From Rubricoccus marinus (lineage in GTDB: Bacteria; Bacteroidota; Rhodothermia; Rhodothermales; Rubricoccaceae), in assembly GCF_002257665.1 (NCBI RefSeq), contig NZ_MQWB01000001.1, positions 3,731,119 to 3,795,118 of the forward strand: a DNA stretch of 64,000 nucleotides, in the 5' to 3' direction. The position numbers and the translations under genes are program-made. The notes beneath the pieces were generated by a model, which was not told the DNA's origin, did no database searches, and was given only the letters and a program-made list of their open reading frames with translations. This document shows, one piece after another, positions 1 to 64,000 of the stretch; positions within the stretch are counted from its first letter, which is position 1; each line of letters opens with the position of its first letter.

Positions 1-184
1 CGAGCTCCTGGAACGAGCCGGGATCGAGCAAGATGTCGAGCCGCTCGCGCGCGCTCAGCTTGCCCTTCTCGTGCTGCCGCGCGATGCGGGCCTCGCCGCC
101 TCCGGCGCGGGCTTCTTCGCGGCGCCGGTCGAGGTCGGCAAAGGGGTCGAGAGGGGCGTCGGCGTCGGTCTGCGTGTCGGGCAT
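1..184 (-). CDS. Acyl-CoA carboxylase carboxyl transferase (beta) subunit, N-terminal fragment
   Basis: Only the first 61 codons lie in the window; the gene runs off the left edge. The ATG is at 184 on the minus strand. After an Asp-rich leader the protein reads KGKLSARERLDILLDPGSF, the N-terminal signature of propionyl-CoA/acetyl-CoA/methylcrotonyl-CoA carboxylase carboxyl transferase subunits, which move a carboxyl group from carboxybiotin to an acyl-CoA in the cytoplasm. The substrate cannot be decided from this fragment. A CCTCTGGCG palindrome lies upstream of the start, between this gene and the next. Confidence 0.85.
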   Translation of the reverse strand, partial: MPDTQTDADAPLDPFADLDRRREEARAGGGEARIARQHEKGKLSARERLDILLDPGSFQEL

Positions 185-260
185 CGGGGCGGCTCGGTCG
201 GAGGGGCCGGAAGCTACGCGTCCCCGCCCGGCCTCTGGCGCCAGAGGCGCGGGACCGGCC

Positions 261-1892
261 TTAGTCTCGGCGGAGGCGCGATTCGACGGCCTCGGTAAAG
301 CTCACCGCAGGCTCGCTGTAGATGTTGACCTTGTACCGGCGGAACACCTCGCGGCCGATGATCTGCGTCGCGTCCGTCCACGAGGACGAGTTGGAGAGCT
401 GCGCGAGGACGCGGGCGTAGGCGGCCGGGTCGCCGCCGAAGAGGTTTTCGGTGTACCAGTCGCGATTCTCGGCGGCCTCGCCGAGCACGGCGGCCTCGTG
501 GGCTTCCAACGGCGCGTCGGGCGCGGGCGTCGTCATGGCGTCGTGGAGCGTGGGAGCGGGAGGCGGAGCCTCTGGCGTGCCGCCCTGCGCGAACCGTTTC
601 CAGAGCGGGTCCGCGGAGGCGGGCTCGGGCGTCGCCAGAGGCGCGTCGGTGCCGAGCGTCTGGCCGCGCTGCCGCGCGAGGCGGTCGAGCAGCGTTTCCG
701 ACTCGGGCTCGGAGGCGACAGCCGGGGCAGGGGGCGCCTCTGGCGGCTCTGGCGCAGCGGGGCCGTCCAGGTCCTCTGGCTCCTCCAGGTGACGGATCGG
801 AGCATCGAGCGGGGAACCGGCGGGAGCAGCCGGGCCCGCTTCCGCGGCGTCCTTCTCCGCCGTTGCGGCCTCTGGCGCTGCGTCTTTGGGAGCCTCGTCT
901 TCTAGAGCTTCATCGGGGTCTGCCGCAGGAGGCTCGTCGGTGTGGTCCGGCTCGTCCTGGGGCGCGCCGTCGATCAGCGCGGCGAGAAAGTCCGAGGAGG
1001 AGCGTGGCGCCTCTGGCGTTTTCGCCTCTGGCGCCAGCGCCGCGTCGTCCACGACATCCGCGTCCTCGATGTCGTCGGACTCGGCCGACATCGGCGCGTC
1101 GACGGCGTGGACTTCGGCCGCCGCGTGCGCAAGCTCGGGGTCCGCTGGGATCGGGGATGTCGCCTCCGGCGCCAGAGGCGGAGAGGCGGAGGGCGGCAGC
1201 GTGCGCGTCAGGACGCCGCGTAGCGCGTCGCGGTCGACTTCGGTACGCGAGACCACCTCGCGACCCAATCCGGGGCAGCCTCTGGCGGAAAACGCTTCGG
1301 CGAGGACGAGACCGGGCACGTCGCCGTCCTGCTCCGGAATCCCACCGACGACCTCGTAGAGCGGCGCGAGAAGCGCCATCCACCCGTCCGCGTCCAGCTC
1401 GCTCGCCACGCGCCGGTCGATCCGCGCGAGAAGGTGCCCGAGCTCCTCGCGCTCGAACGTCTCCATGCCCTTTTTCTCGACATAGCGGCGCACGATCTCG
1501 GCGAGGTACGGGTACACGCCGAGCGTTTTCAGCCCGTGCAGCACCTCTGGCGCCGGAGCGGTCCCCTCCGGGATCAGCTGCTCGGGAAGCGCCTCCGACG
1601 GCATGACCAGAGTCGCCAAGAGCTCGCTGCATGTTTCGCGGACGGCAGGCTTCCAGGCATCGGCGGGGAAGCGCGCACCGGCAAGCGCCTCCTCACGCCA
1701 CGCCTCCGGCGTGCGGCTGAGCCACGGCGCGGCCTCGTCCAGGCGCGCGCCGGCCTCGCGCTCCAGCGTCTGGCGCATCGCGTGCGCGAGAAGCGGCGGG
1801 AGCTGAGCGAGGTCGGCGCGGGCGTGCGAGCGGTCCGCGGCGAGGGTCTCAAAAATCTGACGGGCGAGCGCGTCCGAGAGGGCGTCGAGCAT
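261..1892 (-). CDS. Conserved hypothetical protein, acidic/Ala-Pro-rich linker between two ordered ends
   Basis: 543 aa from the ATG at 1892; a longer in-frame start at 1979 would translate an intergenic CCTCTGGCG palindrome and is rejected. The N-terminal ~250 residues look helical and ordered. The middle (~250-480) is low-complexity, rich in Ala, Glu, Asp and Pro, and full of motif-encoded APEA, PLA and ARG triplets. The last ~60 residues are ordered again (YTENLFGGD, SSSWTDATQIIG, YKVNIYSEPAVSF). There is no signal peptide, membrane segment or catalytic motif that I recognise. The conserved-looking C-terminus suggests a Rhodothermota-specific family; function unknown. Confidence 0.7.
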   Translation of the reverse strand: MLDALSDALARQIFETLAADRSHARADLAQLPPLLAHAMRQTLEREAGARLDEAAPWLSRTPEAWREEALAGARFPADAWKPAVRETCSELLATLVMPSEALPEQLIPEGTAPAPEVLHGLKTLGVYPYLAEIVRRYVEKKGMETFEREELGHLLARIDRRVASELDADGWMALLAPLYEVVGGIPEQDGDVPGLVLAEAFSARGCPGLGREVVSRTEVDRDALRGVLTRTLPPSASPPLAPEATSPIPADPELAHAAAEVHAVDAPMSAESDDIEDADVVDDAALAPEAKTPEAPRSSSDFLAALIDGAPQDEPDHTDEPPAADPDEALEDEAPKDAAPEAATAEKDAAEAGPAAPAGSPLDAPIRHLEEPEDLDGPAAPEPPEAPPAPAVASEPESETLLDRLARQRGQTLGTDAPLATPEPASADPLWKRFAQGGTPEAPPPAPTLHDAMTTPAPDAPLEAHEAAVLGEAAENRDWYTENLFGGDPAAYARVLAQLSNSSSWTDATQIIGREVFRRYKVNIYSEPAVSFTEAVESRLRRD

Positions 1893-1912
1893 GTGTGGAG
1901 AGGGGCGGTTCG

Positions 1913-1920
1913 CGAAGCTA
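1913..1920 (-). promoter_or_regulatory. Putative -7 box TAGCTTCG
   Basis: TAGCTTCG on the minus strand, 20 nt before the ATG at 1892. It fits the TAGSTTYG pattern that recurs upstream of many genes here and resembles the Bacteroidota sigma -7 element TAnnTTTG. No convincing -33 element was seen. Confidence 0.4.
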
Positions 1921-2173
1921 GCGCGCAGGCGCTGGGAAGGGCGGGGCTGGCACAGGCCTCTGGCGCCAGAGGCGGTCAACGGCGCAGCGGCCGCGCTCGC
2001 GCCCGGGGGGCGAGGAGAATCCAGCGCCGCACGCCTCGCGTGGGGCCTAACGAGGCACGCGGAGGCGTCCGCAGCGCGTGGATCTGGAACGTTACGGTTT
2101 CAATTCAGAGGCGTGTTGTGGCCGGAGGTCCGCCTGGCCCATATCGCTGCTACCTCCGCTTGTCTGTTCCCCG

Positions 2174-5100
2174 ATGCTCCCTGCTCCAGCACCCACACTT
2201 CCACCTCGGGATGCCTCGGTGCTGGGCCCCACGTTGCCGCGCTCCGGCGCGGACGAAGCCTTTGAGCGGGTAGCATGCCTGGCGGCGCGTACCACCTCCG
2301 CGCCGGTGGCCCTCGCCGGGCTCTTGGACCGCCAGAGGCTAATCGTCCGGGGCGCGAGCGGGATGTGTGCGAGCGAGGCCGAGCCGTCCCTCGCGCAGTC
2401 GTTCTGCCGTCACGTCGCCGAGCGCAACGAGGCCGTCCGGATCGATCACGTGCGACCAGACGCCAGAGGCGGGGCCGCTTCCGATGTGGTCGCGTGCCTC
2501 GGCGTGCCCGTCCGCGCGGCCTCTGGCGAGGTGCTCGGCGCCCTCTGCGTCACGGACTCCGTGCCTCGGGACTGGACCAACGGCGACGAGGAGGCGCTGG
2601 CCTCCCTGGCCACGATGCTCACCCACGAGATGGAGCGTCGCGACGCGCTCTCGCGGCTCGCAGCCGCCGAACGCGCGCGCGACGACGACCGGGCGCTGCT
2701 GCGGGGCGGCTTCGACGCCATCGAGGACATCTTCTACGTTCTGGACACCCGCTCGCGGCTTGTCCGCTGGAACAGCCAGCTCTGCGCCGTCAGCGGGTAC
2801 ACCCCCGCCGAACTCCGGGGGGTGCTCGCCGAAAAGCTGTTCGTCCCCGAAGACCGGCCGCGCATCCACGCCGCGATGGCCGAGGCCTACCAGAATGGCC
2901 GGGCTATCGTGGAGGCCACGATCCTCTCGAAGGACGGGCGGGAAATCGCGTACGAGATCAGCGGAAGCCCGCTGCTCGACCGCACCGGCGCGCAGATCGG
3001 CCTGTGCGGCACCTGCCGCGATATCACAGAGCGGAAGCGGGCCGAGGCGTCACTCCGCCTGAGCGAGTCGCGCTTCCGCGGGCTGATCGAGGCCTCGCCG
3101 GACCTCTTCTTCCGCGTCACTGCCGACGGCCGCTATCTCGACATCGTCGCCCCCGACGACAACCTGCTGGCGAAGGAGAAGAACAGCCTCATCGGCAGCA
3201 CCCTGTTCGAGTCGCTCCCGGCGCCTCTGGCGGCCCGGATCCACAGCGTGATGAGGGCCGCGAGCGAGAGCGGCACGCCTCAGAACATGGAGTACGAGCT
3301 CACGACTCAGGACGGGACCGACCGCCTGTTCGAGGCGCGGATCGTGCCCGCGGGCAAAGACGAGGTGCAGGCCATCATCCGGGACGTGACCGACTACAGG
3401 ATCGCCGAGCGCTCCGTCCGCGAGAGCGAGGTCCGCTTCCGCTCGTTCGTTGAGGCGACCGCTCTGGTCGTGTGGCAAGCCGACGCCGAAGGCAACGTGA
3501 CCGAGCTCGGAGGTTCGTGGGCGGAGTTCACCGGTCAGACGCCAGAGGAGACCGAGGGTTGGGGCTGGACCGACGTCCTCCACCCCGAAGACGTGCCCCG
3601 CACCGTGGAGGTGTGGACCTCCAGCATCGCGCGGCGCGTGCCTCTGGCGTTGGACTACCGCGTGCGCCGCCACGACGGCGTCTACCACCGGTTTAGCGTC
3701 CGTGGCGTGCCCGTGTTCGACGGGGACGCGTTCCTGGGCTGGGTCGGCACGTGCAGCGACGTGGAGGAAAAGCTGAAGGCCGAAGAAATGAGCTCGTGGA
3801 ACAAGGCCGAGATGCTCCAGCGCGAGAGGCTGCTCACCGGCGTCGCGAGCGCGCTTACGCGCTTGCTGACGGACGACATGGACGCCGCCGTTCCGGATGC
3901 TCTGGAAGAGCTCGGGAGGGTCACCGACGCCGACCGCGTGTACGTCTTCGGGATCCACAAAGGCGTGCTCGTGGACGAGACGCTCTTTAGCCAGCACTAC
4001 GAATGGGCGCGCGAGGGCGTCGAGCCGCAGATCGACAACCCGGAGTTGCAGAACTGCCCGTTTGGGGAGGTCGGCCTCGCGCGTTGGGAGTCCGAGCTAA
4101 AGGCTGGGCGCTCCATCTCGGGGCTCGTCCGCGATCTCCCAATCGAGGAGCAGGCGGTTCTCCTCAAGCTCGGTATCGAGTCCATCCTCATCGTCCCCAT
4201 CCGGACCGCGGGCGAGGTGTGGGGCTTTCTCGGCTTCAGCGACTGCTCCCGCGCCCGGGCGTGGTCTGCCGCCGAGGAGGCCACGCTAGCTGCCGCCGCC
4301 GCCAGCCTGGGCGAGGCCATCCAGCGCCAGAGGCAGCAGGCCGAGCTCGCTAAAAACGAAAAGCGCCTCCGCCTCGCGCTTGATGCGGCCAACATGGGTT
4401 CGTGGGAGGTGGACGCGCAGACCGGCGCGGTGACGTGCTCGGCGCGCACGTATGGCCTTTTCGGACTGCCCGAAGGAGACGGAGACGACCTGGGCTTCTG
4501 GATCGGGCACGTCTTGGAAGAGGACCGGGACATGGTGGTGGAGACCATCACGGGCGCCCCGGATGCCGATGTCGGGGTGTTCGTAATGGAGTACAGAGCC
4601 CGCGTGGATGGTGCCATCCGGTGGTTCCGCAGCAACGGGCGCGTAGAACGCGACGCCAGAGGCCGGCCCACACGTACGGTGGGCACCGCGCGCGACATCA
4701 CGGACGAGAAGGTCTACGAGGAGGCGCTGATCGAGGCGAAGGAAGCCGCGGTCACCGCGCGTGAGCGTGCCGAGGAGACCGCGCGCATGAAGAGCGTCCT
4801 GCTGGCCAACATGAGCCACGAGATCCGGACGCCGCTCACCAGCATCATCGGGTTTGCGGACCTGCTGGCCAGCGAGGTCAGCGGCGATCAGCAGGAACTC
4901 GTGGAGCCGATCGTCTTCGGCGGGCGCCGTCTGATGCACACGCTCACGTCCGTGCTCGACCTCGCGCAGATGGAGGCCGGCCGCCGCCACCTCAACCTCG
5001 CGGACGTGGACGTGCAGGCGGCGGTGACCTCGGCCGGTGACCTGTTCCGCACCCAGGCCGAAGCCAAGGGGCTCCGCTTTGTGGTCGCGCCGTGCGACGC

Positions 5101-5455
5101 GCCGGCCGTGATCCGGGGAGAGGACGCGGCGCTGCACCGCATTATCGCCAACCTCGTCTCCAACGCGATCAAGTTCACCGAGTCCGGCGGCGTCACCCTC
5201 TCGACGAGCGTGGCCTCTGGCGCCGTCACCATCCGCGTTCAGGACACCGGCGTCGGCATCGGCGAAAGCTTCGTGCCGGCCCTGTTCGAGGACTTCCGGC
5301 AGGAGTCCGAGGGCGAGGCACGGCGGTTCGAGGGCAACGGCCTGGGGCTGGCGATCTCGAAGCGCCTCGCGGAGATGATGGGCGGGACGGTCACCGTCGA
5401 GAGCGAGAAAAACGTGGGCAGCACGTTTCTCGTCCAGTTCCCGCTCGCCGGGTAG
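2174..5455 (+). CDS. Multi-PAS/GAF sensor histidine kinase
   Basis: 1093 aa, apparently cytosolic (no TM segment seen). Order of domains: GAF ~27-156; PAS ~178-288 (VLDTRSRLVRWN, YTPAEL); PAS ~296-409; PAS ~419-530 (FTGQTPEE, LHPEDV); GAF ~559-716; PAS ~734-846; HisKA with phospho-acceptor His882 in NMSHEIRTPL; HATPase_c ~985-1092 with N box NLVSNAIKF, G1 DTGVGIG and G2 GNGLGLAISKRLAEMMGG. It should autophosphorylate and pass phosphate to a response regulator, but no receiver domain is attached and no regulator gene is adjacent, so it is an orphan kinase. ATG 2174 is chosen over in-frame 2078 because the GAF fold begins shortly after it; the start is uncertain. Confidence 0.93.
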   Translation: MLPAPAPTLPPRDASVLGPTLPRSGADEAFERVACLAARTTSAPVALAGLLDRQRLIVRGASGMCASEAEPSLAQSFCRHVAERNEAVRIDHVRPDARGGAASDVVACLGVPVRAASGEVLGALCVTDSVPRDWTNGDEEALASLATMLTHEMERRDALSRLAAAERARDDDRALLRGGFDAIEDIFYVLDTRSRLVRWNSQLCAVSGYTPAELRGVLAEKLFVPEDRPRIHAAMAEAYQNGRAIVEATILSKDGREIAYEISGSPLLDRTGAQIGLCGTCRDITERKRAEASLRLSESRFRGLIEASPDLFFRVTADGRYLDIVAPDDNLLAKEKNSLIGSTLFESLPAPLAARIHSVMRAASESGTPQNMEYELTTQDGTDRLFEARIVPAGKDEVQAIIRDVTDYRIAERSVRESEVRFRSFVEATALVVWQADAEGNVTELGGSWAEFTGQTPEETEGWGWTDVLHPEDVPRTVEVWTSSIARRVPLALDYRVRRHDGVYHRFSVRGVPVFDGDAFLGWVGTCSDVEEKLKAEEMSSWNKAEMLQRERLLTGVASALTRLLTDDMDAAVPDALEELGRVTDADRVYVFGIHKGVLVDETLFSQHYEWAREGVEPQIDNPELQNCPFGEVGLARWESELKAGRSISGLVRDLPIEEQAVLLKLGIESILIVPIRTAGEVWGFLGFSDCSRARAWSAAEEATLAAAAASLGEAIQRQRQQAELAKNEKRLRLALDAANMGSWEVDAQTGAVTCSARTYGLFGLPEGDGDDLGFWIGHVLEEDRDMVVETITGAPDADVGVFVMEYRARVDGAIRWFRSNGRVERDARGRPTRTVGTARDITDEKVYEEALIEAKEAAVTARERAEETARMKSVLLANMSHEIRTPLTSIIGFADLLASEVSGDQQELVEPIVFGGRRLMHTLTSVLDLAQMEAGRRHLNLADVDVQAAVTSAGDLFRTQAEAKGLRFVVAPCDAPAVIRGEDAALHRIIANLVSNAIKFTESGGVTLSTSVASGAVTIRVQDTGVGIGESFVPALFEDFRQESEGEARRFEGNGLGLAISKRLAEMMGGTVTVESEKNVGSTFLVQFPLAG

Positions 5456-5462
5456 CGTCGCG

Positions 5463-5483
5463 CCTCTGGCGCCACGCCAGAGG
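5463..5483. terminator. Bidirectional hairpin made of two motif copies
   Basis: CCTCTGGCG (5463-5471) and CGCCAGAGG (5475-5483) form a perfect 9-bp stem with a CCA loop, in the 53-bp gap between two convergent genes (stops at 5455 and 5509). There is no U-run on either side, so termination is inferred from position and structure. Confidence 0.6.
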
Positions 5484-5508
5484 CCGTACTCCGCACGTTG
5501 GCTGCGCG

Positions 5509-6609
5509 CTAGAAGTGCTTGAAGCCGTCGGCCTCCATCGGGATGACCGTGCCGTCCGGCATCCGCAGCGCGACGCCTTCCTCAGGCTCTACGATGTTGC
5601 CGACGACCGCGTACGAGTCCTTGGGCAGCACCTCCAGGGCCTCTTGCGGGGCGGTGAACATCAGCTCGTAGTCCTCGCCGCCGTAGAGCGCCCACGTCTC
5701 GGCGCGCTTGGCGAGCGCCTCGGCGGCCTGCATCGTCTGGATGTGGACCGGGAGCAACCCGGCCTCCACGACCACGCCGACGGTGCTCTGAATGGACAGG
5801 TGATGCGCCTCGCTCGCCACGCCGTCGGATACGTCGATCAGCGACGTGGGCTGGAAGCCGACCTCGCGCCAGAGGCGCACGCGGTCCAGCCGCGCCTGCG
5901 GCATGAGGTGGCGTTCCAGCGGCGTCGGGAACTGGCCGAGGTCGATGGGGGCAGCGTCGGGCGTGAGTGAGATCGTCGGCGAGCCATCGCCCGAGGTCTC
6001 GGCGGCCTCTGGCGGGGCGCCAGAGGCGAGCGTCTGCTCTTTGCCGCGGAGCAAGAGCTCCAGGCCAGCCGCTGAGGCGCCGAGGTCGCCGGTCACGCAC
6101 AGCACCTCGCCGGGCGCTGCGCCCGCGCGTGTGACGATGCGCTCGGTCTCGGCCTCACCGAGAACGGTGACGGAGACGACGAGCCGCGCGCTGGCCGAGA
6201 TGTCGCCGCCGGCCACGGTGCAGCCGTAGCGCTCGCACGCCTGCGCGATGCCGGTGTAGAGCGCCTCGGCGCCTTCCACCGAGAGGTTGTTGGGCAGGCC
6301 GAGCGCGACCGTCACGAGCGTCGGCGTGGCGTTCATGGCGCATACGTCGCTCACGCTCGCGGCGACGCACTTCCAGCCCAGCGCGCGCAGCGGCGCGAAC
6401 GTGCGGTCGAAGTGGACGCCCTCGACGAACAGGTCCGTCGTGATGACCTGCGAGCGGCCGCCTCCGAGGTCCGAGACCGCGGCATCGTCGCCGATCGGCG
6501 TGGTCAGGGACTCGGAGCGGGCGGCGTCGCCGAGCACCTCCTGCAGGCGCGCGATGAGGCCGAACTCGCCGACCTCGGAGACGGGGGTGAACACGGGGCT
6601 GTCGGACAT
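5509..6609 (-). CDS. thiL: Thiamine-monophosphate kinase
   Basis: 366 aa from the ATG at 6609 (an upstream in-frame start at 6861 would read through motif-rich spacer). ThiL phosphorylates thiamine monophosphate to the cofactor thiamine diphosphate with ATP. Family hallmarks, in order: IGDDAAV near the N-terminus, TTDLFVEGVHFD, AASVSDVCAMNATP, GGDIS, TGDLGASAAGLELLL, LIDVSDG, and ALYGGEDYELMFT. Length is slightly above the usual ~320-350, with a Pro/Ala-rich insert around residues 190-215 carrying motif-encoded residues. It is convergent with the histidine kinase and divergent from the 6870 operon. Confidence 0.93.
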   Translation of the reverse strand: MSDSPVFTPVSEVGEFGLIARLQEVLGDAARSESLTTPIGDDAAVSDLGGGRSQVITTDLFVEGVHFDRTFAPLRALGWKCVAASVSDVCAMNATPTLVTVALGLPNNLSVEGAEALYTGIAQACERYGCTVAGGDISASARLVVSVTVLGEAETERIVTRAGAAPGEVLCVTGDLGASAAGLELLLRGKEQTLASGAPPEAAETSGDGSPTISLTPDAAPIDLGQFPTPLERHLMPQARLDRVRLWREVGFQPTSLIDVSDGVASEAHHLSIQSTVGVVVEAGLLPVHIQTMQAAEALAKRAETWALYGGEDYELMFTAPQEALEVLPKDSYAVVGNIVEPEEGVALRMPDGTVIPMEADGFKHF

Positions 6610-6620
6610 AGCGGTCGGGG

Positions 6621-6829
6621 CCTCTGGCGCCAGAGGCGGCTTCTGGAGAGTGCGCCAGCCTACGGCCTCTGGCGCGGGGCGTCCGGGAGGAGCGGGCGAA
6701 AAGACCGCGCAGGGACGGTGACGCGAGGGGAGGGGTGCGGGATGTGCGCGCCTGGCGCGCGGGGACGGGGGATCGGCAGAGAAGCCTCTGGCGCCAGAGG
6801 CGAGCGCAACCCCGGAGCGGCGCCAGAGG
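6621..6829. repeat. Motif cluster in a divergent spacer
   Basis: The spacer between thiL and the 6870 operon holds two perfect CCTCTGGCGCCAGAGG palindromes (6621-6636 and 6785-6800), a single CGCCAGAGG (6821-6829) and a further copy near 6663. Since no gene ends here, palindromes are not confined to 3' ends. Confidence 0.8.
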
Positions 6830-6843
6830 CGGCCGGCTCTCCC

Positions 6844-6851
6844 TAGCTTCC
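6844..6851 (+). promoter_or_regulatory. Putative -7 box TAGCTTCC
   Basis: TAGCTTCC lies 18 nt before the ATG at 6870, at the head of a three-gene operon, and matches the recurrent TAGSTTYG pattern. Confidence 0.4.
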
Positions 6852-6869
6852 GGGCACGCACCCCGACCT

Positions 6870-7313
6870 ATGAGCCGCATCATCCATGCGGGCGACACGC
6901 CCGCCAAGCGCCGCCGCCAACTCGAACGCTCCTGCGCCGAAGCGCTGCGCACCCTCGGCGCCAAGCCCGCGCTCGCCTCTGGCGTGTGGGACCTGGAGGC
7001 CAAAGACCTCGCGGCGTTCCTCGCCATCAACCTGCGCGATATCGGCGAGACCATCGAGGGCAGCGCCCAAGCTTGGGACGACCGCAACTACTGGAAAAAG
7101 GCCGAGAAGCTGCGCGCCGACTGGCGCTGGGCGCCCCAGACCGCCGAGGCGATGGAGACGGCGCTCCTCGCCGCAGACTGGGAGGGAGCGACCGACGCCC
7201 TCGTTTCCCTGATCCCGCGCTTCGCGCACGTCAACGTCGGCAAAAAGCTGCGCGACGCCGATTGGTGGGTGGGCGCCTTCCGCGCGCTGGAGAAGCGCGC
7301 CGCGAGAGCTTGA
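6870..7313 (+). CDS. Conserved hypothetical protein (147 aa), operon head
   Basis: 147 aa, soluble, mostly helical by composition, starting MSRIIHAGDTPAKRRRQ with a basic N-terminus and Trp/aromatic-rich centre (WDLEAKDLAAFLAINLRDI, WDDRNYWKKAEKLRADW). The ATG at 6870 is preferred over 6735, which would read through spacer palindromes. Its stop TGA (7311-7313) overlaps a TTG start of the next gene, suggesting translational coupling. No family recognised; the pattern of conserved Trp and charged residues suggests a small soluble conserved family. Confidence 0.7.
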   Translation: MSRIIHAGDTPAKRRRQLERSCAEALRTLGAKPALASGVWDLEAKDLAAFLAINLRDIGETIEGSAQAWDDRNYWKKAEKLRADWRWAPQTAEAMETALLAADWEGATDALVSLIPRFAHVNVGKKLRDADWWVGAFRALEKRAARA

Positions 7314-7732
7314 GCGTCAACGCGATCCTCTTTGAGCGCGCCGTGACGTGGAGACGATGGGTGTACCTCTGCCTCGGCGTTTCTTACCTCGGTGCTGCTT
7401 GGCTCAACGCGTTTACTGAGCCTTTCCCGTGTCGGCACGTTCAATATCCATTCTTGCCTCCGCTGATCGGAGGTGTTCTACTTCTCACAGCAGCGGCACG
7501 GCCCTCAGGTGTGACGTGGCTCGGAGTGTGTGTGTGGGCAGTGTGGAATGCGTCGCAGCGGCCAATAGCTTCCATCGAGTGCATTGAGTCGATCTCCATC
7601 ATGAAGCGCAGTCCGTTTGAGAAGGCGGAGATGTTGCTTGAGGGGCATCGGGAAGACGTAGTGGTAGCGCTATTGTTTGGCCTCCTCCTGGCCGCGCTGT
7701 GGCCGCACGGGTGGCGTCTCTCCTCAGAATGA
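7310..7732 (+). CDS. Small integral membrane protein, hypothetical
   Basis: About 140 aa if translation begins at the TTG at 7310 (TTGA overlap with the preceding stop); a GTG at 7343 is the alternative. Hydrophobic segments: VYLCLGVSYLGAAWL, PPLIGGVLLLTAAA, VTWLGVCVWAVW and VVVALLFGLLLAALW, so three to four membrane passes. Base composition is visibly less GC-rich than its neighbours and it lacks the CCTCTGGCG motif, so it may be a recent acquisition or a fast-evolving gene. The stop overlaps the next ATG (ATGA). Function unknown. Confidence 0.6.
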   Translation: MSVNAILFERAVTWRRWVYLCLGVSYLGAAWLNAFTEPFPCRHVQYPFLPPLIGGVLLLTAAARPSGVTWLGVCVWAVWNASQRPIASIECIESISIMKRSPFEKAEMLLEGHREDVVVALLFGLLLAALWPHGWRLSSE

Positions 7733-8160
7733 GCATGCAGATTCGAGAGCGCGAGGGCCGGCGCGAGATCCTGGACCCCGTGCGGCGCCAGTGGGTCGCG
7801 CTCACGCCCGAGGAGGGCGTGCGCCAGCGGCTGATTGCATTGCTGTTCTCGCTCGGCTATCCCGCCGGGCTTCTGGCCGTGGAGAAAAAGGTGGAGCACC
7901 TCGGTCGCCTCTGGCGCGCCGACGTGGTCGCCTACGACCGGCGCCAGAGGCCCGTGTTGCTGGCCGAGTGCAAGGCGCCGGGGCTCGCCATCGCTCAGGC
8001 CACGTTCGACCAACTCGCGCGGTACAACGCCGTTCTCGGGGCGCGCGCGCTTGTCGCCACCAACGGCGACGCGCTGCGCACCTGCGTCCAAGACGAAGGC
8101 GGCCTCTGGCGGTGGGTGGGCGGCGTGCCGCCGTTTGCGGCTCTCGACGCGGCACCGTAA
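7729..8160 (+). CDS. Stand-alone HsdR N-terminal (PD-(D/E)xK-like) domain protein
   Basis: 143 aa from the ATG at 7729, which overlaps the previous stop by 4 nt. The fold core ADVVAYDRRQRPVLLAECKAPG gives the D...ExK nuclease signature of the type I restriction HsdR_N_2 family. There is no helicase domain and no HsdM or HsdS gene nearby, so this is not a type I restriction system. Single-domain members of this size are common in Bacteroidota relatives; their role, perhaps DNA maintenance, is unknown. The tight operon with a membrane protein and a soluble hypothetical is notable. Confidence 0.82.
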   Translation: MSMQIREREGRREILDPVRRQWVALTPEEGVRQRLIALLFSLGYPAGLLAVEKKVEHLGRLWRADVVAYDRRQRPVLLAECKAPGLAIAQATFDQLARYNAVLGARALVATNGDALRTCVQDEGGLWRWVGGVPPFAALDAAP

Positions 8161-8171
8161 GGGAGTGATGC

Positions 8172-8196
8172 GCGCCCCTACACGGTATCGGGGCGC
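8172..8196. terminator. Bidirectional hairpin between convergent genes
   Basis: GCGCCCC (8172-8178) pairs with GGGGCGC (8190-8196) around an 11-nt loop, in the 42-bp gap between stops at 8160 and 8203. A CGCCAGAGG copy follows directly. Confidence 0.5.
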
Positions 8197-8202
8197 CAGA
8201 GG

Positions 8203-8859
8203 CTACACGCCGAAAAGCTTGTCCGTGCCCTCGCGGAACAGCGCCGCGCCGCCCTGGGAGGGGTGGCGGACGTACGTGCTCTCCACGCCAACTGCGGTCA
8301 GCGCTCGCTCTGCCACGCGGCCCAGCGCGATCACGCGCCCCGGCTGCACGGCCTCCACGACCGCCGCGAGCGCGTCGGCGAACTGGCGGATCTCGCGCAC
8401 GCGCGGTGCGCGGATCGTGAGCGGCTCGTCCGGTTTGTGCGGATGAAACGGGACAGCGTTCCAGGTCCAGAAGCGGCCCCAGCGCGGAAGCATCTGGCGC
8501 CAGTAGATGCCGCCGGAGTACTCCTTGAGCGGCTCGCCGTGGAGCGCGCGGAGCGAGGTCGCGCGGCCATCCAGCGGGAAGTCCGGGTCCAAGAGCTGCT
8601 GCTCGCTCACGAGCGGCACGCCCGAGAAGCGGCAGCCCCACGGACCGGGCGCCTCGGCCACTATCAGGGCCTCTGGCGGCGCAGCGAGGGTGAGCGCGGA
8701 GGCGCGGATGTTCTCGCGCCGGATCTGCGCCGCGCCGTCCATATCCAGCGCGGGGTCCTCGTACGTGTACGGGTTGACGAGAGCGGGGCCGCCAGGGGCG
8801 TCCAGCACGTGCGTCTGGAGGGCGCGCCAGAGGCGGTCGCCGGGTGTGGGATCAGGCAT
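8203..8859 (-). CDS. Uracil-DNA glycosylase superfamily protein
   Basis: 218 aa, soluble. It carries VAEAPGPWGCRFSGVP (motif-1-like, equivalent to GEAPG in family 4/5 enzymes), WNAVPFHPHK (the Asn region that contacts uracil), VIALGRVAERAL (GxxA core strand), and RHPSQGG near the C-terminus (HPS motif, leucine-loop equivalent). Such enzymes remove uracil from DNA to begin base excision repair. It does not fit cleanly into family 1 (no GQDPYH) and I see no Fe-S cysteine set, so the exact subfamily is open. It is convergent with the 7729 gene. Confidence 0.8.
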   Translation of the reverse strand: MPDPTPGDRLWRALQTHVLDAPGGPALVNPYTYEDPALDMDGAAQIRRENIRASALTLAAPPEALIVAEAPGPWGCRFSGVPLVSEQQLLDPDFPLDGRATSLRALHGEPLKEYSGGIYWRQMLPRWGRFWTWNAVPFHPHKPDEPLTIRAPRVREIRQFADALAAVVEAVQPGRVIALGRVAERALTAVGVESTYVRHPSQGGAALFREGTDKLFGV

Positions 8860-8906
8860 CGCGCAAGATCACGCCGCGTGCGCGGCGGTGCCGGGACGCC
8901 AGAGGC

Positions 8907-10205
8907 TCAGCCCACGACGAGCACGCCGCCACGGTCGAAGCGGGTGTTCACGGCCGAGTTGAAGATGGAGCCGAAGGAGTACGAGATCCCCACGCGGCCG
9001 TTGTAGCGGAAGCTCGTGGCCTGCTGCTGCTGCTGGAGTAGGATCTCCTCTGGCGAGAGGTCACCCGCAGCGAGCGAGAGCTGGTTCTGGATCACCGACG
9101 CGTTGCCACCAACGTTGAGCTGAAGGCCTCTGGCGAGGCGGATGTTCAGCCCGCCGCCGATGCCGGCCTCGTACCGCTCCAGTTTGGAGAGGTACTGCTG
9201 GCCCGTAAACGAGAGGTCAAACGAGCCCCACGGCTGCGCGAACTCGGCGCGCGCGCGGAGCGAGTGCTGCGGCAGGATCTCCTGGATCTCGTCGAAGATG
9301 GTGGAATCCGTGTACGCGGCGAACTCCATGCCCACGCTGTAGCTCGCCGTGATGACGCGGCTGGTCGCCTCGGCGTAGGGGAAGAAGCTGTACTCCACAC
9401 CCGGCCCGAGCACGAAACGGGCGGTGTAGTTGGAGAACGTGTTCCGCCCGGCGCTGACCTCAAACCCGGTGCTGAGGTGCGGCCCCAGGCTGCGCGCCAC
9501 GAGCCCGTTGCCGCCGAAGTCGGAGCGCTCGCTGACGATGGTGGTGTCGTTGCCCGTCGAGCTGCTGGTCTGGTCGAACTCGCGGCGGTTGTAGTTGCCG
9601 TACACGCTGACGCGCGTTTTCCACCGCTCCGTCGCGCGAGAGGCGGAGGCGCCGCCGCTGCCGTTGAAGCCGAAAAAGGAGGACTCCCCGTTCGCGTTCG
9701 CGTTGCCGTTGAGCCGGAAGGTCCACCCGTTCCACGGGTCCACCAGCGGGGCCTCAATCCCGCCAGCGGCCTCTGGCGGCGCATCGTAGGAGACGTAGAG
9801 CCGCTCGCCGACGGCGGTCTGCGCGAGGTAGCCCGCCATGCCGAGCGCCAACCGCGAGGCGATGGCGCGGCGCTCGTCGTCGTCGGTCGCGTCCGAGGGG
9901 ACCGTGATGGTGAGCGTGCTCTCCTGTCCTTTGTAGGGGCCACGGCCCTCTACGAAGAGCGTGTAGCGGCGTCCCCCGCTACCGGTCTGGTCGCCAGTGA
10001 TGAGCACGAACACGTCGGCGTCGCCCTGGTCGCGGACGAACTGCACGTAGGGCAGCTCGGTCTGGAAGAAGTCCCGGTCGCAGCCGCCCGTCCGGCAGTC
10101 GTAGGCCACGCGGAAGGCGGTGGCTTTGGCGCCCTTGGCCTCTTGCGCCAGAGGCGCCGACGCGGCAGCGAGGAGGACGAGCAGGAAGGCGAGCGCGCGA
10201 GACAT
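8907..10205 (-). CDS. Secreted envelope protein, probable outer-membrane beta-barrel
   Basis: 432 aa from the ATG at 10205; the first ~21 residues are a clear signal peptide ending SAPLAQ. Residues ~30-150 form a periplasmic-type domain (VAYDCRTGGC with paired cysteines, VLITGDQTG, ITVPSDATDDDERRAI). From ~165 on, alternating aromatic/polar strands (WTFRLNGNANANGESS, VSVYGNYNRREFD, GVEYSFFPYAE, YSVGMEFAAYTDS) and a C-terminal ISYSFGSIF...RFD suggest an outer-membrane barrel. A short Gln-run (QQQQQ) sits in a late loop. No specific family name can be given; cargo or ligand unknown. Confidence 0.75.
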   Translation of the reverse strand: MSRALAFLLVLLAAASAPLAQEAKGAKATAFRVAYDCRTGGCDRDFFQTELPYVQFVRDQGDADVFVLITGDQTGSGGRRYTLFVEGRGPYKGQESTLTITVPSDATDDDERRAIASRLALGMAGYLAQTAVGERLYVSYDAPPEAAGGIEAPLVDPWNGWTFRLNGNANANGESSFFGFNGSGGASASRATERWKTRVSVYGNYNRREFDQTSSSTGNDTTIVSERSDFGGNGLVARSLGPHLSTGFEVSAGRNTFSNYTARFVLGPGVEYSFFPYAEATSRVITASYSVGMEFAAYTDSTIFDEIQEILPQHSLRARAEFAQPWGSFDLSFTGQQYLSKLERYEAGIGGGLNIRLARGLQLNVGGNASVIQNQLSLAAGDLSPEEILLQQQQQATSFRYNGRVGISYSFGSIFNSAVNTRFDRGGVLVVG

Positions 10206-10439
10206 ACGACAGAGGGGAGGTCCAGGCCGGCGGAGAGCGTGCGGCTCGTCCCCGGCGGGGCCACAGGCTACCGCTCGCGTTGGGCGCTCGCGCGGCATGG
10301 GCATCTAAAGGCGGCCGTTTCGCCACGTCCTCACAGGACGGCGAGCCCGAACCGCCCTGCGGCGCGGGAGCGCCAGAGGCCGGCGGACGTATCCTCGGGC
10401 GCGAGTCCTCGTAGAGGCCTCTCTTCTACTCCCACCCTC

Positions 10440-11285
10440 ATGTCTTCAGAGATCACGGACGAGATCGCGGCCTCGCTCCGCGAGATGGACCGCCTCGCGG
10501 CCCCTAGCGGAGGCCCGGCCTCTGGCGCGGGCTCTCCGGCGCCCCAGAGCGGCCTCGCGGGCTACGCGCACGCCACGCGGACCGCCACGTACGGATTCCT
10601 CGCGGCGATCCCGCTCCTGATCCTCTACGAGATCGGGATTCTGCTCACGAACACGGGCGCGGGGGAGGTGCGCGTGGGGGCGGACGTGTGGCTCAAGCAG
10701 TTGCTCCGCGCCATGGGCGTGCAAGGCGGGGTGCTCCTGGCGGCGATCGTGATCATCGTCGGCGGCGTCGTGTTCTGGATGGAGCGCGAGAGGCGGCCGC
10801 GGCTGGTGCCGCGCTACTTCGGCGGCATCCTGGTGGAGAGCACGGTGTACGCGGTGGTCCTGGCGTTTATCGTGAGCGCGCTGGTGGGTGTGGTGTTCAA
10901 CGCGGCGCTATGGCCCGCCGAGCCTCTGGCGCTGGCGCAGATGGCGCAGCTCAGCCTCCCGCTTCAGCTCTCGCTCTCCATCGGCGCGGGGCTGTACGAG
11001 GAGCTGGTGTTCCGCGTGATCCTGGTCGGCGGGATGTTTCTCGGGTTCCGAAAGGTGATGGCGGACCAGCGGAAGGCTTACCTCCTCGCGGCCGTGATCG
11101 GCGCGCTCGTGTTCAGCGCGGTCCACTACATGGGCCCCCTGGGCGACCCGTTCCAGCTCCCCAGCTTTACCTACCGCTTCGTGTTCGGCCTGGCGCTGAA
11201 CGGTGTGTTCCTCTTCCGCGGCTTCGCCGTGGCGGCGTGGACGCACGCGATCTACGACGTACTGGTGGTCACAGGCGCGCTGTAG
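10440..11285 (+). CDS. CPBP-family intramembrane glutamic endopeptidase
   Basis: 281 aa with an Ala/Pro-rich cytosolic N-terminus (~50 aa) and six to eight membrane segments. The CPBP (CAAX protease/bacteriocin-processing) motifs are all visible: EELVFR at 187-192, His229 in FSAVHYMG, and His269 in WTHAIYD. Family members are Rce1-like intramembrane proteases, and some give self-immunity to bacteriocins; no bacteriocin gene is nearby. The ATG at 10440 is chosen because the upstream in-frame extension is antisense to the divergent neighbour. Confidence 0.9.
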   Translation: MSSEITDEIAASLREMDRLAAPSGGPASGAGSPAPQSGLAGYAHATRTATYGFLAAIPLLILYEIGILLTNTGAGEVRVGADVWLKQLLRAMGVQGGVLLAAIVIIVGGVVFWMERERRPRLVPRYFGGILVESTVYAVVLAFIVSALVGVVFNAALWPAEPLALAQMAQLSLPLQLSLSIGAGLYEELVFRVILVGGMFLGFRKVMADQRKAYLLAAVIGALVFSAVHYMGPLGDPFQLPSFTYRFVFGLALNGVFLFRGFAVAAWTHAIYDVLVVTGAL

Positions 11286-11295
11286 CCGCGCCCCT

Positions 11296-11313
11296 CGCCA
11301 GAGGCCTCTGGCG
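11296..11313. terminator. 18-bp motif palindrome between convergent genes
   Basis: CGCCAGAGG followed directly by CCTCTGGCG, a perfect palindrome, 11 bp after one stop (11285) and 3 bp before the opposing stop (11316). Position suggests a bidirectional terminator, although a hairpin without a spacer has to lose central pairs. Confidence 0.5.
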
Positions 11314-11315
11314 GG

Positions 11316-12206
11316 TCAGGATCGGTCGCGGCGGCGGCGCGGCAGCGTCTCCGGCGCGACGACGTCGAGCGCGTCGAGGTCCAGAAGTGGGCGGGGCGCG
11401 TTGGCCTCTGGCGCCGCCGAGGAGACAGCCTCGCCAGAGGCCTCGTCGTCGGTCTCCGGCGAGCGAAGGGTTGAGCGGACAGGACCGGAGGGCGCGAGCC
11501 GGACCGCGAGATCGTCGGCGAGGTCTTCCAGCTTGCGGTGCTTTTTCGCCCGCCACTTCACGTCGGCCTTGTAGATCACGAACGAGGCGAGGAGGAAGAG
11601 GACGAAGCCGAGCACGAGGCTGACCCCGGTCGCGAGGGCGCCGTCGAACAGGCCCGTGCCGATGAGCCCCGCCAGAGGCCCGAGCAGGATCATCGAGAGG
11701 AGCCCGTACGCGACGCCCTCGGCGGGCGGGTTCATGTAGCCCACGTGCTGCTCCATGCGGACGCGCGTGCGCTCGCCGCGCTCGGAGACGGTCAGGCGCG
11801 TGTGCACGCCCAGCCCGCTCGTGTGCTCCCACACCTTTGTCGCGCCCTGCTCCTTGAACTCCGTCGCGCTCGTGCGCCCGTACCACGCGCCGTAGTCCGT
11901 CCCGAGCTCGCGGCGCAGGTCGTCCACGGCGTCCTCCCAATCGTGGATGTCCAGCGGCCCAGCGGTCCACCGCTCCACGTGGTTGTGCGTGGATGTGGTG
12001 TACGAGGACTTCTCGGACGCGCCCGCGTCGATCTCGGCCGCGGCGGCGAGCATGTGCTCGGGGTCGATGCCGACCTCGCGGCCCAGGCGCTCGATCTCCT
12101 CCAGCGAGAGCCCCGCCTGCCCCTGGCGGCGGCGCGCCTCTTCCTGGCGCACCACGGCGCGTTCGATGATCTGCGCGACCTCGCGCTCGGTGTACGTGTT
12201 CGGCAT
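11316..12206 (-). CDS. Paralogous two-TM membrane protein, family member 1 of 4
   Basis: 296 aa. Layout shared with 12253, 17383 and 18257: a short N-terminal helical domain (YTEREVAQIIERAVVRQ, then GLSLEEIERLGREVGIDPEH); a middle domain with W-x5-DLRRELG and later KVWEHTSG and TRVRMEQHVG; two adjacent membrane helices (~168-225, GLLSMILLGPLAGLIGTGLF and LVLGFVLFLLASFVIY); and an acidic, Pro-rich tail ending in LLDLDALDV and Arg-rich RRRRDRS. Residues encoded by the CCTCTGGCG motif concentrate in the tail. No enzyme motif recognised. The N-terminal domain resembles a small adaptor; membrane topology would leave both soluble parts in the cytosol. Confidence 0.75.
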   Translation of the reverse strand: MPNTYTEREVAQIIERAVVRQEEARRRQGQAGLSLEEIERLGREVGIDPEHMLAAAAEIDAGASEKSSYTTSTHNHVERWTAGPLDIHDWEDAVDDLRRELGTDYGAWYGRTSATEFKEQGATKVWEHTSGLGVHTRLTVSERGERTRVRMEQHVGYMNPPAEGVAYGLLSMILLGPLAGLIGTGLFDGALATGVSLVLGFVLFLLASFVIYKADVKWRAKKHRKLEDLADDLAVRLAPSGPVRSTLRSPETDDEASGEAVSSAAPEANAPRPLLDLDALDVVAPETLPRRRRDRS

Positions 12207-12252
12207 GGGGAGTGGGCTCGGCCTCTGGCGCCAGAGGCGGACGTCACGGAGG

Positions 12253-13062
12253 CTACGAACGCTCGCGCCCGCGGGTGCGCGGCTCGCGCGCGGAGTCCGG
12301 CGCGTCGGGCAGGGCGCCGAGGTCCAGGAGCGGCGCCTCTGGCGCGGGGGGCGTGCGCACGCCAGAGGCCCGGGCGGCGTCGCGCGCGGCGATCTCGATG
12401 CGGTCCAGCACGCGCGCGAACTGGCGCTCCGTGCGGCGCGCCCAGCTGCTCCACATCGCCCAGAGCCCGACGAGGACGACGGCTATGACGCCGGCCACGA
12501 GGACGGGTAGGGACCAGATCTCTGGGCCTGCGGCGCCGACGAGGTTGAAGAACGCCGCCAGAAGCACCATCGGGATGACCGCGCCGGGCAGGATCCAGCC
12601 AGCGCCCTTGCTCTGCTTCGCGATGGTCTGCTCCAGCGTGACGGCGGACCCGGCCTCGCTGGGCGTAAGCGTGAGGTGGACGGGCGTGTGACCGTGGGCG
12701 CCGCCAGAGGTCCACTCGCGCTGGCGGCCCATCTCGGTCGGGGTGCCGGGGGTGTCGAACTCGCGCCGCAGCTCGCCCACGATGCGCGCCCAGGCGTCGT
12801 CGTCCACCCCGACCGGCAGCACGCGCTTCTGGCGCACCGCCAGGGGCGCGCCGAGAAAGGTCGGGATCTCGTCAGGCGTGCCCCCGCTCATCTCTGCCAC
12901 GACGGCCGCGACCAGCGCGGGGTCCAGGCCGCTCGCCTCGGCGGCTTCCTGCATCTCCGCGAGCGAGAGGCCGGTCTCGTCCGCCTGCGCGCTGCCCTGG
13001 CGCGTGGCCACTTCGGCGAACACGCGGCGGGCTTCCTCCTCGGTGAATCGGCGCTCGGGCAT
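12253..13062 (-). CDS. Paralogous two-TM membrane protein, family member 2 of 4
   Basis: 269 aa from the ATG at 13062 (MPERRFTEEEARRVFAEVATRQ); an in-frame start at 13116 would translate the spacer palindrome. The same order as its neighbour: GLSLAEMQEAAEASGLDP, then W-ARIVGELRREFD, REWTSGG, VTLEQTIAKQ, two TM helices (ILPGAVIPMVLLAAFFNLVG and PVLVAGVIAVVLVGLW), and a tail with PLLDLGALPDAPD and Arg-rich end. It lies 46 bp upstream of member 1 on the same strand, so the two are probably a tandem duplication and co-transcribed. Confidence 0.75.
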   Translation of the reverse strand: MPERRFTEEEARRVFAEVATRQGSAQADETGLSLAEMQEAAEASGLDPALVAAVVAEMSGGTPDEIPTFLGAPLAVRQKRVLPVGVDDDAWARIVGELRREFDTPGTPTEMGRQREWTSGGAHGHTPVHLTLTPSEAGSAVTLEQTIAKQSKGAGWILPGAVIPMVLLAAFFNLVGAAGPEIWSLPVLVAGVIAVVLVGLWAMWSSWARRTERQFARVLDRIEIAARDAARASGVRTPPAPEAPLLDLGALPDAPDSAREPRTRGRERS

Positions 13063-13080
13063 GGGCAAGAGGTGTGTGCG

Positions 13081-13088
13081 CAAAGCTA
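13081..13088 (-). promoter_or_regulatory. Putative -7 box TAGCTTTG
   Basis: TAGCTTTG on the minus strand, 18 nt before the ATG at 13062, is an exact match to the Bacteroidota TAnnTTTG -7 element. It would drive the tandem pair of paralogs. Confidence 0.5.
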
Positions 13089-13172
13089 CGGATGCCTCTG
13101 GCGCCAGAGGCCCCACGAACCGCGCCGGCGCCGGCAGCGTACTCCCTTCCCCTCTCGCTTTCGCCTTTCCCT

Positions 13173-13973
13173 GTGGACCCCTTCACCCTCACGGCCGGCC
13201 CCGGTCCGCTCGTCGCCGCCGCCGTCCACGACGGACACGCCGCCGACCCCGACACCGCCGTGCGCTTCGCGCTGGACGACCTTGAGCGCTTGCGCGAGGA
13301 GGACCCGTTTACCGCCGAGATGGCCGAGGTCGCCCCGGCGCGCATCATCGGTCGGCGCTCGCGCTTCGAGGTGGACCTCAACCGCCCGCCAGAGGCTGCG
13401 GTCTACCGCACGCCCGAGGACGCCTGGGGCCTGAACGTCTGGAAGGAGGACCTTCCCGAGAGCGTGGTGACGCGCTCGATGGGCCTCTACGACGCGTTCT
13501 ACGACGCCGTCGGCGCGCTCTTGGACGAGAAGGTGCGCCGCTACGGCTCCGTCGTCGTCTACGACCTCCACACCTACAACCACCGCCGCGAAGGCCCGGA
13601 CGGGCCTCTGGCGGACCCCGAGGCCAACCCCGAGGTCAACATCGGAACGGGCAGCCTGGACCCGCGCTGGGCGCCGCTCGTGGAGCGGTTCATGCGCGAG
13701 CTGAAGGAGGGAGCACAAGAGGCCGGGCGCGACGATCTGGACGTGCGCGAAAACGTCAAGTTCAAGGGCGGGCACTTCTCCCGCTGGATCCACGAGCGCT
13801 ATGGCAACGGCGCCTGCGTGATCGCCGTCGAGTTCAAGAAGACGTTTATGGATGAGTGGAGCGGCGAGCCCGACCGCGCGCACCTGGAGCAGATCAAGGC
13901 CGCGCTCGTCCACACCGTTCCCGGCACGCTGGCCTCGCGCGAGGCCATCATGAGCGCGACGGCAGACGCATGA
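13173..13973 (+). CDS. N-formylglutamate amidohydrolase family protein
   Basis: 266 aa from a GTG at 13173 (VDPFTLTAGPGPLVAAAVHDGH); the in-frame ATG at 13074 would translate a motif palindrome, so GTG is preferred. Family motifs: HDGH near the N-terminus, DLNRP, VYDLHTYNHRR, FKGGHFSRWIHERYG and AVEFKKTFMDEW, matching the zinc-site and substrate-binding blocks of the FGase fold. In histidine catabolism this fold hydrolyses N-formylglutamate, but no hut genes are here. Its stop overlaps the next ATG by 4 nt (ATGA). The partners (QEGLA peptidase, ATP-grasp) point to a role in making or trimming a small peptide-like molecule instead. Confidence 0.88.
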   Translation: MDPFTLTAGPGPLVAAAVHDGHAADPDTAVRFALDDLERLREEDPFTAEMAEVAPARIIGRRSRFEVDLNRPPEAAVYRTPEDAWGLNVWKEDLPESVVTRSMGLYDAFYDAVGALLDEKVRRYGSVVVYDLHTYNHRREGPDGPLADPEANPEVNIGTGSLDPRWAPLVERFMRELKEGAQEAGRDDLDVRENVKFKGGHFSRWIHERYGNGACVIAVEFKKTFMDEWSGEPDRAHLEQIKAALVHTVPGTLASREAIMSATADA

Positions 13974-15931
13974 GCGGGCCGCGCGAGCACGACTGGGACA
14001 CGCTGGCCCGCCGCGCCCGAGAAGGGGCCGGCGAGGCGGAGCCTCTAACGTTCGACCTCCCGGACCACTCCGGCCGGTTATTCGTGGACCACGCCGCGCC
14101 CGCGCTCGCCGTCCACCGCTGCCACACCGCGCCAGAGGCCTCTGGCGACCCGTCCAAGAACCGCGCGCTCGCGTGCTCCGAGGCGCACCGCCTGGTTACG
14201 AGCCAGCCCGCGTACCTGCTGGCCTCTGGCGTCTCCGCCGAAGCGAGCGGGACGGCTGCCGAGGGCGTGTGCGCGCTCACGGCCGCAACGGCCGAGGCCC
14301 TGGCCGAGCGCGCCGGCGCCGCGCTCGTCGTCGAGGTCTGGACGCCCATCGACGCGACCGATGACGACGATGTTGACCCGTTCGACCGGCGCCCCGGCTT
14401 TACGCTTTACCTCCCCGAAGCGCCAGAGGCCCAGGCTGCGGGCGCCGCCCTCGCCGACGCGCTCAGCGGCATCGAGATCGCCGGTCAGGGCGCCGACGTG
14501 ACGTGCATCACGACCGACGCCATCGCGCCGCCCGGTCTCGCGCCGCTCCTGGACTGCGCGCCCGGCGCCAGAGGCCGCTCCCGCGTCGCGCTGCTCGGCC
14601 TCGCCGTGGACGCCGTCTTTCTCAACACGCGCGAGGACGAGTTCTACCCCCGCGTGCTCGACGCCCTCCGCGACGCCCTCGCGCCCGCGCTCGAAGCCGG
14701 CGCCACGGCCTTTGCCAGCGCGGTCGGCGCGCCAGAGGCGCCCTCCGGCCGGCGGCACCTGGAGCTTCTGGCGGAGCGCGTGGACCGTGGCCTCTCGCGC
14801 CTCACGCGGCAGTACGGCTTTCTCCTCCAGGTCACGCCCGTCAACTCGCGAGAGGCGTGGACGGACTTCAGCGAGTCGGGCTGCGACAGCGCGCCCGAAC
14901 TGCTCTACCGCCCGCTCACGTTCGACCCCGACGCGCTCCGCCGCGATCTCTTCGCGCTACCCGTCGAGAGCGTCGAGGACCCCGTCGTAGCGCGCCTCTT
15001 GCGCGAGAAGCGCGACGAGATGGCGACCCAGGTGCAAATGATCCTGGACCGCGAGACGCCCGGATTCCTCGCGGGCAGCCTCAAGATCTACGGCGCGCCC
15101 GACGACGCGCTCGTGGCGCTCGCGCGCGACGTGCTCGCCGCGATCCCAGAAGCCTCTGGCGCCAGAGGCCGCGTGGCGGCCGGGGAGGAGGTCGTCGGCG
15201 CGACGGCGTTCGCGGCGGCCGCAGACGGGGAGTTGGAGCACTACCGCGCGCAGTTCGACGGCTTCTCGTCGTCCGTCGAGATCCGGAGCGACATCCCTGG
15301 CAGCCTGATGGTCTCGCAGGGGCAGCTGCTGATCGGCGCGGGCGCGTCCGTCCCGGCGCCTCGCGTGCAGGCGCTGCTCGCGCACGAGGTCGGCACGCAC
15401 GTGCTGACGTACTACAACGGCTGCGCCCAGCCGCTGCGCCTCTTGCGGCACGGCATGGCCGGCTACGAGAGCCTGCAAGAAGGCCTCGCCGTGCTCGCCG
15501 AGTGGCTTGTCGGCGGCCTCACGCCCGCCCGGATGCAGACGCTCGCCGCGCGCGTGCTCACCGCGCGGTGCCTGGCCTCTGGCGCCACGTTTATCGAGGC
15601 GTTCCGCCACCTCAAGGAAAACACGGCGCTAACCGATCGCGGCGCGTTCGGCATCACCTTGCGGGTGTACCGCGGCGGCGGTCTCACCAAAGACATGATC
15701 TACCTCCGCGGCCTCCGCGATCTGCTCGCCTACCTCGGCAACGGCGGCGCCTACTGGCCGCTCTTTATCGGCAAGGTCTCGCTCGCGCGCGCCGCCGATG
15801 CCGAGGCGCTCCGCGCCAGAGGCGTCCTCCACGACGCCCCGCTCCGCCCCCGCTACGCCGAGGACGCGGACGCCCTCGCCCGCCTGGACCGCGCTCGCTC
15901 CGGCCTCACCGTTCTCGACCTCATGGCCTGA
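13970..15931 (+). CDS. QEGLA-motif (DUF1704, MATCAP-like) zinc metallopeptidase family protein
   Basis: 653 aa. The zinc motif HEVGTH is at 472-477 and the family signature QEGLA at 503-507 (LQEGLAVLAEWLVGG supplies the third ligand Glu). Bacterial members are annotated as flavohemoglobin expression-modulating QEGLA proteins; eukaryotic relatives are tubulin tyrosine carboxypeptidases (MATCAP). An exo-carboxypeptidase-type activity is therefore plausible. The N-terminal ~270 residues resemble none of my known families and include many motif-encoded APEA/ARG triplets. Translation is coupled to the amidohydrolase by an ATGA overlap; an ATP-grasp ligase follows 272 bp later. Confidence 0.88.
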   Translation: MSGPREHDWDTLARRAREGAGEAEPLTFDLPDHSGRLFVDHAAPALAVHRCHTAPEASGDPSKNRALACSEAHRLVTSQPAYLLASGVSAEASGTAAEGVCALTAATAEALAERAGAALVVEVWTPIDATDDDDVDPFDRRPGFTLYLPEAPEAQAAGAALADALSGIEIAGQGADVTCITTDAIAPPGLAPLLDCAPGARGRSRVALLGLAVDAVFLNTREDEFYPRVLDALRDALAPALEAGATAFASAVGAPEAPSGRRHLELLAERVDRGLSRLTRQYGFLLQVTPVNSREAWTDFSESGCDSAPELLYRPLTFDPDALRRDLFALPVESVEDPVVARLLREKRDEMATQVQMILDRETPGFLAGSLKIYGAPDDALVALARDVLAAIPEASGARGRVAAGEEVVGATAFAAAADGELEHYRAQFDGFSSSVEIRSDIPGSLMVSQGQLLIGAGASVPAPRVQALLAHEVGTHVLTYYNGCAQPLRLLRHGMAGYESLQEGLAVLAEWLVGGLTPARMQTLAARVLTARCLASGATFIEAFRHLKENTALTDRGAFGITLRVYRGGGLTKDMIYLRGLRDLLAYLGNGGAYWPLFIGKVSLARAADAEALRARGVLHDAPLRPRYAEDADALARLDRARSGLTVLDLMA

Positions 15932-15935
15932 CCGG

Positions 15936-15951
15936 CCTCTGGCGCCAGAGG
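15936..15951 (+). terminator. Motif palindrome 5 bp after a stop codon
   Basis: CCTCTGGCGCCAGAGG begins 5 bp after the stop at 15931. If it terminates, it would separate the ATP-grasp gene from the first two genes of the cassette. Confidence 0.45.
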
Positions 15952-16032
15952 CCGCCGCCTTCACCCCTCCCCTCGGGGAGGTGCCCGCGCGAGCGGGCGG
16001 AGGGGGTCGCGCCTCTGAATGCCTCCGAGCCC

Positions 16033-16079
16033 CGCCAGAGGCCTCTGGCGCACTCGAACCGGGCGTATGCGATACGCCC
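16033..16079. repeat. Two inverted repeats in the cassette spacer
   Basis: An 18-bp motif palindrome (16033-16050) is followed by GGGCGTAT-GCG-ATACGCCC (16061-16079), an 8-bp stem with a 3-nt loop unrelated to the CCTCTGGCG motif. The rest of the 272-bp spacer shows no open gene. Confidence 0.65.
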
Positions 16080-16203
16080 CTACGGCCTCCGGCTCCACAT
16101 CTCTCTCTGCGTCTCGCCAGAGGCGCACTCTTCTCTCGACCTGCTGCGGACACGTGGACGGGCACTCTGCCCATCCCTCCCGCATCCCCCTTTCCCTCCC
16201 CGC

Positions 16204-17247
16204 ATGCGCATCGCCTTCCTGATCAACGACTACGAGACTGAAAAGGACGTCTTCACCACGACGCGGCTCGCGCTCGCGGCTCACAAAGCCGGCCATGAGG
16301 TCTGCTACCTCACCGTCGAGGACTTCATCTGCGACCCGGACGAGACGCTGCGCGTGCGCGTGCGGACGCCCGGCGGGACGTACAAAACGGAGAAGACGTT
16401 TATCGAGGGCATCAAGGGCGATGACCACGTGGAGCACCGGATGCCCGTCGAGGAGATCGACGCGCTCCTCTTGCGCAACGACCCGGCCGACGACGCCGGC
16501 AGCCGGTCGTGGGCGCAGTCGGCGGGCATCGTGTTCGGCCAGATGGCGGCGCGCCGTGGCTGCCTGGTCCTCAACGACCCCGAAGGGCTCGCGAAGGCCG
16601 TCAACAAGGTGTACTTCCAGCGCTTCCCGGAGTCCGTGCGGCCCAAGACGCTCGTCACGCGCCACCCCGACGACGTGCGCCACTTCATCAAGGAGCACGG
16701 CGGCGACGCCATTATCAAGCCGTTCCAGGGCTCGGGCGGCGACGGCGTGTTCGTCGTCCGCAAGGACGACCACGCGAACCTCAACCAGATCATCGACGCC
16801 GTGTGCGCCAGCGGCTACATGGTGGTGCAGGAGTTTCTGCAAGAGGCCGCTGGCGCCGACACGCGGATGTTCCTCGTCAACGGCGAGCCGCTCCAGCGCG
16901 ACGGCGTCTACGCCGCGCTCCGCCGCGAGGGCGCCGAGGGTGACATCCGCAGCAACATCTCCGCCGGCGGCAGCGCCGTGGAGGCCGTGATCGGCGAGCG
17001 CGAGCTGGAGATCGCCGAGATGGTGCGCCCGCAGCTCATCCAGGACGGCATGTTCATGGTCGGGCTGGACATCGCGGGCGGCATCCTCCTGGAGGTCAAC
17101 GTGTTCAGCCCCGGCGGCATCGGCGGGATCAAGCAGCTGACCGGCGTGGACTTCGCGCCCGACGTGATCGCGGCGGTCGAGCGCAAGGTGCTCGCGCGGC
17201 AGCGGTACACTCAGCACTTCGACAACGTGACGCTGGCGACGATGTAG
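16204..17247 (+). CDS. Glutathione-synthetase-like ATP-grasp ligase
   Basis: 347 aa from the ATG at 16204. It has the prokaryotic glutathione synthetase layout: MRIAFLINDYETEKD at the N-terminus, LLLRNDP (GSH-S N domain), LNDPEGLAKAVNK, then the ATP-grasp core IIKPFQGSGGDGVFVV (glycine-rich loop), VVQEFLQEA, DTRMFLVNGEPL, NISAGGSA, and metal/ATP-binding GLDIAGGILLEVNVFSPGG. No glutamate-cysteine ligase is in the window. Given its partners it may ligate an amino acid to a glutathione-like or other small peptide. Calling it gshB proper would be premature. Confidence 0.85.
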   Translation: MRIAFLINDYETEKDVFTTTRLALAAHKAGHEVCYLTVEDFICDPDETLRVRVRTPGGTYKTEKTFIEGIKGDDHVEHRMPVEEIDALLLRNDPADDAGSRSWAQSAGIVFGQMAARRGCLVLNDPEGLAKAVNKVYFQRFPESVRPKTLVTRHPDDVRHFIKEHGGDAIIKPFQGSGGDGVFVVRKDDHANLNQIIDAVCASGYMVVQEFLQEAAGADTRMFLVNGEPLQRDGVYAALRREGAEGDIRSNISAGGSAVEAVIGERELEIAEMVRPQLIQDGMFMVGLDIAGGILLEVNVFSPGGIGGIKQLTGVDFAPDVIAAVERKVLARQRYTQHFDNVTLATM

Positions 17248-17280
17248 CGCCAGAGGCATAGACACTCTACCCAAACCGGT

Positions 17281-17313
17281 GTCATCGCGAGCGAAGCGCG
17301 GCGATCTCGTGAC
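17281..17313. repeat. Partial dispersed repeat (CATCGCGAG...GCGATCTCGTGAC)
   Basis: GTCATCGCGAGCGAAGCG followed by CGGCGATCTCGTGAC. It resembles one arm of the hairpin elements at 41155 and 51731 (GTCATCCNGAG...GGATCT). It sits in the 135-bp spacer between the ATP-grasp gene and the paralog ending at 17383. Confidence 0.5.
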
Positions 17314-17382
17314 GCCGAGCGCTGAACCGCGAGGTCGCCGCGCCGCTCCTCGCGCGGACAGCACGCCGGGTCTGGGTCGGTC

Positions 17383-18198
17383 TCAGGCGCGCGAGCGCAG
17401 GCGGTCCGCCAGAGGCGTCTCGGCCTCTGGCTCGTCGTCGAGAAGGGCCGCGTCGATGCGGCCGGAGCGCGCGGGCGGCGCCTCCGCCAGAGGCTCGGCC
17501 TCTTGCGCGTCCGCCTCGGCGTTGCGCAGGGCGAGGTCGATGCGGTCCAGCGTGGCGTCGAACTTCGCGATCTGGCTGGAGGCGTAGGCCCGCATCCCGC
17601 CATACGAGCCGCCCCCGAAGAGGGCCGCGAAGAGGAGCATCACGATGGCCGGGACGAACATGTCGCTTTCGACGCCGGTAACCGCGATGAGGGCGAAGAC
17701 GACGCCCATGACGGCGTTGATGCCCGTCGCGATGCCGAGGCCGAGCGCGGCGTTGGTCTGCGACTGCTCGATGACGACGCGCGTGCCGTCGCGCTCAGGC
17801 GAGAGCGTGACGGTGACGGGCTGCTGCTGATCGTTGGCAACGGAGCGCCACTCTCGGAGCGGGCCAATGTCGGTCACGAGGCCCGGCTTGTCGAACTGTC
17901 GCCGGAGGTCCATCACGATCTCGGCCCAGGTCTCGGGCGTGACGGTACCGCGGACGAACCGCTCGCGGCGAAACGCCAGCGGGATGCCCATGACGGTCTT
18001 GGTCGTCGCGGCCGGGTCGGGGCGGAGCGCGTCCATCGCGGCCTCGCGCACGAGCTCAGGGTCCAGCCCCGACGTGCGGCCGATCTCTTCGAGTTCCTCC
18101 AGCGACAGGCCGGGCTCGGTCTGTTTGCGTTCGAGTTGCCGCTCAGCCGCGGCGGCGAAGATGCGCTGGGCATCGGCTTCGGTGAATCGCTTGGGCAT
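17383..18198 (-). CDS. Paralogous two-TM membrane protein, family member 3 of 4
   Basis: 271 aa, starting MPKRFTEADAQRIFAAAAERQ. Shared blocks: GLSLEELEEIGRTSGLDPELV, then W-AEIVMDLRRQFD, PLREWRS, TRVVIEQSQTN, two TM helices (ATGINAVMGVVFALIAVTG and VPAIVMLLFAALFGG), a short DRIDLALRN helix and an acidic tail with IDAALLDDEPE. Closest by eye to members 2 and 4. It faces the ATP-grasp gene convergently, so the amidohydrolase/QEGLA/ATP-grasp cassette has a pair of paralogs on each side. Confidence 0.75.
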   Translation of the reverse strand: MPKRFTEADAQRIFAAAAERQLERKQTEPGLSLEELEEIGRTSGLDPELVREAAMDALRPDPAATTKTVMGIPLAFRRERFVRGTVTPETWAEIVMDLRRQFDKPGLVTDIGPLREWRSVANDQQQPVTVTLSPERDGTRVVIEQSQTNAALGLGIATGINAVMGVVFALIAVTGVESDMFVPAIVMLLFAALFGGGSYGGMRAYASSQIAKFDATLDRIDLALRNAEADAQEAEPLAEAPPARSGRIDAALLDDEPEAETPLADRLRSRA

Positions 18199-18256
18199 GG
18201 TCGGGGCGTGCTCCGGAAGGCGTAGGGGAAACGGTCGGGGCCGGCTTTGCGGGAGT

Positions 18257-19069
18257 CTACTCCCGGAGCCTCTGGCGGGAGCGCGCGTCGCCAGAGGCGT
18301 CCGGCGTGTTGTCCAGCAGCGACGCGTCGAGGCGTGGCGCGTCCGGGAGCGCCTCTGGCGCGTAGGTCTCCGCCAGAGGCGGGGCGCTTGCGCGGGCCTC
18401 GGCCCGCTCGTCGGTGAGGGCGACGGCTTCGAGGGCCTCCATCGCGCGGTCCAGCTTGCCTTCGATCCTCGGGCCTTTGGGCCAGAGCCGTGGCCACGCC
18501 CAGGCGCCAGAGGCGGCGCCCATCGCGGCGAACATCGCGGCGAGGACCAGAACGTCGGGCTTGCCTTTGACGACCGACGCGGCCACCATCACGAAGGCGT
18601 ACCCGATCAGCATGGCCGTGGCGGCAAGCGCGCTAACGGCGTCGGCGCGCCACTCGCCAGAGGCCGTGATGCGCGTCCGCTCGCCCTCGGGCTCCAGGAG
18701 GACGCGGTACGGCCCGCGGCGCCACTCGCGCACCTCGCCGATGATCTCGACCGTGCCCGTGCCGCCGAGTTGGCGGCGCAGCGTGGCGACCATTTTGGCC
18801 CACTCGGCGTCGCTTACGCGCCCGGGCACGATTCGCGTGCGCTGCGCGCCGGTCTGGATGCCGAGAAACGGCGCGCTTGTCGGGAGGTCGTCGCCGGCGC
18901 CGAGGGCGGCCTGCTCCACGTACTGACTATCGATGCCGGCGGCCTCGGCGGCACGTTTGACCTCGTCGAGCGAGAGGCCGGGGCCTCTGGCGTCGTCGGA
19001 CGTGGCCTGAAGGAGCGAGGCGCGGCGGAGGAGGTCGGCGGCTTGGCGCTCGGAGTAGTGGTCGGGCAT
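18257..19069 (-). CDS. Paralogous two-TM membrane protein, family member 4 of 4
   Basis: 270 aa from the ATG at 19069 (MPDHYSERQAADLLRRASLLQ); upstream in-frame sequence to 19480 is antisense to the SDR gene and rejected. Shared blocks: GLSLDEVKRAAEAAGIDSQYV, then W-AKMVATLRRQLG, EVREWRRG, TRITASGEW, two membrane helices (VSALAATAMLIGYAFVMVAA and VLVLAAMFAAMGAASGAWAW), and tail LDASLLDNTPDA ending Arg-rich. It lies 58 bp upstream of member 3 on the same strand, mirroring the 46-bp spacing of members 1 and 2. Confidence 0.75.
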   Translation of the reverse strand: MPDHYSERQAADLLRRASLLQATSDDARGPGLSLDEVKRAAEAAGIDSQYVEQAALGAGDDLPTSAPFLGIQTGAQRTRIVPGRVSDAEWAKMVATLRRQLGGTGTVEIIGEVREWRRGPYRVLLEPEGERTRITASGEWRADAVSALAATAMLIGYAFVMVAASVVKGKPDVLVLAAMFAAMGAASGAWAWPRLWPKGPRIEGKLDRAMEALEAVALTDERAEARASAPPLAETYAPEALPDAPRLDASLLDNTPDASGDARSRQRLRE

Positions 19070-19114
19070 GACGTGTAGGGGTGGCGTCCCTACGGGCCGT
19101 CGCGAGGGAAGATG

Positions 19115-19130
19115 CCTCTGGCGCCAGAGG
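19115..19130 (-). terminator. Motif palindrome directly after the SDR stop
   Basis: CCTCTGGCGCCAGAGG abuts the stop codon of the minus-strand SDR gene (stop at 19131) and precedes the paralog starting at 19069. Confidence 0.45.
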
Positions 19131-19907
19131 CTACCGCACGAAGCTCGCGCCGTTGACGTCGACCGTCGTGCCCGTCGCGTGGTCCGCGAGGCCGCTGGCG
19201 AGGAAGACGACCGTCGGCGCGACCTCCTCGGGCTCGGCGATGCGGCCGATGCTCGTCTGCGCGTCCAGCGCCGCCGCGTCCTGCTCGATGGAGCCCGCGG
19301 CCATGTCCGTCCGCACAAAGCCCGGCGCGACGCCGATCGCGACCACGCCGCGGCGCCCCCAGCCTCTGGCGATGGACTTGGTGAGCGACACCACGCCGCC
19401 CTTGCTCGCGGCGTAGGAAAGGAACGCCGGGTCGTCGCCGCGGAAGGCCGCGCGGCTGGAGACCGTGACCAGGCGACCAACGATCTCTTCGGCGCCAGAG
19501 GCCGCGTGCCGCTCCGCCCAGTGCGCGACGGCCTCTTTCGCGAGGACCGCTAGCGAGGTCAGGTTCACGGCGAGTACGGTGTCCCACGCTTCCAGCCACT
19601 CGTCCAGGTCCGCCTCTGGCGACGCCTCGACGAACACGCCCGCGTTGGCGATCACGATGTCGACGCGGCCCATCGCCTCCATCGCCTCGCGCCAGAGGCC
19701 CTGAGCGGCACGCGGATCGCGGAGGTCGGCCGCGATCGCGATGCCGCCGAGCGCGTCGGCTTGCTCTCGCGCGGCCTCTGGCGAGCGACCGCTGTGGTGC
19801 AGCGCCACCCGGGCGCCAGAGGCCGCGAGTTGCTCGGCGACGGCGCGGCCGATGCCGCGGCTGGCGCCGGTGACGAGGGCGGTCTTTCCGGTGAGGTCGA
19901 GGGTCAT
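19131..19907 (-). CDS. Short-chain dehydrogenase/reductase (SDR), classical type
   Basis: 258 aa. Rossmann cofactor motif TGASRGIG at the N-terminus, NAG in the central strand (VIANAGVFVE), catalytic Ser in VTVSSRAAF, YAASKGG (Tyr-xxx-Lys), and PGFVRTDM. These are the marks of a classical NAD(P)-dependent SDR such as a 3-oxoacyl-ACP reductase-like enzyme. The substrate cannot be inferred; no fatty-acid genes are adjacent. A TAGGTTCG box lies 20 nt before the ATG. Confidence 0.92.
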   Translation of the reverse strand: MTLDLTGKTALVTGASRGIGRAVAEQLAASGARVALHHSGRSPEAAREQADALGGIAIAADLRDPRAAQGLWREAMEAMGRVDIVIANAGVFVEASPEADLDEWLEAWDTVLAVNLTSLAVLAKEAVAHWAERHAASGAEEIVGRLVTVSSRAAFRGDDPAFLSYAASKGGVVSLTKSIARGWGRRGVVAIGVAPGFVRTDMAAGSIEQDAAALDAQTSIGRIAEPEEVAPTVVFLASGLADHATGTTVDVNGASFVR

Positions 19908-19926
19908 GGCGGGAGCGGGAGGGCGC

Positions 19927-19934
19927 CGAACCTA
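19927..19934 (-). promoter_or_regulatory. Putative -7 box TAGGTTCG
   Basis: TAGGTTCG on the minus strand, 19 nt before the ATG at 19907; a member of the recurrent TAGSTTYG set. Confidence 0.4.
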
Positions 19935-19955
19935 CGCCCCGTTCCCGTGCGTGCG

Positions 19956-19973
19956 CGCCAGAGGCCTCTGGCG
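19956..19973 (-). terminator. 18-bp motif palindrome directly after the beta-lactamase stop
   Basis: CGCCAGAGGCCTCTGGCG abuts the stop codon at 19974 of the minus-strand gene, an arrangement repeated at other 3' ends in this window. Confidence 0.45.
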
Positions 19974-20756
19974 CTACTCCGCGAGCAGCGCCCGCGTGTG
20001 GTCCAGAAGCTCCAGGCCGCCGAGCGGGCCGTGGCCGGGCACGACGAGCCGCGCCTCGGGGTAGGCCGCCTGCGCGCGCGCGATGGACGCCGGCCACTCG
20101 GCCACGTCAGCATCGGCCGTGTTGCCGAGGTCGTGCGTGTCCAGGTCCTTCACCGCGCAGCCGCCGAGGAGGATCCCCTGGCGCGGCACCCACACCATCG
20201 TGTTGTCCGCGGTGTGGCCGGGGCCGGGGTAAAACACCTCCAGCGGGCCGAACGCGGCGCGCTCACCCACGCCGAGGTCGCCGATGGAGGCGGGTACGGC
20301 TTTGCCCTCGCGGATGGCGGCCTCTCGCGTGAGCGGGTGGGCATAAAAGGGAATGCCGCGGGCTTCCAAGACCGGCGCGCCGCCGAGACGGTCGGCGTGC
20401 CAGTGCGTCGAGAAGGCGCGCGTGACCTCCATACCCAGCGTCCGCTCTGCCCAGCCCAGAAGCGCCGCCGTGCTTTCCTCGCCCCATGCCGTGTCGACGA
20501 GTAGCAGACCGTTACCGTCTTGCACAAGCAGGCCGTTCGAGGGATACCGCACGCCGTTGTCCAGCGTCCACCACGAGACGTGAAGCCACACGCCAGAGGC
20601 GATCTCGGTTACCTGCAGGTCGGGCGTGATCTCCCAACTCGGCCGCGCGACCTCTGGCGTGGCGGGCGTGGCCTGCGGGGCGGCCTCTGGCGCCAGAGGC
20701 TCGGACGTGGACTGGCAGCCACAGAGAAAGAGGACGAGGAGACAGACGCGGAGCAT
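19974..20756 (-). CDS. Subclass B1 metallo-beta-lactamase, predicted lipoprotein
   Basis: 260 aa. The signal peptide ends in lipobox LCGC (Cys14), so it should be lipid-anchored, as NDM-1 is. All B1 zinc ligands are present: His118, His120 and Asp122 in THWHADR, His181 in GPGHTADN, Cys200 in GGCAVK and His242 in VPGHG. Lys203 after the Cys and Asn212 in LGNTADAD match B1 substrate-binding residues. The enzyme should hydrolyse beta-lactams in the periplasm with two zinc ions; spectrum cannot be read from sequence. It lies in an ordinary chromosomal context with no mobile element. A motif palindrome in the mature N-terminal linker encodes PLAPEA. Confidence 0.92.
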   Translation of the reverse strand: MLRVCLLVLFLCGCQSTSEPLAPEAAPQATPATPEVARPSWEITPDLQVTEIASGVWLHVSWWTLDNGVRYPSNGLLVQDGNGLLLVDTAWGEESTAALLGWAERTLGMEVTRAFSTHWHADRLGGAPVLEARGIPFYAHPLTREAAIREGKAVPASIGDLGVGERAAFGPLEVFYPGPGHTADNTMVWVPRQGILLGGCAVKDLDTHDLGNTADADVAEWPASIARAQAAYPEARLVVPGHGPLGGLELLDHTRALLAE

Positions 20757-20783
20757 CGGGCCGGAGGGCTGGAAAGGGGGGCG

Positions 20784-20791
20784 CGAACGTA
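20784..20791 (-). promoter_or_regulatory. Putative -7 box TACGTTCG
   Basis: TACGTTCG on the minus strand, 27 nt before the beta-lactamase ATG at 20756. No palindromic operator or AmpR-type gene lies nearby, so expression may be constitutive. Confidence 0.35.
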
Positions 20792-20814
20792 GCGCCGGTC
20801 CGTGGCCTCTGGCG

Positions 20815-21444
20815 CTAGGCGCGCGGCGGCCCGGCCGGCTTCATGCCCGCAGGTTTCGGCAGACCCGCGGGCTTCGCGAGTCCAGCGGGGCGCGCGGGCT
20901 TCACGGCGCCAGAGGCCCCGGCGGGTTGCGCCTCTGGCGCGGGGGCCGGCGCGCGCCAGACCGGCACGGACGAGCACGGCTCGCCGTACATCAGCTTCTT
21001 TGCGACAGCCTGGAGTTTCTGCGTCGCGAGCAGGAAGGCGTCCAGCGGCACGATGTCGTTGCCGCAGCCTTTGACCACGACGGGCTTGCCGGCGTACTGC
21101 GTCCAGTCGTGCGCCTCGATGGCGCGGACGAAGTGGTCGCGGCGGACGGCCTCTGGCGTCCCAGCACCGACGCCAGAGGCGACGGGCTGGAGCCGCGCGG
21201 CGACGAGCATGAACGCCCACGTCGGCACGATGGCATCGGCGGAGCACGTCACGGCCACGTGCTGGCCGGCGTACTGCTCCCAGTCGTGGTCCTTCATCGC
21301 CTGCCGGAAGTCCCGCTCGCGCAGGACGAGCCCGCGGTGCAGGAACGGCGCGAGGTCGAACGTGGCGACCTCGCCTCCGGGCCATAGGCTCGCGAGGTCG
21401 ACGGTCGTGATGTCGCTCTGCGCGACGCGGTTGACGAGGTCCAT
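20815..21444 (-). CDS. DUF2480 family protein
   Basis: 209 aa. The Bacteroidota DUF2480 pattern is clear: IVNRVAQS-type start (LVNRVAQSDITTVDLASLWP), GLVLRERDFRQAMKDHDW, QYAGQHVAVTCSADAIVPTWAFMLVA, and a second half VVVKGCGNDIVPLDAFLLA. The C-terminal ~45 residues are a low-complexity AKPAG/PAGLPKPAG tail. It lies 86 bp downstream of a cysteine desulfurase on the same strand, as this family often does, suggesting a link to Fe-S cluster assembly; its biochemical role is unknown. The leader between the two genes contains the GAGTTCC inverted-repeat element. Confidence 0.9.
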   Translation of the reverse strand: MDLVNRVAQSDITTVDLASLWPGGEVATFDLAPFLHRGLVLRERDFRQAMKDHDWEQYAGQHVAVTCSADAIVPTWAFMLVAARLQPVASGVGAGTPEAVRRDHFVRAIEAHDWTQYAGKPVVVKGCGNDIVPLDAFLLATQKLQAVAKKLMYGEPCSSVPVWRAPAPAPEAQPAGASGAVKPARPAGLAKPAGLPKPAGMKPAGPPRA

Positions 21445-21445
21445 C

Positions 21446-21523
21446 GAGTTCCTGGTTCTGAGTTCCTAGTTCCGAGTTGGGTCTCCAACCGATCTGAACC
21501 CGGAACTCGGAACCGGGAACTCG
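21446..21523. repeat. GAGTTCC/GGAACTC inverted repeat array
   Basis: Tandem 7-mer variants (GAGTTCC, TGGTTCT, GAGTTCC, TAGTTCC, GAGTTGG) at 21446-21480 face CCCGGAACTCGGAACCGGGAACTC-type repeats at about 21499-21523. As RNA on the minus strand this folds into a long hairpin in the leader of the DUF2480 gene. It differs in composition from its surroundings and looks like a dispersed repeat inserted in an operon. Confidence 0.65.
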
Positions 21524-21530
21524 TCACTCG

Positions 21531-22688
21531 TCACGCGGCGCGCCTCTGGCGGGTGGCGTTTACCGCATCGGTGACGGCGCGGACGGCGTGGTCAATCTCT
21601 TCCTCCGACGTGGTGCGGCCGAGCGAGAAGCGGACGGTTGAGAACGCCTCGTCGGGCGTGAGGCCCATCGCGGTGAGGACGTGGCTGGGCTTCTGCACCT
21701 TCGTCTGGCACGCGGCGCCGGTGGAGGCGGCCACGCTGCGGAGCGAGCTCAGCAGCTTGCCGCTGTCGATGCCGTCGAAGACGACGCTAGACGTGTTGGG
21801 CAGGCGCGGGGCGCCAGAGGCGTTGATGCGGATGCCGGGTACGGCGTCCTTGAGCCGCACCTCGAAACGGTCGCGCAGGCCTTCCATGCGGATCGCGGCG
21901 GGCTCTAGGTTCGCCAGCGCGAGCTGCGCCGCGACGCCCATGCCGACGATCCCAGGCACGTTGAGCGTGCCGGCGCGCATGCCGTTCTGCTGCTGCCCGC
22001 CCGCGATCTGCGGCTGCAACCGCACGCGCGGCCCACGGCGGCGCACGAACAGCGCGCCGACGCCCTTCGGGCCGTAGAACTTGTGCGCCGAGACGGCGAG
22101 AAGGTCCACGCCTGCGGCGTCCGCGTGCACGGGCACCTTGCCGACGGCCTGCGTCGCGTCGCTCATCATGAACGCGCCCGCCTCGTGCGCGATCTCAGCG
22201 ATGGGCCGCATCGGCTGCACAACACCGGTCTCGTTGTTGGCCCACATCACGCTCACCATCAGCGTCTTGTCGTCCACCTCGTCCCGCAACTGGTCGAGGT
22301 CGATCAGCCCCTCCCGGTCGACGGGCAGGCGGACCACTTCGAACCCGTCGTGCTCCAACGAGGCGATGGTTTCCAGAACCGCTTTGTGCTCGGTCTGGAC
22401 GGTGATGATGCGGTGCTTGCGCCCGCCGTACGTGAAGCCCGCGCCGCGGAGCGCGAGCGAGATGGCCTCGCTGGCGCCAGAGGTGAACGTGAGGCCGCGC
22501 GGATCGCAGCCGAGGGCTTTGCCGATCCGCTTGCGGGAGATCTTGATCGCCTCGTCAGCAGCCCACCCGAAGGCGTGCTCGCTGGAGGGGTTGCCGTAGT
22601 GCTCCGAGAAGAACGGGAGCATCGCGTCCAGGGCCTCTGGCGCGACGGGCGTGGTGGCGTTGTGGTCCAGGTAAATCGGCGCGCTCAT
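21531..22688 (-). CDS. Cysteine desulfurase (IscS/NifS-like)
   Basis: 385 aa from the ATG at 22688. PLP-dependent removal of sulfur from cysteine for Fe-S clusters and thio-cofactors. Marks: IYLDHNATTPVAPEALDAM start, NPSSEHAFG, TEHKAVLE (PLP-stacking His), VMWANNETGVVQP, SDATQAVGK, the PLP-lysine in SAHKFYGPKG, GGQQQNGMRAGTLN, and the persulfide Cys in STGAACQTK. The catalytic-Cys loop is of the long group I type. It is upstream of DUF2480 on the same strand. A scaffold gene (iscU/sufU) is not in the window. Confidence 0.94.
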   Translation of the reverse strand: MSAPIYLDHNATTPVAPEALDAMLPFFSEHYGNPSSEHAFGWAADEAIKISRKRIGKALGCDPRGLTFTSGASEAISLALRGAGFTYGGRKHRIITVQTEHKAVLETIASLEHDGFEVVRLPVDREGLIDLDQLRDEVDDKTLMVSVMWANNETGVVQPMRPIAEIAHEAGAFMMSDATQAVGKVPVHADAAGVDLLAVSAHKFYGPKGVGALFVRRRGPRVRLQPQIAGGQQQNGMRAGTLNVPGIVGMGVAAQLALANLEPAAIRMEGLRDRFEVRLKDAVPGIRINASGAPRLPNTSSVVFDGIDSGKLLSSLRSVAASTGAACQTKVQKPSHVLTAMGLTPDEAFSTVRFSLGRTTSEEEIDHAVRAVTDAVNATRQRRAA

Positions 22689-22874
22689 GTCCTCAAGGGG
22701 CCTATACACCCCGCGTTTCGCTGGCTGGCGGCGCGTTCCGTCAGCGCTTCCATAGGTATACGGAGGCGGGCCTCGCGTTGTTGTGAGGAAACGCCGGAAT
22801 GACCGTGCCGGTTTGCCCTTAGGATCGTTCCCGAACTCCGCCTCTTGCGCCGACGGGTGGCGCCAGAGGCGCCG

Positions 22875-24020
22875 CTAGAAGCAGTTGGGGACATTCGGGA
22901 ACAGCTCGTCGCAGAGGAAGCCGGCGCCGGTGGAGAGCACCTGAGAGTCCGTCAGAATGCCCTCGTGCGTGACTTCCGGAAGGCGGAGGTAGACGAATCC
23001 GCCCGCGGCCCGAATCAGCGGGTCCAGCGCCGAGCCGTGCTCGATGGGGACGACGGTGTCGCGCTCGCCGTGGGCGACGAGCAACGGCGCCAGAGGCCCG
23101 CTCTGGGCACTCGGCGTGGTGAACAGGGCAGGGGAGCGGATGATGAGGGCTAGGCGCGCCTCCTCTGGCGTCAGCGTGCCGTCGCGGAGAGGCGCGAGGG
23201 TAGCGTCGAGCACTTCGGTCAGGCCGGGGAAGTCCTCGTAGACCTCGCCGCGGAGGTAGGCGGCGGCGGCGGTGCGCACGGAGGGTAGGAAAAAGCTCGT
23301 CGGGGCGGCGAGGCTGAGGATGTAGTCCTCTGCGGTGGTCTGCTGAGCCGCCAGAAGTGCGCGGGTGCCCCCGCGGCCGTAGCCGATAAACGCCACGCGC
23401 GACGGGTCCGCGCCGTAGACCTCCGCACGGTCACGGACATGCTCTATGAGGGCGAGCGCGTCCGCCGTGCTCGCCGGGTCATAGGAGATAGATGTGGTCG
23501 GAAGCGGGCCCAGGGTTTCGCCGCCGACGCGGACCGCGCCGCCGCGGGGCATCGCGTAGACGATGACCGCCGCATCGCGCAGGCTCGGCCGAACCGGGAC
23601 TGCGCTGATGGCTGCAGGGAAGGTGAGAAACGGGCCGTCCACGAACATGACGAGGATGGGGCGGAGCCTCTGGTCTCCGCTCTCGCGCGGCGCTTCCCGA
23701 ACGGCGCCGATGGGGCTCTCATTCCCTGTGCCTCCGCTCTCGAACAGGACCGTTACCGTTCCATCGGAGCCGAGGTCGTACACGTTGCCCTGGCCCACCG
23801 CGCGGCTTTCAACGGCCCACGAGGCCCGCGCCGCATCCACCTCCCCCGGAGACGGCGGCGCGAACAAGTCGGTGAGGTTCACGCCCGCGACGACGAGATC
23901 ACTCGACGGGCACTCCACCCCGGTTTCGGGCCCGCAGTCCCCGGCGGGCGTGTCGCCGCAGCCGGCGAGGAAGAGGGCGGCCGAGAGCGCGAGGCCTCTG
24001 GCGAAAACGTAACGGGACAT
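22875..24020 (-). CDS. Alpha/beta-hydrolase-fold lipoprotein, nucleophile serine missing
   Basis: 381 aa from the ATG at 24020; signal peptide with lipobox LAGC, so a predicted lipoprotein. The hydrolase fold is recognisable: VIVYAMPRGGAV (beta strand/oxyanion region), DALALIEHVRDRAEVYGADPSRVAFIGYGRGGTRALLA, then GERDTVVPIEHG (acid) and EVTHEGI (His). The nucleophile elbow, normally GxSxG, reads GYGRG with Gly at the serine position, confirmed at codon level (GGC TAC GGC CGC GGG). Catalysis by the usual mechanism is therefore unlikely; a binding or structural role is possible. Confidence 0.8.
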   Translation of the reverse strand: MSRYVFARGLALSAALFLAGCGDTPAGDCGPETGVECPSSDLVVAGVNLTDLFAPPSPGEVDAARASWAVESRAVGQGNVYDLGSDGTVTVLFESGGTGNESPIGAVREAPRESGDQRLRPILVMFVDGPFLTFPAAISAVPVRPSLRDAAVIVYAMPRGGAVRVGGETLGPLPTTSISYDPASTADALALIEHVRDRAEVYGADPSRVAFIGYGRGGTRALLAAQQTTAEDYILSLAAPTSFFLPSVRTAAAAYLRGEVYEDFPGLTEVLDATLAPLRDGTLTPEEARLALIIRSPALFTTPSAQSGPLAPLLVAHGERDTVVPIEHGSALDPLIRAAGGFVYLRLPEVTHEGILTDSQVLSTGAGFLCDELFPNVPNCF

Positions 24021-24152
24021 AACCACAGAAAGAGGGAGGCAACGGTCTACGCCAGAGGCCGCGCAGGTTCCGGGAGATCGGCGTGCCCCGGCCTCTGGCG
24101 CTGGTGAGTCCGCGCCAGAGGCTTGTCCTTTAAGCCCTCGCCTGAAGAGGCT

Positions 24153-26711
24153 CTAGCGCGTCTCGTTCCAGCGGCGCCCGGCGCTGACAGCGAAGCCCGC
24201 GAGCATCACCAGCGTGCCGATCCAGAGAACGGAGATGAACGGCTTCTCCGCCGCCTGCACCACCACCCACTCCTCCTCTCGCGGCTGCGCGCCGTCGAGG
24301 AGCAGTTTGATCGCGTCCTCCTCGACCTCCATGCCCACAAACGTGGCGCCGAGGTTCCAGTCCAGCGCGCGGTTCTGCACGAACTGCTGCTGCTGGTCCT
24401 TCGTGATGGAGTAGACGGGCCGGAGCGTGCGCGTCTCGCCAGAGGCGATGTCGCGGATGACGAGGCGCGCGGCCACGGCGAGGTCCACGTTGGCCGCGTC
24501 CAGGCCGACCGCGTCGTAGTCGACGCCGAGCTCGTAGTCCGTAAAGGAGAGCATGTAGCGGTCGCGCCCGCCGACCTGGAGCATCGTCGAGTCGCCTCTG
24601 GCGAGGACGAGTTCCTCGGCCTCTTCGCTCGCAGCGCCGCCGGACTCGGCCTCGGAGGCGCGGTTGCTCATCGCGGACGGGAACACGGCGACGTAGAGGT
24701 CCTCAATGAGGTGCTCCTTTACGTCGGGCCGCTGGATCCACTGGTCGCGGATGTCTTTGTAGACCACGTTGCGGGTCTGGAAGGTGTGGCCGTCCTCGCG
24801 CTCCCAATCCAGGAGGTACGTCGGCAAGCCCTCCTCGTTGAGCTCGGTCCCGGTGTAGGTGATGCGGTAGCCGTCGCCGGAGTCGACAGTCTCGCCGAGC
24901 GGGACCACGACGTTGTCCCGGCTGCCCTGGATGTCCGTTCCTGCGCCCTCCCCGACGGGGTCGTTGAAGACGGCGGAGGCGAAGATGCCGAGCAGCATCA
25001 GCCCGAAGCCGACGTGTGTGAGGCTACCGCCAATGAGCTTCCAGTTGCCCTTGGCCACGCGGCCCATCACGAGGAGGTTGCCCCAGAGCGTGAAGAACGA
25101 CGTGAACAGCAGCAGGAGCAGGAGCAGGCTCGTGCCGTGGGTCTGGAAGAACCCGGCGTCGAAGAGCCCCGCCTGGGCCGTCACGGGGCCGCCCACCGCG
25201 GCAGCGGGCTGAACGGTCTCCTGCACGAACGGCGTGGACAGGATCACGATGGCCGTGCTCGCGACGGTCAGCGCCAGAGGCCTCATGAGCACGCGGTTCA
25301 CGTCGTCCACGGTCATCTTGCGCCACCAGAACACCTGCCCGATGCCCATCAGGAACGCGATGCCGATCGCCAGAGGCAGCGTCCACGCGTTGTAGAACGC
25401 GATGGGCACGGCGCTGGGGTTGTCGCGGAACAGCTTGCCGAAGATGGGGGCGCTCGTGCCGAGCGCGATCACGAGCCCGGTCAGGGCCAGCAGCAGCGCG
25501 CCGGTGAAGATCATGGACTCGCGCGAGAGCGTCGCGGGCGGCGTCGCGGGGGCGGGGAGCTCGCGGTAGCGCCACGCGAAGAGGCCGAAGCCGACGGCGC
25601 CAATGCTGAGAATCCAGACGAGGAGCTGGTTGTAGAGCCCGAGGTCCACGAAGCTGTGAACCGAGACGTCGCCGAGCACGCCGCTGCGCGTCAGGAACGT
25701 GGAGTAGATGACGAGTTGGAAGGCGACGATGCTGAGGATGAGCGCAGCCTTGTGCCCGGCGGCGGTCTTCTTCTGCACCACCATCGCGTGGAGCCCGGCC
25801 ACGCTGAACAGCCACGGGACGAGGCTGGAGTTCTCCACCGGGTCCCATGCCCACCAGCCGCCAAAGCTGAGGGTCTCGTAGGCCCAGTACCCGCCCATCA
25901 TGATGCCGCAGCCCAGCACGCCAGAGGCCACGAGTGCCCACGGCAGCGCGGGCCGCACCCACTGAGTGTAGCGCCGCGTGACGAGGCCCGCCGCGGCGAA
26001 CGCGAACGGCACCATCGTGAGCGTGAAACCGACAAAGAGCGTCGGCGGGTGGATGGCCATCCACGGGTTCTGGAGCAGGTCGTTGAGGCCCTTGCCGTCG
26101 GCGGGGACGAAGCCGGCGACCTGGAGCATGGGCGCGTCGGGGAATTTCTCCGCCAGGGGCAGGAACGGGCTCGCGCCGAGCGAGAACGCGCCGAGATCGA
26201 GCCCGACGACCATGGAAAGCAGGAAGCCCGCGCAAAGCGCCGTCACGGCCATGACGGGAGCGCCGAACCACTCGCGGGTTTGGACGCCGACAGCGGTGAT
26301 CTTCGCGCCTCTGGCGCCAGAGGCGTGTCCCGCGGAGTCGGCTGGAAGGCGCTGCGCGCTCCACCGCGCGAGAACCGCGCCGACGAGGACCGTCATGAGG
26401 ATCCAGAGCAGGAACGAGCCTTCCTGCCCGGCCCAGAACGACGACATCCGGTAGTGGAACGGCATCGCGTCCGACGTCTGCTGGTAGACGTAGGCGATCT
26501 CGTAGTGCCCGCCGAAGATGAGCGCCCACAGGATGCCGCTGGCGGCGACGGTCCCTCCGAGGACGGCCCACCACGCCCCGCGGCCGAGGCGCATCCACGT
26601 CTCGCGTTCCGACGGCGCTTTTGCGACCGTCGCGCGGACAAAGGCGACGAGCGCCGCGATGGATCCGACAAAGGCGACCAGAAGGGCGATCTCGCCCGCT
26701 TTCCCTAACAT
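24153..26711 (-). CDS. ccmF: Cytochrome c maturation/heme lyase protein CcmF-like
   Basis: 852 aa, with about 14-15 membrane segments and a large soluble region near the C-terminus (~590-820). The heme-handling tryptophan-rich motif is GGWWAWDPVENSSLVPW (~275-290), and the N-terminal half contains FGGHYEIAYVYQQTS, WAGQEGSFLLW and the following TM helices of the CcmF/CcsA superfamily. CcmF attaches heme to apocytochrome c at the periplasmic face. Length exceeds the usual ~650 aa because of the extended C-terminal domain, typical of Rhodothermota/Bacteroidota proteins. No other ccm gene is in the window. Confidence 0.9.
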   Translation of the reverse strand: MLGKAGEIALLVAFVGSIAALVAFVRATVAKAPSERETWMRLGRGAWWAVLGGTVAASGILWALIFGGHYEIAYVYQQTSDAMPFHYRMSSFWAGQEGSFLLWILMTVLVGAVLARWSAQRLPADSAGHASGARGAKITAVGVQTREWFGAPVMAVTALCAGFLLSMVVGLDLGAFSLGASPFLPLAEKFPDAPMLQVAGFVPADGKGLNDLLQNPWMAIHPPTLFVGFTLTMVPFAFAAAGLVTRRYTQWVRPALPWALVASGVLGCGIMMGGYWAYETLSFGGWWAWDPVENSSLVPWLFSVAGLHAMVVQKKTAAGHKAALILSIVAFQLVIYSTFLTRSGVLGDVSVHSFVDLGLYNQLLVWILSIGAVGFGLFAWRYRELPAPATPPATLSRESMIFTGALLLALTGLVIALGTSAPIFGKLFRDNPSAVPIAFYNAWTLPLAIGIAFLMGIGQVFWWRKMTVDDVNRVLMRPLALTVASTAIVILSTPFVQETVQPAAAVGGPVTAQAGLFDAGFFQTHGTSLLLLLLLFTSFFTLWGNLLVMGRVAKGNWKLIGGSLTHVGFGLMLLGIFASAVFNDPVGEGAGTDIQGSRDNVVVPLGETVDSGDGYRITYTGTELNEEGLPTYLLDWEREDGHTFQTRNVVYKDIRDQWIQRPDVKEHLIEDLYVAVFPSAMSNRASEAESGGAASEEAEELVLARGDSTMLQVGGRDRYMLSFTDYELGVDYDAVGLDAANVDLAVAARLVIRDIASGETRTLRPVYSITKDQQQQFVQNRALDWNLGATFVGMEVEEDAIKLLLDGAQPREEEWVVVQAAEKPFISVLWIGTLVMLAGFAVSAGRRWNETR

Positions 26712-26736
26712 CGTGGGGGAGGTTTCAGCGTGGAGT

Positions 26737-26744
26737 GAAACCTA
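26737..26744 (-). promoter_or_regulatory. Putative -7 box TAGGTTTC
   Basis: TAGGTTTC on the minus strand, 25 nt before the ccmF ATG at 26711; same pattern as other -7-like boxes in the window. Confidence 0.4.
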
Positions 26745-26943
26745 CGCCAGAGGCCCGTGCACTCGTGTGTACGGACGGTGCGGGAGGTGCGAAATCGCCT
26801 CTGGCGCGGGCGATAAAACGCCGGGCCGTGGGGTGGCGCCGGGCGCAAGGGCGGTCGTCAGCGCCAGAGGCCGCTGGCGCCGACGGCAACACAACCGGCC
26901 GAGACACGTTTACCTTCCCGCTCGCATCTCCGCCCCGCCTCGG

Positions 26944-27327
26944 TTGGTCGCTTTCCGAACGGTCCTCGCCTCCGTCCTCCTCGCCGTGCTGGCGGTGGGT
27001 GGTGTGGTGCTGCCGTCGGTGCACCGCGTGGCGCACGCGATGGAGACGCAGGAAGAGCGCGACGCGCACCAGGATGCACACCACGGCGACGAGGTGGCGC
27101 ACCTCGCGCCAGAGGCCAGGACCACGCCTCTGGCGGAGGCTCCGTGCCCGCCCTTGCCGAACGATGTGGACTGCGCCGTGTGTAGTGGGCTCTCGGCCGC
27201 CGCCGACCTGACGCTGGATCGCGGCCTGGCCCCCGAGGCCGAGCACGACGCGTTCTCGGCCTATGCGGATGTGGTCCGCATGCAGGCCGCCTGGGGTGCA
27301 GGCGCGAGGGCGCCCCCCATCGGCTAG
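26944..27327 (+). CDS. Small secreted His-rich protein, putative metal-binding
   Basis: About 127 aa if it starts at the TTG at 26944, which places a signal peptide (RTVLASVLLAVLAVGGVVLPSVHRVAHA) at the N-terminus; there is no good ATG, so the start is uncertain. The mature part has a His/Asp cluster (DAHQDAHHGDEVAH) and a CPPLPNDVDCAVCSG cysteine group, both suited to binding a soft metal ion such as copper or zinc. It precedes a TonB-dependent receptor and a lipoprotein on the same strand, with a hairpin after its stop. The metal is inferred, not shown. Confidence 0.6.
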   Translation: MVAFRTVLASVLLAVLAVGGVVLPSVHRVAHAMETQEERDAHQDAHHGDEVAHLAPEARTTPLAEAPCPPLPNDVDCAVCSGLSAAADLTLDRGLAPEAEHDAFSAYADVVRMQAAWGAGARAPPIG

Positions 27328-27329
27328 GA

Positions 27330-27347
27330 CTCCCGCGTGTGCGGGAG
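27330..27347 (+). terminator. Hairpin after the His-rich gene
   Basis: CTCCCGC-GTGT-GCGGGAG: a perfect 7-bp stem with a tetraloop, 3 bp after the stop at 27327 and about 90 bp before the receptor start. No U-run follows, so it may be an attenuator or processing site. Confidence 0.5.
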
Positions 27348-27439
27348 CGCTCGCGCCGTGCGCCCTCCTGGGCCTCTGGCGCTGAGTGACCGATGTCCCG
27401 GCTCTCGCCGGGCGCCTCTCCTTGTCGATCCTGCCTGCC

Positions 27440-29833
27440 GTGTTACTCACGACCTGGGGCCGAGCGCACCGCTCCGCCTCGTTCTGGACCTTCAGCCTCG
27501 CGCTGGTCCTCCTCGCCGTTCCCGCCTCCGCTCAGCAAACGGGCACCCCTCAACCGGGTGCTGCTCTGAGTGGCACCGTCACCGATGCCGCCTCTGGCGA
27601 GCCGCTTCCAGGCGCCACGGTGCGCCTGCCCGCGCTGGACCGCGGCGCGGCGACCGACCCGGACGGCCGCTTCCGCCTTCTCGGCCTCCCACGCGACACC
27701 GCGACCGTCGTGGTCTCGTTTGTCGGGTACCGCGAGGTCTCGCGAACGGTCGATCTCCGCTCGGGAGACGCCACGCTCGACGTGTCCCTGAGCGATGACG
27801 CGGCGTTGCTGGGCGAGGTGGTGGTAAGCGTGAGCGCGGCGCAAGAGGCCCTGGGCCGCGACACCCGCGCCGTGGGCGTCCTCGACGGCGTGGAACTGGA
27901 CGACCTCCGCGGGCAGACGCTTGGTGAGACGCTCGCGAACCTCAACGGCGTGACCACGCTTTCGACCGGCCCGACGATCTCGAAGCCCGTCGTGCGCGGA
28001 CTCCATTCGGACCGCATCGTGATTCTGGAGAACGGCGTGCGGCAGGAGGGCCAGCAGTGGGGCGGCGAGCACGCGCCGGAGATCGACCCGTTCTCGGCCT
28101 CCCGCATCCAAGTCATCAAGGGGGCCGCTGGCGTCGAGTTCGGCGCGGGCGCCATCGGGGGCGTCGTGCGTCTGGACGACGAGGATCTGCCGAGCACGCC
28201 GGGCGTCGGCGGGCACGTCTCGCTCCAGGCGTTTTCCAACAGCGGCCAGGGCGCGGGCTCGCTCGAGCTCGACGGCGCGCCAGAGGCCCTGCCGGGCTTC
28301 GCGTGGCGGCTCCAGGGTTCGGCGCGGCGTGCGGGTGACGCGCGCTCGCCAGACTTCGTGATCCGCAACTCGGCCTTTGCCGAGGCCTCGGGGCACCTCA
28401 CGCTCGGGTACACAAAGGGCCCGCTGGAGATTGACGGCCACCTGCGACGCTTCGCGACCGAGTTGGGCATCTACAAAGGCTCGCACTTCGGCAACGCCCG
28501 CAACCTGGAGGAGATCATTGCCAGAGGCGGGCCGGACCCGGATTGGGACTACGCGTTTTCCTACGACATCGAGGCGCCCAAGCAGGTTGTCACGCACGAC
28601 GTGGCGAGCCTCCATGGGCACACCACGTTTGGCGACGGCCACCACATCGATGCGCAGTACGCGGTGCAGAACAACCGGCGGCAGGAGTTCGACGCGCACC
28701 GGCCCTATAGCGACTCCCTCGCCGCGCTCGGCGCCCGGCCTTCGTTCGACCTCTCGCTGCTCACCCAGTCGCTCGACCTCAAGGTGGAGCCCAACCTCTC
28801 CGACCGCGCGCGCCTCTCCATCGGCGTGCAGGGGCGGACGCAACTCAACGAGAACAGCGCCAGCGGCTCGCTCGTCCCCAACTACCGCGCCTTCGACGCG
28901 GGCCTCTTCGCCCACGGCAGCTACATCGCCTCTGGCGCGCTGTCCTTCGACGCCGGCGTGCGGCTGGACGCCCGGACGCAGCGCGCCTACCCCTACGACC
29001 GCACGCTGCGCGAGTACGGCGACGTGCGGCGCACGTTCGTCGGCGGCGCGGCCGTCGCGGGCGGGCTGCTCTCCCTTGGCGAGCGGTGGAGCGTGGCCGC
29101 AAACGTGGGCAGCGCGTGGCGCCCGCCCAACATCAGCGAACTGTACTCCTTTGGCGTGCACCACGGCACGGCGCAGTTCGAGATCGGCGACCCCGACCTA
29201 GGCGTAGAGCGCAGCCTGGACGTGAGCACGACGCTCCGCCACGAGAGCGACTGGGCCTCTGGCGAGGTGAGCGCCTACGTCAACCACATCTACGGCTACG
29301 TCTACGCGCTGGAGCGGCCGGAGCCGACGGTGACCATCCGTGGCACCTTCCCCACGTTCGAGACGACCCACACCGACGCGCGGCTGGCGGGCATCGACGC
29401 GACGGTAGAGGTTCGGCCTCTGGCGTGGCTCGACCTCGGCGCCAAGACCTCGCTTCTCCGCGCCGACAACCTCGACCTCGGCGGCCCGCTCTACGGCGTG
29501 CCCTCCAACCGCGTGGGCGGCCATGTCCGCATGACAGCCGAGCGCCTCTTTGGCGCCAGAGGCGTCTTTGCCGAGATCGACGTGGAGCACGTCGCGCGGC
29601 AGACCCGCGTGCAGACGGGCGCCTTTCTCGCGGCGCCGTACCCGCCCGCCTACACGCTGACCGGCCTCCGCGTGGGCGGCACGCTCCCGTGGGGCGCCAC
29701 CCCGCTCCGCGTCCAGCTCCGCGTCGACAACCTGTTCGACGTGCGCTACCGCGACGCGCTGAGCCGCTTCCGCTACTTCGTCGATGAGCCAGGCCTGGGC
29801 GCATCCCTCCGCGTCTCGATCCCGCTCGGCTAG
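27440..29833 (+). CDS. TonB-dependent receptor, probable metal (zinc/copper) uptake
   Basis: About 797 aa from a GTG at 27440; an ATG at 27386 is the alternative. Signal peptide ending VPASAQQ, a CarboxypepD_reg-like domain (~30-115: LSGTVTDAASGEPLPGATV, FVGYREVSRTVDL), the TonB plug (~130-250: LANLNGVTTLSTGPTISKPVVRGLHSDRIVIL, RQEGQQWGGEHAPEIDPF, IQVIKGAAGVEFGAGAIGGVV), then a 22-strand-type barrel ending in FRYFVDEPGLGASLRVSIPLG. His-containing QQWGGEHAPEID and HHGTAQFEIG loops and the His-rich neighbour suggest metal import across the outer membrane. Confidence 0.9.
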   Translation: MLLTTWGRAHRSASFWTFSLALVLLAVPASAQQTGTPQPGAALSGTVTDAASGEPLPGATVRLPALDRGAATDPDGRFRLLGLPRDTATVVVSFVGYREVSRTVDLRSGDATLDVSLSDDAALLGEVVVSVSAAQEALGRDTRAVGVLDGVELDDLRGQTLGETLANLNGVTTLSTGPTISKPVVRGLHSDRIVILENGVRQEGQQWGGEHAPEIDPFSASRIQVIKGAAGVEFGAGAIGGVVRLDDEDLPSTPGVGGHVSLQAFSNSGQGAGSLELDGAPEALPGFAWRLQGSARRAGDARSPDFVIRNSAFAEASGHLTLGYTKGPLEIDGHLRRFATELGIYKGSHFGNARNLEEIIARGGPDPDWDYAFSYDIEAPKQVVTHDVASLHGHTTFGDGHHIDAQYAVQNNRRQEFDAHRPYSDSLAALGARPSFDLSLLTQSLDLKVEPNLSDRARLSIGVQGRTQLNENSASGSLVPNYRAFDAGLFAHGSYIASGALSFDAGVRLDARTQRAYPYDRTLREYGDVRRTFVGGAAVAGGLLSLGERWSVAANVGSAWRPPNISELYSFGVHHGTAQFEIGDPDLGVERSLDVSTTLRHESDWASGEVSAYVNHIYGYVYALERPEPTVTIRGTFPTFETTHTDARLAGIDATVEVRPLAWLDLGAKTSLLRADNLDLGGPLYGVPSNRVGGHVRMTAERLFGARGVFAEIDVEHVARQTRVQTGAFLAAPYPPAYTLTGLRVGGTLPWGATPLRVQLRVDNLFDVRYRDALSRFRYFVDEPGLGASLRVSIPLG

Positions 29834-29936
29834 ACACCCGACTCGGCGTGGGCACTCGGTCCGCGCCGCTTTCCCGGTCGTCAGCCGACGAGCAGGCTCT
29901 GCCTCGCCTCTGGCGGCCACACTCCACCCCACCCTC

Positions 29937-30548
29937 ATGTTTACGACCCGTTTCCGCAGCGCCGCCGCGCTCGCCGTTTTGCTCGGCCTCAGCCTCACCG
30001 CTTGCGATTCCGGCGAGCCGGATGTCGACGGCGCAGGCGAAGAAGAGCTCATCACCCAGGTCGCGATCACGCTGACCAACGCTGACGACGCGTCCGACTC
30101 CGTCACGATCACCGCCTCCGACCCCGACGGCGACGGAGCGGGCCTGACGTTCTCGCCGTCCAGCATCACGCTGCGTCCCGGCGCCACCTACAACGGCACC
30201 ATCGACCTCCGCGACACGATCAACAACGAGAGCATCACGGAGGAGATTGAGGAGGAAGCCGAGGAGCACCTCTTCCGCTACGCCTTCGCGCCCGCCTCTG
30301 GCGGCACGATCACGCTGACCGACTCCGAGAGCGACTACGGCTCCGCGGACGAGAACGGCGGCGACTTCGCGGTCGGCCTCACGTTCCGCGCGGCCGTCGC
30401 CTCTGGCGCCAGCGGCTCGGGCACGATGAGCGCCGTGCTCTACCACTTCGACGACGCGCCGAAGACGAGCAGCACCGCCACGAGCGACGAGATCGACGTG
30501 GACATCGCGTTCCCCGTCTCCTTCGCGGCTCCGATGACAGCCCGCTAA
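29937..30548 (+). CDS. Lipoprotein downstream of a TonB receptor
   Basis: 203 aa. Signal peptide with lipobox LTAC (Cys ~22) followed by an acidic linker (DSGEPDVDGAGEEEL). The body has repeated beta-strand patterns: ITQVAITLTNADDASDSVTITASDPDGDG, ITLRPGATYNGTIDLRDTINNES, and an acidic EEIEEEAEEH loop. This matches a small Bacteroidota lipoprotein family found beside TonB receptors (often annotated type 1 periplasmic binding fold). It probably helps capture the receptor's ligand at the cell surface. The gap to the receptor is about 100 bp. Confidence 0.75.
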   Translation: MFTTRFRSAAALAVLLGLSLTACDSGEPDVDGAGEEELITQVAITLTNADDASDSVTITASDPDGDGAGLTFSPSSITLRPGATYNGTIDLRDTINNESITEEIEEEAEEHLFRYAFAPASGGTITLTDSESDYGSADENGGDFAVGLTFRAAVASGASGSGTMSAVLYHFDDAPKTSSTATSDEIDVDIAFPVSFAAPMTAR

Positions 30549-30571
30549 CCCGGAAATACTGTCCGTTTCGG

Positions 30572-30596
30572 CCTCTGGCGCCCCGCGCGCCAGAGG
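30572..30596 (+). terminator. Motif hairpin after the lipoprotein gene
   Basis: CCTCTGGCG (30572-30580) and CGCCAGAGG (30588-30596) form a 9-bp stem with a 7-nt loop, 23 bp after the stop at 30548. Confidence 0.5.
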
Positions 30597-30709
30597 CCGC
30601 AATGTGTCGGGTCGCCGGGGAGGCGGCCCCTCGGCGCCAGAGGCCGCGCGCGCCGTGATCGGTTTGGGCCGTTGTTCCTGCGTGAGCAGGTACACCCCTC
30701 CTCGCTCAC

Positions 30710-31117
30710 ATGCGTTGTCTGCTCCTCGCTCTGTCTCTGCTCCTCGCCTCTGGCGCCGCCGCCCAATCGCCCAAAGAGCCGGTCCGCGCCCAGCTGTACT
30801 CGTTTATGGCCCCCGGTGGCGGGCAGTTCTACGCTGGCGAGACCGTTAAGGGCGCCGTCCTGCTGGCCGGTGCCGTTGTAGGGCTGGCGGTGGCCGCGAC
30901 GGAAATCGATGATCTGACTCGGAACGTGCCGGACCGCGGCTACTACACCACGCACGGCACGCGCTTCGGCGTTGGGCTGGGCACAGCGGGCGTGCTCTGG
31001 CTCTACGGCATCATCGACGCGCCGAATGCGGCGCGGCGCGCCAACAGGCGCAGCCAACTCACGGTCTTGCCGCGTCCTGATGGCGGCGCGACGGTCGCCC
31101 TCCGCGTCGGGTTGTAG
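30710..31117 (+). CDS. Small secreted/membrane protein, DUF5683-like
   Basis: 135 aa. Signal peptide (MRCLLLALSLLLASGAAAQ), then QLYSFMAPGGGQFYAGETVKGAVLLAGAVVGLAVA, the PGxGQFYxG...KG pattern found in Bacteroidota DUF5683 and related domains, followed by a second hydrophobic stretch (VGLGTAGVLWLYGIIDAPNAARRANR). Probably an inner-membrane protein with two helices. Its stop is 27 bp from the opposing phosphodiesterase stop, so the two are convergent. Function unknown. Confidence 0.65.
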   Translation: MRCLLLALSLLLASGAAAQSPKEPVRAQLYSFMAPGGGQFYAGETVKGAVLLAGAVVGLAVAATEIDDLTRNVPDRGYYTTHGTRFGVGLGTAGVLWLYGIIDAPNAARRANRRSQLTVLPRPDGGATVALRVGL

Positions 31118-31143
31118 GCCCTGCGCGAGGTCGCCAGAGGCGC

Positions 31144-32391
31144 CTACCGAAGCACGCGGTCGGCCACGGCCGGGTCGCCGCTGTTGGCTGCTGGCGTCAC
31201 GCCGAGGGCGCGCGCGAGGATGTCGTACACGTCGACGGACGCCAGAGGCGCGGTCATCGTGCCTGCGCGGAAGTGCGGGCCGCTGGCGAGAAAGACGCCG
31301 TGCATGGACAGGAGCGCGTTGTCGAACCCGTGCGCGCCGCCGTTGGGGCGGTCCGGGTAGCGCTCCACGTAGTCCCGGCTCGTCACCGTCCAGCCCTCCT
31401 CGGGGTCGATCACGATGGGCGGAATGCGGCGGCTGCCGCGGAAGCGGTAGCGCTCGGGCACGTCGTCGCGGTGCCACGCGCTCACGTGGTCCATCGCGTC
31501 GATCCGCGCGACCATGTCGTCCACGTCGGCGCCCAGCGCGGGCCAGATGCCAGCGGCCTCGCCCCAGATCACGTACGCCGTCTCGGTCTCCAGGTCGATC
31601 ACGTCGTCCAGCACGACGCGCCGCTCGGGCGCCATGTCGGCCATGCCGTGGTCGCTCACGATCACGATGTCGGCGTCAATCTGCCTCTGGCGGAGGCCCG
31701 CGACGAGCCGCGCGAGCGCGGCGTCCACGTCTTCGAGCGCGCGCGCCGTCTCGGGCGCCAGCGGCCCGTTGCGGTGGCCCTGCGTGTCCACGCCCTCGAA
31801 GTAGAGCGTCACGAAGCCCGCGCCCGCGCCGACCCACCCAAGCGCGCTGTCGACGCGCGCGTCGTAGGACAGGTCGCCGTCGTAGACCATCCAGTTGGTC
31901 GGGCGCACGCCCATGATCTCGGCCTCCGAACCCGGCCACGAGACCGTGCCCGTGCGGATCCCCGCGTTCTCGGCCGTCACCCAGATGGGCTCACCGCCCC
32001 ACCAGCGCCCGTCGGTGACCGCCTCGCGGTTGCCCAGCGAGAAGCGCGCCGAGTCGCCGCGCGAGTCGCCCATGTCCGGGTCCAGAATCGTGTTGCCCAC
32101 GATGCCGTGCTCGGCCGGGTGCAGGCCGGTCACGAGCGTGTAGTGGTTGGGGAACGTCTTGGTCGGGTACGAGGGGATTAGCCGCTCGGCCCGCACGCCA
32201 GAGGCCACGAGCGCGTCGAACGTCGGCGTGCTCGCGTCCTCGCGGTCGAGGTAGTCGTGCCGCATCCCGTCGACCGAAATCAGGATGAGCGGCGTGCGCT
32301 CGCCCGAGGCCTCTGGCGCCATCTGTGGCGCGCCGCCGGAGGCGCACCCGGCGAGGAGAAGGACGACGAGCAGGAACGACGGGGTGCGCAT
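31144..32391 (-). CDS. Ectonucleotide pyrophosphatase/phosphodiesterase-type lipoprotein
   Basis: 415 aa; signal peptide with lipobox LAGC. Alkaline-phosphatase superfamily, type I phosphodiesterase/NPP: SVDGMRHDYLD (first metal Asp), PTKTFPNHYTLVTGLHPAEHGIVGN (the nucleophile Thr in TKTFPN), YFEGVDTQGHRNGP (Asp and His ligands), VIVSDHGMAD (Asp-His ligands) and GAHGFDN (last His). It should hydrolyse phosphodiesters or nucleotides outside the cytoplasm to recover phosphate. It is convergent with the DUF5683-like gene. Confidence 0.92.
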   Translation of the reverse strand: MRTPSFLLVVLLLAGCASGGAPQMAPEASGERTPLILISVDGMRHDYLDREDASTPTFDALVASGVRAERLIPSYPTKTFPNHYTLVTGLHPAEHGIVGNTILDPDMGDSRGDSARFSLGNREAVTDGRWWGGEPIWVTAENAGIRTGTVSWPGSEAEIMGVRPTNWMVYDGDLSYDARVDSALGWVGAGAGFVTLYFEGVDTQGHRNGPLAPETARALEDVDAALARLVAGLRQRQIDADIVIVSDHGMADMAPERRVVLDDVIDLETETAYVIWGEAAGIWPALGADVDDMVARIDAMDHVSAWHRDDVPERYRFRGSRRIPPIVIDPEEGWTVTSRDYVERYPDRPNGGAHGFDNALLSMHGVFLASGPHFRAGTMTAPLASVDVYDILARALGVTPAANSGDPAVADRVLR

Positions 32392-32478
32392 AGAAGCCTC
32401 TGGCGGTGGACCTGCAAGATCGCCGCGCGCCTGGCCTCGTGTATCGCCTCAGCGTTGCGCCAGAGGCCACATACAAAA

Positions 32479-32509
32479 CCGCCGCCCGGGGGGTGAGTCC
32501 GGGCGGCGG
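32479..32509 (-). terminator. Rho-independent terminator for the PRC-barrel gene
   Basis: An 11-bp GC-only stem (CCGCCGCCCGG at 32479-32489 with CCGGGCGGCGG at 32499-32509), 9-nt loop, followed on the minus strand by GGTTTTGTATG. It lies 35 bp after the stop at 32545. The stem and T-run make this the most conventional terminator in the window. Confidence 0.8.
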
Positions 32510-32544
32510 GAATCCGCCAGAGGCGGAAGGGTCGAGAGAGTCCT

Positions 32545-32922
32545 CTAGTTGAGAACGGTCTGGCGCGTCTGCGTCGAGCGGGTCCACGCCTCGCGCTGAC
32601 CGTAGAAGTCGTAGACGGACTCGACGAACGTGTCGTTAGCGGTCGCTGGCCAGTTGTTCTTGTCGAAGCCGGGCGCGTTCTCGAGACGGGCCTTGTCCAT
32701 ATCGAGCACGAGCTTCTCGCTCTGCGTGTCGGCTCGGAAGGCCTCAAGGGGGACGGCGAAATACTTGTCGCCGATGCCGAGAAAGCCGCCGAAGTCGAGG
32801 ACGGCGTAGAGGACGCGGCCGTTATCGACGTCGAGCATGAAGTCCTTGATGTCGCCGAGCGTTTCGCCTGCGTTGTTGCGAACGTCGGTTCCGATAAGGG
32901 ATGTAGTTGAGAGAGTCAACAT
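32545..32922 (-). CDS. PRC-barrel domain protein
   Basis: 125 aa, soluble. Residues ~5-75 form the PRC barrel (LIGTDVRNNAGETLGDIKDFMLDVDNGRVLYAVLDFGGFLGIGDKYFAVPLEAF); the C-terminal ~50 residues are an extension (PGFDKNNWP, VESVYDFYGQREAW) seen in stress-associated PRC proteins. Codon use is less GC-biased than the neighbours and the CCTCTGGCG motif is absent. The upstream spacer is comparatively AT-rich and holds an inverted repeat GAGCAG-N9-CTGCTC (32953-32973), a possible operator. Likely general stress or envelope role. Confidence 0.85.
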   Translation of the reverse strand: MLTLSTTSLIGTDVRNNAGETLGDIKDFMLDVDNGRVLYAVLDFGGFLGIGDKYFAVPLEAFRADTQSEKLVLDMDKARLENAPGFDKNNWPATANDTFVESVYDFYGQREAWTRSTQTRQTVLN

Positions 32923-33039
32923 GGAGTAGAGGGGATGTGTTCAGAAATGAATGAGCAGTATTTCCTGCTGCTCAATATGTTCAATGGGATTGCGCCGGAA
33001 TAGTTGTCAACTGCGTGTGGAGTCCGGAGCAAGATCCCT

Positions 33040-34527
33040 TCACACGGCCTCTGGCGGCGCTTTGGCACCTTCGATGCGCTCCACGGCCGGCAGCCCCTGC
33101 GCGAGCGCGACGAGGCGGTCGTGCAGGTCCGCCCTCTGGCGCCGGAGCGCGTCCACGCGCTCGGACTCCATGCGCCGGGCCATGCGCGCGCGCACCGTGC
33201 GCCACGTCTCCAGAGTCAGCTCCGCCGAGCGGAGCGCGACGACGGCGCCGGCCACGCACAGCACGAACGCGAGCGCACCGATCACGCCGATCGGCCAATC
33301 GGGCAACCACGGCGCGATCCGGCGCAGCGGGCCGTAGGCGAACGCCGCCACGACGGAGGCCGTGATCCACGCCAGCGGGAACAGCACGAGCCCGCCGAGA
33401 AGCTTGATCGTCGCCTTGTCCTTCTCGGCGGTCGCCACCTTTCTCGCTAGAGGCTTGAGCGCCCAATACGGCGGCCCGCTCACGAGGAAGCCGAGCAGGA
33501 AGAGCGGTCGCAACACGAGGTAAGCGATGGCGGCCTGTAGCAACGCCCACGCGATCTGGAAGACGCCCGAGCGTCCCGGACGGTCCAAGTCGGCGTCGTT
33601 CATGCCGAGCAGGCGCATCTTTCGCCGGTAGGCCGCTACGTCGCGGCGTAGGGCCTCGATCTCTGCGGGGTGCGTGTCCAGGCGCGCGTGGTAGCTGGTC
33701 CACATCACCTCGAAGTCCAGGTGCCGCTCGGCGATCGTCGCGGGCTCGGCGAGGCGGCCGTCGCGGGCCGCCATCTCGGCGCGCATAAGCGAGGACGCGC
33801 GGATCATGGCGCGGTGGAGGTCCCAGTCCTCCGTCGCGTGCACCACGCGCACCAGGGCGCGCTCGATCTCCGCGCTGAGCACGTGCGGGTCCGCGAGGGC
33901 CTCTGGCGAAAGCGCCAGCGGCGGGTGGAAGACGACGAGCACGTCGGAGCGGAAAACGGCCTTGTCGTCGTAGTGGAGGCCGACGGGGATGATGACGGGT
34001 GGCGCCGTGAAAGAGCCTGCCTCTGGCGCCGGGAGCGCGGGCGCCGCGCCAGAGGCGAGGTCATGGGCGCGGAGAAAGATCCGCGCGGCGCCGCTCTTGA
34101 CCGGCGTGACGTGCGGCGCGTCGTGGCTCTGGCCCTCGGGGAAGAGCGCGGAAAAGGAGCCGCCCGCAACGGCGCCCGCGAGCGCGTCCAGGCTCCGCTG
34201 GTTGGCGGCGCGGCGGTCGGCCTCGCTCATGCCCTTCTGGTCCTGGGCTCGGTAGATCGGGACGGTCCCGGCGGCGCGCATCATGTTGCCCAGAATCGGC
34301 CACCGCAAGAGGCCATCGCGCGCGCCGAAGACGACGTGGCCGGGGAACGCCGCCAGCATCAGGCCCGCGTCGATCACGCCGTTGGGGTGCCACGCCACGA
34401 GCAGCCCGCCGCGGTCGGCCGGGATGTGCTCGCGGCCCTCGACGGCGATCTCGCGGAAGAAGAGGCGCAGCATCCAGCGGACGGCGCCGCGGACGAGGGT
34501 GTAGGTGCGGGTCAGCGGAGTCGGCAT
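33040..34527 (-). CDS. PlsC-like glycerolipid acyltransferase with C-terminal membrane region
   Basis: 495 aa. Acyltransferase block I AWHPNGVID (catalytic His/Asp with the HPN spacing of Bacteroidota GPAT/DHAPAT homologues), GNMMRAAGTVPIYRAQD (block II), SFSALFPEGQSHD (block III, FPEG) and PPVIIPVGLHY (block IV). Residues ~310-430 contain membrane helices (IAWALLQAAIAYLVLRPLFLLGFLV and LLGGLVLFPLAWITASVVAAFAYG). It should acylate glycerol-3-phosphate or a lysophospholipid at the inner membrane. The last ~60 residues are an Arg-rich helix. Confidence 0.87.
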   Translation of the reverse strand: MPTPLTRTYTLVRGAVRWMLRLFFREIAVEGREHIPADRGGLLVAWHPNGVIDAGLMLAAFPGHVVFGARDGLLRWPILGNMMRAAGTVPIYRAQDQKGMSEADRRAANQRSLDALAGAVAGGSFSALFPEGQSHDAPHVTPVKSGAARIFLRAHDLASGAAPALPAPEAGSFTAPPVIIPVGLHYDDKAVFRSDVLVVFHPPLALSPEALADPHVLSAEIERALVRVVHATEDWDLHRAMIRASSLMRAEMAARDGRLAEPATIAERHLDFEVMWTSYHARLDTHPAEIEALRRDVAAYRRKMRLLGMNDADLDRPGRSGVFQIAWALLQAAIAYLVLRPLFLLGFLVSGPPYWALKPLARKVATAEKDKATIKLLGGLVLFPLAWITASVVAAFAYGPLRRIAPWLPDWPIGVIGALAFVLCVAGAVVALRSAELTLETWRTVRARMARRMESERVDALRRQRADLHDRLVALAQGLPAVERIEGAKAPPEAV

Positions 34528-34548
34528 CCCGGATGGTAGCGACGGCGG

Positions 34549-34566
34549 CGCCAGAGGCCTCTGGCG
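34549..34566. repeat. 18-bp motif palindrome in a divergent promoter region
   Basis: CGCCAGAGGCCTCTGGCG, 22 bp upstream of the acyltransferase start and 96 bp upstream of the subtilase start. There is no 3' end here, so this copy is not a terminator. Confidence 0.8.
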
Positions 34567-34625
34567 CTGCCCGACGTTGCGTGTACGGAGTCCGCGCGCC
34601 GCGTGGAGACAGACGCGGCGCGGCG

Positions 34626-34633
34626 TACGTTCG
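34626..34633 (+). promoter_or_regulatory. Putative -7 box TACGTTCG
   Basis: TACGTTCG, 28 nt before the subtilase ATG at 34662; fits the recurrent box. Confidence 0.35.
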
Positions 34634-34661
34634 AGCTCTCCATTTCTGCCTTCTCCGTCTG

Positions 34662-36263
34662 ATGTCCCCCCTTCGCCTCGCGTGCGCGCTCGCGCTCTTT
34701 TCCCTCGTCGGTGTCTCCGCGTCCGCGCAAGAGGCGGCGCGCTACTGGATCGTGGTCGGGGAGACCGTCGCGGCTCCGGCGCCCTCGCCAGAGGCCGCCG
34801 CGCGGCGCGCGCTCCGCGGCACGGCCGCGCCGTCGGACCGGACGCTCGCGCCAGAGGCCCGCGCCGAGCTGTTGGCGCACGGCGTCGTGCCGCTCGTGGA
34901 AAGCCGGTGGCTGGGCGCGGTCAGCGCGGCGCTTACGGCGGAGCAGCGCGCGGCGGTGGCGGCGCTGCCGTTCGTGCGCGAGGTGCGGCCCGTGGGCCGC
35001 TTCGTGCCCGCTGAAGCGGACCGGGCGCCTCTGGCCGAGCCTCTGGCGTTTGTGTCCATGACCGCGCCTCTGGCGCCGTGGGGCGCGATGCCCAAAGCGG
35101 GGCCGTCGCTGGCCCAGCTCGCGAGCGTCGGCGCAGACCGGCTCCTGGACGCCGGCTACGACGGGACAGGCGTGACGGTCGGCTTTCTGGACACGCTGTA
35201 CGACTTCGACCACCCCGCGCTCACGCACATCGGCGTAAGTGGCCGGCTTGCGGGCGTCGAGGACTTTACCGGCCCGCGGCAGCAGAGCAGCTTCCACGGC
35301 CTCGCGGTCTCCTCCATCACACTCGGCGGGGCTGAGGGGATGCTTCTCGGCCCCGCCAGAGGCGCGCGCGTTCTCGCCGCGACGACCGAGTACGCGCCGA
35401 CGGAGACGCACGCCGAGGAGGACAACTTCGTGGCCGGGCTGGAGTGGCTGGAGGCGCAGGGCGTGGACGTGGTCAATATCTCGCTGGGCTACAGCACCTT
35501 CGACGCCGGCGAGGGCGACTTCACCTACGCCGACATGGACGGCAACACGACGCTCGTGACGCGCGCCGCCGATGCCGCGGCCTCTCGCGGCGTCGTCATC
35601 GTGACGAGCGCGGGCAACGAGGGCAACAGCGCGTGGCAGTACATCACCGCGCCCGCCGACGCCGACTCGGTCATCACGGTCGGCGCGACGCGCCCCGGCG
35701 GCATCCGCGCCACGTTCTCCTCCACCGGCCCCACCGCCGACGGCCGCATCAAGCCCGACGTGATGGCCCAGGGCACCAACATGGTCACCGCGACCCGTGG
35801 CGGCGCGTATTCCACGACGGGTCAGGGCACGTCCTACTCCGCCCCGCTCGTGACCGGCGTCGTCGCGCAGCTTCTACAGGCCCGGCCCAGCCTGACGCCG
35901 ATCCAGGTCCGCGAGGCGCTCCGCAGTACGGCCAGCCAGGCCTCCGCGCCGGACAACCTGATGGGCTGGGGCGTCGTCAACGGCCCCGCCGCCCTCGCCG
36001 TCGCGACCGCGTTGGAAACCCCGCCAGAGAGCCTCTGGCGCGTCGGCCCCTCGCCCGTGCGAGCGGGCTCGCCGCTGACCGTGGACACGCCCGAGCCTCT
36101 GGCGCTGGCCGTGCTCGACGTGCTGGGCCGCCGCGTGGCGGAGATCCCCGCCGGCGCCAGAGGCCGCCAGACCGTCCTCGCGCCGGACCTGCCCTCTGGT
36201 CTCTACTTCGTGTGGCCCGAGGGCGGCGCGCTGCCGGCGCAACGGCTCGTGATCGTGCGGTAG
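34662..36263 (+). CDS. Secreted S8 (subtilisin-like) serine protease with T9SS-like C-terminus
   Basis: 533 aa. Signal peptide ends VSASAQ; residues ~25-130 form an inhibitor/propeptide-like region. Catalytic triad: Asp177 in FLDTLYDFDHP, His212 in SSFHGLAVSS, and Ser391 in GQGTSYSAPL, with oxyanion Asn in VTSAGNEGNS. The last ~80 residues (VGPSPVRAGSPLTVDTPEP, VLDVLGRRVAEIP, LPSGLYFVW) match the type A sorting domain used by the type IX secretion system, so it should be exported to the surface or medium. A motif palindrome abuts the stop codon. Confidence 0.92.
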   Translation: MSPLRLACALALFSLVGVSASAQEAARYWIVVGETVAAPAPSPEAAARRALRGTAAPSDRTLAPEARAELLAHGVVPLVESRWLGAVSAALTAEQRAAVAALPFVREVRPVGRFVPAEADRAPLAEPLAFVSMTAPLAPWGAMPKAGPSLAQLASVGADRLLDAGYDGTGVTVGFLDTLYDFDHPALTHIGVSGRLAGVEDFTGPRQQSSFHGLAVSSITLGGAEGMLLGPARGARVLAATTEYAPTETHAEEDNFVAGLEWLEAQGVDVVNISLGYSTFDAGEGDFTYADMDGNTTLVTRAADAAASRGVVIVTSAGNEGNSAWQYITAPADADSVITVGATRPGGIRATFSSTGPTADGRIKPDVMAQGTNMVTATRGGAYSTTGQGTSYSAPLVTGVVAQLLQARPSLTPIQVREALRSTASQASAPDNLMGWGVVNGPAALAVATALETPPESLWRVGPSPVRAGSPLTVDTPEPLALAVLDVLGRRVAEIPAGARGRQTVLAPDLPSGLYFVWPEGGALPAQRLVIVR

Positions 36264-36281
36264 CGCCAGAGGCCTCTGGCG
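36264..36281 (+). terminator. 18-bp motif palindrome directly after a stop codon
   Basis: CGCCAGAGGCCTCTGGCG begins at the base after the stop at 36263, one of the clearest cases of the motif at a 3' end. No U-run follows. Confidence 0.45.
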
Positions 36282-36422
36282 GCAGTGTGGGGCGGGGGAG
36301 AGGCGCCGTGCGGGCCCTCTACCGCCTGCCTCAGCGCCAGAGGCCGTCCGCGCCGTACTCACGCATTCCGAAGAAACGCAGGCCTCTGGCGCGGCTACCA
36401 TCGCTGTAGACGAACATCTTCT

Positions 36423-37796
36423 ATGCGATATCTCTCCCTCGGCGACACCGCCGACATCTCCGCCTCCTGTCACTACATCGACTTTGGAGGCACCGGCATC
36501 GTCCTCGACGCCGGGATGGACCCCAACGAGGACGGCTACGCCGCCGTCCCGCCGTTCGAGCTCCTCAAGGAGCGCGAGCTGGACCACGCCATCATCACGC
36601 ACGCGCACCACGACCACCTCGGAGCGCTGCCGGTCCTCGTGCAGAAGGAGCCGCACGTGACGATCCACATGTCGAAGCCGACCGCGATGCTGGCCGACAT
36701 GATCCTCCCCTCGTCGGCGCGGCTGCAGCGCCGGCGCCTCAAGGAGGGCTCCACGACGGCGCACCCGGTCTTCGACCAGGACCAGGCGGAGTCGCTGAGC
36801 TACCTCTACGAGCTCCACAACCTCGATACCGACTTCTCGCTTGAGGGCGAGAAGCCCGTGACGGGCCGCTTCTACCACGCCGGCCACGTGCTCGGCGCCG
36901 TCGGCGTGCTGATCGAAGGCGAGGACGACGGTCGCCACCGCCGCGCGTTCTACACCGCCGACACGAGCGTCCAGCCGCAAACCATCCTCCAGCCTGCGGA
37001 CTACCCCGAGGGGCCGCTCGACGTGCTCTTCCTCGAAACGACGCTCGGCGCCGACCCCGAGGCTGAGGAGACGACGCGGAAAGAGCAGGAGACGATGTTC
37101 GGCGCCTCCATCGCGCGCGTGATCGCCAGAGGCGGCTCGGCGCTCGTGCCCGTCTTCGCGCTCGGGCGCAGCCAGGACGTCCTCGCGATGATCGGCCGGT
37201 TCAAGAACCGCGGCCTCATCCCCGACGACACGCCGGTCTACACCGTCGGCAGCATGCGCGGCATCTCCGCCATCTACGACGACACCCGCGAGACGACGCC
37301 CCGCCTCGACCCCGACTTCGAGGTCTACGGCGTGGAGCAGAAGCGCCTGCCGCGGAGCGACGCCAAAACGATGGAGGCGATTAAGGAGGGCGGCATCTTC
37401 GTCGTCACCAGCGGCATGCTCTTCGAGCGGACGCCCTCGCACTCGCTCGCGCGGATGATGATCAGCAACGAGAAGAACGGCGTGTTCTTCGTCGGCTACA
37501 GCAAGGAGGACTCCCCCGGCGCGCTGCTTCAGGAAAAGGCCGCCGCTGGCGAGCCGATCACGCTCGACGAACTCCAGGGGCCCCAGACGATCCGCGCCGA
37601 CGTGGAGCGCTTCCGGTTCTCCGGCCACGCGCACCGCCGCGACTTAGTCTCCATCGTCGAGAAGACGAAGCCGGAGACGGTCGTGTTGGTGCACGGCGAG
37701 ACCGCGGCAAAGGAGTGGATAAAGGACAATATCCTGTACTTCCACCCGGACGTGAAGGTGATCATTCCCGCTCAGGGCGAGGAGATCGAGGTCTAG
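36423..37796 (+). CDS. Beta-CASP metallo-beta-lactamase-fold nuclease (CPSF73/RNase J superfamily)
   Basis: 457 aa, cytosolic. Zinc motif HAHHDHLGALP (HxHxDH), then GHVLGAVGV (His), RAFYTADTS (Asp), beta-CASP motif A-C region GSALVPVFALGRSQDVLAMI, FVVTSGMLFE, and the final His in FSGHAHRRDL plus VLVHGE. No KH domain is attached. Members cleave RNA endo- or 5' exonucleolytically. It is not a beta-lactamase despite the shared fold. Motif-encoded residues are rarer here than in most neighbours, as expected for a conserved enzyme. Confidence 0.92.
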   Translation: MRYLSLGDTADISASCHYIDFGGTGIVLDAGMDPNEDGYAAVPPFELLKERELDHAIITHAHHDHLGALPVLVQKEPHVTIHMSKPTAMLADMILPSSARLQRRRLKEGSTTAHPVFDQDQAESLSYLYELHNLDTDFSLEGEKPVTGRFYHAGHVLGAVGVLIEGEDDGRHRRAFYTADTSVQPQTILQPADYPEGPLDVLFLETTLGADPEAEETTRKEQETMFGASIARVIARGGSALVPVFALGRSQDVLAMIGRFKNRGLIPDDTPVYTVGSMRGISAIYDDTRETTPRLDPDFEVYGVEQKRLPRSDAKTMEAIKEGGIFVVTSGMLFERTPSHSLARMMISNEKNGVFFVGYSKEDSPGALLQEKAAAGEPITLDELQGPQTIRADVERFRFSGHAHRRDLVSIVEKTKPETVVLVHGETAAKEWIKDNILYFHPDVKVIIPAQGEEIEV

Positions 37797-37869
37797 ACGG
37801 CGCCCGAGTTCTTGCCCGGCGTCGCGCGAGGCGGGCCGAGCACCACGCGATTTGCGCCAGAGGCCACCT

Positions 37870-37939
37870 CGCCAGAGGCCTCTGGCGCCCTCACGAACCC
37901 GGGGGTGTGTGCGTCGTAGGAGCGGCAAACAACTCCTAC
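37870..37939 (+). repeat. Motif palindrome and a start-proximal hairpin
   Basis: An 18-bp motif palindrome (37870-37887), preceded by another single copy at 37855, then GTAGGAG (37916-37922) pairing with CTCCTAC (37933-37939) around a 10-nt loop, ending 5 nt before the ATG at 37945. The second hairpin could mask the start region; that effect is inferred. Confidence 0.55.
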
Positions 37940-37944
37940 CCGTT

Positions 37945-38538
37945 ATGCCAGCGACTCTCGCCAGCACCACCCACTTTGACCCCCTCCTCAACGGCCGCGA
38001 CCGCTCCGCCGACTGGGAACGGGGCGTCTCCTTCGAGGACTTCCTGCCCACCGCAGAAGAGAACGAGGGCGTCTGGACCTCCGTCTGGACGCGCGCCAAG
38101 ATCAGCGACGGCTTGCAAGAGCGCGCCTCTGGCGTCGCGGGGACCTGGAAGCTCCTCGTGCTCTCCGCAGATTGGTGCGGAGACGCCGCCAACACGATCC
38201 CGGCCGTCGCACGCCTCGCGGCGCAGACGGAGAACTTGGAGCTCCGCCTGCTGGAGCGCGACGAGAACCTCGACCTCATGGACGAGCACCTCACCGGCGG
38301 CACGGCCCGCTCCATCCCCGTCGTGATCCTGCTCGACGCCGACTACAACGAGCGCGCGTGGTGGGGCTCGCGCCCGGCCGATCTCCAGGCGTGGGTCAAG
38401 ACCGCCGGCATGGAGCTGGAAAAGGAGGAGCGCTACAAGGAAGTCCGCAAGTGGTACGCCCGCGACAAGGCGCAGACCACGCTCCACGAGATCGTGACGA
38501 TGATCGAGCACGCCAGCGGCACGCAGCACGTCGGATAG
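37945..38538 (+). CDS. Thioredoxin-family protein with a single active-site Cys (WCGD)
   Basis: 197 aa, no signal peptide. The thioredoxin fold is indicated by WKLLVLSADWCGDAANTIPAVARLAA, with WCGDA in place of WCxxC, and by RSIPVVILLDADYNE (cis-Pro loop). Residues ~150-197 form a charged helix (MELEKEERYKEVRKWYARDK). The same WCGD form is common in a Bacteroidota/Firmicutes family of thioredoxin-like proteins. With one cysteine it cannot act as a standard disulfide oxidoreductase. It lies 41 bp before the DsbA-like gene on the same strand. Confidence 0.85.
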   Translation: MPATLASTTHFDPLLNGRDRSADWERGVSFEDFLPTAEENEGVWTSVWTRAKISDGLQERASGVAGTWKLLVLSADWCGDAANTIPAVARLAAQTENLELRLLERDENLDLMDEHLTGGTARSIPVVILLDADYNERAWWGSRPADLQAWVKTAGMELEKEERYKEVRKWYARDKAQTTLHEIVTMIEHASGTQHVG

Positions 38539-38579
38539 CCACTGGCGCCCGGCGCTCCCCCAGACCTCTCTACCGCCCC

Positions 38580-39107
38580 ATGTCCCCCGTTACGCCCGAC
38601 GACCACGCCAGAGGCCCCGAGGACGCTCGCATTACGCTTGTCCAGTACGGTGATTTCGAGTGCCCCTTCGGGCTTCAGATCCACCAGATCGCACAGGAGA
38701 TGCGCGAGGCGTTTCCGGACGACCTGCGGGTGGTCTTTCGGCACTTCCCGCTGAAGTACCACCCGCACGCGCTCAACGCAGCCATCGCCGCCGAGGCCGT
38801 GGCGCGGACTGGGGGCGAGGAGGCCTTCTGGGCGTACCACGACCGGTTGTACGCCAACCAACTCGCGCTCCGCCCCGCGCAACTCGGAGAGCACGCGGAG
38901 GCGATCGGCGCGGACCGCGAGGCTGTGGATCAGGCCGTGCAGGAGGAAGAGGGCAAGACCTCTATCCTCGCGCAAAAGCGGGGCGGCGTGCGCGCAGGCG
39001 TGCGCTCCACGCTCTCGCTGTTCATCGACGGCGAGCTCTACCAGGACGACGACGTGGAGGACGCGCTCGTCGAGCGGGTCATCAAGCCGCTGAAAGAGGG
39101 GGAGTAG
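38580..39107 (+). CDS. DsbA-family protein (FrnE/DSBA-like), cytosolic, CPFG active site
   Basis: 175 aa, no signal peptide. ITLVQYGDFECPFGLQIHQIAQEM is the DsbA-like active site, with CPFG rather than CPYC/CPFC, then VVFRHFPLKYHPHALNAAIAAEAVAR, GEEAFWAYHDRLYANQ, and the cis-Pro-region equivalent VRSTLSLFIDGELY. Lacking the second Cys it may act as a single-Cys thiol enzyme (glutathione or bacillithiol partner) rather than an oxidase. Followed immediately by a motif palindrome terminator. Confidence 0.87.
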   Translation: MSPVTPDDHARGPEDARITLVQYGDFECPFGLQIHQIAQEMREAFPDDLRVVFRHFPLKYHPHALNAAIAAEAVARTGGEEAFWAYHDRLYANQLALRPAQLGEHAEAIGADREAVDQAVQEEEGKTSILAQKRGGVRAGVRSTLSLFIDGELYQDDDVEDALVERVIKPLKEGE

Positions 39108-39108
39108 G

Positions 39109-39124
39109 CCTCTGGCGCCAGAGG
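39109..39124 (+). terminator. Motif palindrome plus T-rich tract
   Basis: CCTCTGGCGCCAGAGG starts 2 bp after the stop at 39107 and is followed by CTCGTATTTTGTTGTT. The stem and T-rich tail together resemble a Rho-independent terminator. Confidence 0.6.
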
Positions 39125-39131
39125 CTCGTAT

Positions 39132-39179
39132 TTTGTTGTTGAAACAAATATTTCAGGGCCGGGGTTGTGACGCTACAAC
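39132..39179 (+). promoter_or_regulatory. AT-rich promoter region with two inverted repeats
   Basis: TTTGTT-GTTGA-AACAAA (39132-39148) and GTTGT-N6-ACAAC (39164-39179) lie between the terminator and the peroxiredoxin ATG at 39193. The AT-rich patch is exceptional for this genome and is probably a regulated promoter; the regulator is unknown. Confidence 0.45.
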
Positions 39180-39192
39180 ACCCCCCTCTGAC

Positions 39193-39843
39193 ATGTCTCT
39201 CCGCCAGGATCTCAAAGCGTCCAACGACGCCGGCCGCGCCCGCATCGACGCCGACACGCTCGCCGTCATGGACCGCGCCACCGACGCCGTCCGCGCCAGC
39301 GGCCTCGCCGACTCCGCGCTCACCGTCGGTGACTCCGCGCCCACGTTCTCGCTGCCCAACGCCTCTGGCGAGACGGTCGCCCTCTCCGACGTTCTCGCCA
39401 GCGGCCCCGTCATCCTCACGTTTTACCGCGGCGGCTGGTGCCCGTACTGCAACCTGGAGCTCCGGGCGTACCAGGCGTTGCTGCCCGAGATCGAAGCCGC
39501 AGGCGCCACGCTCGTCGCGGTCTCGCCGCAGACGCCGGACGCGAGCCTGACGACGCAGGAGAAGAAGGACCTCACGTTCACCGTCCTGAGCGACGAGGGC
39601 AACGCCGTCGCGCGCCAGTTCGGGCTCGTCCACACGCTCCCGGCCGATCTCGTGGCCGCCTACGACCAGTTCGGGCTCGACGTCGCAGGCTCCAACGGCG
39701 ACGCCTCTGGCGACCTGCCGCTGCCCGCGACCTACGTGATCGACCCCGACGGCACGATCCGCTACGCGTTCGTCGACGCCGACTACACGAAGCGCGCCGA
39801 GCCCTCCGAGGTGCTCGCGTCGCTCCAGGCCGTCGCGGCCTGA
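39193..39843 (+). CDS. Peroxiredoxin-like AhpC/TSA family protein
   Basis: 216 aa from the ATG at 39193 (MSLRQDLKASNDAGRARI). A helical N-terminal ~55 residues precede the AhpC/TSA fold: VGDSAPTFSLPNASGETVALSDVLA, then FYRGGWCPYCNLELRAYQ, where CPYC replaces the usual PxxxTxxC peroxidatic loop, VAVSPQTPDAS, FTVLSDEGNAVARQFGLV and TYVIDPDGTIRYAFVDADYTKRAEP. This is the AhpC/TSA-like clade often called peroxiredoxin-like, with a thioredoxin-type CxxC. It probably reduces peroxides or disulfides. Downstream is an ene-reductase of the Old Yellow Enzyme family. Confidence 0.9.
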   Translation: MSLRQDLKASNDAGRARIDADTLAVMDRATDAVRASGLADSALTVGDSAPTFSLPNASGETVALSDVLASGPVILTFYRGGWCPYCNLELRAYQALLPEIEAAGATLVAVSPQTPDASLTTQEKKDLTFTVLSDEGNAVARQFGLVHTLPADLVAAYDQFGLDVAGSNGDASGDLPLPATYVIDPDGTIRYAFVDADYTKRAEPSEVLASLQAVAA

Positions 39844-39864
39844 CCGCCCCGCCTGATCTCCCGG

Positions 39865-39892
39865 CCTCTGGCGCGCCCCGCGTCGCCAGAGG
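39865..39892 (+). terminator. Motif hairpin with 10-nt loop and T-rich tail
   Basis: CCTCTGGCG (39865-39873) and CGCCAGAGG (39884-39892) flank a GC-rich loop, 21 bp after the stop at 39843, followed by CCGCTTTCTGTTTCT. Confidence 0.6.
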
Positions 39893-39922
39893 CCGCTTTC
39901 TGTTTCTACTGCCCTTACTGAC

Positions 39923-41047
39923 ATGACGCTCCTCACACCGTTCGACCTCGGTCCGCTCACGCTCCCCAACCGCATGGTGCTCGCCCCGCTCACGCGGAGC
40001 CGCCACGCGGAGACGGTCCCCAACGACCTCGCGCCGACCTACTACGCGCAGCGCGCCTCTGGCGGCCTGCTCATCGCCGAGGCGACGCAGGTGACGCCCC
40101 GCGGCCAGGGCTACCCGGACACGCCGGGCATCCACAACGACGCGCAGGTGGAGGCCTGGAAAAAGGTCACCGACACGGTCCACGCGGCTGGTGGGCGCAT
40201 CTTCCTCCAGCTCTGGCACGTCGGCCGCGTCTCGCACTCGTCCTACCACGGCGGCGACCTCCCGGTCGCGCCCTCGCCTCTGGCGGCGACGGGCAAGGCG
40301 ATGACGCCGAGCTTCGAGTTCGTGGACTTCGAGACGCCGCACGCGCTCACGCCAGAGGAGATCGCCGAAACCGTCGAGGCCTACCGCGAGGGCGCGCGCC
40401 GCGCGCAAGAGGCCGGGTTCGACGGCGTCGAGATCCACGCCGCCAACGGCTACCTCATCGAGCAATTCCTGTCCACCGGCTCCAACGAGCGGACCGACGC
40501 CTACGGCGGCTCGCTGGAGAACCGCCTGCGCTTCCTGGACGAGGTGACCGAGGCCGTCCTGTCCGTCTGGCCCGCCGACCGCGTCGGCATCCGCTTCTCG
40601 TTCGGACTGGGCACCAACGGCGTGCACGACGCCAACCCCGCCGAGACGTTTGCCGCCGCCACGCGCCGGATGCGCGATGCCGGGCTGGTCTACGTACACG
40701 GCGTGCGCCCCAACACGCACTCCGGCAACACGGGCGAGAACGGCGACCTCGACGTGGTGAAGCTCATGCGCGACAACTTCGACGGCGCGGTGATTGCCAA
40801 CGCGGGCTACGACCGGGCCTCTGGCGAAGCCGAGCTCGAAAGCGGCAACGCCGACCTCGTCGCGTACGGACGTCCCTTCCTCGCCAACCCAGACCTGCCC
40901 ATCCGCTTCGCGGCGCAGGCCGCCGGCCTGGACGCCCCGCTCAACGAGCCGGACCAGAGCACGTTCTACGGCGGTGGCGCCGAGGGCTACACCGACTACC
41001 CGATCTGGGACGGCGTCGGTGTTCTGGAGGCCGAGGAGGCCGCCTAG
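39923..41047 (+). CDS. Old Yellow Enzyme family alkene reductase
   Basis: 374 aa, cytosolic FMN protein. Old Yellow Enzyme marks: LTLPNRMVLAPLTRSRH, IFLQLWHVGRVSH, the paired catalytic residues in GVEIHAANGYLIEQFLS (H-x2-N), ERTDAYGGSLENRLRFLDEV, GIRFSFG and VIANAGYDRASGEAEL...ADLVAYGRPFLANPDLP. NADPH-dependent reduction of activated C=C bonds and detoxification of electrophiles fits its place next to the peroxiredoxin-like gene. The closest named relatives are NemA-type N-ethylmaleimide reductases. Confidence 0.94.
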   Translation: MTLLTPFDLGPLTLPNRMVLAPLTRSRHAETVPNDLAPTYYAQRASGGLLIAEATQVTPRGQGYPDTPGIHNDAQVEAWKKVTDTVHAAGGRIFLQLWHVGRVSHSSYHGGDLPVAPSPLAATGKAMTPSFEFVDFETPHALTPEEIAETVEAYREGARRAQEAGFDGVEIHAANGYLIEQFLSTGSNERTDAYGGSLENRLRFLDEVTEAVLSVWPADRVGIRFSFGLGTNGVHDANPAETFAAATRRMRDAGLVYVHGVRPNTHSGNTGENGDLDVVKLMRDNFDGAVIANAGYDRASGEAELESGNADLVAYGRPFLANPDLPIRFAAQAAGLDAPLNEPDQSTFYGGGAEGYTDYPIWDGVGVLEAEEAA

Positions 41048-41069
41048 CCTCTGCCGCTCCGCAGCAGTC

Positions 41070-41100
41070 GAGCCTCTGGCGACCCGGTCGCCAGAGGCTC
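41070..41100 (+). terminator. Extended 14-bp motif hairpin
   Basis: GAGCCTCTGGCGAC (41070-41083), loop CCG, GTCGCCAGAGGCTC (41087-41100): a perfect 14-bp stem, 22 bp after the stop at 41047 and followed by TGTTGTG. The motif core is extended on both sides by complementary bases, which argues that this copy is selected as a hairpin. Confidence 0.7.
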
Positions 41101-41154
41101 TGTTGTGCGTGGCTGCTGCGCCAGAGGCGTTTGGGGCGAGCACTGACCTCGCTT

Positions 41155-41268
41155 CTGTCATCCCGAGGGAAGCGGAGCGACGAGGGATCTACTCGCAGAA
41201 TGATCCGTGGCCTTCGGCACGCAGGAGTCGGACGCGGCTAGATCCCTCACGTCCGTTCGGGATGACAG
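41155..41268. repeat. 114-bp inverted-repeat element (CATCCCGAG family)
   Basis: Perfect 12-bp ends CTGTCATCCCGA (41155-41166) and TCGGGATGACAG (41257-41268), with a nested second inverted pair GGGATCTA (41184-41191) / TAGATCCC (41239-41246). The whole element could fold back on itself. It lies in the spacer before the GIY-YIG gene and has no coding capacity. A related element is at 51731. Confidence 0.8.
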
Positions 41269-41301
41269 TGTGGGGGGCCGTGCAGGCGGGCTATGCCGAG
41301 G

Positions 41302-41309
41302 TAGGTTCA
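41302..41309 (+). promoter_or_regulatory. Putative -7 box TAGGTTCA, near-leaderless
   Basis: TAGGTTCA is only 4 nt before the ATG at 41314, so if this is the -7 element the transcript would be leaderless. Confidence 0.35.
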
Positions 41310-41313
41310 GGAC

Positions 41314-41619
41314 ATGCCCACCCGCGATCATCAGTACTGGGTCTACATCCTCGCGAGCCAGTCGCGCCGGCTCTACACCGGCGTCACAAACGATCTCGCG
41401 CGGCGTGTCGAGGAGCATCGCGCTGGCGTCGGCTCCGCCTTTACGAGGCGGTACAAGATCCACCGCCTCGTCCATTTCGAGGAGCACCGCAACGTCCGCG
41501 ATGCGATCCAGCGCGAGAGGGAGATCAAAGCATGGCGGCGGGAAAAGAAAACCCGCCTGATCGAGTCTCACAGCGCGGGATGGCTAGACCTCGCGCCCTC
41601 CTCGCCAGCGGCCCGGTAG
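41314..41619 (+). CDS. GIY-YIG nuclease superfamily protein (UPF0213/YhbQ-like)
   Basis: 101 aa. The fold is a single GIY-YIG domain: YWVYILASQSRRLYTGVTNDLARRVEEHRAG (the GIY...YIG elements read VYI...YTG), catalytic Arg in LARRVEEHR, FTRRYKIHRLVHFEEHRNVRDAIQREREIKAW with the conserved Glu in REREIK, and RREKKTRLI. Such small proteins are widespread and of unsettled function; DNA repair or RNA roles have been suggested. It sits between a CATCCCGAG-family element and a motif palindrome right after its stop (41620-41635). Confidence 0.9.
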   Translation: MPTRDHQYWVYILASQSRRLYTGVTNDLARRVEEHRAGVGSAFTRRYKIHRLVHFEEHRNVRDAIQREREIKAWRREKKTRLIESHSAGWLDLAPSSPAAR

Positions 41620-41635
41620 CCTCTGGCGCCAGAGG
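41620..41635 (+). terminator. Motif palindrome directly after a stop codon
   Basis: CCTCTGGCGCCAGAGG begins at the first base after the GIY-YIG stop at 41619. Confidence 0.45.
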
Positions 41636-41692
41636 TCAACTCTACCCCGCTTCTGGCGCGCCCGGCCCCCGCCAGAGGCGGTAGACTTCGGC

Positions 41693-44617
41693 ATGGAGAC
41701 CGAACGCCTCGACGACTTCGCCGCCGCCCTTCGCCCACGGATCAAGGGCGACCTCCGTTTAGACGCGCTTTCGAAAGCGCTCTACGCGACCGACGCCAGC
41801 CTCTACCGCGAGATGCCCATCGGCGCGCTTATCCCGCGCCACACGGACGACGTGCAGGCCGCGCTGGAAGAGGCCGCGCGCTTCGGCATCCCGGTCCTGC
41901 CGCGAGGCTCGGGCTCCAGCCTCGCCGGCTCCGCCGTCGGCGCCGCGCTCGTCATCGACACGACGAAGCACCTCAACCGGATCACCGCGCTCGACCCCGA
42001 GGCAAAGACCGCGACGGTTCAGCCCGGCGTCGTGCTCGACAACCTGAACCGAGCCTCTGGCGCCCACGGGCTGCGGTTCGGGCCGGACCCCGCGAGTTCC
42101 AACCGCGCCACGCTCGGCGGGATGGTCGGCACGAATGCGACCGGCACGCACTCCATCCAGTACGGCAGCACGGTCGACTGGGTCGAGTCCGCCGACGTGC
42201 TTCTGGCGGACGGATCGCTCGTCACGTTCCGCGCGCTCTCGCCCGAGGCCTGGGACCATGCCTCTGGCGCCAGAGGCTTAGAAGGCGAGATCTACCGCCG
42301 CGTCGGCGCGCTTCTGGGCGTCCACGAGCAGGCCATCCGACACGACACGCCGCGCCACTGGCGCCGCGCGGGCGGCTACCGGTTGGAGCGGCTGATGGAG
42401 GCGCCCGAGGTCGCCAGAGGCCCCGGACGGCCGTGGGACGGCACGCGCAACCTCGCGCAGCTGCTCTGCGGCGCTGAGGGCACGCTGGGCTTCACGACCT
42501 CGATCACGGTCGGCCTGACCGAGAAGCCCGCGCACAGCGGCCTCGCAGTCGTCCACTTCCCGTCGCGCCACGCCGCGCTGGAAGCCGTCGAGGGCATCAT
42601 GGAAACAGGCCCGGCGAGCGTCGAACTCTTCGACCGCGTGGCGCTGCGCCGCGCGCAGGACGTGACGGAGTACGCGCCCAAGCTCCACTTCGTGCAGCGC
42701 AACTCGGACGGCAGCCTGCCCGGCGCGCTTCTCTTCGTGGAGTACGACGGCGAGTCGCCTCTGGCGGTGGACGACGGGATGCAGCGGCTCGGCAAGCACC
42801 TCGGCCCGGGCGCCGTCATCACGCACGCGCTCGAAGACGCGCAGATCGAAGACGTGTGGGCCGTCCGCAAGGTGGGGCTCGGCCTCGCGATGAGCGCGCG
42901 ATTGCCGGTCCAGGCCGCCGCCATCATCGAAGACGCCGCGGTCCCGGTCGAGCACCTCTCGGCGTACATCCGCGAGCTGGAGGCCGCGATGGAAGCCGAC
43001 AACGTGGAGGCCGTCATGTACGCCCACGCGAGCGCGGGCTGCCTGCACGTCCGCCCCTTTCTCGACCTCCGCCAGAGGCCGCAGGTGGAGGCCATGGACC
43101 GCATCGCGCGCGCCTCGGCCGACCTAGCGCGCAAGTACGGCGGGACCATCGCGAGCGAGCACGGCGACGGACGCGCCAGAGGCGCCCTCGCGGAGTACTT
43201 CTACTCGCCCGGCCTCTACGCCGCCTACGCCGCCACCAAGCGCGCCTTCGACGCCAGAGGCCTGCTCAACCCGCACAAGATCGTCGACGCCAAGCCCCTC
43301 ACCGACGACCTCCGCATCGGCCCCGACTACAGTCCGCGGCCTCTGGCGATACCCATCGCGTTCCCCGACGCCGAGGGACGCGACATCGGATTCGTGGAAG
43401 CGGTAGAAGCCTGTAACGGCTCCGCGGTTTGCCGCAAGACCGACGTGGGCACGATGTGCCCGAGCTTTATGGCCACCCGCGAGGAACGCGACTCCACGCG
43501 AGGCCGCGCGAACACGCTCCGCGAGGCGCTGACCGGCGGGTTCTCTGGCCTCAACGCGCCCGAAGTGGAGCAGGCGATGGACCTGTGCCTCTCGTGCAAG
43601 GCCTGCAAAAGCGAGTGCCCGGCGGGCGTGGACATGAGCCGCCTCAAAACGGCGTGGCTCAACGAGCGGTGGAAAACCGAGACGCCGCCCGCACGCACGC
43701 GACTCTTGGCGATGCTCCCCGAGATGGCGCGCAAGACCGCCGGGCCTCTGGCGCCGATCGCGAACGCCGCCGCCGCGAGTTGGCCTGCGCGCAAGACGCG
43801 CGGCGCCCTCGGCCTCGACCCCGAGCGCGACCTGCCACCGTTTACCTCCCGGCCGTTCAAGACGAGCGAAGCCAACGACCCCAACCCGACCGTTCTCCTC
43901 TACGCCGACACCTTCGCGCGCACGATGGAGCCGGAGATCGCGCGCGCTGCCGTCCGCGTGCTCCGCGCCGCTGGCGAGCGCGTCGGCGTGGCGCCCGACA
44001 TCTGCTGCGGACGCACCTACCTGTCGGAAGGCTACCTGAGCAAAGCCGAAGCCCAGGCCCACAAACTGGCCGATGCCCTCGCGCCAGAGGCCGAAAAGGG
44101 CGTGTTGATCGTCGGGCTGGAGCCCTCGTGCCTGCTCACCCTTCGCGACGAACTGCCCGCGCTGCTTCTCGGCGACCCGCGTGCTCTCCTTATCGCGAAG
44201 CAGTCGATGCTGTTCGAGGAATGGGCTGAGTCGCGCGCCGAAACCCTCGCGGGCCTGACGTGGGAGCACGCTAGCGGAGACGGTGCTCCCGCCCAGGCGC
44301 TCGTCCACGGCCACTGCCACCAGAAGGCCCTCTCCGGCATGGACGCGCCTCTGGCGACCCTCCGCGCCGCAGGCTTCGACGCCAGAGGCTCGGGCGCGGG
44401 CTGCTGCGGTCTGGCGGGCGGCTTCGGCTACGAGAAGGACCACGCCGAGGTCAGCCGCGCGGTCGCCGAGGACCGGCTGGCGCCCGCGGTCCGCGCGGCC
44501 TCTGGCGAGACCGTCATCGTGGCGGCGGGCACGAGCTGCCGCCACCAGATCGAGCACGTGACGGGCCGCACGGCGGTGCACCCGGCGCAGGCGCTCGCTT
44601 CGGCACTCAAGCGGTAG
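41693..44617 (+). CDS. FAD/Fe-S D-lactate dehydrogenase-type oxidoreductase (Dld-II/YdiJ-like)
   Basis: 974 aa, three modules. FAD_binding_4 ~30-215 (VLPRGSGSSLAGSAVG, GRFGPDP-like GLRFGPDPASSNRATLGGMVGTNATG). FAD-oxidase C domain ~265-545 (HASAGCLHVRPFLDL, ASEHGDGRARG, PHKIVD). Then a 4Fe-4S region with CNGSAVCRK...GTMCP and CLSCKACKSECPAGVDM, and two cysteine-rich CCG domains (DICCGRTYLSEG, GSGAGCCGLAGGFGYEK). Such fusions oxidise D-lactate or another D-2-hydroxyacid and pass electrons through Fe-S clusters to the quinone pool. It stands alone, so the substrate is inferred from family only. At least eight motif copies are embedded in it. Confidence 0.92.
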   Translation: METERLDDFAAALRPRIKGDLRLDALSKALYATDASLYREMPIGALIPRHTDDVQAALEEAARFGIPVLPRGSGSSLAGSAVGAALVIDTTKHLNRITALDPEAKTATVQPGVVLDNLNRASGAHGLRFGPDPASSNRATLGGMVGTNATGTHSIQYGSTVDWVESADVLLADGSLVTFRALSPEAWDHASGARGLEGEIYRRVGALLGVHEQAIRHDTPRHWRRAGGYRLERLMEAPEVARGPGRPWDGTRNLAQLLCGAEGTLGFTTSITVGLTEKPAHSGLAVVHFPSRHAALEAVEGIMETGPASVELFDRVALRRAQDVTEYAPKLHFVQRNSDGSLPGALLFVEYDGESPLAVDDGMQRLGKHLGPGAVITHALEDAQIEDVWAVRKVGLGLAMSARLPVQAAAIIEDAAVPVEHLSAYIRELEAAMEADNVEAVMYAHASAGCLHVRPFLDLRQRPQVEAMDRIARASADLARKYGGTIASEHGDGRARGALAEYFYSPGLYAAYAATKRAFDARGLLNPHKIVDAKPLTDDLRIGPDYSPRPLAIPIAFPDAEGRDIGFVEAVEACNGSAVCRKTDVGTMCPSFMATREERDSTRGRANTLREALTGGFSGLNAPEVEQAMDLCLSCKACKSECPAGVDMSRLKTAWLNERWKTETPPARTRLLAMLPEMARKTAGPLAPIANAAAASWPARKTRGALGLDPERDLPPFTSRPFKTSEANDPNPTVLLYADTFARTMEPEIARAAVRVLRAAGERVGVAPDICCGRTYLSEGYLSKAEAQAHKLADALAPEAEKGVLIVGLEPSCLLTLRDELPALLLGDPRALLIAKQSMLFEEWAESRAETLAGLTWEHASGDGAPAQALVHGHCHQKALSGMDAPLATLRAAGFDARGSGAGCCGLAGGFGYEKDHAEVSRAVAEDRLAPAVRAASGETVIVAAGTSCRHQIEHVTGRTAVHPAQALASALKR

Positions 44618-44696
44618 GACCCCTGGCGCCAGAGGCGCGGCTCAGACCCGCCGGGTGACGTGCGAAAGCAGCGGACGCACAAGGTGAACACCGCTT

Positions 44697-44738
44697 GTTG
44701 ACAGTGTCAACATCCGTCCATATGTTGACGATGTCAAC
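44697..44738 (+). promoter_or_regulatory. Promoter bracketed by two GTTGACA-N-TGTCAAC operators
   Basis: Site 1, GTTGACAGTGTCAAC (44697-44711), is a perfect 15-bp palindrome whose left arm contains a consensus -35 hexamer TTGACA (44698-44703). Exactly 17 bp later is TATGTT (44721-44726), a fair -10, overlapping site 2, GTTGACGATGTCAAC (44724-44738). Centres are 27 bp apart; the ATG is at 44753. Two dimers bound here would cover both promoter elements, so repression is expected. The regulator is not identifiable; nothing adjacent encodes a DNA-binding protein. Confidence 0.65.
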
Positions 44739-44752
44739 AAACCGCTTTCGCC

Positions 44753-45508
44753 ATGACACTCAGCTTTGGGCGCTACTTGCGCGCTGTCGCCTTCGTCACT
44801 CTTCTCGGGCTCGCCGTCCTCGCCGCGCTCCACCTTCTCGGGATTCCCCGTGGTGATTTGCTCGACTGGGGCGTCGGGCTCGTGAGCGTCTGGTGGCTCC
44901 TCCTCGTCACGACCGTTCCCTGGAACGTGCGGTTCGATGCTCAGGCAGCGATCCGTGACGCGGAGGAAAGCCAGTCGCTCGGGATCGCAGTCGACGCCTC
45001 GCGGCTCTCCGACGTGCGCCGCCTCTCTCGGCTCTCGCTCGCCGTAGCGCTGGTCTTACACGTCTCGTCCGCGGCCGCTCTGTACGCCGTCGCCGCTGCT
45101 GGATGGAGCGCGGTCGGGTACCCCGCCTCCGCGGTCGCGGTCGCGCTGACGTTTGTCCGGCCCGGTGCTCGCGCGTACGCGTACCTCGCGGAACGGCTGT
45201 ACACGTTCCGCAAGGAAGTGCACCACCCGCGCGAGGACGTTGTCGAATTGCGCCAGAGGCTCGTGTCGCTGGAGTCCATGCTGGACCTCACGGAGGAGTC
45301 GTGGGCGTCCACGCTCGTCGACCGTCTGCGCGACGTAACAGTCAAGCACAACCGGCTCTCCGAGCGGGTCGGCGTTCTGAGCACGACCAACGCGGACGAG
45401 CATTCGCGTCTGGAGAAGGAGTACCGATCGGCTCTCGCGACGGTTACCGAAGACCGGCAGTTCGTGGAGCACCTGCGCGAGATCGTCCGCTTCGTGCGGC
45501 GCGCGTAG
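44753..45508 (+). CDS. Membrane protein with C-terminal coiled coil, hypothetical
   Basis: 251 aa. Four membrane segments: RAVAFVTLLGLAVLAALHLLG, VGLVSVWWLLLVTTV, LSLAVALVLHVSSAAALYAV and GYPASAVAVALTFV. The C-terminal ~110 residues are charged and heptad-like (VVELRQRLVSLESMLDLTEES, VKHNRLSERVGVLSTTNADEHSRLEKEY), i.e. a coiled coil facing the cytosol. No family recognised. Less motif-laden than neighbours (one copy, near 45251). It is under the double-operator promoter described at 44697, so its expression is probably tightly controlled. Confidence 0.7.
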   Translation: MTLSFGRYLRAVAFVTLLGLAVLAALHLLGIPRGDLLDWGVGLVSVWWLLLVTTVPWNVRFDAQAAIRDAEESQSLGIAVDASRLSDVRRLSRLSLAVALVLHVSSAAALYAVAAAGWSAVGYPASAVAVALTFVRPGARAYAYLAERLYTFRKEVHHPREDVVELRQRLVSLESMLDLTEESWASTLVDRLRDVTVKHNRLSERVGVLSTTNADEHSRLEKEYRSALATVTEDRQFVEHLREIVRFVRRA

Positions 45509-45541
45509 GCTCCTGACGTGGGCGTTCCAAGCGCTAGAGGC

Positions 45542-46066
45542 TCAGCGGCCGAGAAAGACGGCGATGCCGCCACGGAGCCCGCCCTGATGCTCAATAAAGT
45601 CGTTGAACCCGTGGAGGTAATACGCCTCGCCCGTTAGCCCCACGTTGGGACCCAGGCGGAGCATCGCACCAGCGGCCGCCTCGGCAGTGTACCCGGTCGA
45701 CGTTTCAGATCCGTCTGAGCGCGCGTGGAAGGCGCCCGCCGCCGCCGACACGAACGGCTGAACCGACGCCTCTGGCGAGGCGAAGTAGTAGCTCACGAAC
45801 GGCTCCGCAGTGAGCTGGGTCAGGGACGCCCGTGGCGCCTGGCTCCCGAACGTCGCACGGGTCGCGCTGACGCGAGCGCCTACCGCCACTCCATCAGCGA
45901 GGAAGACGCCGACCCGAGGGCTGACCCCGTAGGACGTGAAGTACTCCGAGACCGTGAGGCTGGCGCTGCCCCCGATGAGGAGGTTGCCCTTGCTCGTAAG
46001 CGCCGTCGCGTCTTGCGCGCCAGAGGCCAGCGGGAGGAGGAGAGCGGCGAGAAGGACGAAACGCAT
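45542..46066 (-). CDS. Small outer-membrane beta-barrel protein
   Basis: 174 aa. Signal peptide (MRFVLLAALLLPLASGAQ), then repeated amphipathic strands (NLLIGGSASLTVSEYF, VSPRVGVFLADGVAVGARVSAT, LTAEPFVSYYFASPEASVQPFVSAAAGAFHARSD, YTAEAAAGAMLRLGPNVGLTGEAYYLHGFND) ending GGIAVFLGR. About eight strands fit an OmpW/OmpX-sized barrel. A perfect TAGGTTTG box lies 23 nt before the ATG. Function unknown. Confidence 0.75.
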   Translation of the reverse strand: MRFVLLAALLLPLASGAQDATALTSKGNLLIGGSASLTVSEYFTSYGVSPRVGVFLADGVAVGARVSATRATFGSQAPRASLTQLTAEPFVSYYFASPEASVQPFVSAAAGAFHARSDGSETSTGYTAEAAAGAMLRLGPNVGLTGEAYYLHGFNDFIEHQGGLRGGIAVFLGR

Positions 46067-46089
46067 CGAATAGGTGTGGAAGTTGATGC

Positions 46090-46097
46090 CAAACCTA
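46090..46097 (-). promoter_or_regulatory. -7 box TAGGTTTG
   Basis: TAGGTTTG on the minus strand exactly matches the Bacteroidota TAnnTTTG element, 23 nt before the ATG at 46066. Confidence 0.5.
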
Positions 46098-46138
46098 GTC
46101 CTCTATCCGGCGGGCGCCAGAGGCCAACGGCCGTGCCC

Positions 46139-46744
46139 CTACGGTGCCATCCACACGATCCGCTCCAAGATGGACTGAGCGAGCACGTCGCGGCCTGGCA
46201 GCTCGCCTCTGGCGGTCTCGGCGCCGTGCGCGAAGACGTAGCGGACGGGCCCGCCCTCGCGCGGCGTGCAGAGCGCGCGCCCGGCGAGGTCTGCGGTCCC
46301 GGGCACGCACGCCATGCGCCGGCCGCCCACGTCTGCAAACCGCGCCCCGGCTCGGGCGCCCTCGGGCCCGGCCACCCACTCGCTCGAGGCGTCGATGCGG
46401 CGGATCCTCTGGCGCGAGCGGTCCGGGAAGACCTCCAGGATCATGTGCCCGTCGGAGAACGCGTACAGGATCGGGATGGTGTCGCCCGGCAGGTCCAGGC
46501 GCCCCGTCTCGATCTCGAACCCCTCGGGGAGCGCCTCGCGCAGGGCCTCTGGCGAGAACTCCGTATCTGCCGTGATCGTCCCCGCCCCGCGTTCGCTGAT
46601 GGTCAGCAGAGGCTCCTCGCCAGAGGCCGCGGGGGCCTCCGTACCGCACCCCGCCAGGAGCAGAAGCGCCACCAGCGCGGCGCTACGCGAAGTCGTCCGC
46701 GTCCTCCGGGTGGGTGGGGCGCACGAGCGCCAGAAGCGAGCCAT
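46139..46744 (-). CDS. Lipoprotein, DUF1131-like
   Basis: About 201 aa from the ATG at 46744; longer in-frame starts lie deeper inside groES. The signal region ends VALLLLAGC (lipobox). The mature protein starts LLTISERGAGTITADTEFSPEALREALPEGFEIETG and continues with ILYAFSDGHMILEVFPD, RRIDASSEWVAGPEGARAGARFADVG and two Cys (MACVPGT, ALCTPREG), matching my memory of DUF1131, a family with E. coli RpoE-regulated lipoprotein YfeY as a member. The first 62 bp overlap the 3' end of the groES-like gene in another frame; the n-region is therefore unusually long (~25 aa) and basic. Start is uncertain. Confidence 0.65.
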   Translation of the reverse strand: MARFWRSCAPPTRRTRTTSRSAALVALLLLAGCGTEAPAASGEEPLLTISERGAGTITADTEFSPEALREALPEGFEIETGRLDLPGDTIPILYAFSDGHMILEVFPDRSRQRIRRIDASSEWVAGPEGARAGARFADVGGRRMACVPGTADLAGRALCTPREGGPVRYVFAHGAETARGELPGRDVLAQSILERIVWMAP

Positions 46745-47066
46745 GAGGCAGGATGAGAAACGTCTCCCCATCGTACTCGATCTCAATGGCGTCGTTGCGG
46801 AGGAAGAGGGCATAGTCCCCCGCGAACGCCTGAAGCGGGAGGTAGCGTACGGCGTCGCGCGCGGGCGCCCACGGCTCCGCGTCGGAGTACTCCGGGTTCG
46901 CCGTGAGGTGGCCCGGCCCCACCTTGACGATGCGGCCCCCTTCGACTGCGTCTTTCGCCCGGACGCTGGCGGGCAAGATCAACCCCGCCTCGGTCCGCGC
47001 CTCGCCCCGCTCGGGGCGGATCAGGACCCGATCTCCAACGACGTGAAAGGACTCGAACGACGGCAC
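46683..47066 (-). CDS. Stand-alone GroES-family co-chaperonin-like protein
   Basis: 127 aa, longer than classical GroES (~95). FHVVGDRVLIRPERGEARTEAGLILPASVRAKDAVEGGRIVKVGPGH is the GroES barrel and mobile-loop region; the insert NPEYSDAEPWAPARDAVRYLPLQAFAGDYALFLRNDAIEIEYDGETFLILPHGSLLALVR matches the longer Bacteroidota paralog that occurs apart from groEL. No groEL is adjacent. It may be a second co-chaperonin or have a separate role. A TAGCTTAC box lies 19 nt before the ATG, and the lipoprotein gene overlaps its end. Confidence 0.85.
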   Translation of the reverse strand: MPSFESFHVVGDRVLIRPERGEARTEAGLILPASVRAKDAVEGGRIVKVGPGHLTANPEYSDAEPWAPARDAVRYLPLQAFAGDYALFLRNDAIEIEYDGETFLILPHGSLLALVRPTHPEDADDFA

Positions 47067-47600
47067 GGCTCAGAGGGGAGAGACGGTAAGCTAGGGGCGC
47101 CAGAGGCCTGGCGTAAACCGATGGTTCTGCATAACGGTCATCTGTTTTGAGCGTCCGTTATGGGGTCGTGAAGCCAAATGGCCCTGTGTCTAACCCTGCA
47201 TCGTAGGATATGGAGGGGTTGTCAACACTGTGGCGCAGGTGTTCGCAACCTTGCATAACGGACCCGGCTACGGGTTCCCTAGCCCGCTTTTGGGGCCTCT
47301 GGCGAGACGCGCGAATGTGGATAGTTACACCGGCGAAACATGCCCACGGTGTGGACAAGCCGTGGACACCTCAGCGTTGTCCCGGTTTACTTCACGTCGT
47401 ACTGTAAGTGTCCCTCGCAAGCGGCCCACGATGTGGCCCGGATGGCGGCACACACAGGACACGGTCCTGCACGCGCACCCTCCTGACTTCGACGCCATCT
47501 GCGGGGCGACCGGTACCGAGACGTCGGAACCACGGCGCGCGCGCTGCTGGGATGCCTCCCCGGTCCTTCTGATACCCCCCACCCATCCCCACCTGCGAAT
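47067..47600. other. 534-bp intergenic region upstream of nrdJ
   Basis: No convincing gene on either strand. The left part is comparatively AT-rich and holds three copies of an 8-mer: CATAACGG (47130-47137), its complement CCGTTATG (47155-47162), and CATAACGG again (47254-47261). The right part has DnaA-box-like words TGTGGATAG (47316-47324) and TGTGGACAA (47350-47358; one base from consensus TGTGNATAA) plus GTGGACAC at 47362. A single CCTCTGGCG lies near 47296. No B12-riboswitch core and no clear NrdR box was recognised. Confidence 0.6.
47130..47261. promoter_or_regulatory. CATAACGG repeats, candidate operator
   Basis: CATAACGG and CCGTTATG (47130-47162) form a perfect inverted repeat with a 17-bp gap; a third copy at 47254-47261 is in direct orientation with the first. 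They may serve nrdJ or the oppositely oriented groES gene. The binding protein is unknown. Confidence 0.5.
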
Positions 47601-50600
47601 ATGTCCGCAGACACCGCCAGCGGCCTGACCATCGACCGCGTTTTTTCTACGGAGGGCGAGCACCCCTTTGATTCCGTTGCCTGGGAGCGCCGCACCGCCG
47701 CGATCAAGAACCACACCGGCGAGGCCATCTTCGAGCAGAAGGACGTCGAGTTTCCCGAGGCGTGGAGCCCGCTGGCGGTCAACGTCGTGGCGAGCAAGTA
47801 CTTCTACGGCGACACCGAGGACGGCAACGGCACGCCCGCCGACGGGCAGCGCGAGTACAGCCTCAAGCAGCTCGTCCACCGCGTGACGCGCACCATCACG
47901 GACTGGGGCCACGAGCAGAACTACTTCGCGAGCCAGAAGGACGCCGACACGTTCTACGACGAGCTCACGTGGCTCTGCACCCACCAGGTCGGCGCCTTCA
48001 ACTCGCCGGTCTGGTTCAACGTCGGCCTGCACCACCAGTACGGCGTCGTCGATTCCGGGGGCAAGAAGATCTACGGCTGGGACGAGGAGAAGGGCGAGGT
48101 CGTCGCGGTGGACCCGTACGAGCGGCCACAGGCCTCGGCCTGCTTCATCATCTCCGTGGACGACTCGGTGGACGACATCTGGAAGCTGATGGGCGAGAGC
48201 GCCCGCCTCTTCAAGTTCGGCTCCGGCGTGGGCGCGGACTGGAGCAAGCTCCGCTCCTCGCACGAGAAGCTGAGCGGCGGCGGACAGCCTTCCGGCCCCG
48301 TCTCCTTTATGAAGGTGCAGGACGCGACCGGCGGCACGATCAAGTCCGGCGGCAAGACGCGCCGCGCGGCCATCATGCAGACGCTGAAGTCCTGGCACCC
48401 GGACATTCTGGAGTTCGTCCGCGCCAAGCAGGTGGAGGAGAAAAAGGCCTGGGCCCTTATCGAGCAGGGCTACGACGGCTCCTTCAACGGCGACGCCTAC
48501 GGCTCGGTCGACTTCCAGAACGTGAACCAGAGCGTTCGCCTGGACGACGCGCTGATGCAGGCCGCCGACGCGGGTGAGGTCTACGAGCTGAAGGCGGTGA
48601 CCTCTGGCGAGACCGTGGACACCGTGGATGGCCAGGAACTCCTCATGGCGATCTCCGAGGGCACGCACATCTGCGGCGACCCCGGCGCGCAGTATGAGGA
48701 CACGATCCAGAAGTGGCACACGTGCAAAAACCACGGCCGCATCAACTCCAGCAACCCGTGCTCGGAGTACATGTTCTTGGACGACAGCGCCTGCAACCTC
48801 GCGAGCCTGAACCTCCGCAAGTTCAAGATGGAGGACGGCACGTTCGACGTGGAGCGCTACCGCGCCGCCGCCCGCATCTTTATCACCGCGCAGGAGATCC
48901 TCGTCGATAACGCGGGCTACCCGTCCGCCGACATCGCGAAGAACAGCCACGCGTACCGCCCGCTCGGCCTCGGCTTCGCCAACCTCGGCGCGCTGCTGAT
49001 GAGCATGGGCCTGCCGTACGACAGCGAGGAGGGCCGCGACGTGGCCGCCGCGCTCATGGCGATCGAGCACTCCGAGGCGTACGCCCGGAGCGCGGAGATC
49101 GCGTCCAACCCCGCGATTGGCACCTTCGACGGCTACGCCGAAAACGAGGAGCCCATGCTGGAGGTCATGCGGATGCACCGCGACGCGGTGGGCGACATCG
49201 GCGCGACGTGCCCGCAGTACCTCCGCGACGCCGCGCAGGAGTCCGCCGACCGCATGGTGGCGCTCGGCGAGAAGCACGGCTACCGCAACGCGCAGGCGAC
49301 CGTCCTCGCGCCGACCGGGACGATCGGCTTCATGATGGACTGCGACACGACCGGCGTCGAGCCCGACATCGCACTCGTGAAGTACAAGCTGCTCGCCGGC
49401 AAGGGCGAGGGGCTGATGAAAATCGTCAACCAGACGGTCCCCGAGGCGCTCGCCAAGCTGGGCTACACCCAGGCCGAGGCGCAGGTCATCCTGGACTACA
49501 TCGACGAGAACGACACGATTGAGGGCGCGCCGGGTCTCCGCGACGAGCACCTGCCCGTCTTCGACTGCGCCTTCAAGGCGTTCAACGGCGAGCGTTACAT
49601 CTCGCACATGGGCCACATCCGCATGATGGCGGCCGTTCAGCCCTTCATCTCGGGCGCGATCTCCAAGACGGTCAACCTCCCGGAGACGGCGACGGTGGAG
49701 GACATCGCGGACGCGTACATGCAGAGCTGGAAGCTCGGCCTCAAGGCCGTGGCCATCTACCGCGAGAACTCCAAGCGCTCCCAGCCGCTCTCCACCAAGG
49801 AGGGAGGCAACACGAGCGGCAAGACCGTGGAGGTCGCCGCCACGCCAGAGGCCTCTGGCGACGGCATGAGCGTGGAGCCGGTGATGCAGACGGTCGAGAA
49901 GATCGTCTACCGCCCTCACCGCCAGCGCCTGCCCGACGAGCGCCCGAGCGTGACGCACAAGTTCTCCGTGGCGGGCCACGAGGGCTACCTCCACGTGGGC
50001 CTCTACCCGTCCACGGGTCTGCCCGGCGAGATCTTTATCACGATGGCGAAGCAGGGCTCCACGATCGCGGGCCTGATGGACAGCTTCGCGACCGCGGTCT
50101 CGCTCGCCATGCAGTACGGCGTGCCGCTGGAGGACCTCGTGCAGAAGTTCGGCCACGTCCGCTTCGAGCCGTCCGGGTTTACCAACAACCCGCAGATCCC
50201 CATCGCGAAGTCCATCACGGACTACATCTTCCGCTACCTCTCGCTCAAGTTCTTGCAGGTGCCGGAGGTGGCCGATCCTCTGGCGGAGCCGGAGGAGGCC
50301 GAGGACCCGACGGACGCGGTCGCGCAAGAGGCCGCGCAGCACGGCTCGGCGGAGGACCAGTCTCAGGCGGACCTCTTCGCCATCTCGGAGGCGGCCCTCG
50401 CCCCGGAGACCTCGCCGCACGTCGGCGGGACTGTGGAGGGCGTGCTGGCCTCTGGCGGCGACGCCGCGCAGCCGAGCGGGCAACTGGGCGCCTTCCAGCA
50501 CCAGGAGGACAGCCCGGCATGCTCCAACTGCGGGTCCATCACGGTCCGGGCGGGTAGCTGCTACAACTGCCCGAACTGCGGGTCAACGTCCGGCTGCGGC

Positions 50601-50603
50601 TGA
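47601..50603 (+). CDS. nrdJ: Adenosylcobalamin-dependent (class II) ribonucleotide reductase
   Basis: 1000 aa. It reduces ribonucleotides to deoxyribonucleotides using B12. The core has the substrate-site Cys in [20 protein letters not shown], the active loop [21 protein letters not shown] (NxCxE), and phosphate-binding [23 protein letters not shown]. After ~730 there is a linker with motif-encoded TPEASGD, then a conserved C-terminal region ([38 protein letters not shown]) and a zinc-ribbon-type tail with four cysteines (CSNCGS...[14 protein letters not shown]), the redox-active C-terminus of this class. No thioredoxin gene is adjacent. Motif copies are sparse in the conserved core and cluster in the linkers. 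Confidence 0.95.
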   Translation: [1000 protein letters not shown]

Positions 50604-50622
50604 TCCAGATCTCGCTCATCTG

Positions 50623-50638
50623 CCTCTGGCGCCAGAGG
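50623..50638. repeat. Motif palindrome at the left edge of the DUF3800 island
   Basis: CCTCTGGCGCCAGAGG, 20 bp after the nrdJ stop. It may terminate nrdJ. To its right the sequence becomes AT-richer and free of the motif until 51690. Confidence 0.8.
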
Positions 50639-50785
50639 CGGATGAAGCACCTGTCAATCCAGTACATCCCGAAACAAACCTCATAAACGACAACACCCCA
50701 GCTGCGCCAACAGCCAGGGTGTAGTCATACCTAATCATCACGCGGCGGCGGAGAAAGCTCAGACCGCGTAACTCAACGGGCACCC

Positions 50786-51688
50786 ATGCTAGAACAGAGA
50801 GCCGCGGACCGCAAGCCTTTTCCGCGCGATAAACAGAAAAGCACCAACGAGAGCCAGTTAGAGGAGTGGTCACTTGGTCCAAGCCACTACGGCTTCATTG
50901 ACGAGTCCTGCCTCACCGCTGAAAGGCATGGAGCGATTGCTTTAGTCTCAATGAGACTAGGCGCATTTGGCAAGGTGCGCGAAGCCTTCCATGATCCCTT
51001 TGAAAGTTGGCCATCCAGCCGAGAAGCCAAGTTCGAGTACGTAAGAGGAGAAGCCAAGGCGCAGGCTGCCTCTAGAATCCTACTGCGTGCTTTCGAACTA
51101 GCCGACCAAGGGCTCATTCGTGTCGACATCTTGCACTGGGATACACAGGACAGGTATCACAGCGTCTACGAGCGGGACGATGCCCAGAATGCAAATAACA
51201 GGGCTCGAAATTTGATTCGGAGAGTGTGTGTTGACAGGTGGATCGATGCCAGATCGTGGGTTCTGTACCCTGACAAGGGGTCAATAGTTGACTGGGCAAG
51301 CTGTGCTGAGAGGCTTCAACTGGGGCAGCGCCTGGGCCAAGCGAAACGTTTCCAGATCCGCGAGTCAGAGTCAGGAGACCATAATCTTGTTCAAGTGGCA
51401 GATTTGTTCGCAGGGGCGGCGGCGTTTTCAGCGAATCGACCCTCCTCTCTATGGGGCGAGAGAAACGATAGTCCTCGCCTGTCGGGTGGAGACCGCTACA
51501 AACGTCAGGTTGTTGAGAGGCTGCTAGAGGAATTAGAGCCAAGAGGTGTTAGGAGAACAGAAGGCAGAGGGCTCAGCACTCTGCGAACACATAAAGACGC
51601 AGCGATCAACTTCTGGCCATTCCGAACACCTTCTGGCTTAGGGTATGCTCCACGACGGAACAGCCAATCAGGTATCCGAACGCCGTGA
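50786..51688 (+). CDS. DUF3800 domain protein, horizontally acquired
   Basis: 300 aa, soluble. The DUF3800 signature is SHYGFIDESCLTAERHGAIALVSMR at ~34 (FIDES carries the acidic residues) and NLVQVADLFAGAAAF at ~200 (the QxADLxA motif). This family is predicted to be RNase H-like and is often linked to phage-defence or mobile loci. Base composition (about 50-55% GC by eye) and codon use differ strongly from all neighbours, and it contains no CCTCTGGCG copy though both flanks do. No partner gene is present, so any defence role rests on family association only. Confidence 0.75.
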   Translation: MLEQRAADRKPFPRDKQKSTNESQLEEWSLGPSHYGFIDESCLTAERHGAIALVSMRLGAFGKVREAFHDPFESWPSSREAKFEYVRGEAKAQAASRILLRAFELADQGLIRVDILHWDTQDRYHSVYERDDAQNANNRARNLIRRVCVDRWIDARSWVLYPDKGSIVDWASCAERLQLGQRLGQAKRFQIRESESGDHNLVQVADLFAGAAAFSANRPSSLWGERNDSPRLSGGDRYKRQVVERLLEELEPRGVRRTEGRGLSTLRTHKDAAINFWPFRTPSGLGYAPRRNSQSGIRTP

Positions 51689-51689
51689 G

Positions 51690-51705
51690 CCTCTGGCGCC
51701 AGAGG
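51690..51705. repeat. Motif palindrome at the right edge of the DUF3800 island
   Basis: CCTCTGGCGCCAGAGG begins 1 bp after the stop codon at 51688; with the copy at 50623 it brackets the foreign gene. Confidence 0.8.
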
Positions 51706-51730
51706 CCCGCACCACACCCCCGCCCGTGTT

Positions 51731-51871
51731 GTCATCCTGAGCGGAGGCGCCTCTGGCGCCGCAGCCGAAGGATCTGTAGTGCGACGGTGTCTCCCGCCAG
51801 AGGCGAGAGGTCGGATCGGAGAACTACACTCGGCACAGATCCTTCGGCGCGCTCCACTTGCTCAGGATGAC
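51731..51871. repeat. 141-bp inverted-repeat element (CATCCTGAG family)
   Basis: Perfect 12-bp ends GTCATCCTGAGC (51731-51742) and GCTCAGGATGAC (51860-51871), and a nested 13-bp pair CCGAAGGATCTGT (51765-51777) / ACAGATCCTTCGG (51835-51847). Two CCTCTGGCG copies sit inside. The 353-bp gap 51689-52041 contains this element, two further motif copies and no gene. The element resembles the one at 41155 in layout. Confidence 0.8.
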
Positions 51872-52041
51872 GTTTTAGGACGCTGTAGGAAGCAGTGCGA
51901 GAGCAAGCGTGTCCCGCCAGAAGCCTCTGGCGTCAGCACCCACTATGGGCGATTTCGACGGGGGCGCGCACCCGGGCCAGCGGCACCACGGTACCATTCC
52001 AGGTACCCGCACGCGGCACCGCCTCCCCCCAGACTGAGCGC

Positions 52042-52287
52042 ATGGCACTCCCCCAACCCCGCAACCCGCTCCACGGCATCACGCTGGAGCAGATCGTCAC
52101 GGAGCTCGTCGAGTACTTCGGCTGGAAGGGCCTCGGTGAGGAGATCCGCATCCGCTGCTTCACGCACGACCCGAGCGTCAAATCCAGCCTCAAGTTCTTG
52201 CGGAAGACGCCGTGGGCACGGGAGAAGGTGGAGAGCCTTTACCTCTTCATGCTGCGCGAGCAGGCCCGGCGGGCGCGAGGCGTATAA
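52042..52287 (+). CDS. VF530 family (DUF2132) small DNA-binding protein
   Basis: 81 aa. Nearly every position fits the VF530 family: [66 protein letters not shown]. The Vibrio fischeri founder has a double-stranded-DNA-binding fold by structure; biological role unknown. The ATG at 52042 is chosen because conserved sequence begins a few residues later. It stands alone between a repeat element and the convergent 52360 gene. Confidence 0.92.
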
Positions 52288-52359
52288 ACGCAGACGCGGC
52301 ACGTCCGCCGCCAGAGGCCAGCGCGCCCAGACGGCTATCGGAGAGCCGACGTACGTCGC

Positions 52360-53061
52360 TCACACAGCGGGGCGGAGACCCGGCGCGAGGTCGCGCTCGA
52401 TGTCCTCCCACGAAAGCGCCGTCTCGATGTCGAAGTCCAGAAGCTCCCTCCACGGACCGACGGCGCGCGCAACTGAGGCGACAACGGCACCACCGAGCGC
52501 GAAAGCAGACGCGAGGCTGGAAAAGGACGTGCGCGCCCGGGTCAGGCCGGAGAACAGGCCCGCGATGCGGCGGAGTGCTCCCTGTTTGGAAGGAGGCGTG
52601 GAGCGGCCGGAAGCATCGAGGGGCACCAGGTGCAGCTCGCGCAGCAATGGGCACTCGTCGGCGAAGTCCTGGATGTGCCCGACCGCGATCTCCCGGGCGG
52701 AGGCGACGCCGTAGATCTCGTCGGTCGTGTCCAGGATCCGCCAAGCCGTGTGCGGAAGGCCGAGCCCCGGGAGCGCGGCGGCGCCCTCAAACAGGCGCAG
52801 CCTCCCGGCCTCTTGCGCCCCGCGGTGCATCTGTTCCGCATCGGCCCACCGCTCGCGGGAAACCACGCAGGCGACCGTGCGAGCGTCCGTCGCGAGAAGC
52901 CGTTCCACGATTCGCACAGCGGCAGGGGCGGGGTACCCGATCACCAGAACGGTCGGCTCTGGGCCGAGGCGGCGGAGAACGCGGGGGCTCGTCAGGAACG
53001 GGACCGGGCTGGTGTGCCCGTCGCCTTGGGTCTGCGAAGGGCGAGAAGAGGGGGAGGCCAT
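52360..53061 (-). CDS. Hypothetical protein with degenerate Rossmann-like N-terminus
   Basis: 233 aa from the ATG at 53061. TVLVIGYPAPAAVRIVERLLATDARTVACVVSRER resembles the first beta-alpha-beta of extended SDR/NAD(P)-binding proteins, but the GxxGxxG loop is not intact. The segment LRELHLVPLDASGRSTPP and the C-terminal FSGLTRARTSFSSLASAFALGGAVV do not match a family I know. It is divergent from a TetR gene and has a recognisable promoter (TTGACC-N17-TATGCT) embedded in inverted-repeat sequence, so it is probably the TetR target. It may be a decayed SDR. Confidence 0.6.
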   Translation of the reverse strand: MASPSSRPSQTQGDGHTSPVPFLTSPRVLRRLGPEPTVLVIGYPAPAAVRIVERLLATDARTVACVVSRERWADAEQMHRGAQEAGRLRLFEGAAALPGLGLPHTAWRILDTTDEIYGVASAREIAVGHIQDFADECPLLRELHLVPLDASGRSTPPSKQGALRRIAGLFSGLTRARTSFSSLASAFALGGAVVASVARAVGPWRELLDFDIETALSWEDIERDLAPGLRPAV

Positions 53062-53160
53062 GAAGCGAGAGGTCGTGTGGAGCCGGGAGAAAGGCGGCGC
53101 CGGCACCGTCGGGAGACGGCAGAGATGGGGAAGGGCGGCCGACCAGTTGAAACTGAGCGG

Positions 53161-53199
53161 TTGCTCAATAAGCATAGTGTATACTGAGCGCCTGGTCAA
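53161..53199 (-). promoter_or_regulatory. Divergent promoter/operator between TetR and its neighbour
   Basis: On the minus strand: TTGACC (53199-53194), 17-bp spacer, TATGCT (53176-53171), a good sigma-70-type promoter for the 53061 gene. The spacer carries one arm of an imperfect palindrome GCTCAATAAGC...TATACTGAGC (53163-53190). The ATG of the tetR gene follows at 53219. This is the likely TetR operator. Confidence 0.6.
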
Positions 53200-53218
53200 T
53201 ACCCTGTCCGAAAACGTC

Positions 53219-53839
53219 ATGCCCGGTCCCAGAATCCCCGAAGACGAGCGCAGAGAGGAGCTTCTGGCTGCGGCCTACCGCGTCGCCACGCGCGACCGGC
53301 TCGGCGGGCTGACCACGCGCGCGGTGGCCAAAGAGGCCGGCGTCAGCAACGGCCTCGTCTTTTTCCACTTTGCCTCTCGCGAGGGACTCGTCCTGGCCCT
53401 GCTCGACCGCCTGCTCGAGACCACCGTTCTGGCGCCCAACCGGGCAGGAACAGACCACCTCTCGCCCGTTCTGCGCCTGCTCCACACCATCGAGCGCGAC
53501 ATCGAAGGGCTCCCGCCAAACCGGCACCGCGTCGCGCTTCTGATCGACTTCTGGGTCATGGGCACCCAGCATACGGACGTGCAGGCGAAGATCCGGAAGG
53601 CTCTCAGCGACTACCGCGAGGCGTACGTGCCACTCACGGCGGCGGCCATCCGGAGTGAGCCGGAGCGCTACCCCGGCGTGACGCCCGAGTCATTGGCGGC
53701 GGTCGCCACCGGCTACATTGAGGGGTGCGCGCTCCAGGTGGTGATGGACCCCGAGCGGTTCGACGTGCCGGCCTACCTTGCCACGCTCCGTGCCCTCGTC
53801 CTCCACGAGACGCCTCCTGCGGAGCCCCACTTCGCCTGA
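53219..53839 (+). CDS. TetR/AcrR family transcriptional regulator
   Basis: 206 aa. N-terminal helix-turn-helix: RIPEDERREELLAAAYRVATRDRLGGLTTRAVAKEAGVSNGLVFFHFASREGLVLALLDRLLE (recognition helix VSNGLVFFHF). C-terminal ligand domain of the BetI-like type (LRLLHTIERDIEGLPPNRHRVALLIDFWVMGTQH, EGCALQVVMDP). Divergent from 53061; autoregulation and repression of the neighbour are expected. The inducer cannot be inferred. Confidence 0.92.
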   Translation: MPGPRIPEDERREELLAAAYRVATRDRLGGLTTRAVAKEAGVSNGLVFFHFASREGLVLALLDRLLETTVLAPNRAGTDHLSPVLRLLHTIERDIEGLPPNRHRVALLIDFWVMGTQHTDVQAKIRKALSDYREAYVPLTAAAIRSEPERYPGVTPESLAAVATGYIEGCALQVVMDPERFDVPAYLATLRALVLHETPPAEPHFA

Positions 53840-54021
53840 GTGCGCACCCTGCGCTGACGGCCTCTGGCGCCAGGGGCCAGCGCCTCGGGCGCTCGCGCAC
53901 AGTCGGCAGATTGGGAGTCGGCAGGAGGGGCGCCTACGGCATCTGGCGCGCCGTGGTACAGCCCCGCGCGAGGAAGCAAGAGGACCGCTTCTCGCCAGAG
54001 GCCCGGTCAGGAAGAGTTAAG

Positions 54022-54037
54022 TCTTATGATCATAAGA
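54022..54037. promoter_or_regulatory. 16-bp perfect AT-rich palindrome, candidate operator
   Basis: TCTTATGATCATAAGA is perfectly self-complementary and AT-rich in a GC-rich spacer, about 87 bp before the ATG at 54124. The 284-bp spacer (53840-54123) otherwise contains motif copies and no gene. The regulator is unknown. Confidence 0.5.
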
Positions 54038-54123
54038 TCCTGGTGTGTACCGTGATGGGCCCGGGCATAGCGGCGTAGGTGTGCCGACCGCGAGGCAACT
54101 CCCCTGATCCGCGAGGCCCCAGC

Positions 54124-55611
54124 ATGACCCACGACCCCACCCCGACCGCACGGCGAACCACTTGCCTCCTCGCCGCGCTCGTCGTGTGGACGCTGGCGCT
54201 GCCGTCAGCCCCGGCTGCGCAGCAGAACCAGCTCGGGCCGCCAGAGGCCCTGCAGTACCCGCTGGAGGCACGCGCGGACGCCCCTCGCGGCGTGCCCATC
54301 CTCATCCTCCGCGACCAGATCGAGCGGTCGGCGGATCTCGCCCTGTGCCAGGTGCTGATGACGCATGCCGGACGGCCGATCCCGGCGGTTTTCGACGCCA
54401 GCGCTTGCGAGCCCGCGTTTGCCGCGAAGGTCCGGGACGGCGAGGGCATCGTGCACTGGGCCAGCGGCGCGCGCCCTCTCCGCTGCGGCGAGAACTGCAT
54501 CGGCGCGCCCGTCCTGAGGCAGACCACCTTTCTCACGCGGCCCAACCTGAGGCGCGCGGAGGTGAGCGGGAAGCTGGAGTTCGTCGCCGATCCGCCCGGG
54601 CCATTCAACCGGGCTCTCACCTACCAGTACAACGTGACGTTCACGTGCGCTGCCGAGGACGGCGCACGGACCGGCGATTTCAGAGTCGCGATCGACATCC
54701 GAGAGCCAGTCATCGGCGATCCCGGACCGCTGGAGTCCGTCCTCGATTTCTTCGGGTCGGGCAACCTGTCGGGCTTTATCGAGAGGCGGATGAACGAGGA
54801 ACTGTCTCCCATCGGGTCCATCTCGCAAAGCGTTGGGCGCTGTGCCTCGGTCGGCGTCTTCGCGAGCGACAACCCCGCAACGGCGTTCACGTCCGATGGC
54901 GCCCTGTACGACCCTGTCTCCTCGGGCGGCAGTGCGGAACGGGCCCGAAACCGCCCCCGTCCCGACGCCGTGGGAAGCTCTCGCGACCGCGCCACGATCC
55001 ACTTCCTCCGCATCGTCCGCAAGAGGCTCCCGGCTCTCGACGGGGCGGGGCAGGCAACGCCCGGGAGCATGGAGGTGGGACAGTTCAGCGTGTTCCTCAA
55101 CGGGGTCCACGTCGTGATCCCGCCGCTTACGCCCAACGCGACCGGAACGCTGACTCTCCCGCCAGAGGCGGGCGTCGTTCCCCTCAATTACTGCCGGACC
55201 GTGGACGTGACGGACTTCGACCGGCTCCAGCTTCTGTTCACGAACGGCCTCGGCGGGGCCGTCTGGTCCCAGTTCGGACGCGCGGAAAGCTTCGGGGCCG
55301 ACGCCCTCAACCGCATGACGACAGGGCGCACGGTGGTCATGCCCGCTCGCGACGGGCCGCCAGACCCGGCAACGGGCCGCCCGACGCGGATCAAGCCCCA
55401 GTCGGTGACCGTGCGGGAGTTCGAGTTGGTGTACACCATGACGTACGCGCCTCGGGGCGACACCGTCGCGCAGCCGCTGCCGGCCAGCCTGGACCGCTCG
55501 ACGGGGCCGGTGAGGGGCCGCGCGCGCATCCCCCGGCCTACGCTGGAGAACGCCCCGGTCGTTGTGGCCGGCACCGACCGGCCCGCGCCTGGGGCCTGCC
55601 GCGAGATCTAA
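54124..55611 (+). CDS. Secreted hypothetical protein (495 aa)
   Basis: Signal peptide with basic n-region (TARRTTCLLAALVVWTLALPSAPAAQQ). The mature protein has several cysteines (CQVLMTHAG, DASACEPAF, LRCGENCIG, FTCAAED, GRCASVGV, YCRTVDV, PGACREI) that could form disulfides, and beta-rich stretches (VSGKLEFVADPP, YQYNVTFTCAAEDGARTGDFRVAIDI). No family recognised. CCTCTGGCG copies are rare. It is preceded by an AT-rich palindrome and followed 156 bp later by a metallopeptidase lipoprotein on the same strand. Confidence 0.7.
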   Translation: MTHDPTPTARRTTCLLAALVVWTLALPSAPAAQQNQLGPPEALQYPLEARADAPRGVPILILRDQIERSADLALCQVLMTHAGRPIPAVFDASACEPAFAAKVRDGEGIVHWASGARPLRCGENCIGAPVLRQTTFLTRPNLRRAEVSGKLEFVADPPGPFNRALTYQYNVTFTCAAEDGARTGDFRVAIDIREPVIGDPGPLESVLDFFGSGNLSGFIERRMNEELSPIGSISQSVGRCASVGVFASDNPATAFTSDGALYDPVSSGGSAERARNRPRPDAVGSSRDRATIHFLRIVRKRLPALDGAGQATPGSMEVGQFSVFLNGVHVVIPPLTPNATGTLTLPPEAGVVPLNYCRTVDVTDFDRLQLLFTNGLGGAVWSQFGRAESFGADALNRMTTGRTVVMPARDGPPDPATGRPTRIKPQSVTVREFELVYTMTYAPRGDTVAQPLPASLDRSTGPVRGRARIPRPTLENAPVVVAGTDRPAPGACREI

Positions 55612-55680
55612 CACGTGGGCTCTGGCGCGCTGTGGTGGCGCCGAGAGGGCAGCGGGTACACTGGCTCTGCCACGCTCGGG

Positions 55681-55696
55681 CCTCTGGCGCCAGAGG
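55681..55696. repeat. Motif palindrome between secreted-protein genes
   Basis: CCTCTGGCGCCAGAGG, 69 bp after the stop at 55611 and 71 bp before the next ATG. Confidence 0.8.
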
Positions 55697-55767
55697 CCTC
55701 CCTCGATCTGGGGATGCAGCGGGCGAGCCTCCGGGCGTTTCTTGAGCACGCATCCACCGCTGCCGCC

Positions 55768-56625
55768 ATGCGTGCTCTCCCACTCGTCGCCTTTCTCGTC
55801 CTTGTCGGCTGCGCCACGTCGGCGCCTCCGCCAGAGGCCGCGCCGCCCGGGCCGTCGTTCCTCTCGATCTCGGAGATCGAGACCGTCGTCTCCGCAGACA
55901 GCGGGCGGTTCGTGCGTGAGGACCGCAACCGGGCGCCGGGGCAGCTCCTCCTCGGGCGGACCGGGCTCGTGCTCACGGGCGTCGTCGCGCAGACCACGCG
56001 CGACGTGAACAGCGTGGTGGCGCTGCCGGTGGACGTCCCCGTCTACTCCGAGCCCTGCGGCGAGGAGAACGCGTACTACAACTACGTCGACGACTACATC
56101 GTGATCTGCGACGACCTCGTGGCCGCGTTCGACCGGTGGCTGGTGGACATCGAGGACCCGGAGCAGCGGAACGACCTGCTGTGGGGCGGTCTGGAGTTTA
56201 TCACGCTCCACGAGATGGGCCACGCGCTCGTGGACCAGTTCGAACTCCCCGTGCTGGGCCGCAACGAGGACGCCGCAGACCTGCTCGCGGCCTACTTCGC
56301 GGTGCGGAGCGGCGATACGGACCGCGTGACGGGCGGCCTCGTCTACTTCCTCTCCACCATGCAGGACCGCATCGCGGAAGCGGGCCCGGAGTTTATCGCC
56401 TACTGGGGGCAGCACGGCCTCAGCGAGCAGCGGATGGCCGCGACGGCGTGCTACCTCTACGGCTCCAACCCGCAGCGGTACGGCTACCTCGTCGGCACGG
56501 CGGCGTTGCCGCTGGACCCCGCCTCGGAGTACGGCGCGCAGCGCCTCTACGCCTGCCAACGCGAGTACAGCCTGGCCGTGCGCGACATCGAGCGCGTGCT
56601 GGCGCCGCACGCCCGCGCCGAGTAG
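55768..56625 (+). CDS. DUF4344 metallopeptidase lipoprotein
   Basis: 285 aa from the ATG at 55768; signal peptide with lipobox VGC. The DUF4344 metallopeptidase motif is TLHEMGHALVDQFELPVLGRNEDAADLLAAYF: HEMGH zinc ligands plus a downstream Glu/Asp. Nearby YVDDYIVICDDLV and the paired Cys (SEPCGEEN, VICDD, ATACYLYG, LYACQRE) fit a secreted enzyme. Likely a surface or periplasmic protease of unknown substrate. It is the second gene of a possible pair with 54124. Confidence 0.88.
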   Translation: MRALPLVAFLVLVGCATSAPPPEAAPPGPSFLSISEIETVVSADSGRFVREDRNRAPGQLLLGRTGLVLTGVVAQTTRDVNSVVALPVDVPVYSEPCGEENAYYNYVDDYIVICDDLVAAFDRWLVDIEDPEQRNDLLWGGLEFITLHEMGHALVDQFELPVLGRNEDAADLLAAYFAVRSGDTDRVTGGLVYFLSTMQDRIAEAGPEFIAYWGQHGLSEQRMAATACYLYGSNPQRYGYLVGTAALPLDPASEYGAQRLYACQREYSLAVRDIERVLAPHARAE

Positions 56626-56659
56626 CCTCTGACGCCAGAGGCCACGCGCCAGAGGCGGC

Positions 56660-56911
56660 CTACCCCCGCCGAGGGAGAGGGCCTACGGGGCGGGCCACCT
56701 GCAAGGGCGGAGCCGAGGCGGGCGAGGGGTTTCGCTGCGATCGCCGGCGGAACGCCGCGGCGCACACGGCTACGGGCAGCGCGAGGGCGGCCCACGAGAG
56801 GGCGTCGCCCACGCCGTCGGCGACGAGCGCTGCGACGAGCCCCACCAGGCTCAGCACGCCGAGCAGGACGGGCGGTCCCCAGATCTGACGGCGGGAGAGG
56901 ACGTGGCTCAT
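56660..56911 (-). CDS. Small two-TM membrane protein of the iron-uptake operon
   Basis: 83 aa from the ATG at 56911, which overlaps the stop of the PepSY gene (ATGA). Two membrane helices: WGPPVLLGVLSLVGLVAALVA and LSWAALALPVAVCAAAF, then a basic, Pro-rich tail. Such small membrane proteins often follow siderophore-receptor/PepSY pairs; the role is unknown. Upstream in-frame sequence to 57034 is antisense-like and motif-encoded, so not part of the gene. Confidence 0.7.
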   Translation of the reverse strand: MSHVLSRRQIWGPPVLLGVLSLVGLVAALVADGVGDALSWAALALPVAVCAAAFRRRSQRNPSPASAPPLQVARPVGPLPRRG

Positions 56912-58146
56912 GACAGCGTTCGGGTGGACGGGATGCCGAGGGTCGCCGGGTCGCCAGAGGCCCCGTCGCCGGAGACCGCGGGGGCGGGAGTCGCCTCGCC
57001 AGAGGCCGCGTTGCCTCGGGCCGTGGCGAGCCACTGGTCGAACGTCACGTTCCGCTTTTTAAGCCAGAGGTATACCCCGCTGCCGAGCACGACGATGGCC
57101 AGCACGTCGAGAAGCGCCCACAGCACCTTGAGCGGGAGGCCGCCGTAGTCGCCGAAGTGGAGCGGCTGCGAGACGAAGAGCACCTGGGTGTACCACGGCA
57201 TCGACGACACCTCCAGCACTTCGGCCGTGCTCGCGTCTACCAAGACGGCCGTGAACAGCCGTTCCGTCCGGGCTTCTTCGCCGGCCATGAAGGCCACGAA
57301 GTGGTGCGGGCTCGCGAACTCGTTGCCGGGGAACGCGAGAAAGCTCAGCACCTTCCCAGGCGCGACCGCCGAGGCGTTCGCGAGTACGGCATCGACCGAG
57401 GTGAGCTCGGTCACGGGCGGTTGATCCGGCGCGGCGTGGCGGCTGGTCATCTCGGCGAGCTCCGTCGCCTGCCACTGCTGGAAGATGGGGATCGCGAGCG
57501 CGTTGATCGTCCCCGTCAGGCCGACGACGAGCAGCCACACCAGCGTGGCGATGCCCAGCAGGTTGTGGAGGTCGAGCCAGCGCAGGCGCGGCGTCCGGTC
57601 TCGGACCGTCCCAAACTTCAGCTTCCGCATGAACCGGCCGTAGAGGACCACGCCGGACACGAGCGACAGCACGAGCAGGAGGCCCATCGACCCGAGAAAG
57701 AGCGTCCCTTTGAGCCCGGCGTAGAGGTCCACGTGCAGCCGCTCCATGACCTCCATGAAGCCGCCCGCCTCCAACGGGTACGCGTTGAGGTGCTCGCCCG
57801 TCCTCGCGTCGTACGTGTCGAACACGTTGATGGTGGAGCCCTCTGGCGACTCGCCCATCCGGATGTAGGTCACGTCGGGCTCGTCGGGATCGCCGACGAC
57901 GAACTGCATGTGCTCGTCGGGGTAGCGGGCCTGGGCGTCGGCGATCATCGCGTCCACGGAGGCCCGCTCGGCGGGCACCTCCGCGAGAACGGGCGGGTCC
58001 GCGCTGTTGCCCAGCGCGTGGTCGATCTCGTGCGCGAAGATGAGCGGCAGGCCGGTCACGCACAGAAGGAGCAAGAACAGCGTGCTGACGAGGCTGCTCC
58101 ACTTGTGGACCCACCACCACGTGCGCATGGATTTCGGTGTCTTCAT
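56908..58146 (-). CDS. PepSY-associated TM protein (siderophore reductase-like)
   Basis: 412 aa. Four membrane helices flank periplasmic domains: WSSLVSTLFLLLLCVTGLPLIFAHEID, GLLLVLSLVSGVVLYGRFM, NLLGIATLVWLLVVGLTGTINA and LLDVLAIVVLGSGVYLW, with conserved His residues (RTWWWVHKWSSL, AHEIDH, WLDLHNLLG, PLHFGDYG). PepSY_TM proteins in such operons are thought to reduce ferric-siderophores with membrane heme. It lies 13 bp after the TonB siderophore receptor and overlaps the small membrane protein gene, forming one operon. Confidence 0.9.
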   Translation of the reverse strand: MKTPKSMRTWWWVHKWSSLVSTLFLLLLCVTGLPLIFAHEIDHALGNSADPPVLAEVPAERASVDAMIADAQARYPDEHMQFVVGDPDEPDVTYIRMGESPEGSTINVFDTYDARTGEHLNAYPLEAGGFMEVMERLHVDLYAGLKGTLFLGSMGLLLVLSLVSGVVLYGRFMRKLKFGTVRDRTPRLRWLDLHNLLGIATLVWLLVVGLTGTINALAIPIFQQWQATELAEMTSRHAAPDQPPVTELTSVDAVLANASAVAPGKVLSFLAFPGNEFASPHHFVAFMAGEEARTERLFTAVLVDASTAEVLEVSSMPWYTQVLFVSQPLHFGDYGGLPLKVLWALLDVLAIVVLGSGVYLWLKKRNVTFDQWLATARGNAASGEATPAPAVSGDGASGDPATLGIPSTRTLS

Positions 58147-58159
58147 GGGAGGTGCCGGT

Positions 58160-60496
58160 CTAGAACTTGGCGCGGAGGCCCACGCTTACCTGCCGCCCGG
58201 CGCCAAACGTGACGAGCGTGGAGGAGCGGGCAAAGGCGGAGGCGACGTACGTGTCGTCAAACACGTTCTGGACGTTGACCGAGAGCCGGAGCCGCCGCAC
58301 GTCCATGTACAGGGCGGCGTCTGCGAGCGTCGTCGCGGCCGTCTCGATCGTGTTCGGCACGTTGCCCCACGTCGCGCCGATGTGCCGCACGCCGGCGCCG
58401 ACGCCGAGCCCCGCCAGAGGCCCGCTGGGAACGGAGTAATCGGCCCAGAGGGAGGCGGTCCGGTTGGGGATCTGCGTAGGCCGCTGCCCGATCTCCGCTT
58501 CGTTCGCGCTCTCGGTGATCTCGACGTCGAGCGCCGTGAACCCGGCCGTCACGTCGAGCCCGTTGGTGAGGCTCGCCACGGCTTCCATCTCGACGCCTCG
58601 CGACCGGACCTGGCCGGTCTGGACCTGGAGAGACGTGTTGGGGTCGTACTGAAGGAAGTCGTCGCGGGTGAGGTTGAACAGGGCCACGGTGAGGAGCCCG
58701 TTGACGCCAGGCGGCTGCACCTTGACGCCGACCTCGGTCTGGCGCCCGCGCTCCGGGCTGAACGGCTCGCCGCTGGCGTCCAGGCCTACCTGGGGCAGGA
58801 AGGACTGGGCGTAGCTGACGTACGGGGAGACGCCGATGGAGGAGAGGTAGACCACGCCGGCGCGGCCGGTGAAGGCGCGGTCGTTCTGCTCCGTGACGGC
58901 GCCGTCGGCCATGTGGTTGACGGTCTCGGTCTTTGCCCAGTCGTAGCGGCCGCCGAGGGAGAGGACGAGCCGCTCGGCCCACTTGGTCTGGCCCTGGAGG
59001 TACAGCCCCGTCTGGGTCTGGTCGGTCTGCGTATCGGCGAACGTCGGCGGCGCCTCGACCTGCTGGTCGTAGTCGGGCGAGAAGAGGTCGAGTGACGGGG
59101 CCCCGCCAAAGGTCTGCTGGAGGCCCACGTCGAGGCGCTGGATGTCGAGGCCGCCCAGGATCGTCGTCTCCGTCGCGCCAGAGGCGAACTGGGCGCGCGC
59201 CTGGTTGTCGAGGGCCAAGCCGTCCAGCGAGCCGAAAGTGCCGAAGATGGAGCGCGTGAGCGTCCGGCGGTCATCGAGGAGGCCCGTGCTGTAAACCGTC
59301 ACGTCGTCCAGATCGGAGGCGTAGTAGCGGGCGTTCTGGCGGAGCGTCCACGTGTCGCCGATGCGGTGCTCGAACAGCGAGGACGCCGACCACTCGTTGC
59401 GGTCGTAGCGGTCGGTCCCGGGGGCGCCGGTGTAGAAATCGGTCGGGACGGCGCCGAACGTGTTGGCCTCTAGCGTCCCCTCGATGGGGAGCGCCTGCGA
59501 GGCGCCGGTGTCGTCGCGCTGCACGTGACCGAGGACGGTCCACGTCGTGCTCGCGCCCGGCCGCCAGGTCAGCGCCGGGGCGACGTACAGCCGGTCGTTC
59601 TGGACGAACTCCACCTGGGTGTCGCTGTCGCGCAAGAGGCCAGTCACGCGGTACTGGAGCGCGTCTGTTCCCGGGACGGGGCCGGAAAGGTCGGCCTGGG
59701 CCTGGAGCCGTCCAAAGCTGCCGGCCTCGACGGCCACCTCGCGCTGGGCGACAAGTGTGGGCCGCTTGGAGGAGAAGGCGACCACACCACCGGGGCTTCC
59801 CGCGCCGTAGAGCACGGACGCGGGCCCGCGCAGCACCTCGACCCGCTCCATCCCGTACGGCTCGACGTTGTAGCCCACGGCGTAGTTCACGTTGCGGAGC
59901 TGGAGGCCGTCGCGGTAGAGGCCGGTCTGGGTAGCGTCGAACCCGCGGACCTTGATCCACGTGAAGCGGGGCTCGAAGCCCCAGGCTTCGCCCTGAACGC
60001 CAGGCGTGTAGCGGAGCGCCTCGGCGAGGGTCGTCGCGTCTTGGACTTCCAACTGGTCCTGGGTGAGGACCGAGACGGAGTGGGGCGTTTCGAGCGGGCG
60101 GGCGCCCAGCTTGCTCGCCGAGGTCAGCTCGGTCGGGACGAACCCGCCGCGGCGGCTGACGACGCTGATGGCGCCCAAGCTCGCCGTCTGCTCTGAGAGC
60201 GCGACATCGAGCACGACGCGCTCGCCCTCGTAGACGGCTACCGTGCGTGTGATGGGCTCATATCCCACGCTGCTCACGCGGACGGCGTGCGTGTCTACAG
60301 GAACAGCGGCGAGGACGAAGTAGCCGCTGGCGTCCGCCGCCGCGCCGGTCCCTGTGCCCACGAGTTGGACGGTGGCGCCGGGCACCGGGACGCCCGTCTG
60401 AGAATCGGTAACGCGCCCGGCGAGCGTCCCCGTCTGGGAAAGCGCGGTGGACGCGGTGAGCAGGAACAGCGCGAGGCCGAAAAGCGAGCGGGACAT
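58160..60496 (-). CDS. TonB-dependent siderophore receptor
   Basis: 778 aa. Signal peptide ends TALSQ; CarboxypepD_reg-like domain ~22-105 (LAGRVTDSQTGVPVPGATVQL, VSSVGYEPITRTVAV). Plug ~115-270: LGARPLETPHSVSVLTQDQLEVQDATTLAEALRYTPGVQGE, WIKVRGFDATQTGLYRDGLQL, PYGMERVEVLRGPASVLYGAGSPGGVV. The barrel ends VTFGAGRQVSVGLRAKF. Architecture is FhuA/FpvA-like, i.e. ferric hydroxamate or catecholate uptake. Few CCTCTGGCG copies compared with its neighbours. Candidate iron-regulator sites and a -7 box lie upstream; the PepSY and small membrane genes follow. Confidence 0.93.
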   Translation of the reverse strand: MSRSLFGLALFLLTASTALSQTGTLAGRVTDSQTGVPVPGATVQLVGTGTGAAADASGYFVLAAVPVDTHAVRVSSVGYEPITRTVAVYEGERVVLDVALSEQTASLGAISVVSRRGGFVPTELTSASKLGARPLETPHSVSVLTQDQLEVQDATTLAEALRYTPGVQGEAWGFEPRFTWIKVRGFDATQTGLYRDGLQLRNVNYAVGYNVEPYGMERVEVLRGPASVLYGAGSPGGVVAFSSKRPTLVAQREVAVEAGSFGRLQAQADLSGPVPGTDALQYRVTGLLRDSDTQVEFVQNDRLYVAPALTWRPGASTTWTVLGHVQRDDTGASQALPIEGTLEANTFGAVPTDFYTGAPGTDRYDRNEWSASSLFEHRIGDTWTLRQNARYYASDLDDVTVYSTGLLDDRRTLTRSIFGTFGSLDGLALDNQARAQFASGATETTILGGLDIQRLDVGLQQTFGGAPSLDLFSPDYDQQVEAPPTFADTQTDQTQTGLYLQGQTKWAERLVLSLGGRYDWAKTETVNHMADGAVTEQNDRAFTGRAGVVYLSSIGVSPYVSYAQSFLPQVGLDASGEPFSPERGRQTEVGVKVQPPGVNGLLTVALFNLTRDDFLQYDPNTSLQVQTGQVRSRGVEMEAVASLTNGLDVTAGFTALDVEITESANEAEIGQRPTQIPNRTASLWADYSVPSGPLAGLGVGAGVRHIGATWGNVPNTIETAATTLADAALYMDVRRLRLSVNVQNVFDDTYVASAFARSSTLVTFGAGRQVSVGLRAKF

Positions 60497-60510
60497 GGAG
60501 AGTGGAGGAG

Positions 60511-60548
60511 CTTATTTAGACTGAGTCCATTTTAGACTTGATCTAGAT
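60511..60548 (-). promoter_or_regulatory. Tandem TTTAGACT sites, candidate iron-repressor operator
   Basis: TTTAGACT occurs twice (60515-60522 and 60531-60538; plus-strand reading), 16 bp apart, followed by the palindrome ATCTAGAT (60541-60548). The patch is AT-rich and lies 15-52 bp before the siderophore receptor ATG. The half-site resembles DtxR/IdeR-type TTAGG words, but Fur cannot be excluded. Confidence 0.5.
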
Positions 60549-60567
60549 AAGGCGCTCGCCCTTCGCG

Positions 60568-60575
60568 CAAACCTA
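60568..60575 (-). promoter_or_regulatory. -7 box TAGGTTTG of the siderophore operon
   Basis: TAGGTTTG on the minus strand, 71 nt before the ATG at 60496, exactly matches TAnnTTTG. The repressor-like sites would then lie just downstream of the transcription start. Confidence 0.45.
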
Positions 60576-60674
60576 ACAGGGACGCCGAAATAGGTGCTTG
60601 GAAGCCCACGTGCTCAAGGACGGCCCCTGGCGTTGGAGCCGACCGCTCATGACGCGTGAGGCCGTCAGCTCTGG

Positions 60675-60690
60675 CCTCTGGCGCCAGAGG
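60675..60690 (-). terminator. Motif palindrome after the 60694 gene
   Basis: CCTCTGGCGCCAGAGG ends 3 bp before the minus-strand stop codon at 60694, followed by a variant CCTCTAGCG. Confidence 0.45.
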
Positions 60691-60693
60691 CCT

Positions 60694-61131
60694 CTAGCGA
60701 GGGAGACGCCCCTCGAAGCGGACTTTTGGGGACGTCGCGTCCACGACCACCAGCTGGGAGGGATACACGACGGCGCGGCACGGGCCCAGGTCCGGCAGTG
60801 GACCGATGCGGACCACGAGTTCATCCCGCTCCTGCTGGACGGATTCGATGACATCCACAGCGCCGGTGCACCCCGCGTGGAACGAGCCGCCGTAAAAGAC
60901 GCCGAGGACGATCTGGCGCTCGAAGTCGATGTCGGGGAAGAGGACCGGCCCTTCGTCTGGAGCCTCGCGGACGAACGCCGGGAGGGCCTGAGGGTCTCGG
61001 AGAACGGTCGTGCCGTTCACGGCGATCCGTTCCATCGGCGCCGTGAGCGTTGTAAACGCGACGGGTTCGCCAGAGGCGAAGGCGTCGCAGCCGGCGAGCA
61101 CGACCAGCGCGGTGAGGACTACCCGTGACAT
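60694..61131 (-). CDS. Small lipoprotein, possibly PrcB-C-like
   Basis: 145 aa from the ATG at 61131; signal peptide with lipobox LAGC. The mature part reads IDFERQIVLGVFYGGSFHAGCTGAVDVIESVQQERDELVVRIGPLPDLGPCRAVVYPSQLVVVDAT, a pattern that recalls the PrcB C-terminal domain (strand, GGxxxGCxxxVDVI strand, acidic turn). The two Cys may pair. Similarity is weak and by eye only. It is transcribed away from the SulP gene's 3' side, on the same strand. Confidence 0.6.
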   Translation of the reverse strand: MSRVVLTALVVLAGCDAFASGEPVAFTTLTAPMERIAVNGTTVLRDPQALPAFVREAPDEGPVLFPDIDFERQIVLGVFYGGSFHAGCTGAVDVIESVQQERDELVVRIGPLPDLGPCRAVVYPSQLVVVDATSPKVRFEGRLPR

Positions 61132-61199
61132 CGGAGCGGAGGGGAGGAGGCCCAAGGTGGTCGCGTTTCTCGCCAGAGAGCAAGGGCGAAACGCGAGCA

Positions 61200-61217
61200 C
61201 GCCAGAGGCCTCTGGCG
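61200..61217 (-). terminator. 18-bp motif palindrome after the SulP stop
   Basis: CGCCAGAGGCCTCTGGCG, 8 bp downstream of the minus-strand stop codon at 61226. Confidence 0.45.
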
Positions 61218-61225
61218 CTGGGGGC

Positions 61226-62749
61226 TTAGTGCCCGGCCAGCGCCATGCCCGGCTTGTCGTGCACGGCCACGCGCTCCACGATCGCCGCGCTGGGCTCGTT
61301 CAGGCCTACGATCTCCATCTCGACGCCTCTGGCGCGGTAGCGGAGCACGGCCTTGTCGATGGCCGCGACGGCGGAAGCGTCCCAGACGTGTGCCTGTGAG
61401 AGGTCGAGGATGACCTTGTCCACGTCGGCGGTAAAGTCGAAGTGGTCCAGGAAGCCGGTGACGGTCGCGAAGAAGAGGTTGCCGACAACGGCGACGGTTT
61501 GGGTGCGGCCGTCCTCGCTCAGCTGGTCCTCCATAAAGGCGAGGTGAGCCACCTGGCGCGCGAACAGCATCGCGCTTAGCAGGATGCCGACAAGCACGCC
61601 GAGCGCGAGGTTGTGCGTGCCGACGACGACGCCCACGGTGACGCCCATCACGAGCGTCTCGCTAAATGGCACCTTGTCCACGCGGAGCGAGGACCAGTCG
61701 AACGTGCTGAAGGACACCATGAACATGACCGCCACAAGGGCGCCCATGGGGATCAGCACGAGCCAGTCGGAGAGGACCAGGATGAAGAAGAGCAGGAAGG
61801 CGCCCGCGGCGAAGGTGGAGAGCCGCCCGCGGCCGCCCGACTTCACGTTGATGACGCTCTGCCCAATCATCGCGCAGCCCGCCATGCCGCCGAAAAAGCC
61901 GGTGATGACGTTGGCGATGCCCTGCCCGCGAGACTCCTTGTTCTTGTCGCTCGGCGTGTCGGTCATCTCGTCCACGATGGACGCCGTCAGAAGGCTCTCA
62001 ATGAGGCCCACGAGCGCGAGCGCCATCGCGACCGGGAAGATGATGGACAGCGTCTCCATGTTGAGCGGCACGCTCGGGATGGAGAAAAACGGCAGCGTCG
62101 TCGGCAGCTCGCCCATGTCGCCGACGGTGCTGAGGCCTCCGCCGCCAGAGGCCACCGCGAGGATCGTGAGCCCCACAATCGCGATCAGGGGTGAGGGGAC
62201 CGCTTTGGTGAGGTACGGCAGGCCGTAGATGATGGCCAGGCCGCCGGCCACGACGGCGTACATCAGCGGCCCCGTGCCGACGAAGAGCGGCAGCTGCGCC
62301 ATGAAGATGAGAATGGCGAGCGCGTTGACGAACCCGGTCATGACCGGGCGCGGCACGAACTTCATGTACCGCCCCAGCTTGAACACGCCGAACAACACCT
62401 GGATCGCGCCGGTCAGGATCGTTGCGGCGAAGAGGTATTGGAGGCCGTGATCGCGCACGAGCGTGATCATGACGAGCGCCATCGCGCCCGTCGCCGCCGA
62501 GATCATCGCGGGCCGCCCACCCACGAACGCCGTGATCACAGCGATGGAGAACGAGGCGTAGAGGCCCACCTTCGGGTCCACGCCCGCGATGATGGAGAAC
62601 GCGATGGCCTCAGGAATAAGCGCGAGGGCCACGACGACGCCCGCAAGGAGGTCGGCGCGGACGTTGCCGAACCACTGCTCCTGGAGGGTGCGGCGGCTGG
62701 GCAGGGAGAGGCCGTACCGGCTGTCTCCAAAGATGGTGCTGATGTTCAA
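61226..62749 (-). CDS. SulP family anion transporter with STAS domain
   Basis: 507 aa. The sulfate-transporter core (~30-385) has the family helices [39 protein letters not shown] and later [37 protein letters not shown], with 10-14 membrane segments. The C-terminal STAS domain (~410-507) reads [39 protein letters not shown]. SulP proteins move sulfate, bicarbonate or other anions; the BicA-like length and the marine setting make bicarbonate or sulfate equally possible. It stands alone. Confidence 0.93.
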
Positions 62750-63077
62750 GCGGACGGTTCAGTCAACGAGGCGGCTCGGCGCGAGCAGGCCTCTGGCGAA
62801 GCAGGGAGGGCGGGTAGTGCCGCTCGACCCGAAAAGAGAAAGGACCCGAGCGACGCTGGGGTCCAAAGGGGTATCGGCGGGAGCCGCGAGAGCAGGAGGC
62901 GGCAGAGCCGAATGTGCTCAACCTACGTTTCGGGGCCTCCCGCTCGCGCCTCTCGCAAGGCGGAAGCGCTTCTCTTCACTGGGTTCGGGCACGCCGGCCA
63001 CAGGCTCTTCGCGCACCGCTCCTCAAACAAGCGATGCGCGGTAGGCCTCTGGCGCCAGAGGCGTGGACGAGGCCTGC
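62750..63077. other. 328-bp intergenic region
   Basis: Between the SulP start and the OmpA-like lipoprotein stop, both on the minus strand. It holds single motif copies near 62791, a perfect CCTCTGGCGCCAGAGG at 63046-63061 (16 bp after the stop at 63078 on the minus strand, terminator-like) and CAACCTACG near 62929, a -7-like TAGGTTG on the minus strand. No gene is seen. Confidence 0.55.
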
Positions 63078-63764
63078 CTACTGCGGGCAGACGCCGGGGA
63101 CCGAATCCGCGCGCCGGGCGCGGAAGTCTCCTTGCCCTGGCGTGCCCGCGGAGTTCGCATTCGGGTCCTGCCCGAGCCCTTGCGCAGCGGCGCGCGTTCT
63201 CGCGACGCCCTGGGAGAGGTAGTAGTCCTGCACAGCATCCGCGCGTGCTTGGGAGAGGGCGGCCTGGTCGGTCTCCAGGTCATCCGTGTACGCCTGGATG
63301 GTCAGGCAGACGTTGCTGCATTGCCGGACCGACAGGGCGTTCCGGTCCAGAGCAAGGAGATCCTTCTCGTCGAGCACAGCGCTCTGGAAGGGGAAAAGGA
63401 CCTGAGCAAATTGCAGGTCCTCACAGAGAGGGTCGGACACCTCGACGGTTTCCGCGCAAGAGGCCGACCCGAGCGCGTTGATGGCGGTCACCCTCGCGGA
63501 GAAGGTCCCGGCGGCATCGTAGGTGTGCGAGACGGGGAAGGTGGTCACGTCGTCCTCGTCGCCGTCCCCCCAGTCGATGGAGACGAGAACGGGCTCCTGG
63601 GCGTCTCCGTTAAGCACCGCGTTAAAGACCACCTCATCTCCAGGCTCGATCTCGCTCTCGGAGACCGTGCATCCCGACAGGACGGGGGCCACGGCTTCCC
63701 CCGTGGTGGAGTCGCAGGCCGCGAGGCTAAGGCAGAGAGCGGCGAGGGCGAAGCGTTGGAGCAT
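63078..63764 (-). CDS. OmpA-like lipoprotein with PKD-type domain
   Basis: 228 aa. Lipobox LAAC; residues ~35-110 are PKD-like (VSIDWGDGDEDDVTTFPVSHTYDAAGTFSARVTAINALG). The C-terminal ~100 residues are OmpA-family peptidoglycan-binding: VLFPFQSAVLDEKDLLALDRNALSVRQC, LTIQAYTDD and LSQARADAVQDYYLSQGVARTRAAAQGLGQDP. It should anchor the outer membrane to peptidoglycan, or link the envelope to a surface structure. A TAGGTTCT box lies upstream (63790-63797). Confidence 0.87.
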   Translation of the reverse strand: MLQRFALAALCLSLAACDSTTGEAVAPVLSGCTVSESEIEPGDEVVFNAVLNGDAQEPVLVSIDWGDGDEDDVTTFPVSHTYDAAGTFSARVTAINALGSASCAETVEVSDPLCEDLQFAQVLFPFQSAVLDEKDLLALDRNALSVRQCSNVCLTIQAYTDDLETDQAALSQARADAVQDYYLSQGVARTRAAAQGLGQDPNANSAGTPGQGDFRARRADSVPGVCPQ

Positions 63765-63789
63765 GGCTGGGTGTCGGGTCCGGAAGGGG

Positions 63790-63797
63790 AGAACCTA
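63790..63797 (-). promoter_or_regulatory. Putative -7 box TAGGTTCT
   Basis: TAGGTTCT on the minus strand, 25 nt before the ATG at 63764. Confidence 0.4.
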
Positions 63798-63941
63798 CGC
63801 GGCGCGAGATGGAGACGTTCTCCGTACACCGCTGCGAAAAGCACGGGCCTTCAACGGCGCCCGCTTTGATTCCGTGCGCGCCAGAGGCTCGGCGGGCGCA
63901 CACCGCACGCGCTAGCTTCTCCGTGTCCCGCCCGAAGCCCC

Positions 63942-64000
63942 GTGCGTACTCTTTTCCTCGCTGCCCTCGCTGCCCTCGCTGCCCTCGCCGTTCTCGTGCC
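63942..64000 (+). CDS. Start of a secreted protein (signal peptide only), cut by the window edge
   Basis: A GTG at 63942 opens a frame reading M(V)RTLFLAALAALAALAVLV, a textbook signal peptide, to the end of the window (19 codons). A TAGCTTCT box lies 21 nt upstream (63913-63920). The repeated LAA/LAAL reflects a short repeated DNA unit (CTCGCTGCC). Product unknown. Confidence 0.5.
   Translation, partial: MRTLFLAALAALAALAVLV

Follow-up and report, generated by a model that had tools for sequence, protein, structure and literature searches.

The three-gene cassette

Three genes lie close together on the forward strand of the window, the 64,000-nucleotide stretch of Rubricoccus marinus DNA that was analysed. 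The first (FG, 13173..13973) encodes a zinc hydrolase of the N-formylglutamate amidohydrolase (FGase) fold. The second (MC, 13970..15931) encodes a two-domain protein, a decayed FGase domain followed by a MATCAP/QEGLA metallopeptidase. The third (GS, 16204..17247) encodes a GshB/RimK-like ATP-grasp carboxylate-amine ligase of the PRK12458 type. An initial annotation had proposed these three genes in this place and direction, with the first two coupled by an ATGA overlap, and all of this has been corroborated. The coordinates and common strand are confirmed, the MC start codon at 13970 overlaps the FG stop codon (13971-13973), and the domain calls are supported by matches to PF05013, PF08014 and GSH-S_ATP. 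Judged from the overlap, MC is predicted to be translationally coupled to FG. The 272 nt between MC and GS is unusually long, since in most relatives the two genes are separated by -4 to +30 nt.

It is clear that FG, MC and GS form a real unit. Its recurrence in many phyla (see below) puts the arrangement well out of the reach of chance. No description of the cassette was found in the literature searched, a mention in the amidoligase review of Iyer et al. (2009) being possible, and no demonstrated product was found there either.

Domains and active sites

The start of FG was placed at the GTG at 13173 by its fit to homologues; the longest open reading frame would begin at an in-frame GTG upstream, at 13074. 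The protein scores 83.5 bits against Pfam FGase PF05013 (cut-off 28.9), and the top structural match of its AlphaFold model (pLDDT 96.9) is the FGase 2q7s, with a Z score of 24.6 over 238 residues. H21, R66, D70, N72, R73, D133, H135 and E222 (numbered from the ORF at window:13167-13970) are invariant among 59 homologues. The conserved motifs, including D133xH135 and DLNR, are all kept, and FG is predicted to be catalytically active. Its fold and conserved motif residues are those of HutG (COG3741) and the AstE/AspA enzymes, but genes for histidine or arginine degradation are not conserved beside FG cassettes. Poly-gamma-glutamate hydrolases (PDB 3a9l, 5onj, 21dc) share the broad fold, although the match to FG (Z about 12) is much weaker than that of FGase, and no capsule genes are conserved near FG cassettes.

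MC is a protein of 653 aa whose structure model has a pLDDT of 93.4. Residues 299-639 match Pfam MATCAP PF08014 with 278 bits (gathering cut-off 27), and the core of the model aligns with human MATCAP 7z6s over 296 residues (Z 24.9, rmsd 3.1). The score against the QEGLA model TIGR02421 is 304.3 bits, under that model's own cut-off of 338.65, and MC is thus a relative rather than a member of this hypothetical equivalog. The domain spans residues 285-653 (14822..15928, forward strand), and metallocarboxypeptidase is its predicted activity. It carries the HExxxH...E zinc site of the MATCAP/QEGLA family. The zinc-binding motif HEVGTH occupies residues 472-477 (15383..15400, forward strand), and downstream of it, on the same strand, lies a QEGLAVLxE stretch (15476-15502) that includes the invariant E511. 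In all, H472, E473, H477, Q503, E504, G505 and E511 are invariant among 81 homologues. MATCAP-family genes also exist partnerless (in Pseudoalteromonas, Legionella and at one Bacteroidota locus), so this kind of peptidase is able to work for purposes besides that of the cassette.

The region of about 250 residues at the N-terminus of MC is, by sequence profiles and structure models, a decayed FGase domain, which is described here for the first time. The pseudo-enzyme covers residues 32-254 (14063..14731, forward strand). Comparison with the FG family by hhalign gives a probability of 96.2 and an E value of 2.7e-9, against E values of 0.075-0.76 in 20 column shuffles of the same comparison, and the modelled domain matches FGase 2q7s with a Z score of 12.9 over 197 residues. 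One concern was that the FG matches of the first MC profile were an artefact of the fused protein of locus L032; a profile built without L032 showed real homology. In the alignment to the FG family the catalytic DxH and HxGH motifs are absent from the MC domain, and only one of 75 long MC proteins (that of L072) matched a loose catalytic-motif test.

GS begins with the ATG at 16204, ends at 17247 and is 347 aa long. It matches Pfam GSH-S_ATP with 165 bits and resembles both RimK and GshB. The ATP-grasp residues K172, Q209, R221, D289, E297 and N299 are invariant or nearly so. Its fold and reaction type place it in one family with E. coli GshB (PDB 1gsa), which it matches with 107 bits over residues 21-326 and whose ATP-grasp residues it keeps. 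The score against the PRK12458 subfamily is 429.8 bits, above the cut-off of 408; the name 'glutathione synthetase' that this subfamily bears is an annotation.

Is the product glutathione?

What if the cassette simply makes and turns over ordinary glutathione, or a close thiol? The PRK12458 name would fit, and the window genome encodes, elsewhere, a GCS2-type ligase that scores 465 bits against the 'glutamate-cysteine ligase' model NF010043. However, it scores above the threshold of TIGR02050, the model of the YbdK subfamily, as well, so that the sole glutamate-cysteine ligase candidate of the genome is YbdK-like. GS itself falls far under the cut-offs of canonical glutathione synthase, with 190 bits against TIGR01380 (cut-off 299) and 207 bits against PRK05246 (cut-off 272). 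Its partners and host genomes are also unsuited to glutathione. About 40% of the genomes with a cassette (26/66; 12 of 23 in one set and 14 of 43 in another) have no glutamate-cysteine ligase (PF04262, PF04107). BshC is present in each of the 23 Bacteroidota examined, which therefore probably use bacillithiol. Finally, among five carriers that do have glutamate-cysteine ligase, four own a separate canonical GshB over the cut-off (408-446 bits), beside which their cassette-type ligase genes score low; the fifth is a fragmented MAG. Together these observations largely refute ordinary glutathione as the general role and make it very improbable here. The glutathione-like thiol suggested by the initial annotation is unsupported, and ordinary glutathione, which it had itself named as the result that would speak against a new pathway, is disfavoured. 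Ligases of the PRK12458 type are probably misnamed, including one whose gene has been treated as a glutathione gene connected with low salt and virulence.

Distribution and variant forms

The co-occurrence of the three genes in other genomes, which had been put forward as a check, is strong. A phylum sample (394 genomes) contains 17 other MATCAP loci; GS adjoins MATCAP at 16 of them, and FG and GS are both present at 13. Across phyla the ligase lies beside MATCAP at 76 of 78 loci and both partners are found at 64. MC and GS overlap in the ATGA manner at 26 of 81 loci and are separated by 30 nt or less at 62. The cassette spans more than a dozen bacterial phyla, on chromosomes as well as plasmids, and its gene order is identical on Rhizobiaceae plasmids, including pSymB of S. 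meliloti.

Three kinds of variation are new here. FG and MATCAP are fused, in intact or half-decayed forms, at L032 and in Vibrio and Photobacterium, and such a fusion plus the ligase makes up a two-gene form. An AstE/AspA deacylase stands in for FG at L041, L042/L100, L043 and L120; at L064, L075, L088, L121 and L126, which also lack FG, inspection of the neighbours by eye recognised no alternative hydrolase. The ligase has been duplicated inside some cassettes, giving old paralogue pairs.

ATP-grasp maturases of ribosomally made peptides (RiPPs) exist, for example that of microviridin, and GS weakly matches one such model. A RiPP cluster with GS as maturase is nevertheless highly improbable. 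Short ORFs within 1.2 kb of the cassettes are not conserved across phyla, those in Flavobacteriaceae being only antisense shadows, and most intergenic gaps are too short for a precursor gene. A candidate precursor was thus sought in this interval by cross-phylum comparison and none was found. Similarly, the conserved neighbours include no fourth core gene across phyla, other than antisense shadows of the three.

Could the cassette serve salvage instead, with acidic peptides or compounds like N-acyl-glutamate recycled by the hydrolases and one freed unit re-used by the ligase? Hydrolases make up two thirds of the cassette, the known pathways that contain FGase, AstE or AspA are degradative, and an SDF-type dicarboxylate/amino-acid symporter gene lies upstream in Flavobacteriaceae. 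However, the near-constant ATP-grasp partner and the ligase duplications favour synthesis, and no catabolic gene common across phyla occurs among the conserved neighbours. Salvage is accordingly a doubtful reading.

A possible link with osmolarity

One clue to function comes from Photobacterium damselae, where the ligase gene is up 38.4-fold and the QEGLA gene 27.5-fold in 1% compared with 3% NaCl (PMC10308900). These data are for one species and the two-gene form, and the sequence inspected here is from a congener. Another clue is that MscS channel genes are about 11 times in excess near 43 cassettes (11 copies against 1.0 expected), an excess spotted post hoc among many neighbour families at loci that are not fully independent. 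The resulting connection with osmotic or salt adaptation is new, and it shares the roughly even chance that we give the whole model below.

A close known parallel is the NAGGN operon (asnO-ngg-peptidase), also a small, osmolarity-responsive operon that pairs an amide ligase with a peptidase (PMC8070244). However, its enzymes differ (Ngg, AsnO and a glutamyl aminopeptidase), it is induced at high osmolarity whereas the cassette genes are up at low, and none of the FG, MC and GS families is shared as a unit. No Ngg or AsnO homologue lies beside the ligase among the conserved neighbours of the cassettes. The name 'flavohemoglobin expression-modulating' may come from work on fhp in P. aeruginosa; according to one paper, PA3697 co-regulates this gene (PMC8070244).

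Proposed pathway and its implications

The observations made here may be combined into one model: the unit is conserved, its domains are identified, FG, GS and the MATCAP domain have intact motifs whereas the extra domain has decayed, AstE/AspA can replace FG, the other glutathione steps are missing in many carriers, and MscS genes are linked to the cassettes. The cassette would be a self-contained, horizontally mobile pathway unit. With ATP, GS would couple a unit resembling an amino acid to a small acidic acceptor, through a carboxylate of the latter, in a reaction of the GshB/RimK type, and the MATCAP zinc peptidase domain of MC would take C-terminal residues off the product. The decayed FGase domain would probably bind the substrate or dock FG, and FG would cleave an amide adjoining an acidic residue, as FGase and the AstE/AspA enzymes do. 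The net outcome would be an acidic peptide-like metabolite, buildable and trimmable, that serves changes of osmolarity or salt. What we infer is the chemistry, the role in physiology and that the product is acidic; low-salt induction is published. We hold this model about as probable as its negation. The initial annotation had read a ligase plus two hydrolases as a peptide-like pathway; its domain calls and the idea of a ligase and two hydrolases acting together on something peptide-like are supported, and the small-peptide pathway stands as a proposal. It had noted neither the decayed FGase domain of MC, nor the two-gene form with the fusion, nor the connection with osmolarity.

RimK adds residues to ribosomal protein S6, and the TTL/TTLL proteins, which are ATP-grasp ligases, add them to tubulin. 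Perhaps, then, the cassette tails a protein reversibly, GS adding residues to a C-terminus or acidic side chain and MC and FG removing them. The similarity of GS to RimK as well as GshB is consistent with this, and so is the finding that the conserved neighbours of the cassettes include neither an exporter of metabolites nor a further gene for biosynthesis. A eukaryotic precedent for just this pair is the opposition of TTL/TTLL ligases to MATCAP/TMCP carboxypeptidases; the latter act at C-terminal Tyr and Glu (PMC10499314). However, the cassette has neither a candidate target protein nor a cross-phylum short ORF as a conserved neighbour, and the known substrates of FG/AstE-type enzymes are small N-acyl amino acids. 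We therefore regard protein tailing as unlikely, if worth keeping in mind.

The tubulin parallel can be taken further. On tubulin tails, the human enzymes of the MATCAP family remove Tyr and Glu from the C-terminus, and they also deglutamylate (PMC10499314). In the tyrosination/glutamylation cycle an ATP-grasp ligase adds and a MATCAP peptidase removes C-terminal residues, as the GS/MC pair might. The bacterial cassette differs in its GshB-like ligase and in having an extra FGase-family enzyme and a decayed FGase domain, without a known tubulin-like target. It is an enticing if distinctly speculative idea that an osmolarity-paced ligase/carboxypeptidase cycle puts acidic C-terminal residues on a small peptide or protein and takes them off again, that the decayed amidohydrolase domain recognises the substrate, and that the cassette is the prokaryotic origin, or else the equivalent, of the TTL/TTLL-MATCAP logic by which tubulin tails are modified.

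To have stayed together in over a dozen phyla, the three enzymes must produce or remodel something of use. The copy on pSymB makes the question directly testable in S. meliloti. Because the MC peptidase is a bacterial relative of human MATCAP/TMCP, its natural substrate could explain the origin of this activity.

Cassette genes and their conservation

The domain calls of the initial annotation hold for all three genes. FG (13173-13973, +) matches Pfam FGase with 83.5 bits, MC (13970-15931, +) matches MATCAP with 278 bits and GS (16204-17247, +) matches GSH-S_ATP with 165 bits. The proposed coupling of the first two is also seen, as an ATGA overlap. GS falls within the PRK12458 'glutathione synthetase' subfamily (NCBIfam, 430 bits) and scores well below the canonical NCBIfam glutathione synthase models, and MC falls short of the cut-off of the NCBIfam QEGLA model. 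The window's genome has one MATCAP gene, and its further GSH-S_ATP matches are RimK (NCBIfam, 420 bits) and, by eye, a cyanophycin-synthetase-like protein.

MATCAP genes are sparse, with six of 99 genomes in the order (all from the window's family) and 18 of 394 in the phylum sample. Therefore, the gene has probably spread horizontally. That the three genes form a unit was an earlier suggestion, and they do co-occur elsewhere. Leaving out the window's own locus, a GS homologue adjoins MC in 16 of 17 phylum loci, and FG and GS are both present in 13. Scanning 84,980 species genomes yielded 80 loci, 78 of which were analysed; GS is found in 76 and FG plus GS in 64, in a set chosen by similarity to MC, which biases it to long MC, and with some absences due to contig ends. 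The phyla, as named in the records (many genomes are MAGs), are Acidobacteriota, Planctomycetota, Kiritimatiellota, Calditrichota, Poribacteria, Campylobacterota, Gemmatimonadota, Myxococcota, Pseudomonadota, Thermodesulfobacteriota, Verrucomicrobiota, Actinomycetota and Bacteroidota. A 4-nt overlap of MC with GS is seen in 26/81 loci, and the two genes lie no more than 30 nt apart in 62/81. The order FG-MC-GS also occurs on Rhizobiaceae plasmids, including S. meliloti 1021 pSymB (annotation or tblastn). No fourth gene common across phyla was found among the neighbours of cassette loci.

In the window and the sister species the cassette interrupts a tandem array of four paralogous genes on the opposite strand (11316-12206, 12253-13116, 17383-18198 and 18257-19120, all -). 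Their products are ~270-300 aa long with a 'GLSLEELEEIGR' motif and likely membrane helices, and none of the four has a Pfam match. Arrays of this kind, with several copies each, occur throughout the family. In a related genus the array is uninterrupted and the cassette lies at another place; therefore, the cassette has moved within the family.

A separate observation concerns the 9-mer GCCAGAGGC, with 244 copies on both strands of the 64-kb window (3.8 per kb; 1.8 expected from shuffles), and the palindrome CTCTGGCGCCAGAG, with 19. The repeat word occurs window-wide, for example at 13094-13111, 15152-15169 and 15935-15952. The density of GCCAGAGGC is 3.6-4.3 per kb in three more regions of this genome. 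It was absent from the loci sampled in the sister species and in the family; these favour different words (CGCTGGCGG in two of the loci). The pattern resembles a species-specific dialect of the DNA uptake-sequence or HIP1 type.

Domains of MC and their relatives

No family had been assigned to residues 1-265 of MC. A profile built over this stretch from 75 proteins aligns with that of FG (hhalign probability 96.2, E 2.7e-9), compared with E values of 0.075 to 0.76 for 20 column-shuffled versions and 0.18 for a reversed one. In the AlphaFold model of MC (pLDDT 93.4), residues 32-254 resemble N-formylglutamate amidohydrolase 2q7s (Z 12.9, 197 residues) and residues 285-653 resemble human MATCAP (Z 24.9). 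The N-terminal domain lacks the FGase motifs DxH and HxGH. Decay of this domain is a graded series among MC relatives, from a fusion with every FGase motif (locus L032), through a Vibrio FG-MATCAP fusion that has lost DxH, to long MC, fully decayed and with a separate intact FG beside it. Photobacterium sp. GJ3 has a two-gene form, GS followed by a fusion that is 43% identical to that of L032 over 670 residues.

MATCAP-family genes also occur with no GS partner, at loci L132, L133 and L134, in Vibrio sp. HDW18 (FG-MATCAP fusion), Pseudoalteromonas and Legionella (short form). In these the peptidase may be put to a separate use.

FG, the ligases and glutathione

The closest structures to the AlphaFold model of FG (pLDDT 96.9) are FGase (Z 24.6 and 22.5), followed by poly-gamma-glutamate hydrolases and carboxypeptidases (Z about 12). 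Residues invariant in its homologues include H21, R66, D70, N72, R73, D133, H135 and E222. In four distinct FG-less Bacteroidota genomes a succinylglutamate desuccinylase/aspartoacylase-family gene adjoins GS in place of FG (L041, L042/L100, L043 and L120, the last by profile only). An acyl amide carried by an acidic amino acid is the bond that FGase, AstE and AspA each cleave, which suggests that the natural substrate may hold a bond of that kind.

A tree of 60 ligases splits a GS-FG-MC clade (8 rows, support 100/99) from the main clade; members of the former accompany MC in its short, fused or long form. In Flavobacteriaceae, for example L033, L034 and L123, a single cassette carries one ligase from each clade, and two old paralogues are adjacent in Planctomycetota and one Gemmatimonadota genome (L055, L069, L073, L098). 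A two-step assembly would call for pairs of this kind, but the second copy may also be redundant.

Is the product simply glutathione? This outcome, named at the outset as one that would contradict a special pathway, is disfavoured, as many carriers have no glutamate-cysteine ligase families. PF04262 is missing in 23/23 Bacteroidota cassette genomes and PF04107 in 12/23 (most near complete), and BshC, of bacillithiol synthesis, is present in 23/23. Neither family occurs in 14/43 further cassette genomes, a figure that may include missing data (completeness not given). In 4/5 examined genomes with glutamate-cysteine ligase there is a separate GshB over the canonical cut-off (408-446 bits), against 171-195 bits for their cassette-type ligases (grouped by type, not by cassette coordinates). 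Ordinary glutathione synthesis was rejected as the general role of the cassette on these gaps, BshC, the separate canonical GshB and the low GS scores. For the window's organism a glutathione role is still conceivable, because its PF04107 protein, a YbdK-like carboxylate-amine ligase encoded at L137:5706-6944 (-), passes both the YbdK-family model (TIGR02050) and one named glutamate-cysteine ligase.

A possible link with osmotic adaptation

In Photobacterium damselae a gene annotated GshB (A0J47_RS17020) is up 38.4-fold and a QEGLA gene (RS17025) 27.5-fold at 1% vs 3% NaCl; the tags are consecutive and among the most induced at 1%, and the authors treat the former as glutathione synthetase (PMC10308900). 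Judged by the congener GJ3, this pair would be a two-gene cassette. In V. vulnificus, VV2_1203 (COG3930) and VV2_1204 (glutathione synthetase) are a clade-specific pair (PMC3091676).

A count near 43 cassettes gives 11 genes for MscS-type channels, spread over 10 loci (Pfam confirms one in each), with 0.99 expected from 259 copies in those genomes. This post hoc excess has a Poisson P of about 9e-9 with loci treated as unrelated, and 200,000 simulations gave at most 7 loci vs the 10 observed. The ten loci are from Planctomycetota, Poribacteria, Acidobacteriota, Gammaproteobacteria, Gemmatimonadota, Kiritimatiellota and Myxococcota. CorA and AA_permease-family transporters are also recurrent near cassettes. 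Flavobacteriaceae loci (L028-L037, L102, L115, L123) have a gene for an SDF-family dicarboxylate/amino-acid symporter some 3-5 kb upstream of MC and on its strand.

What, then, is the cassette for? ATP-grasp ligases add Tyr and Glu to tubulin tails. Human MATCAP-family enzymes remove these same residues (PMC10499314), a precedent for the nearest serious rival, reversible tailing of a protein, which we consider rather improbable. The reading that we prefer, and to which we give an even chance, is a pathway in which the cassette makes and trims an acidic peptide-like metabolite that takes part in osmotic adaptation.
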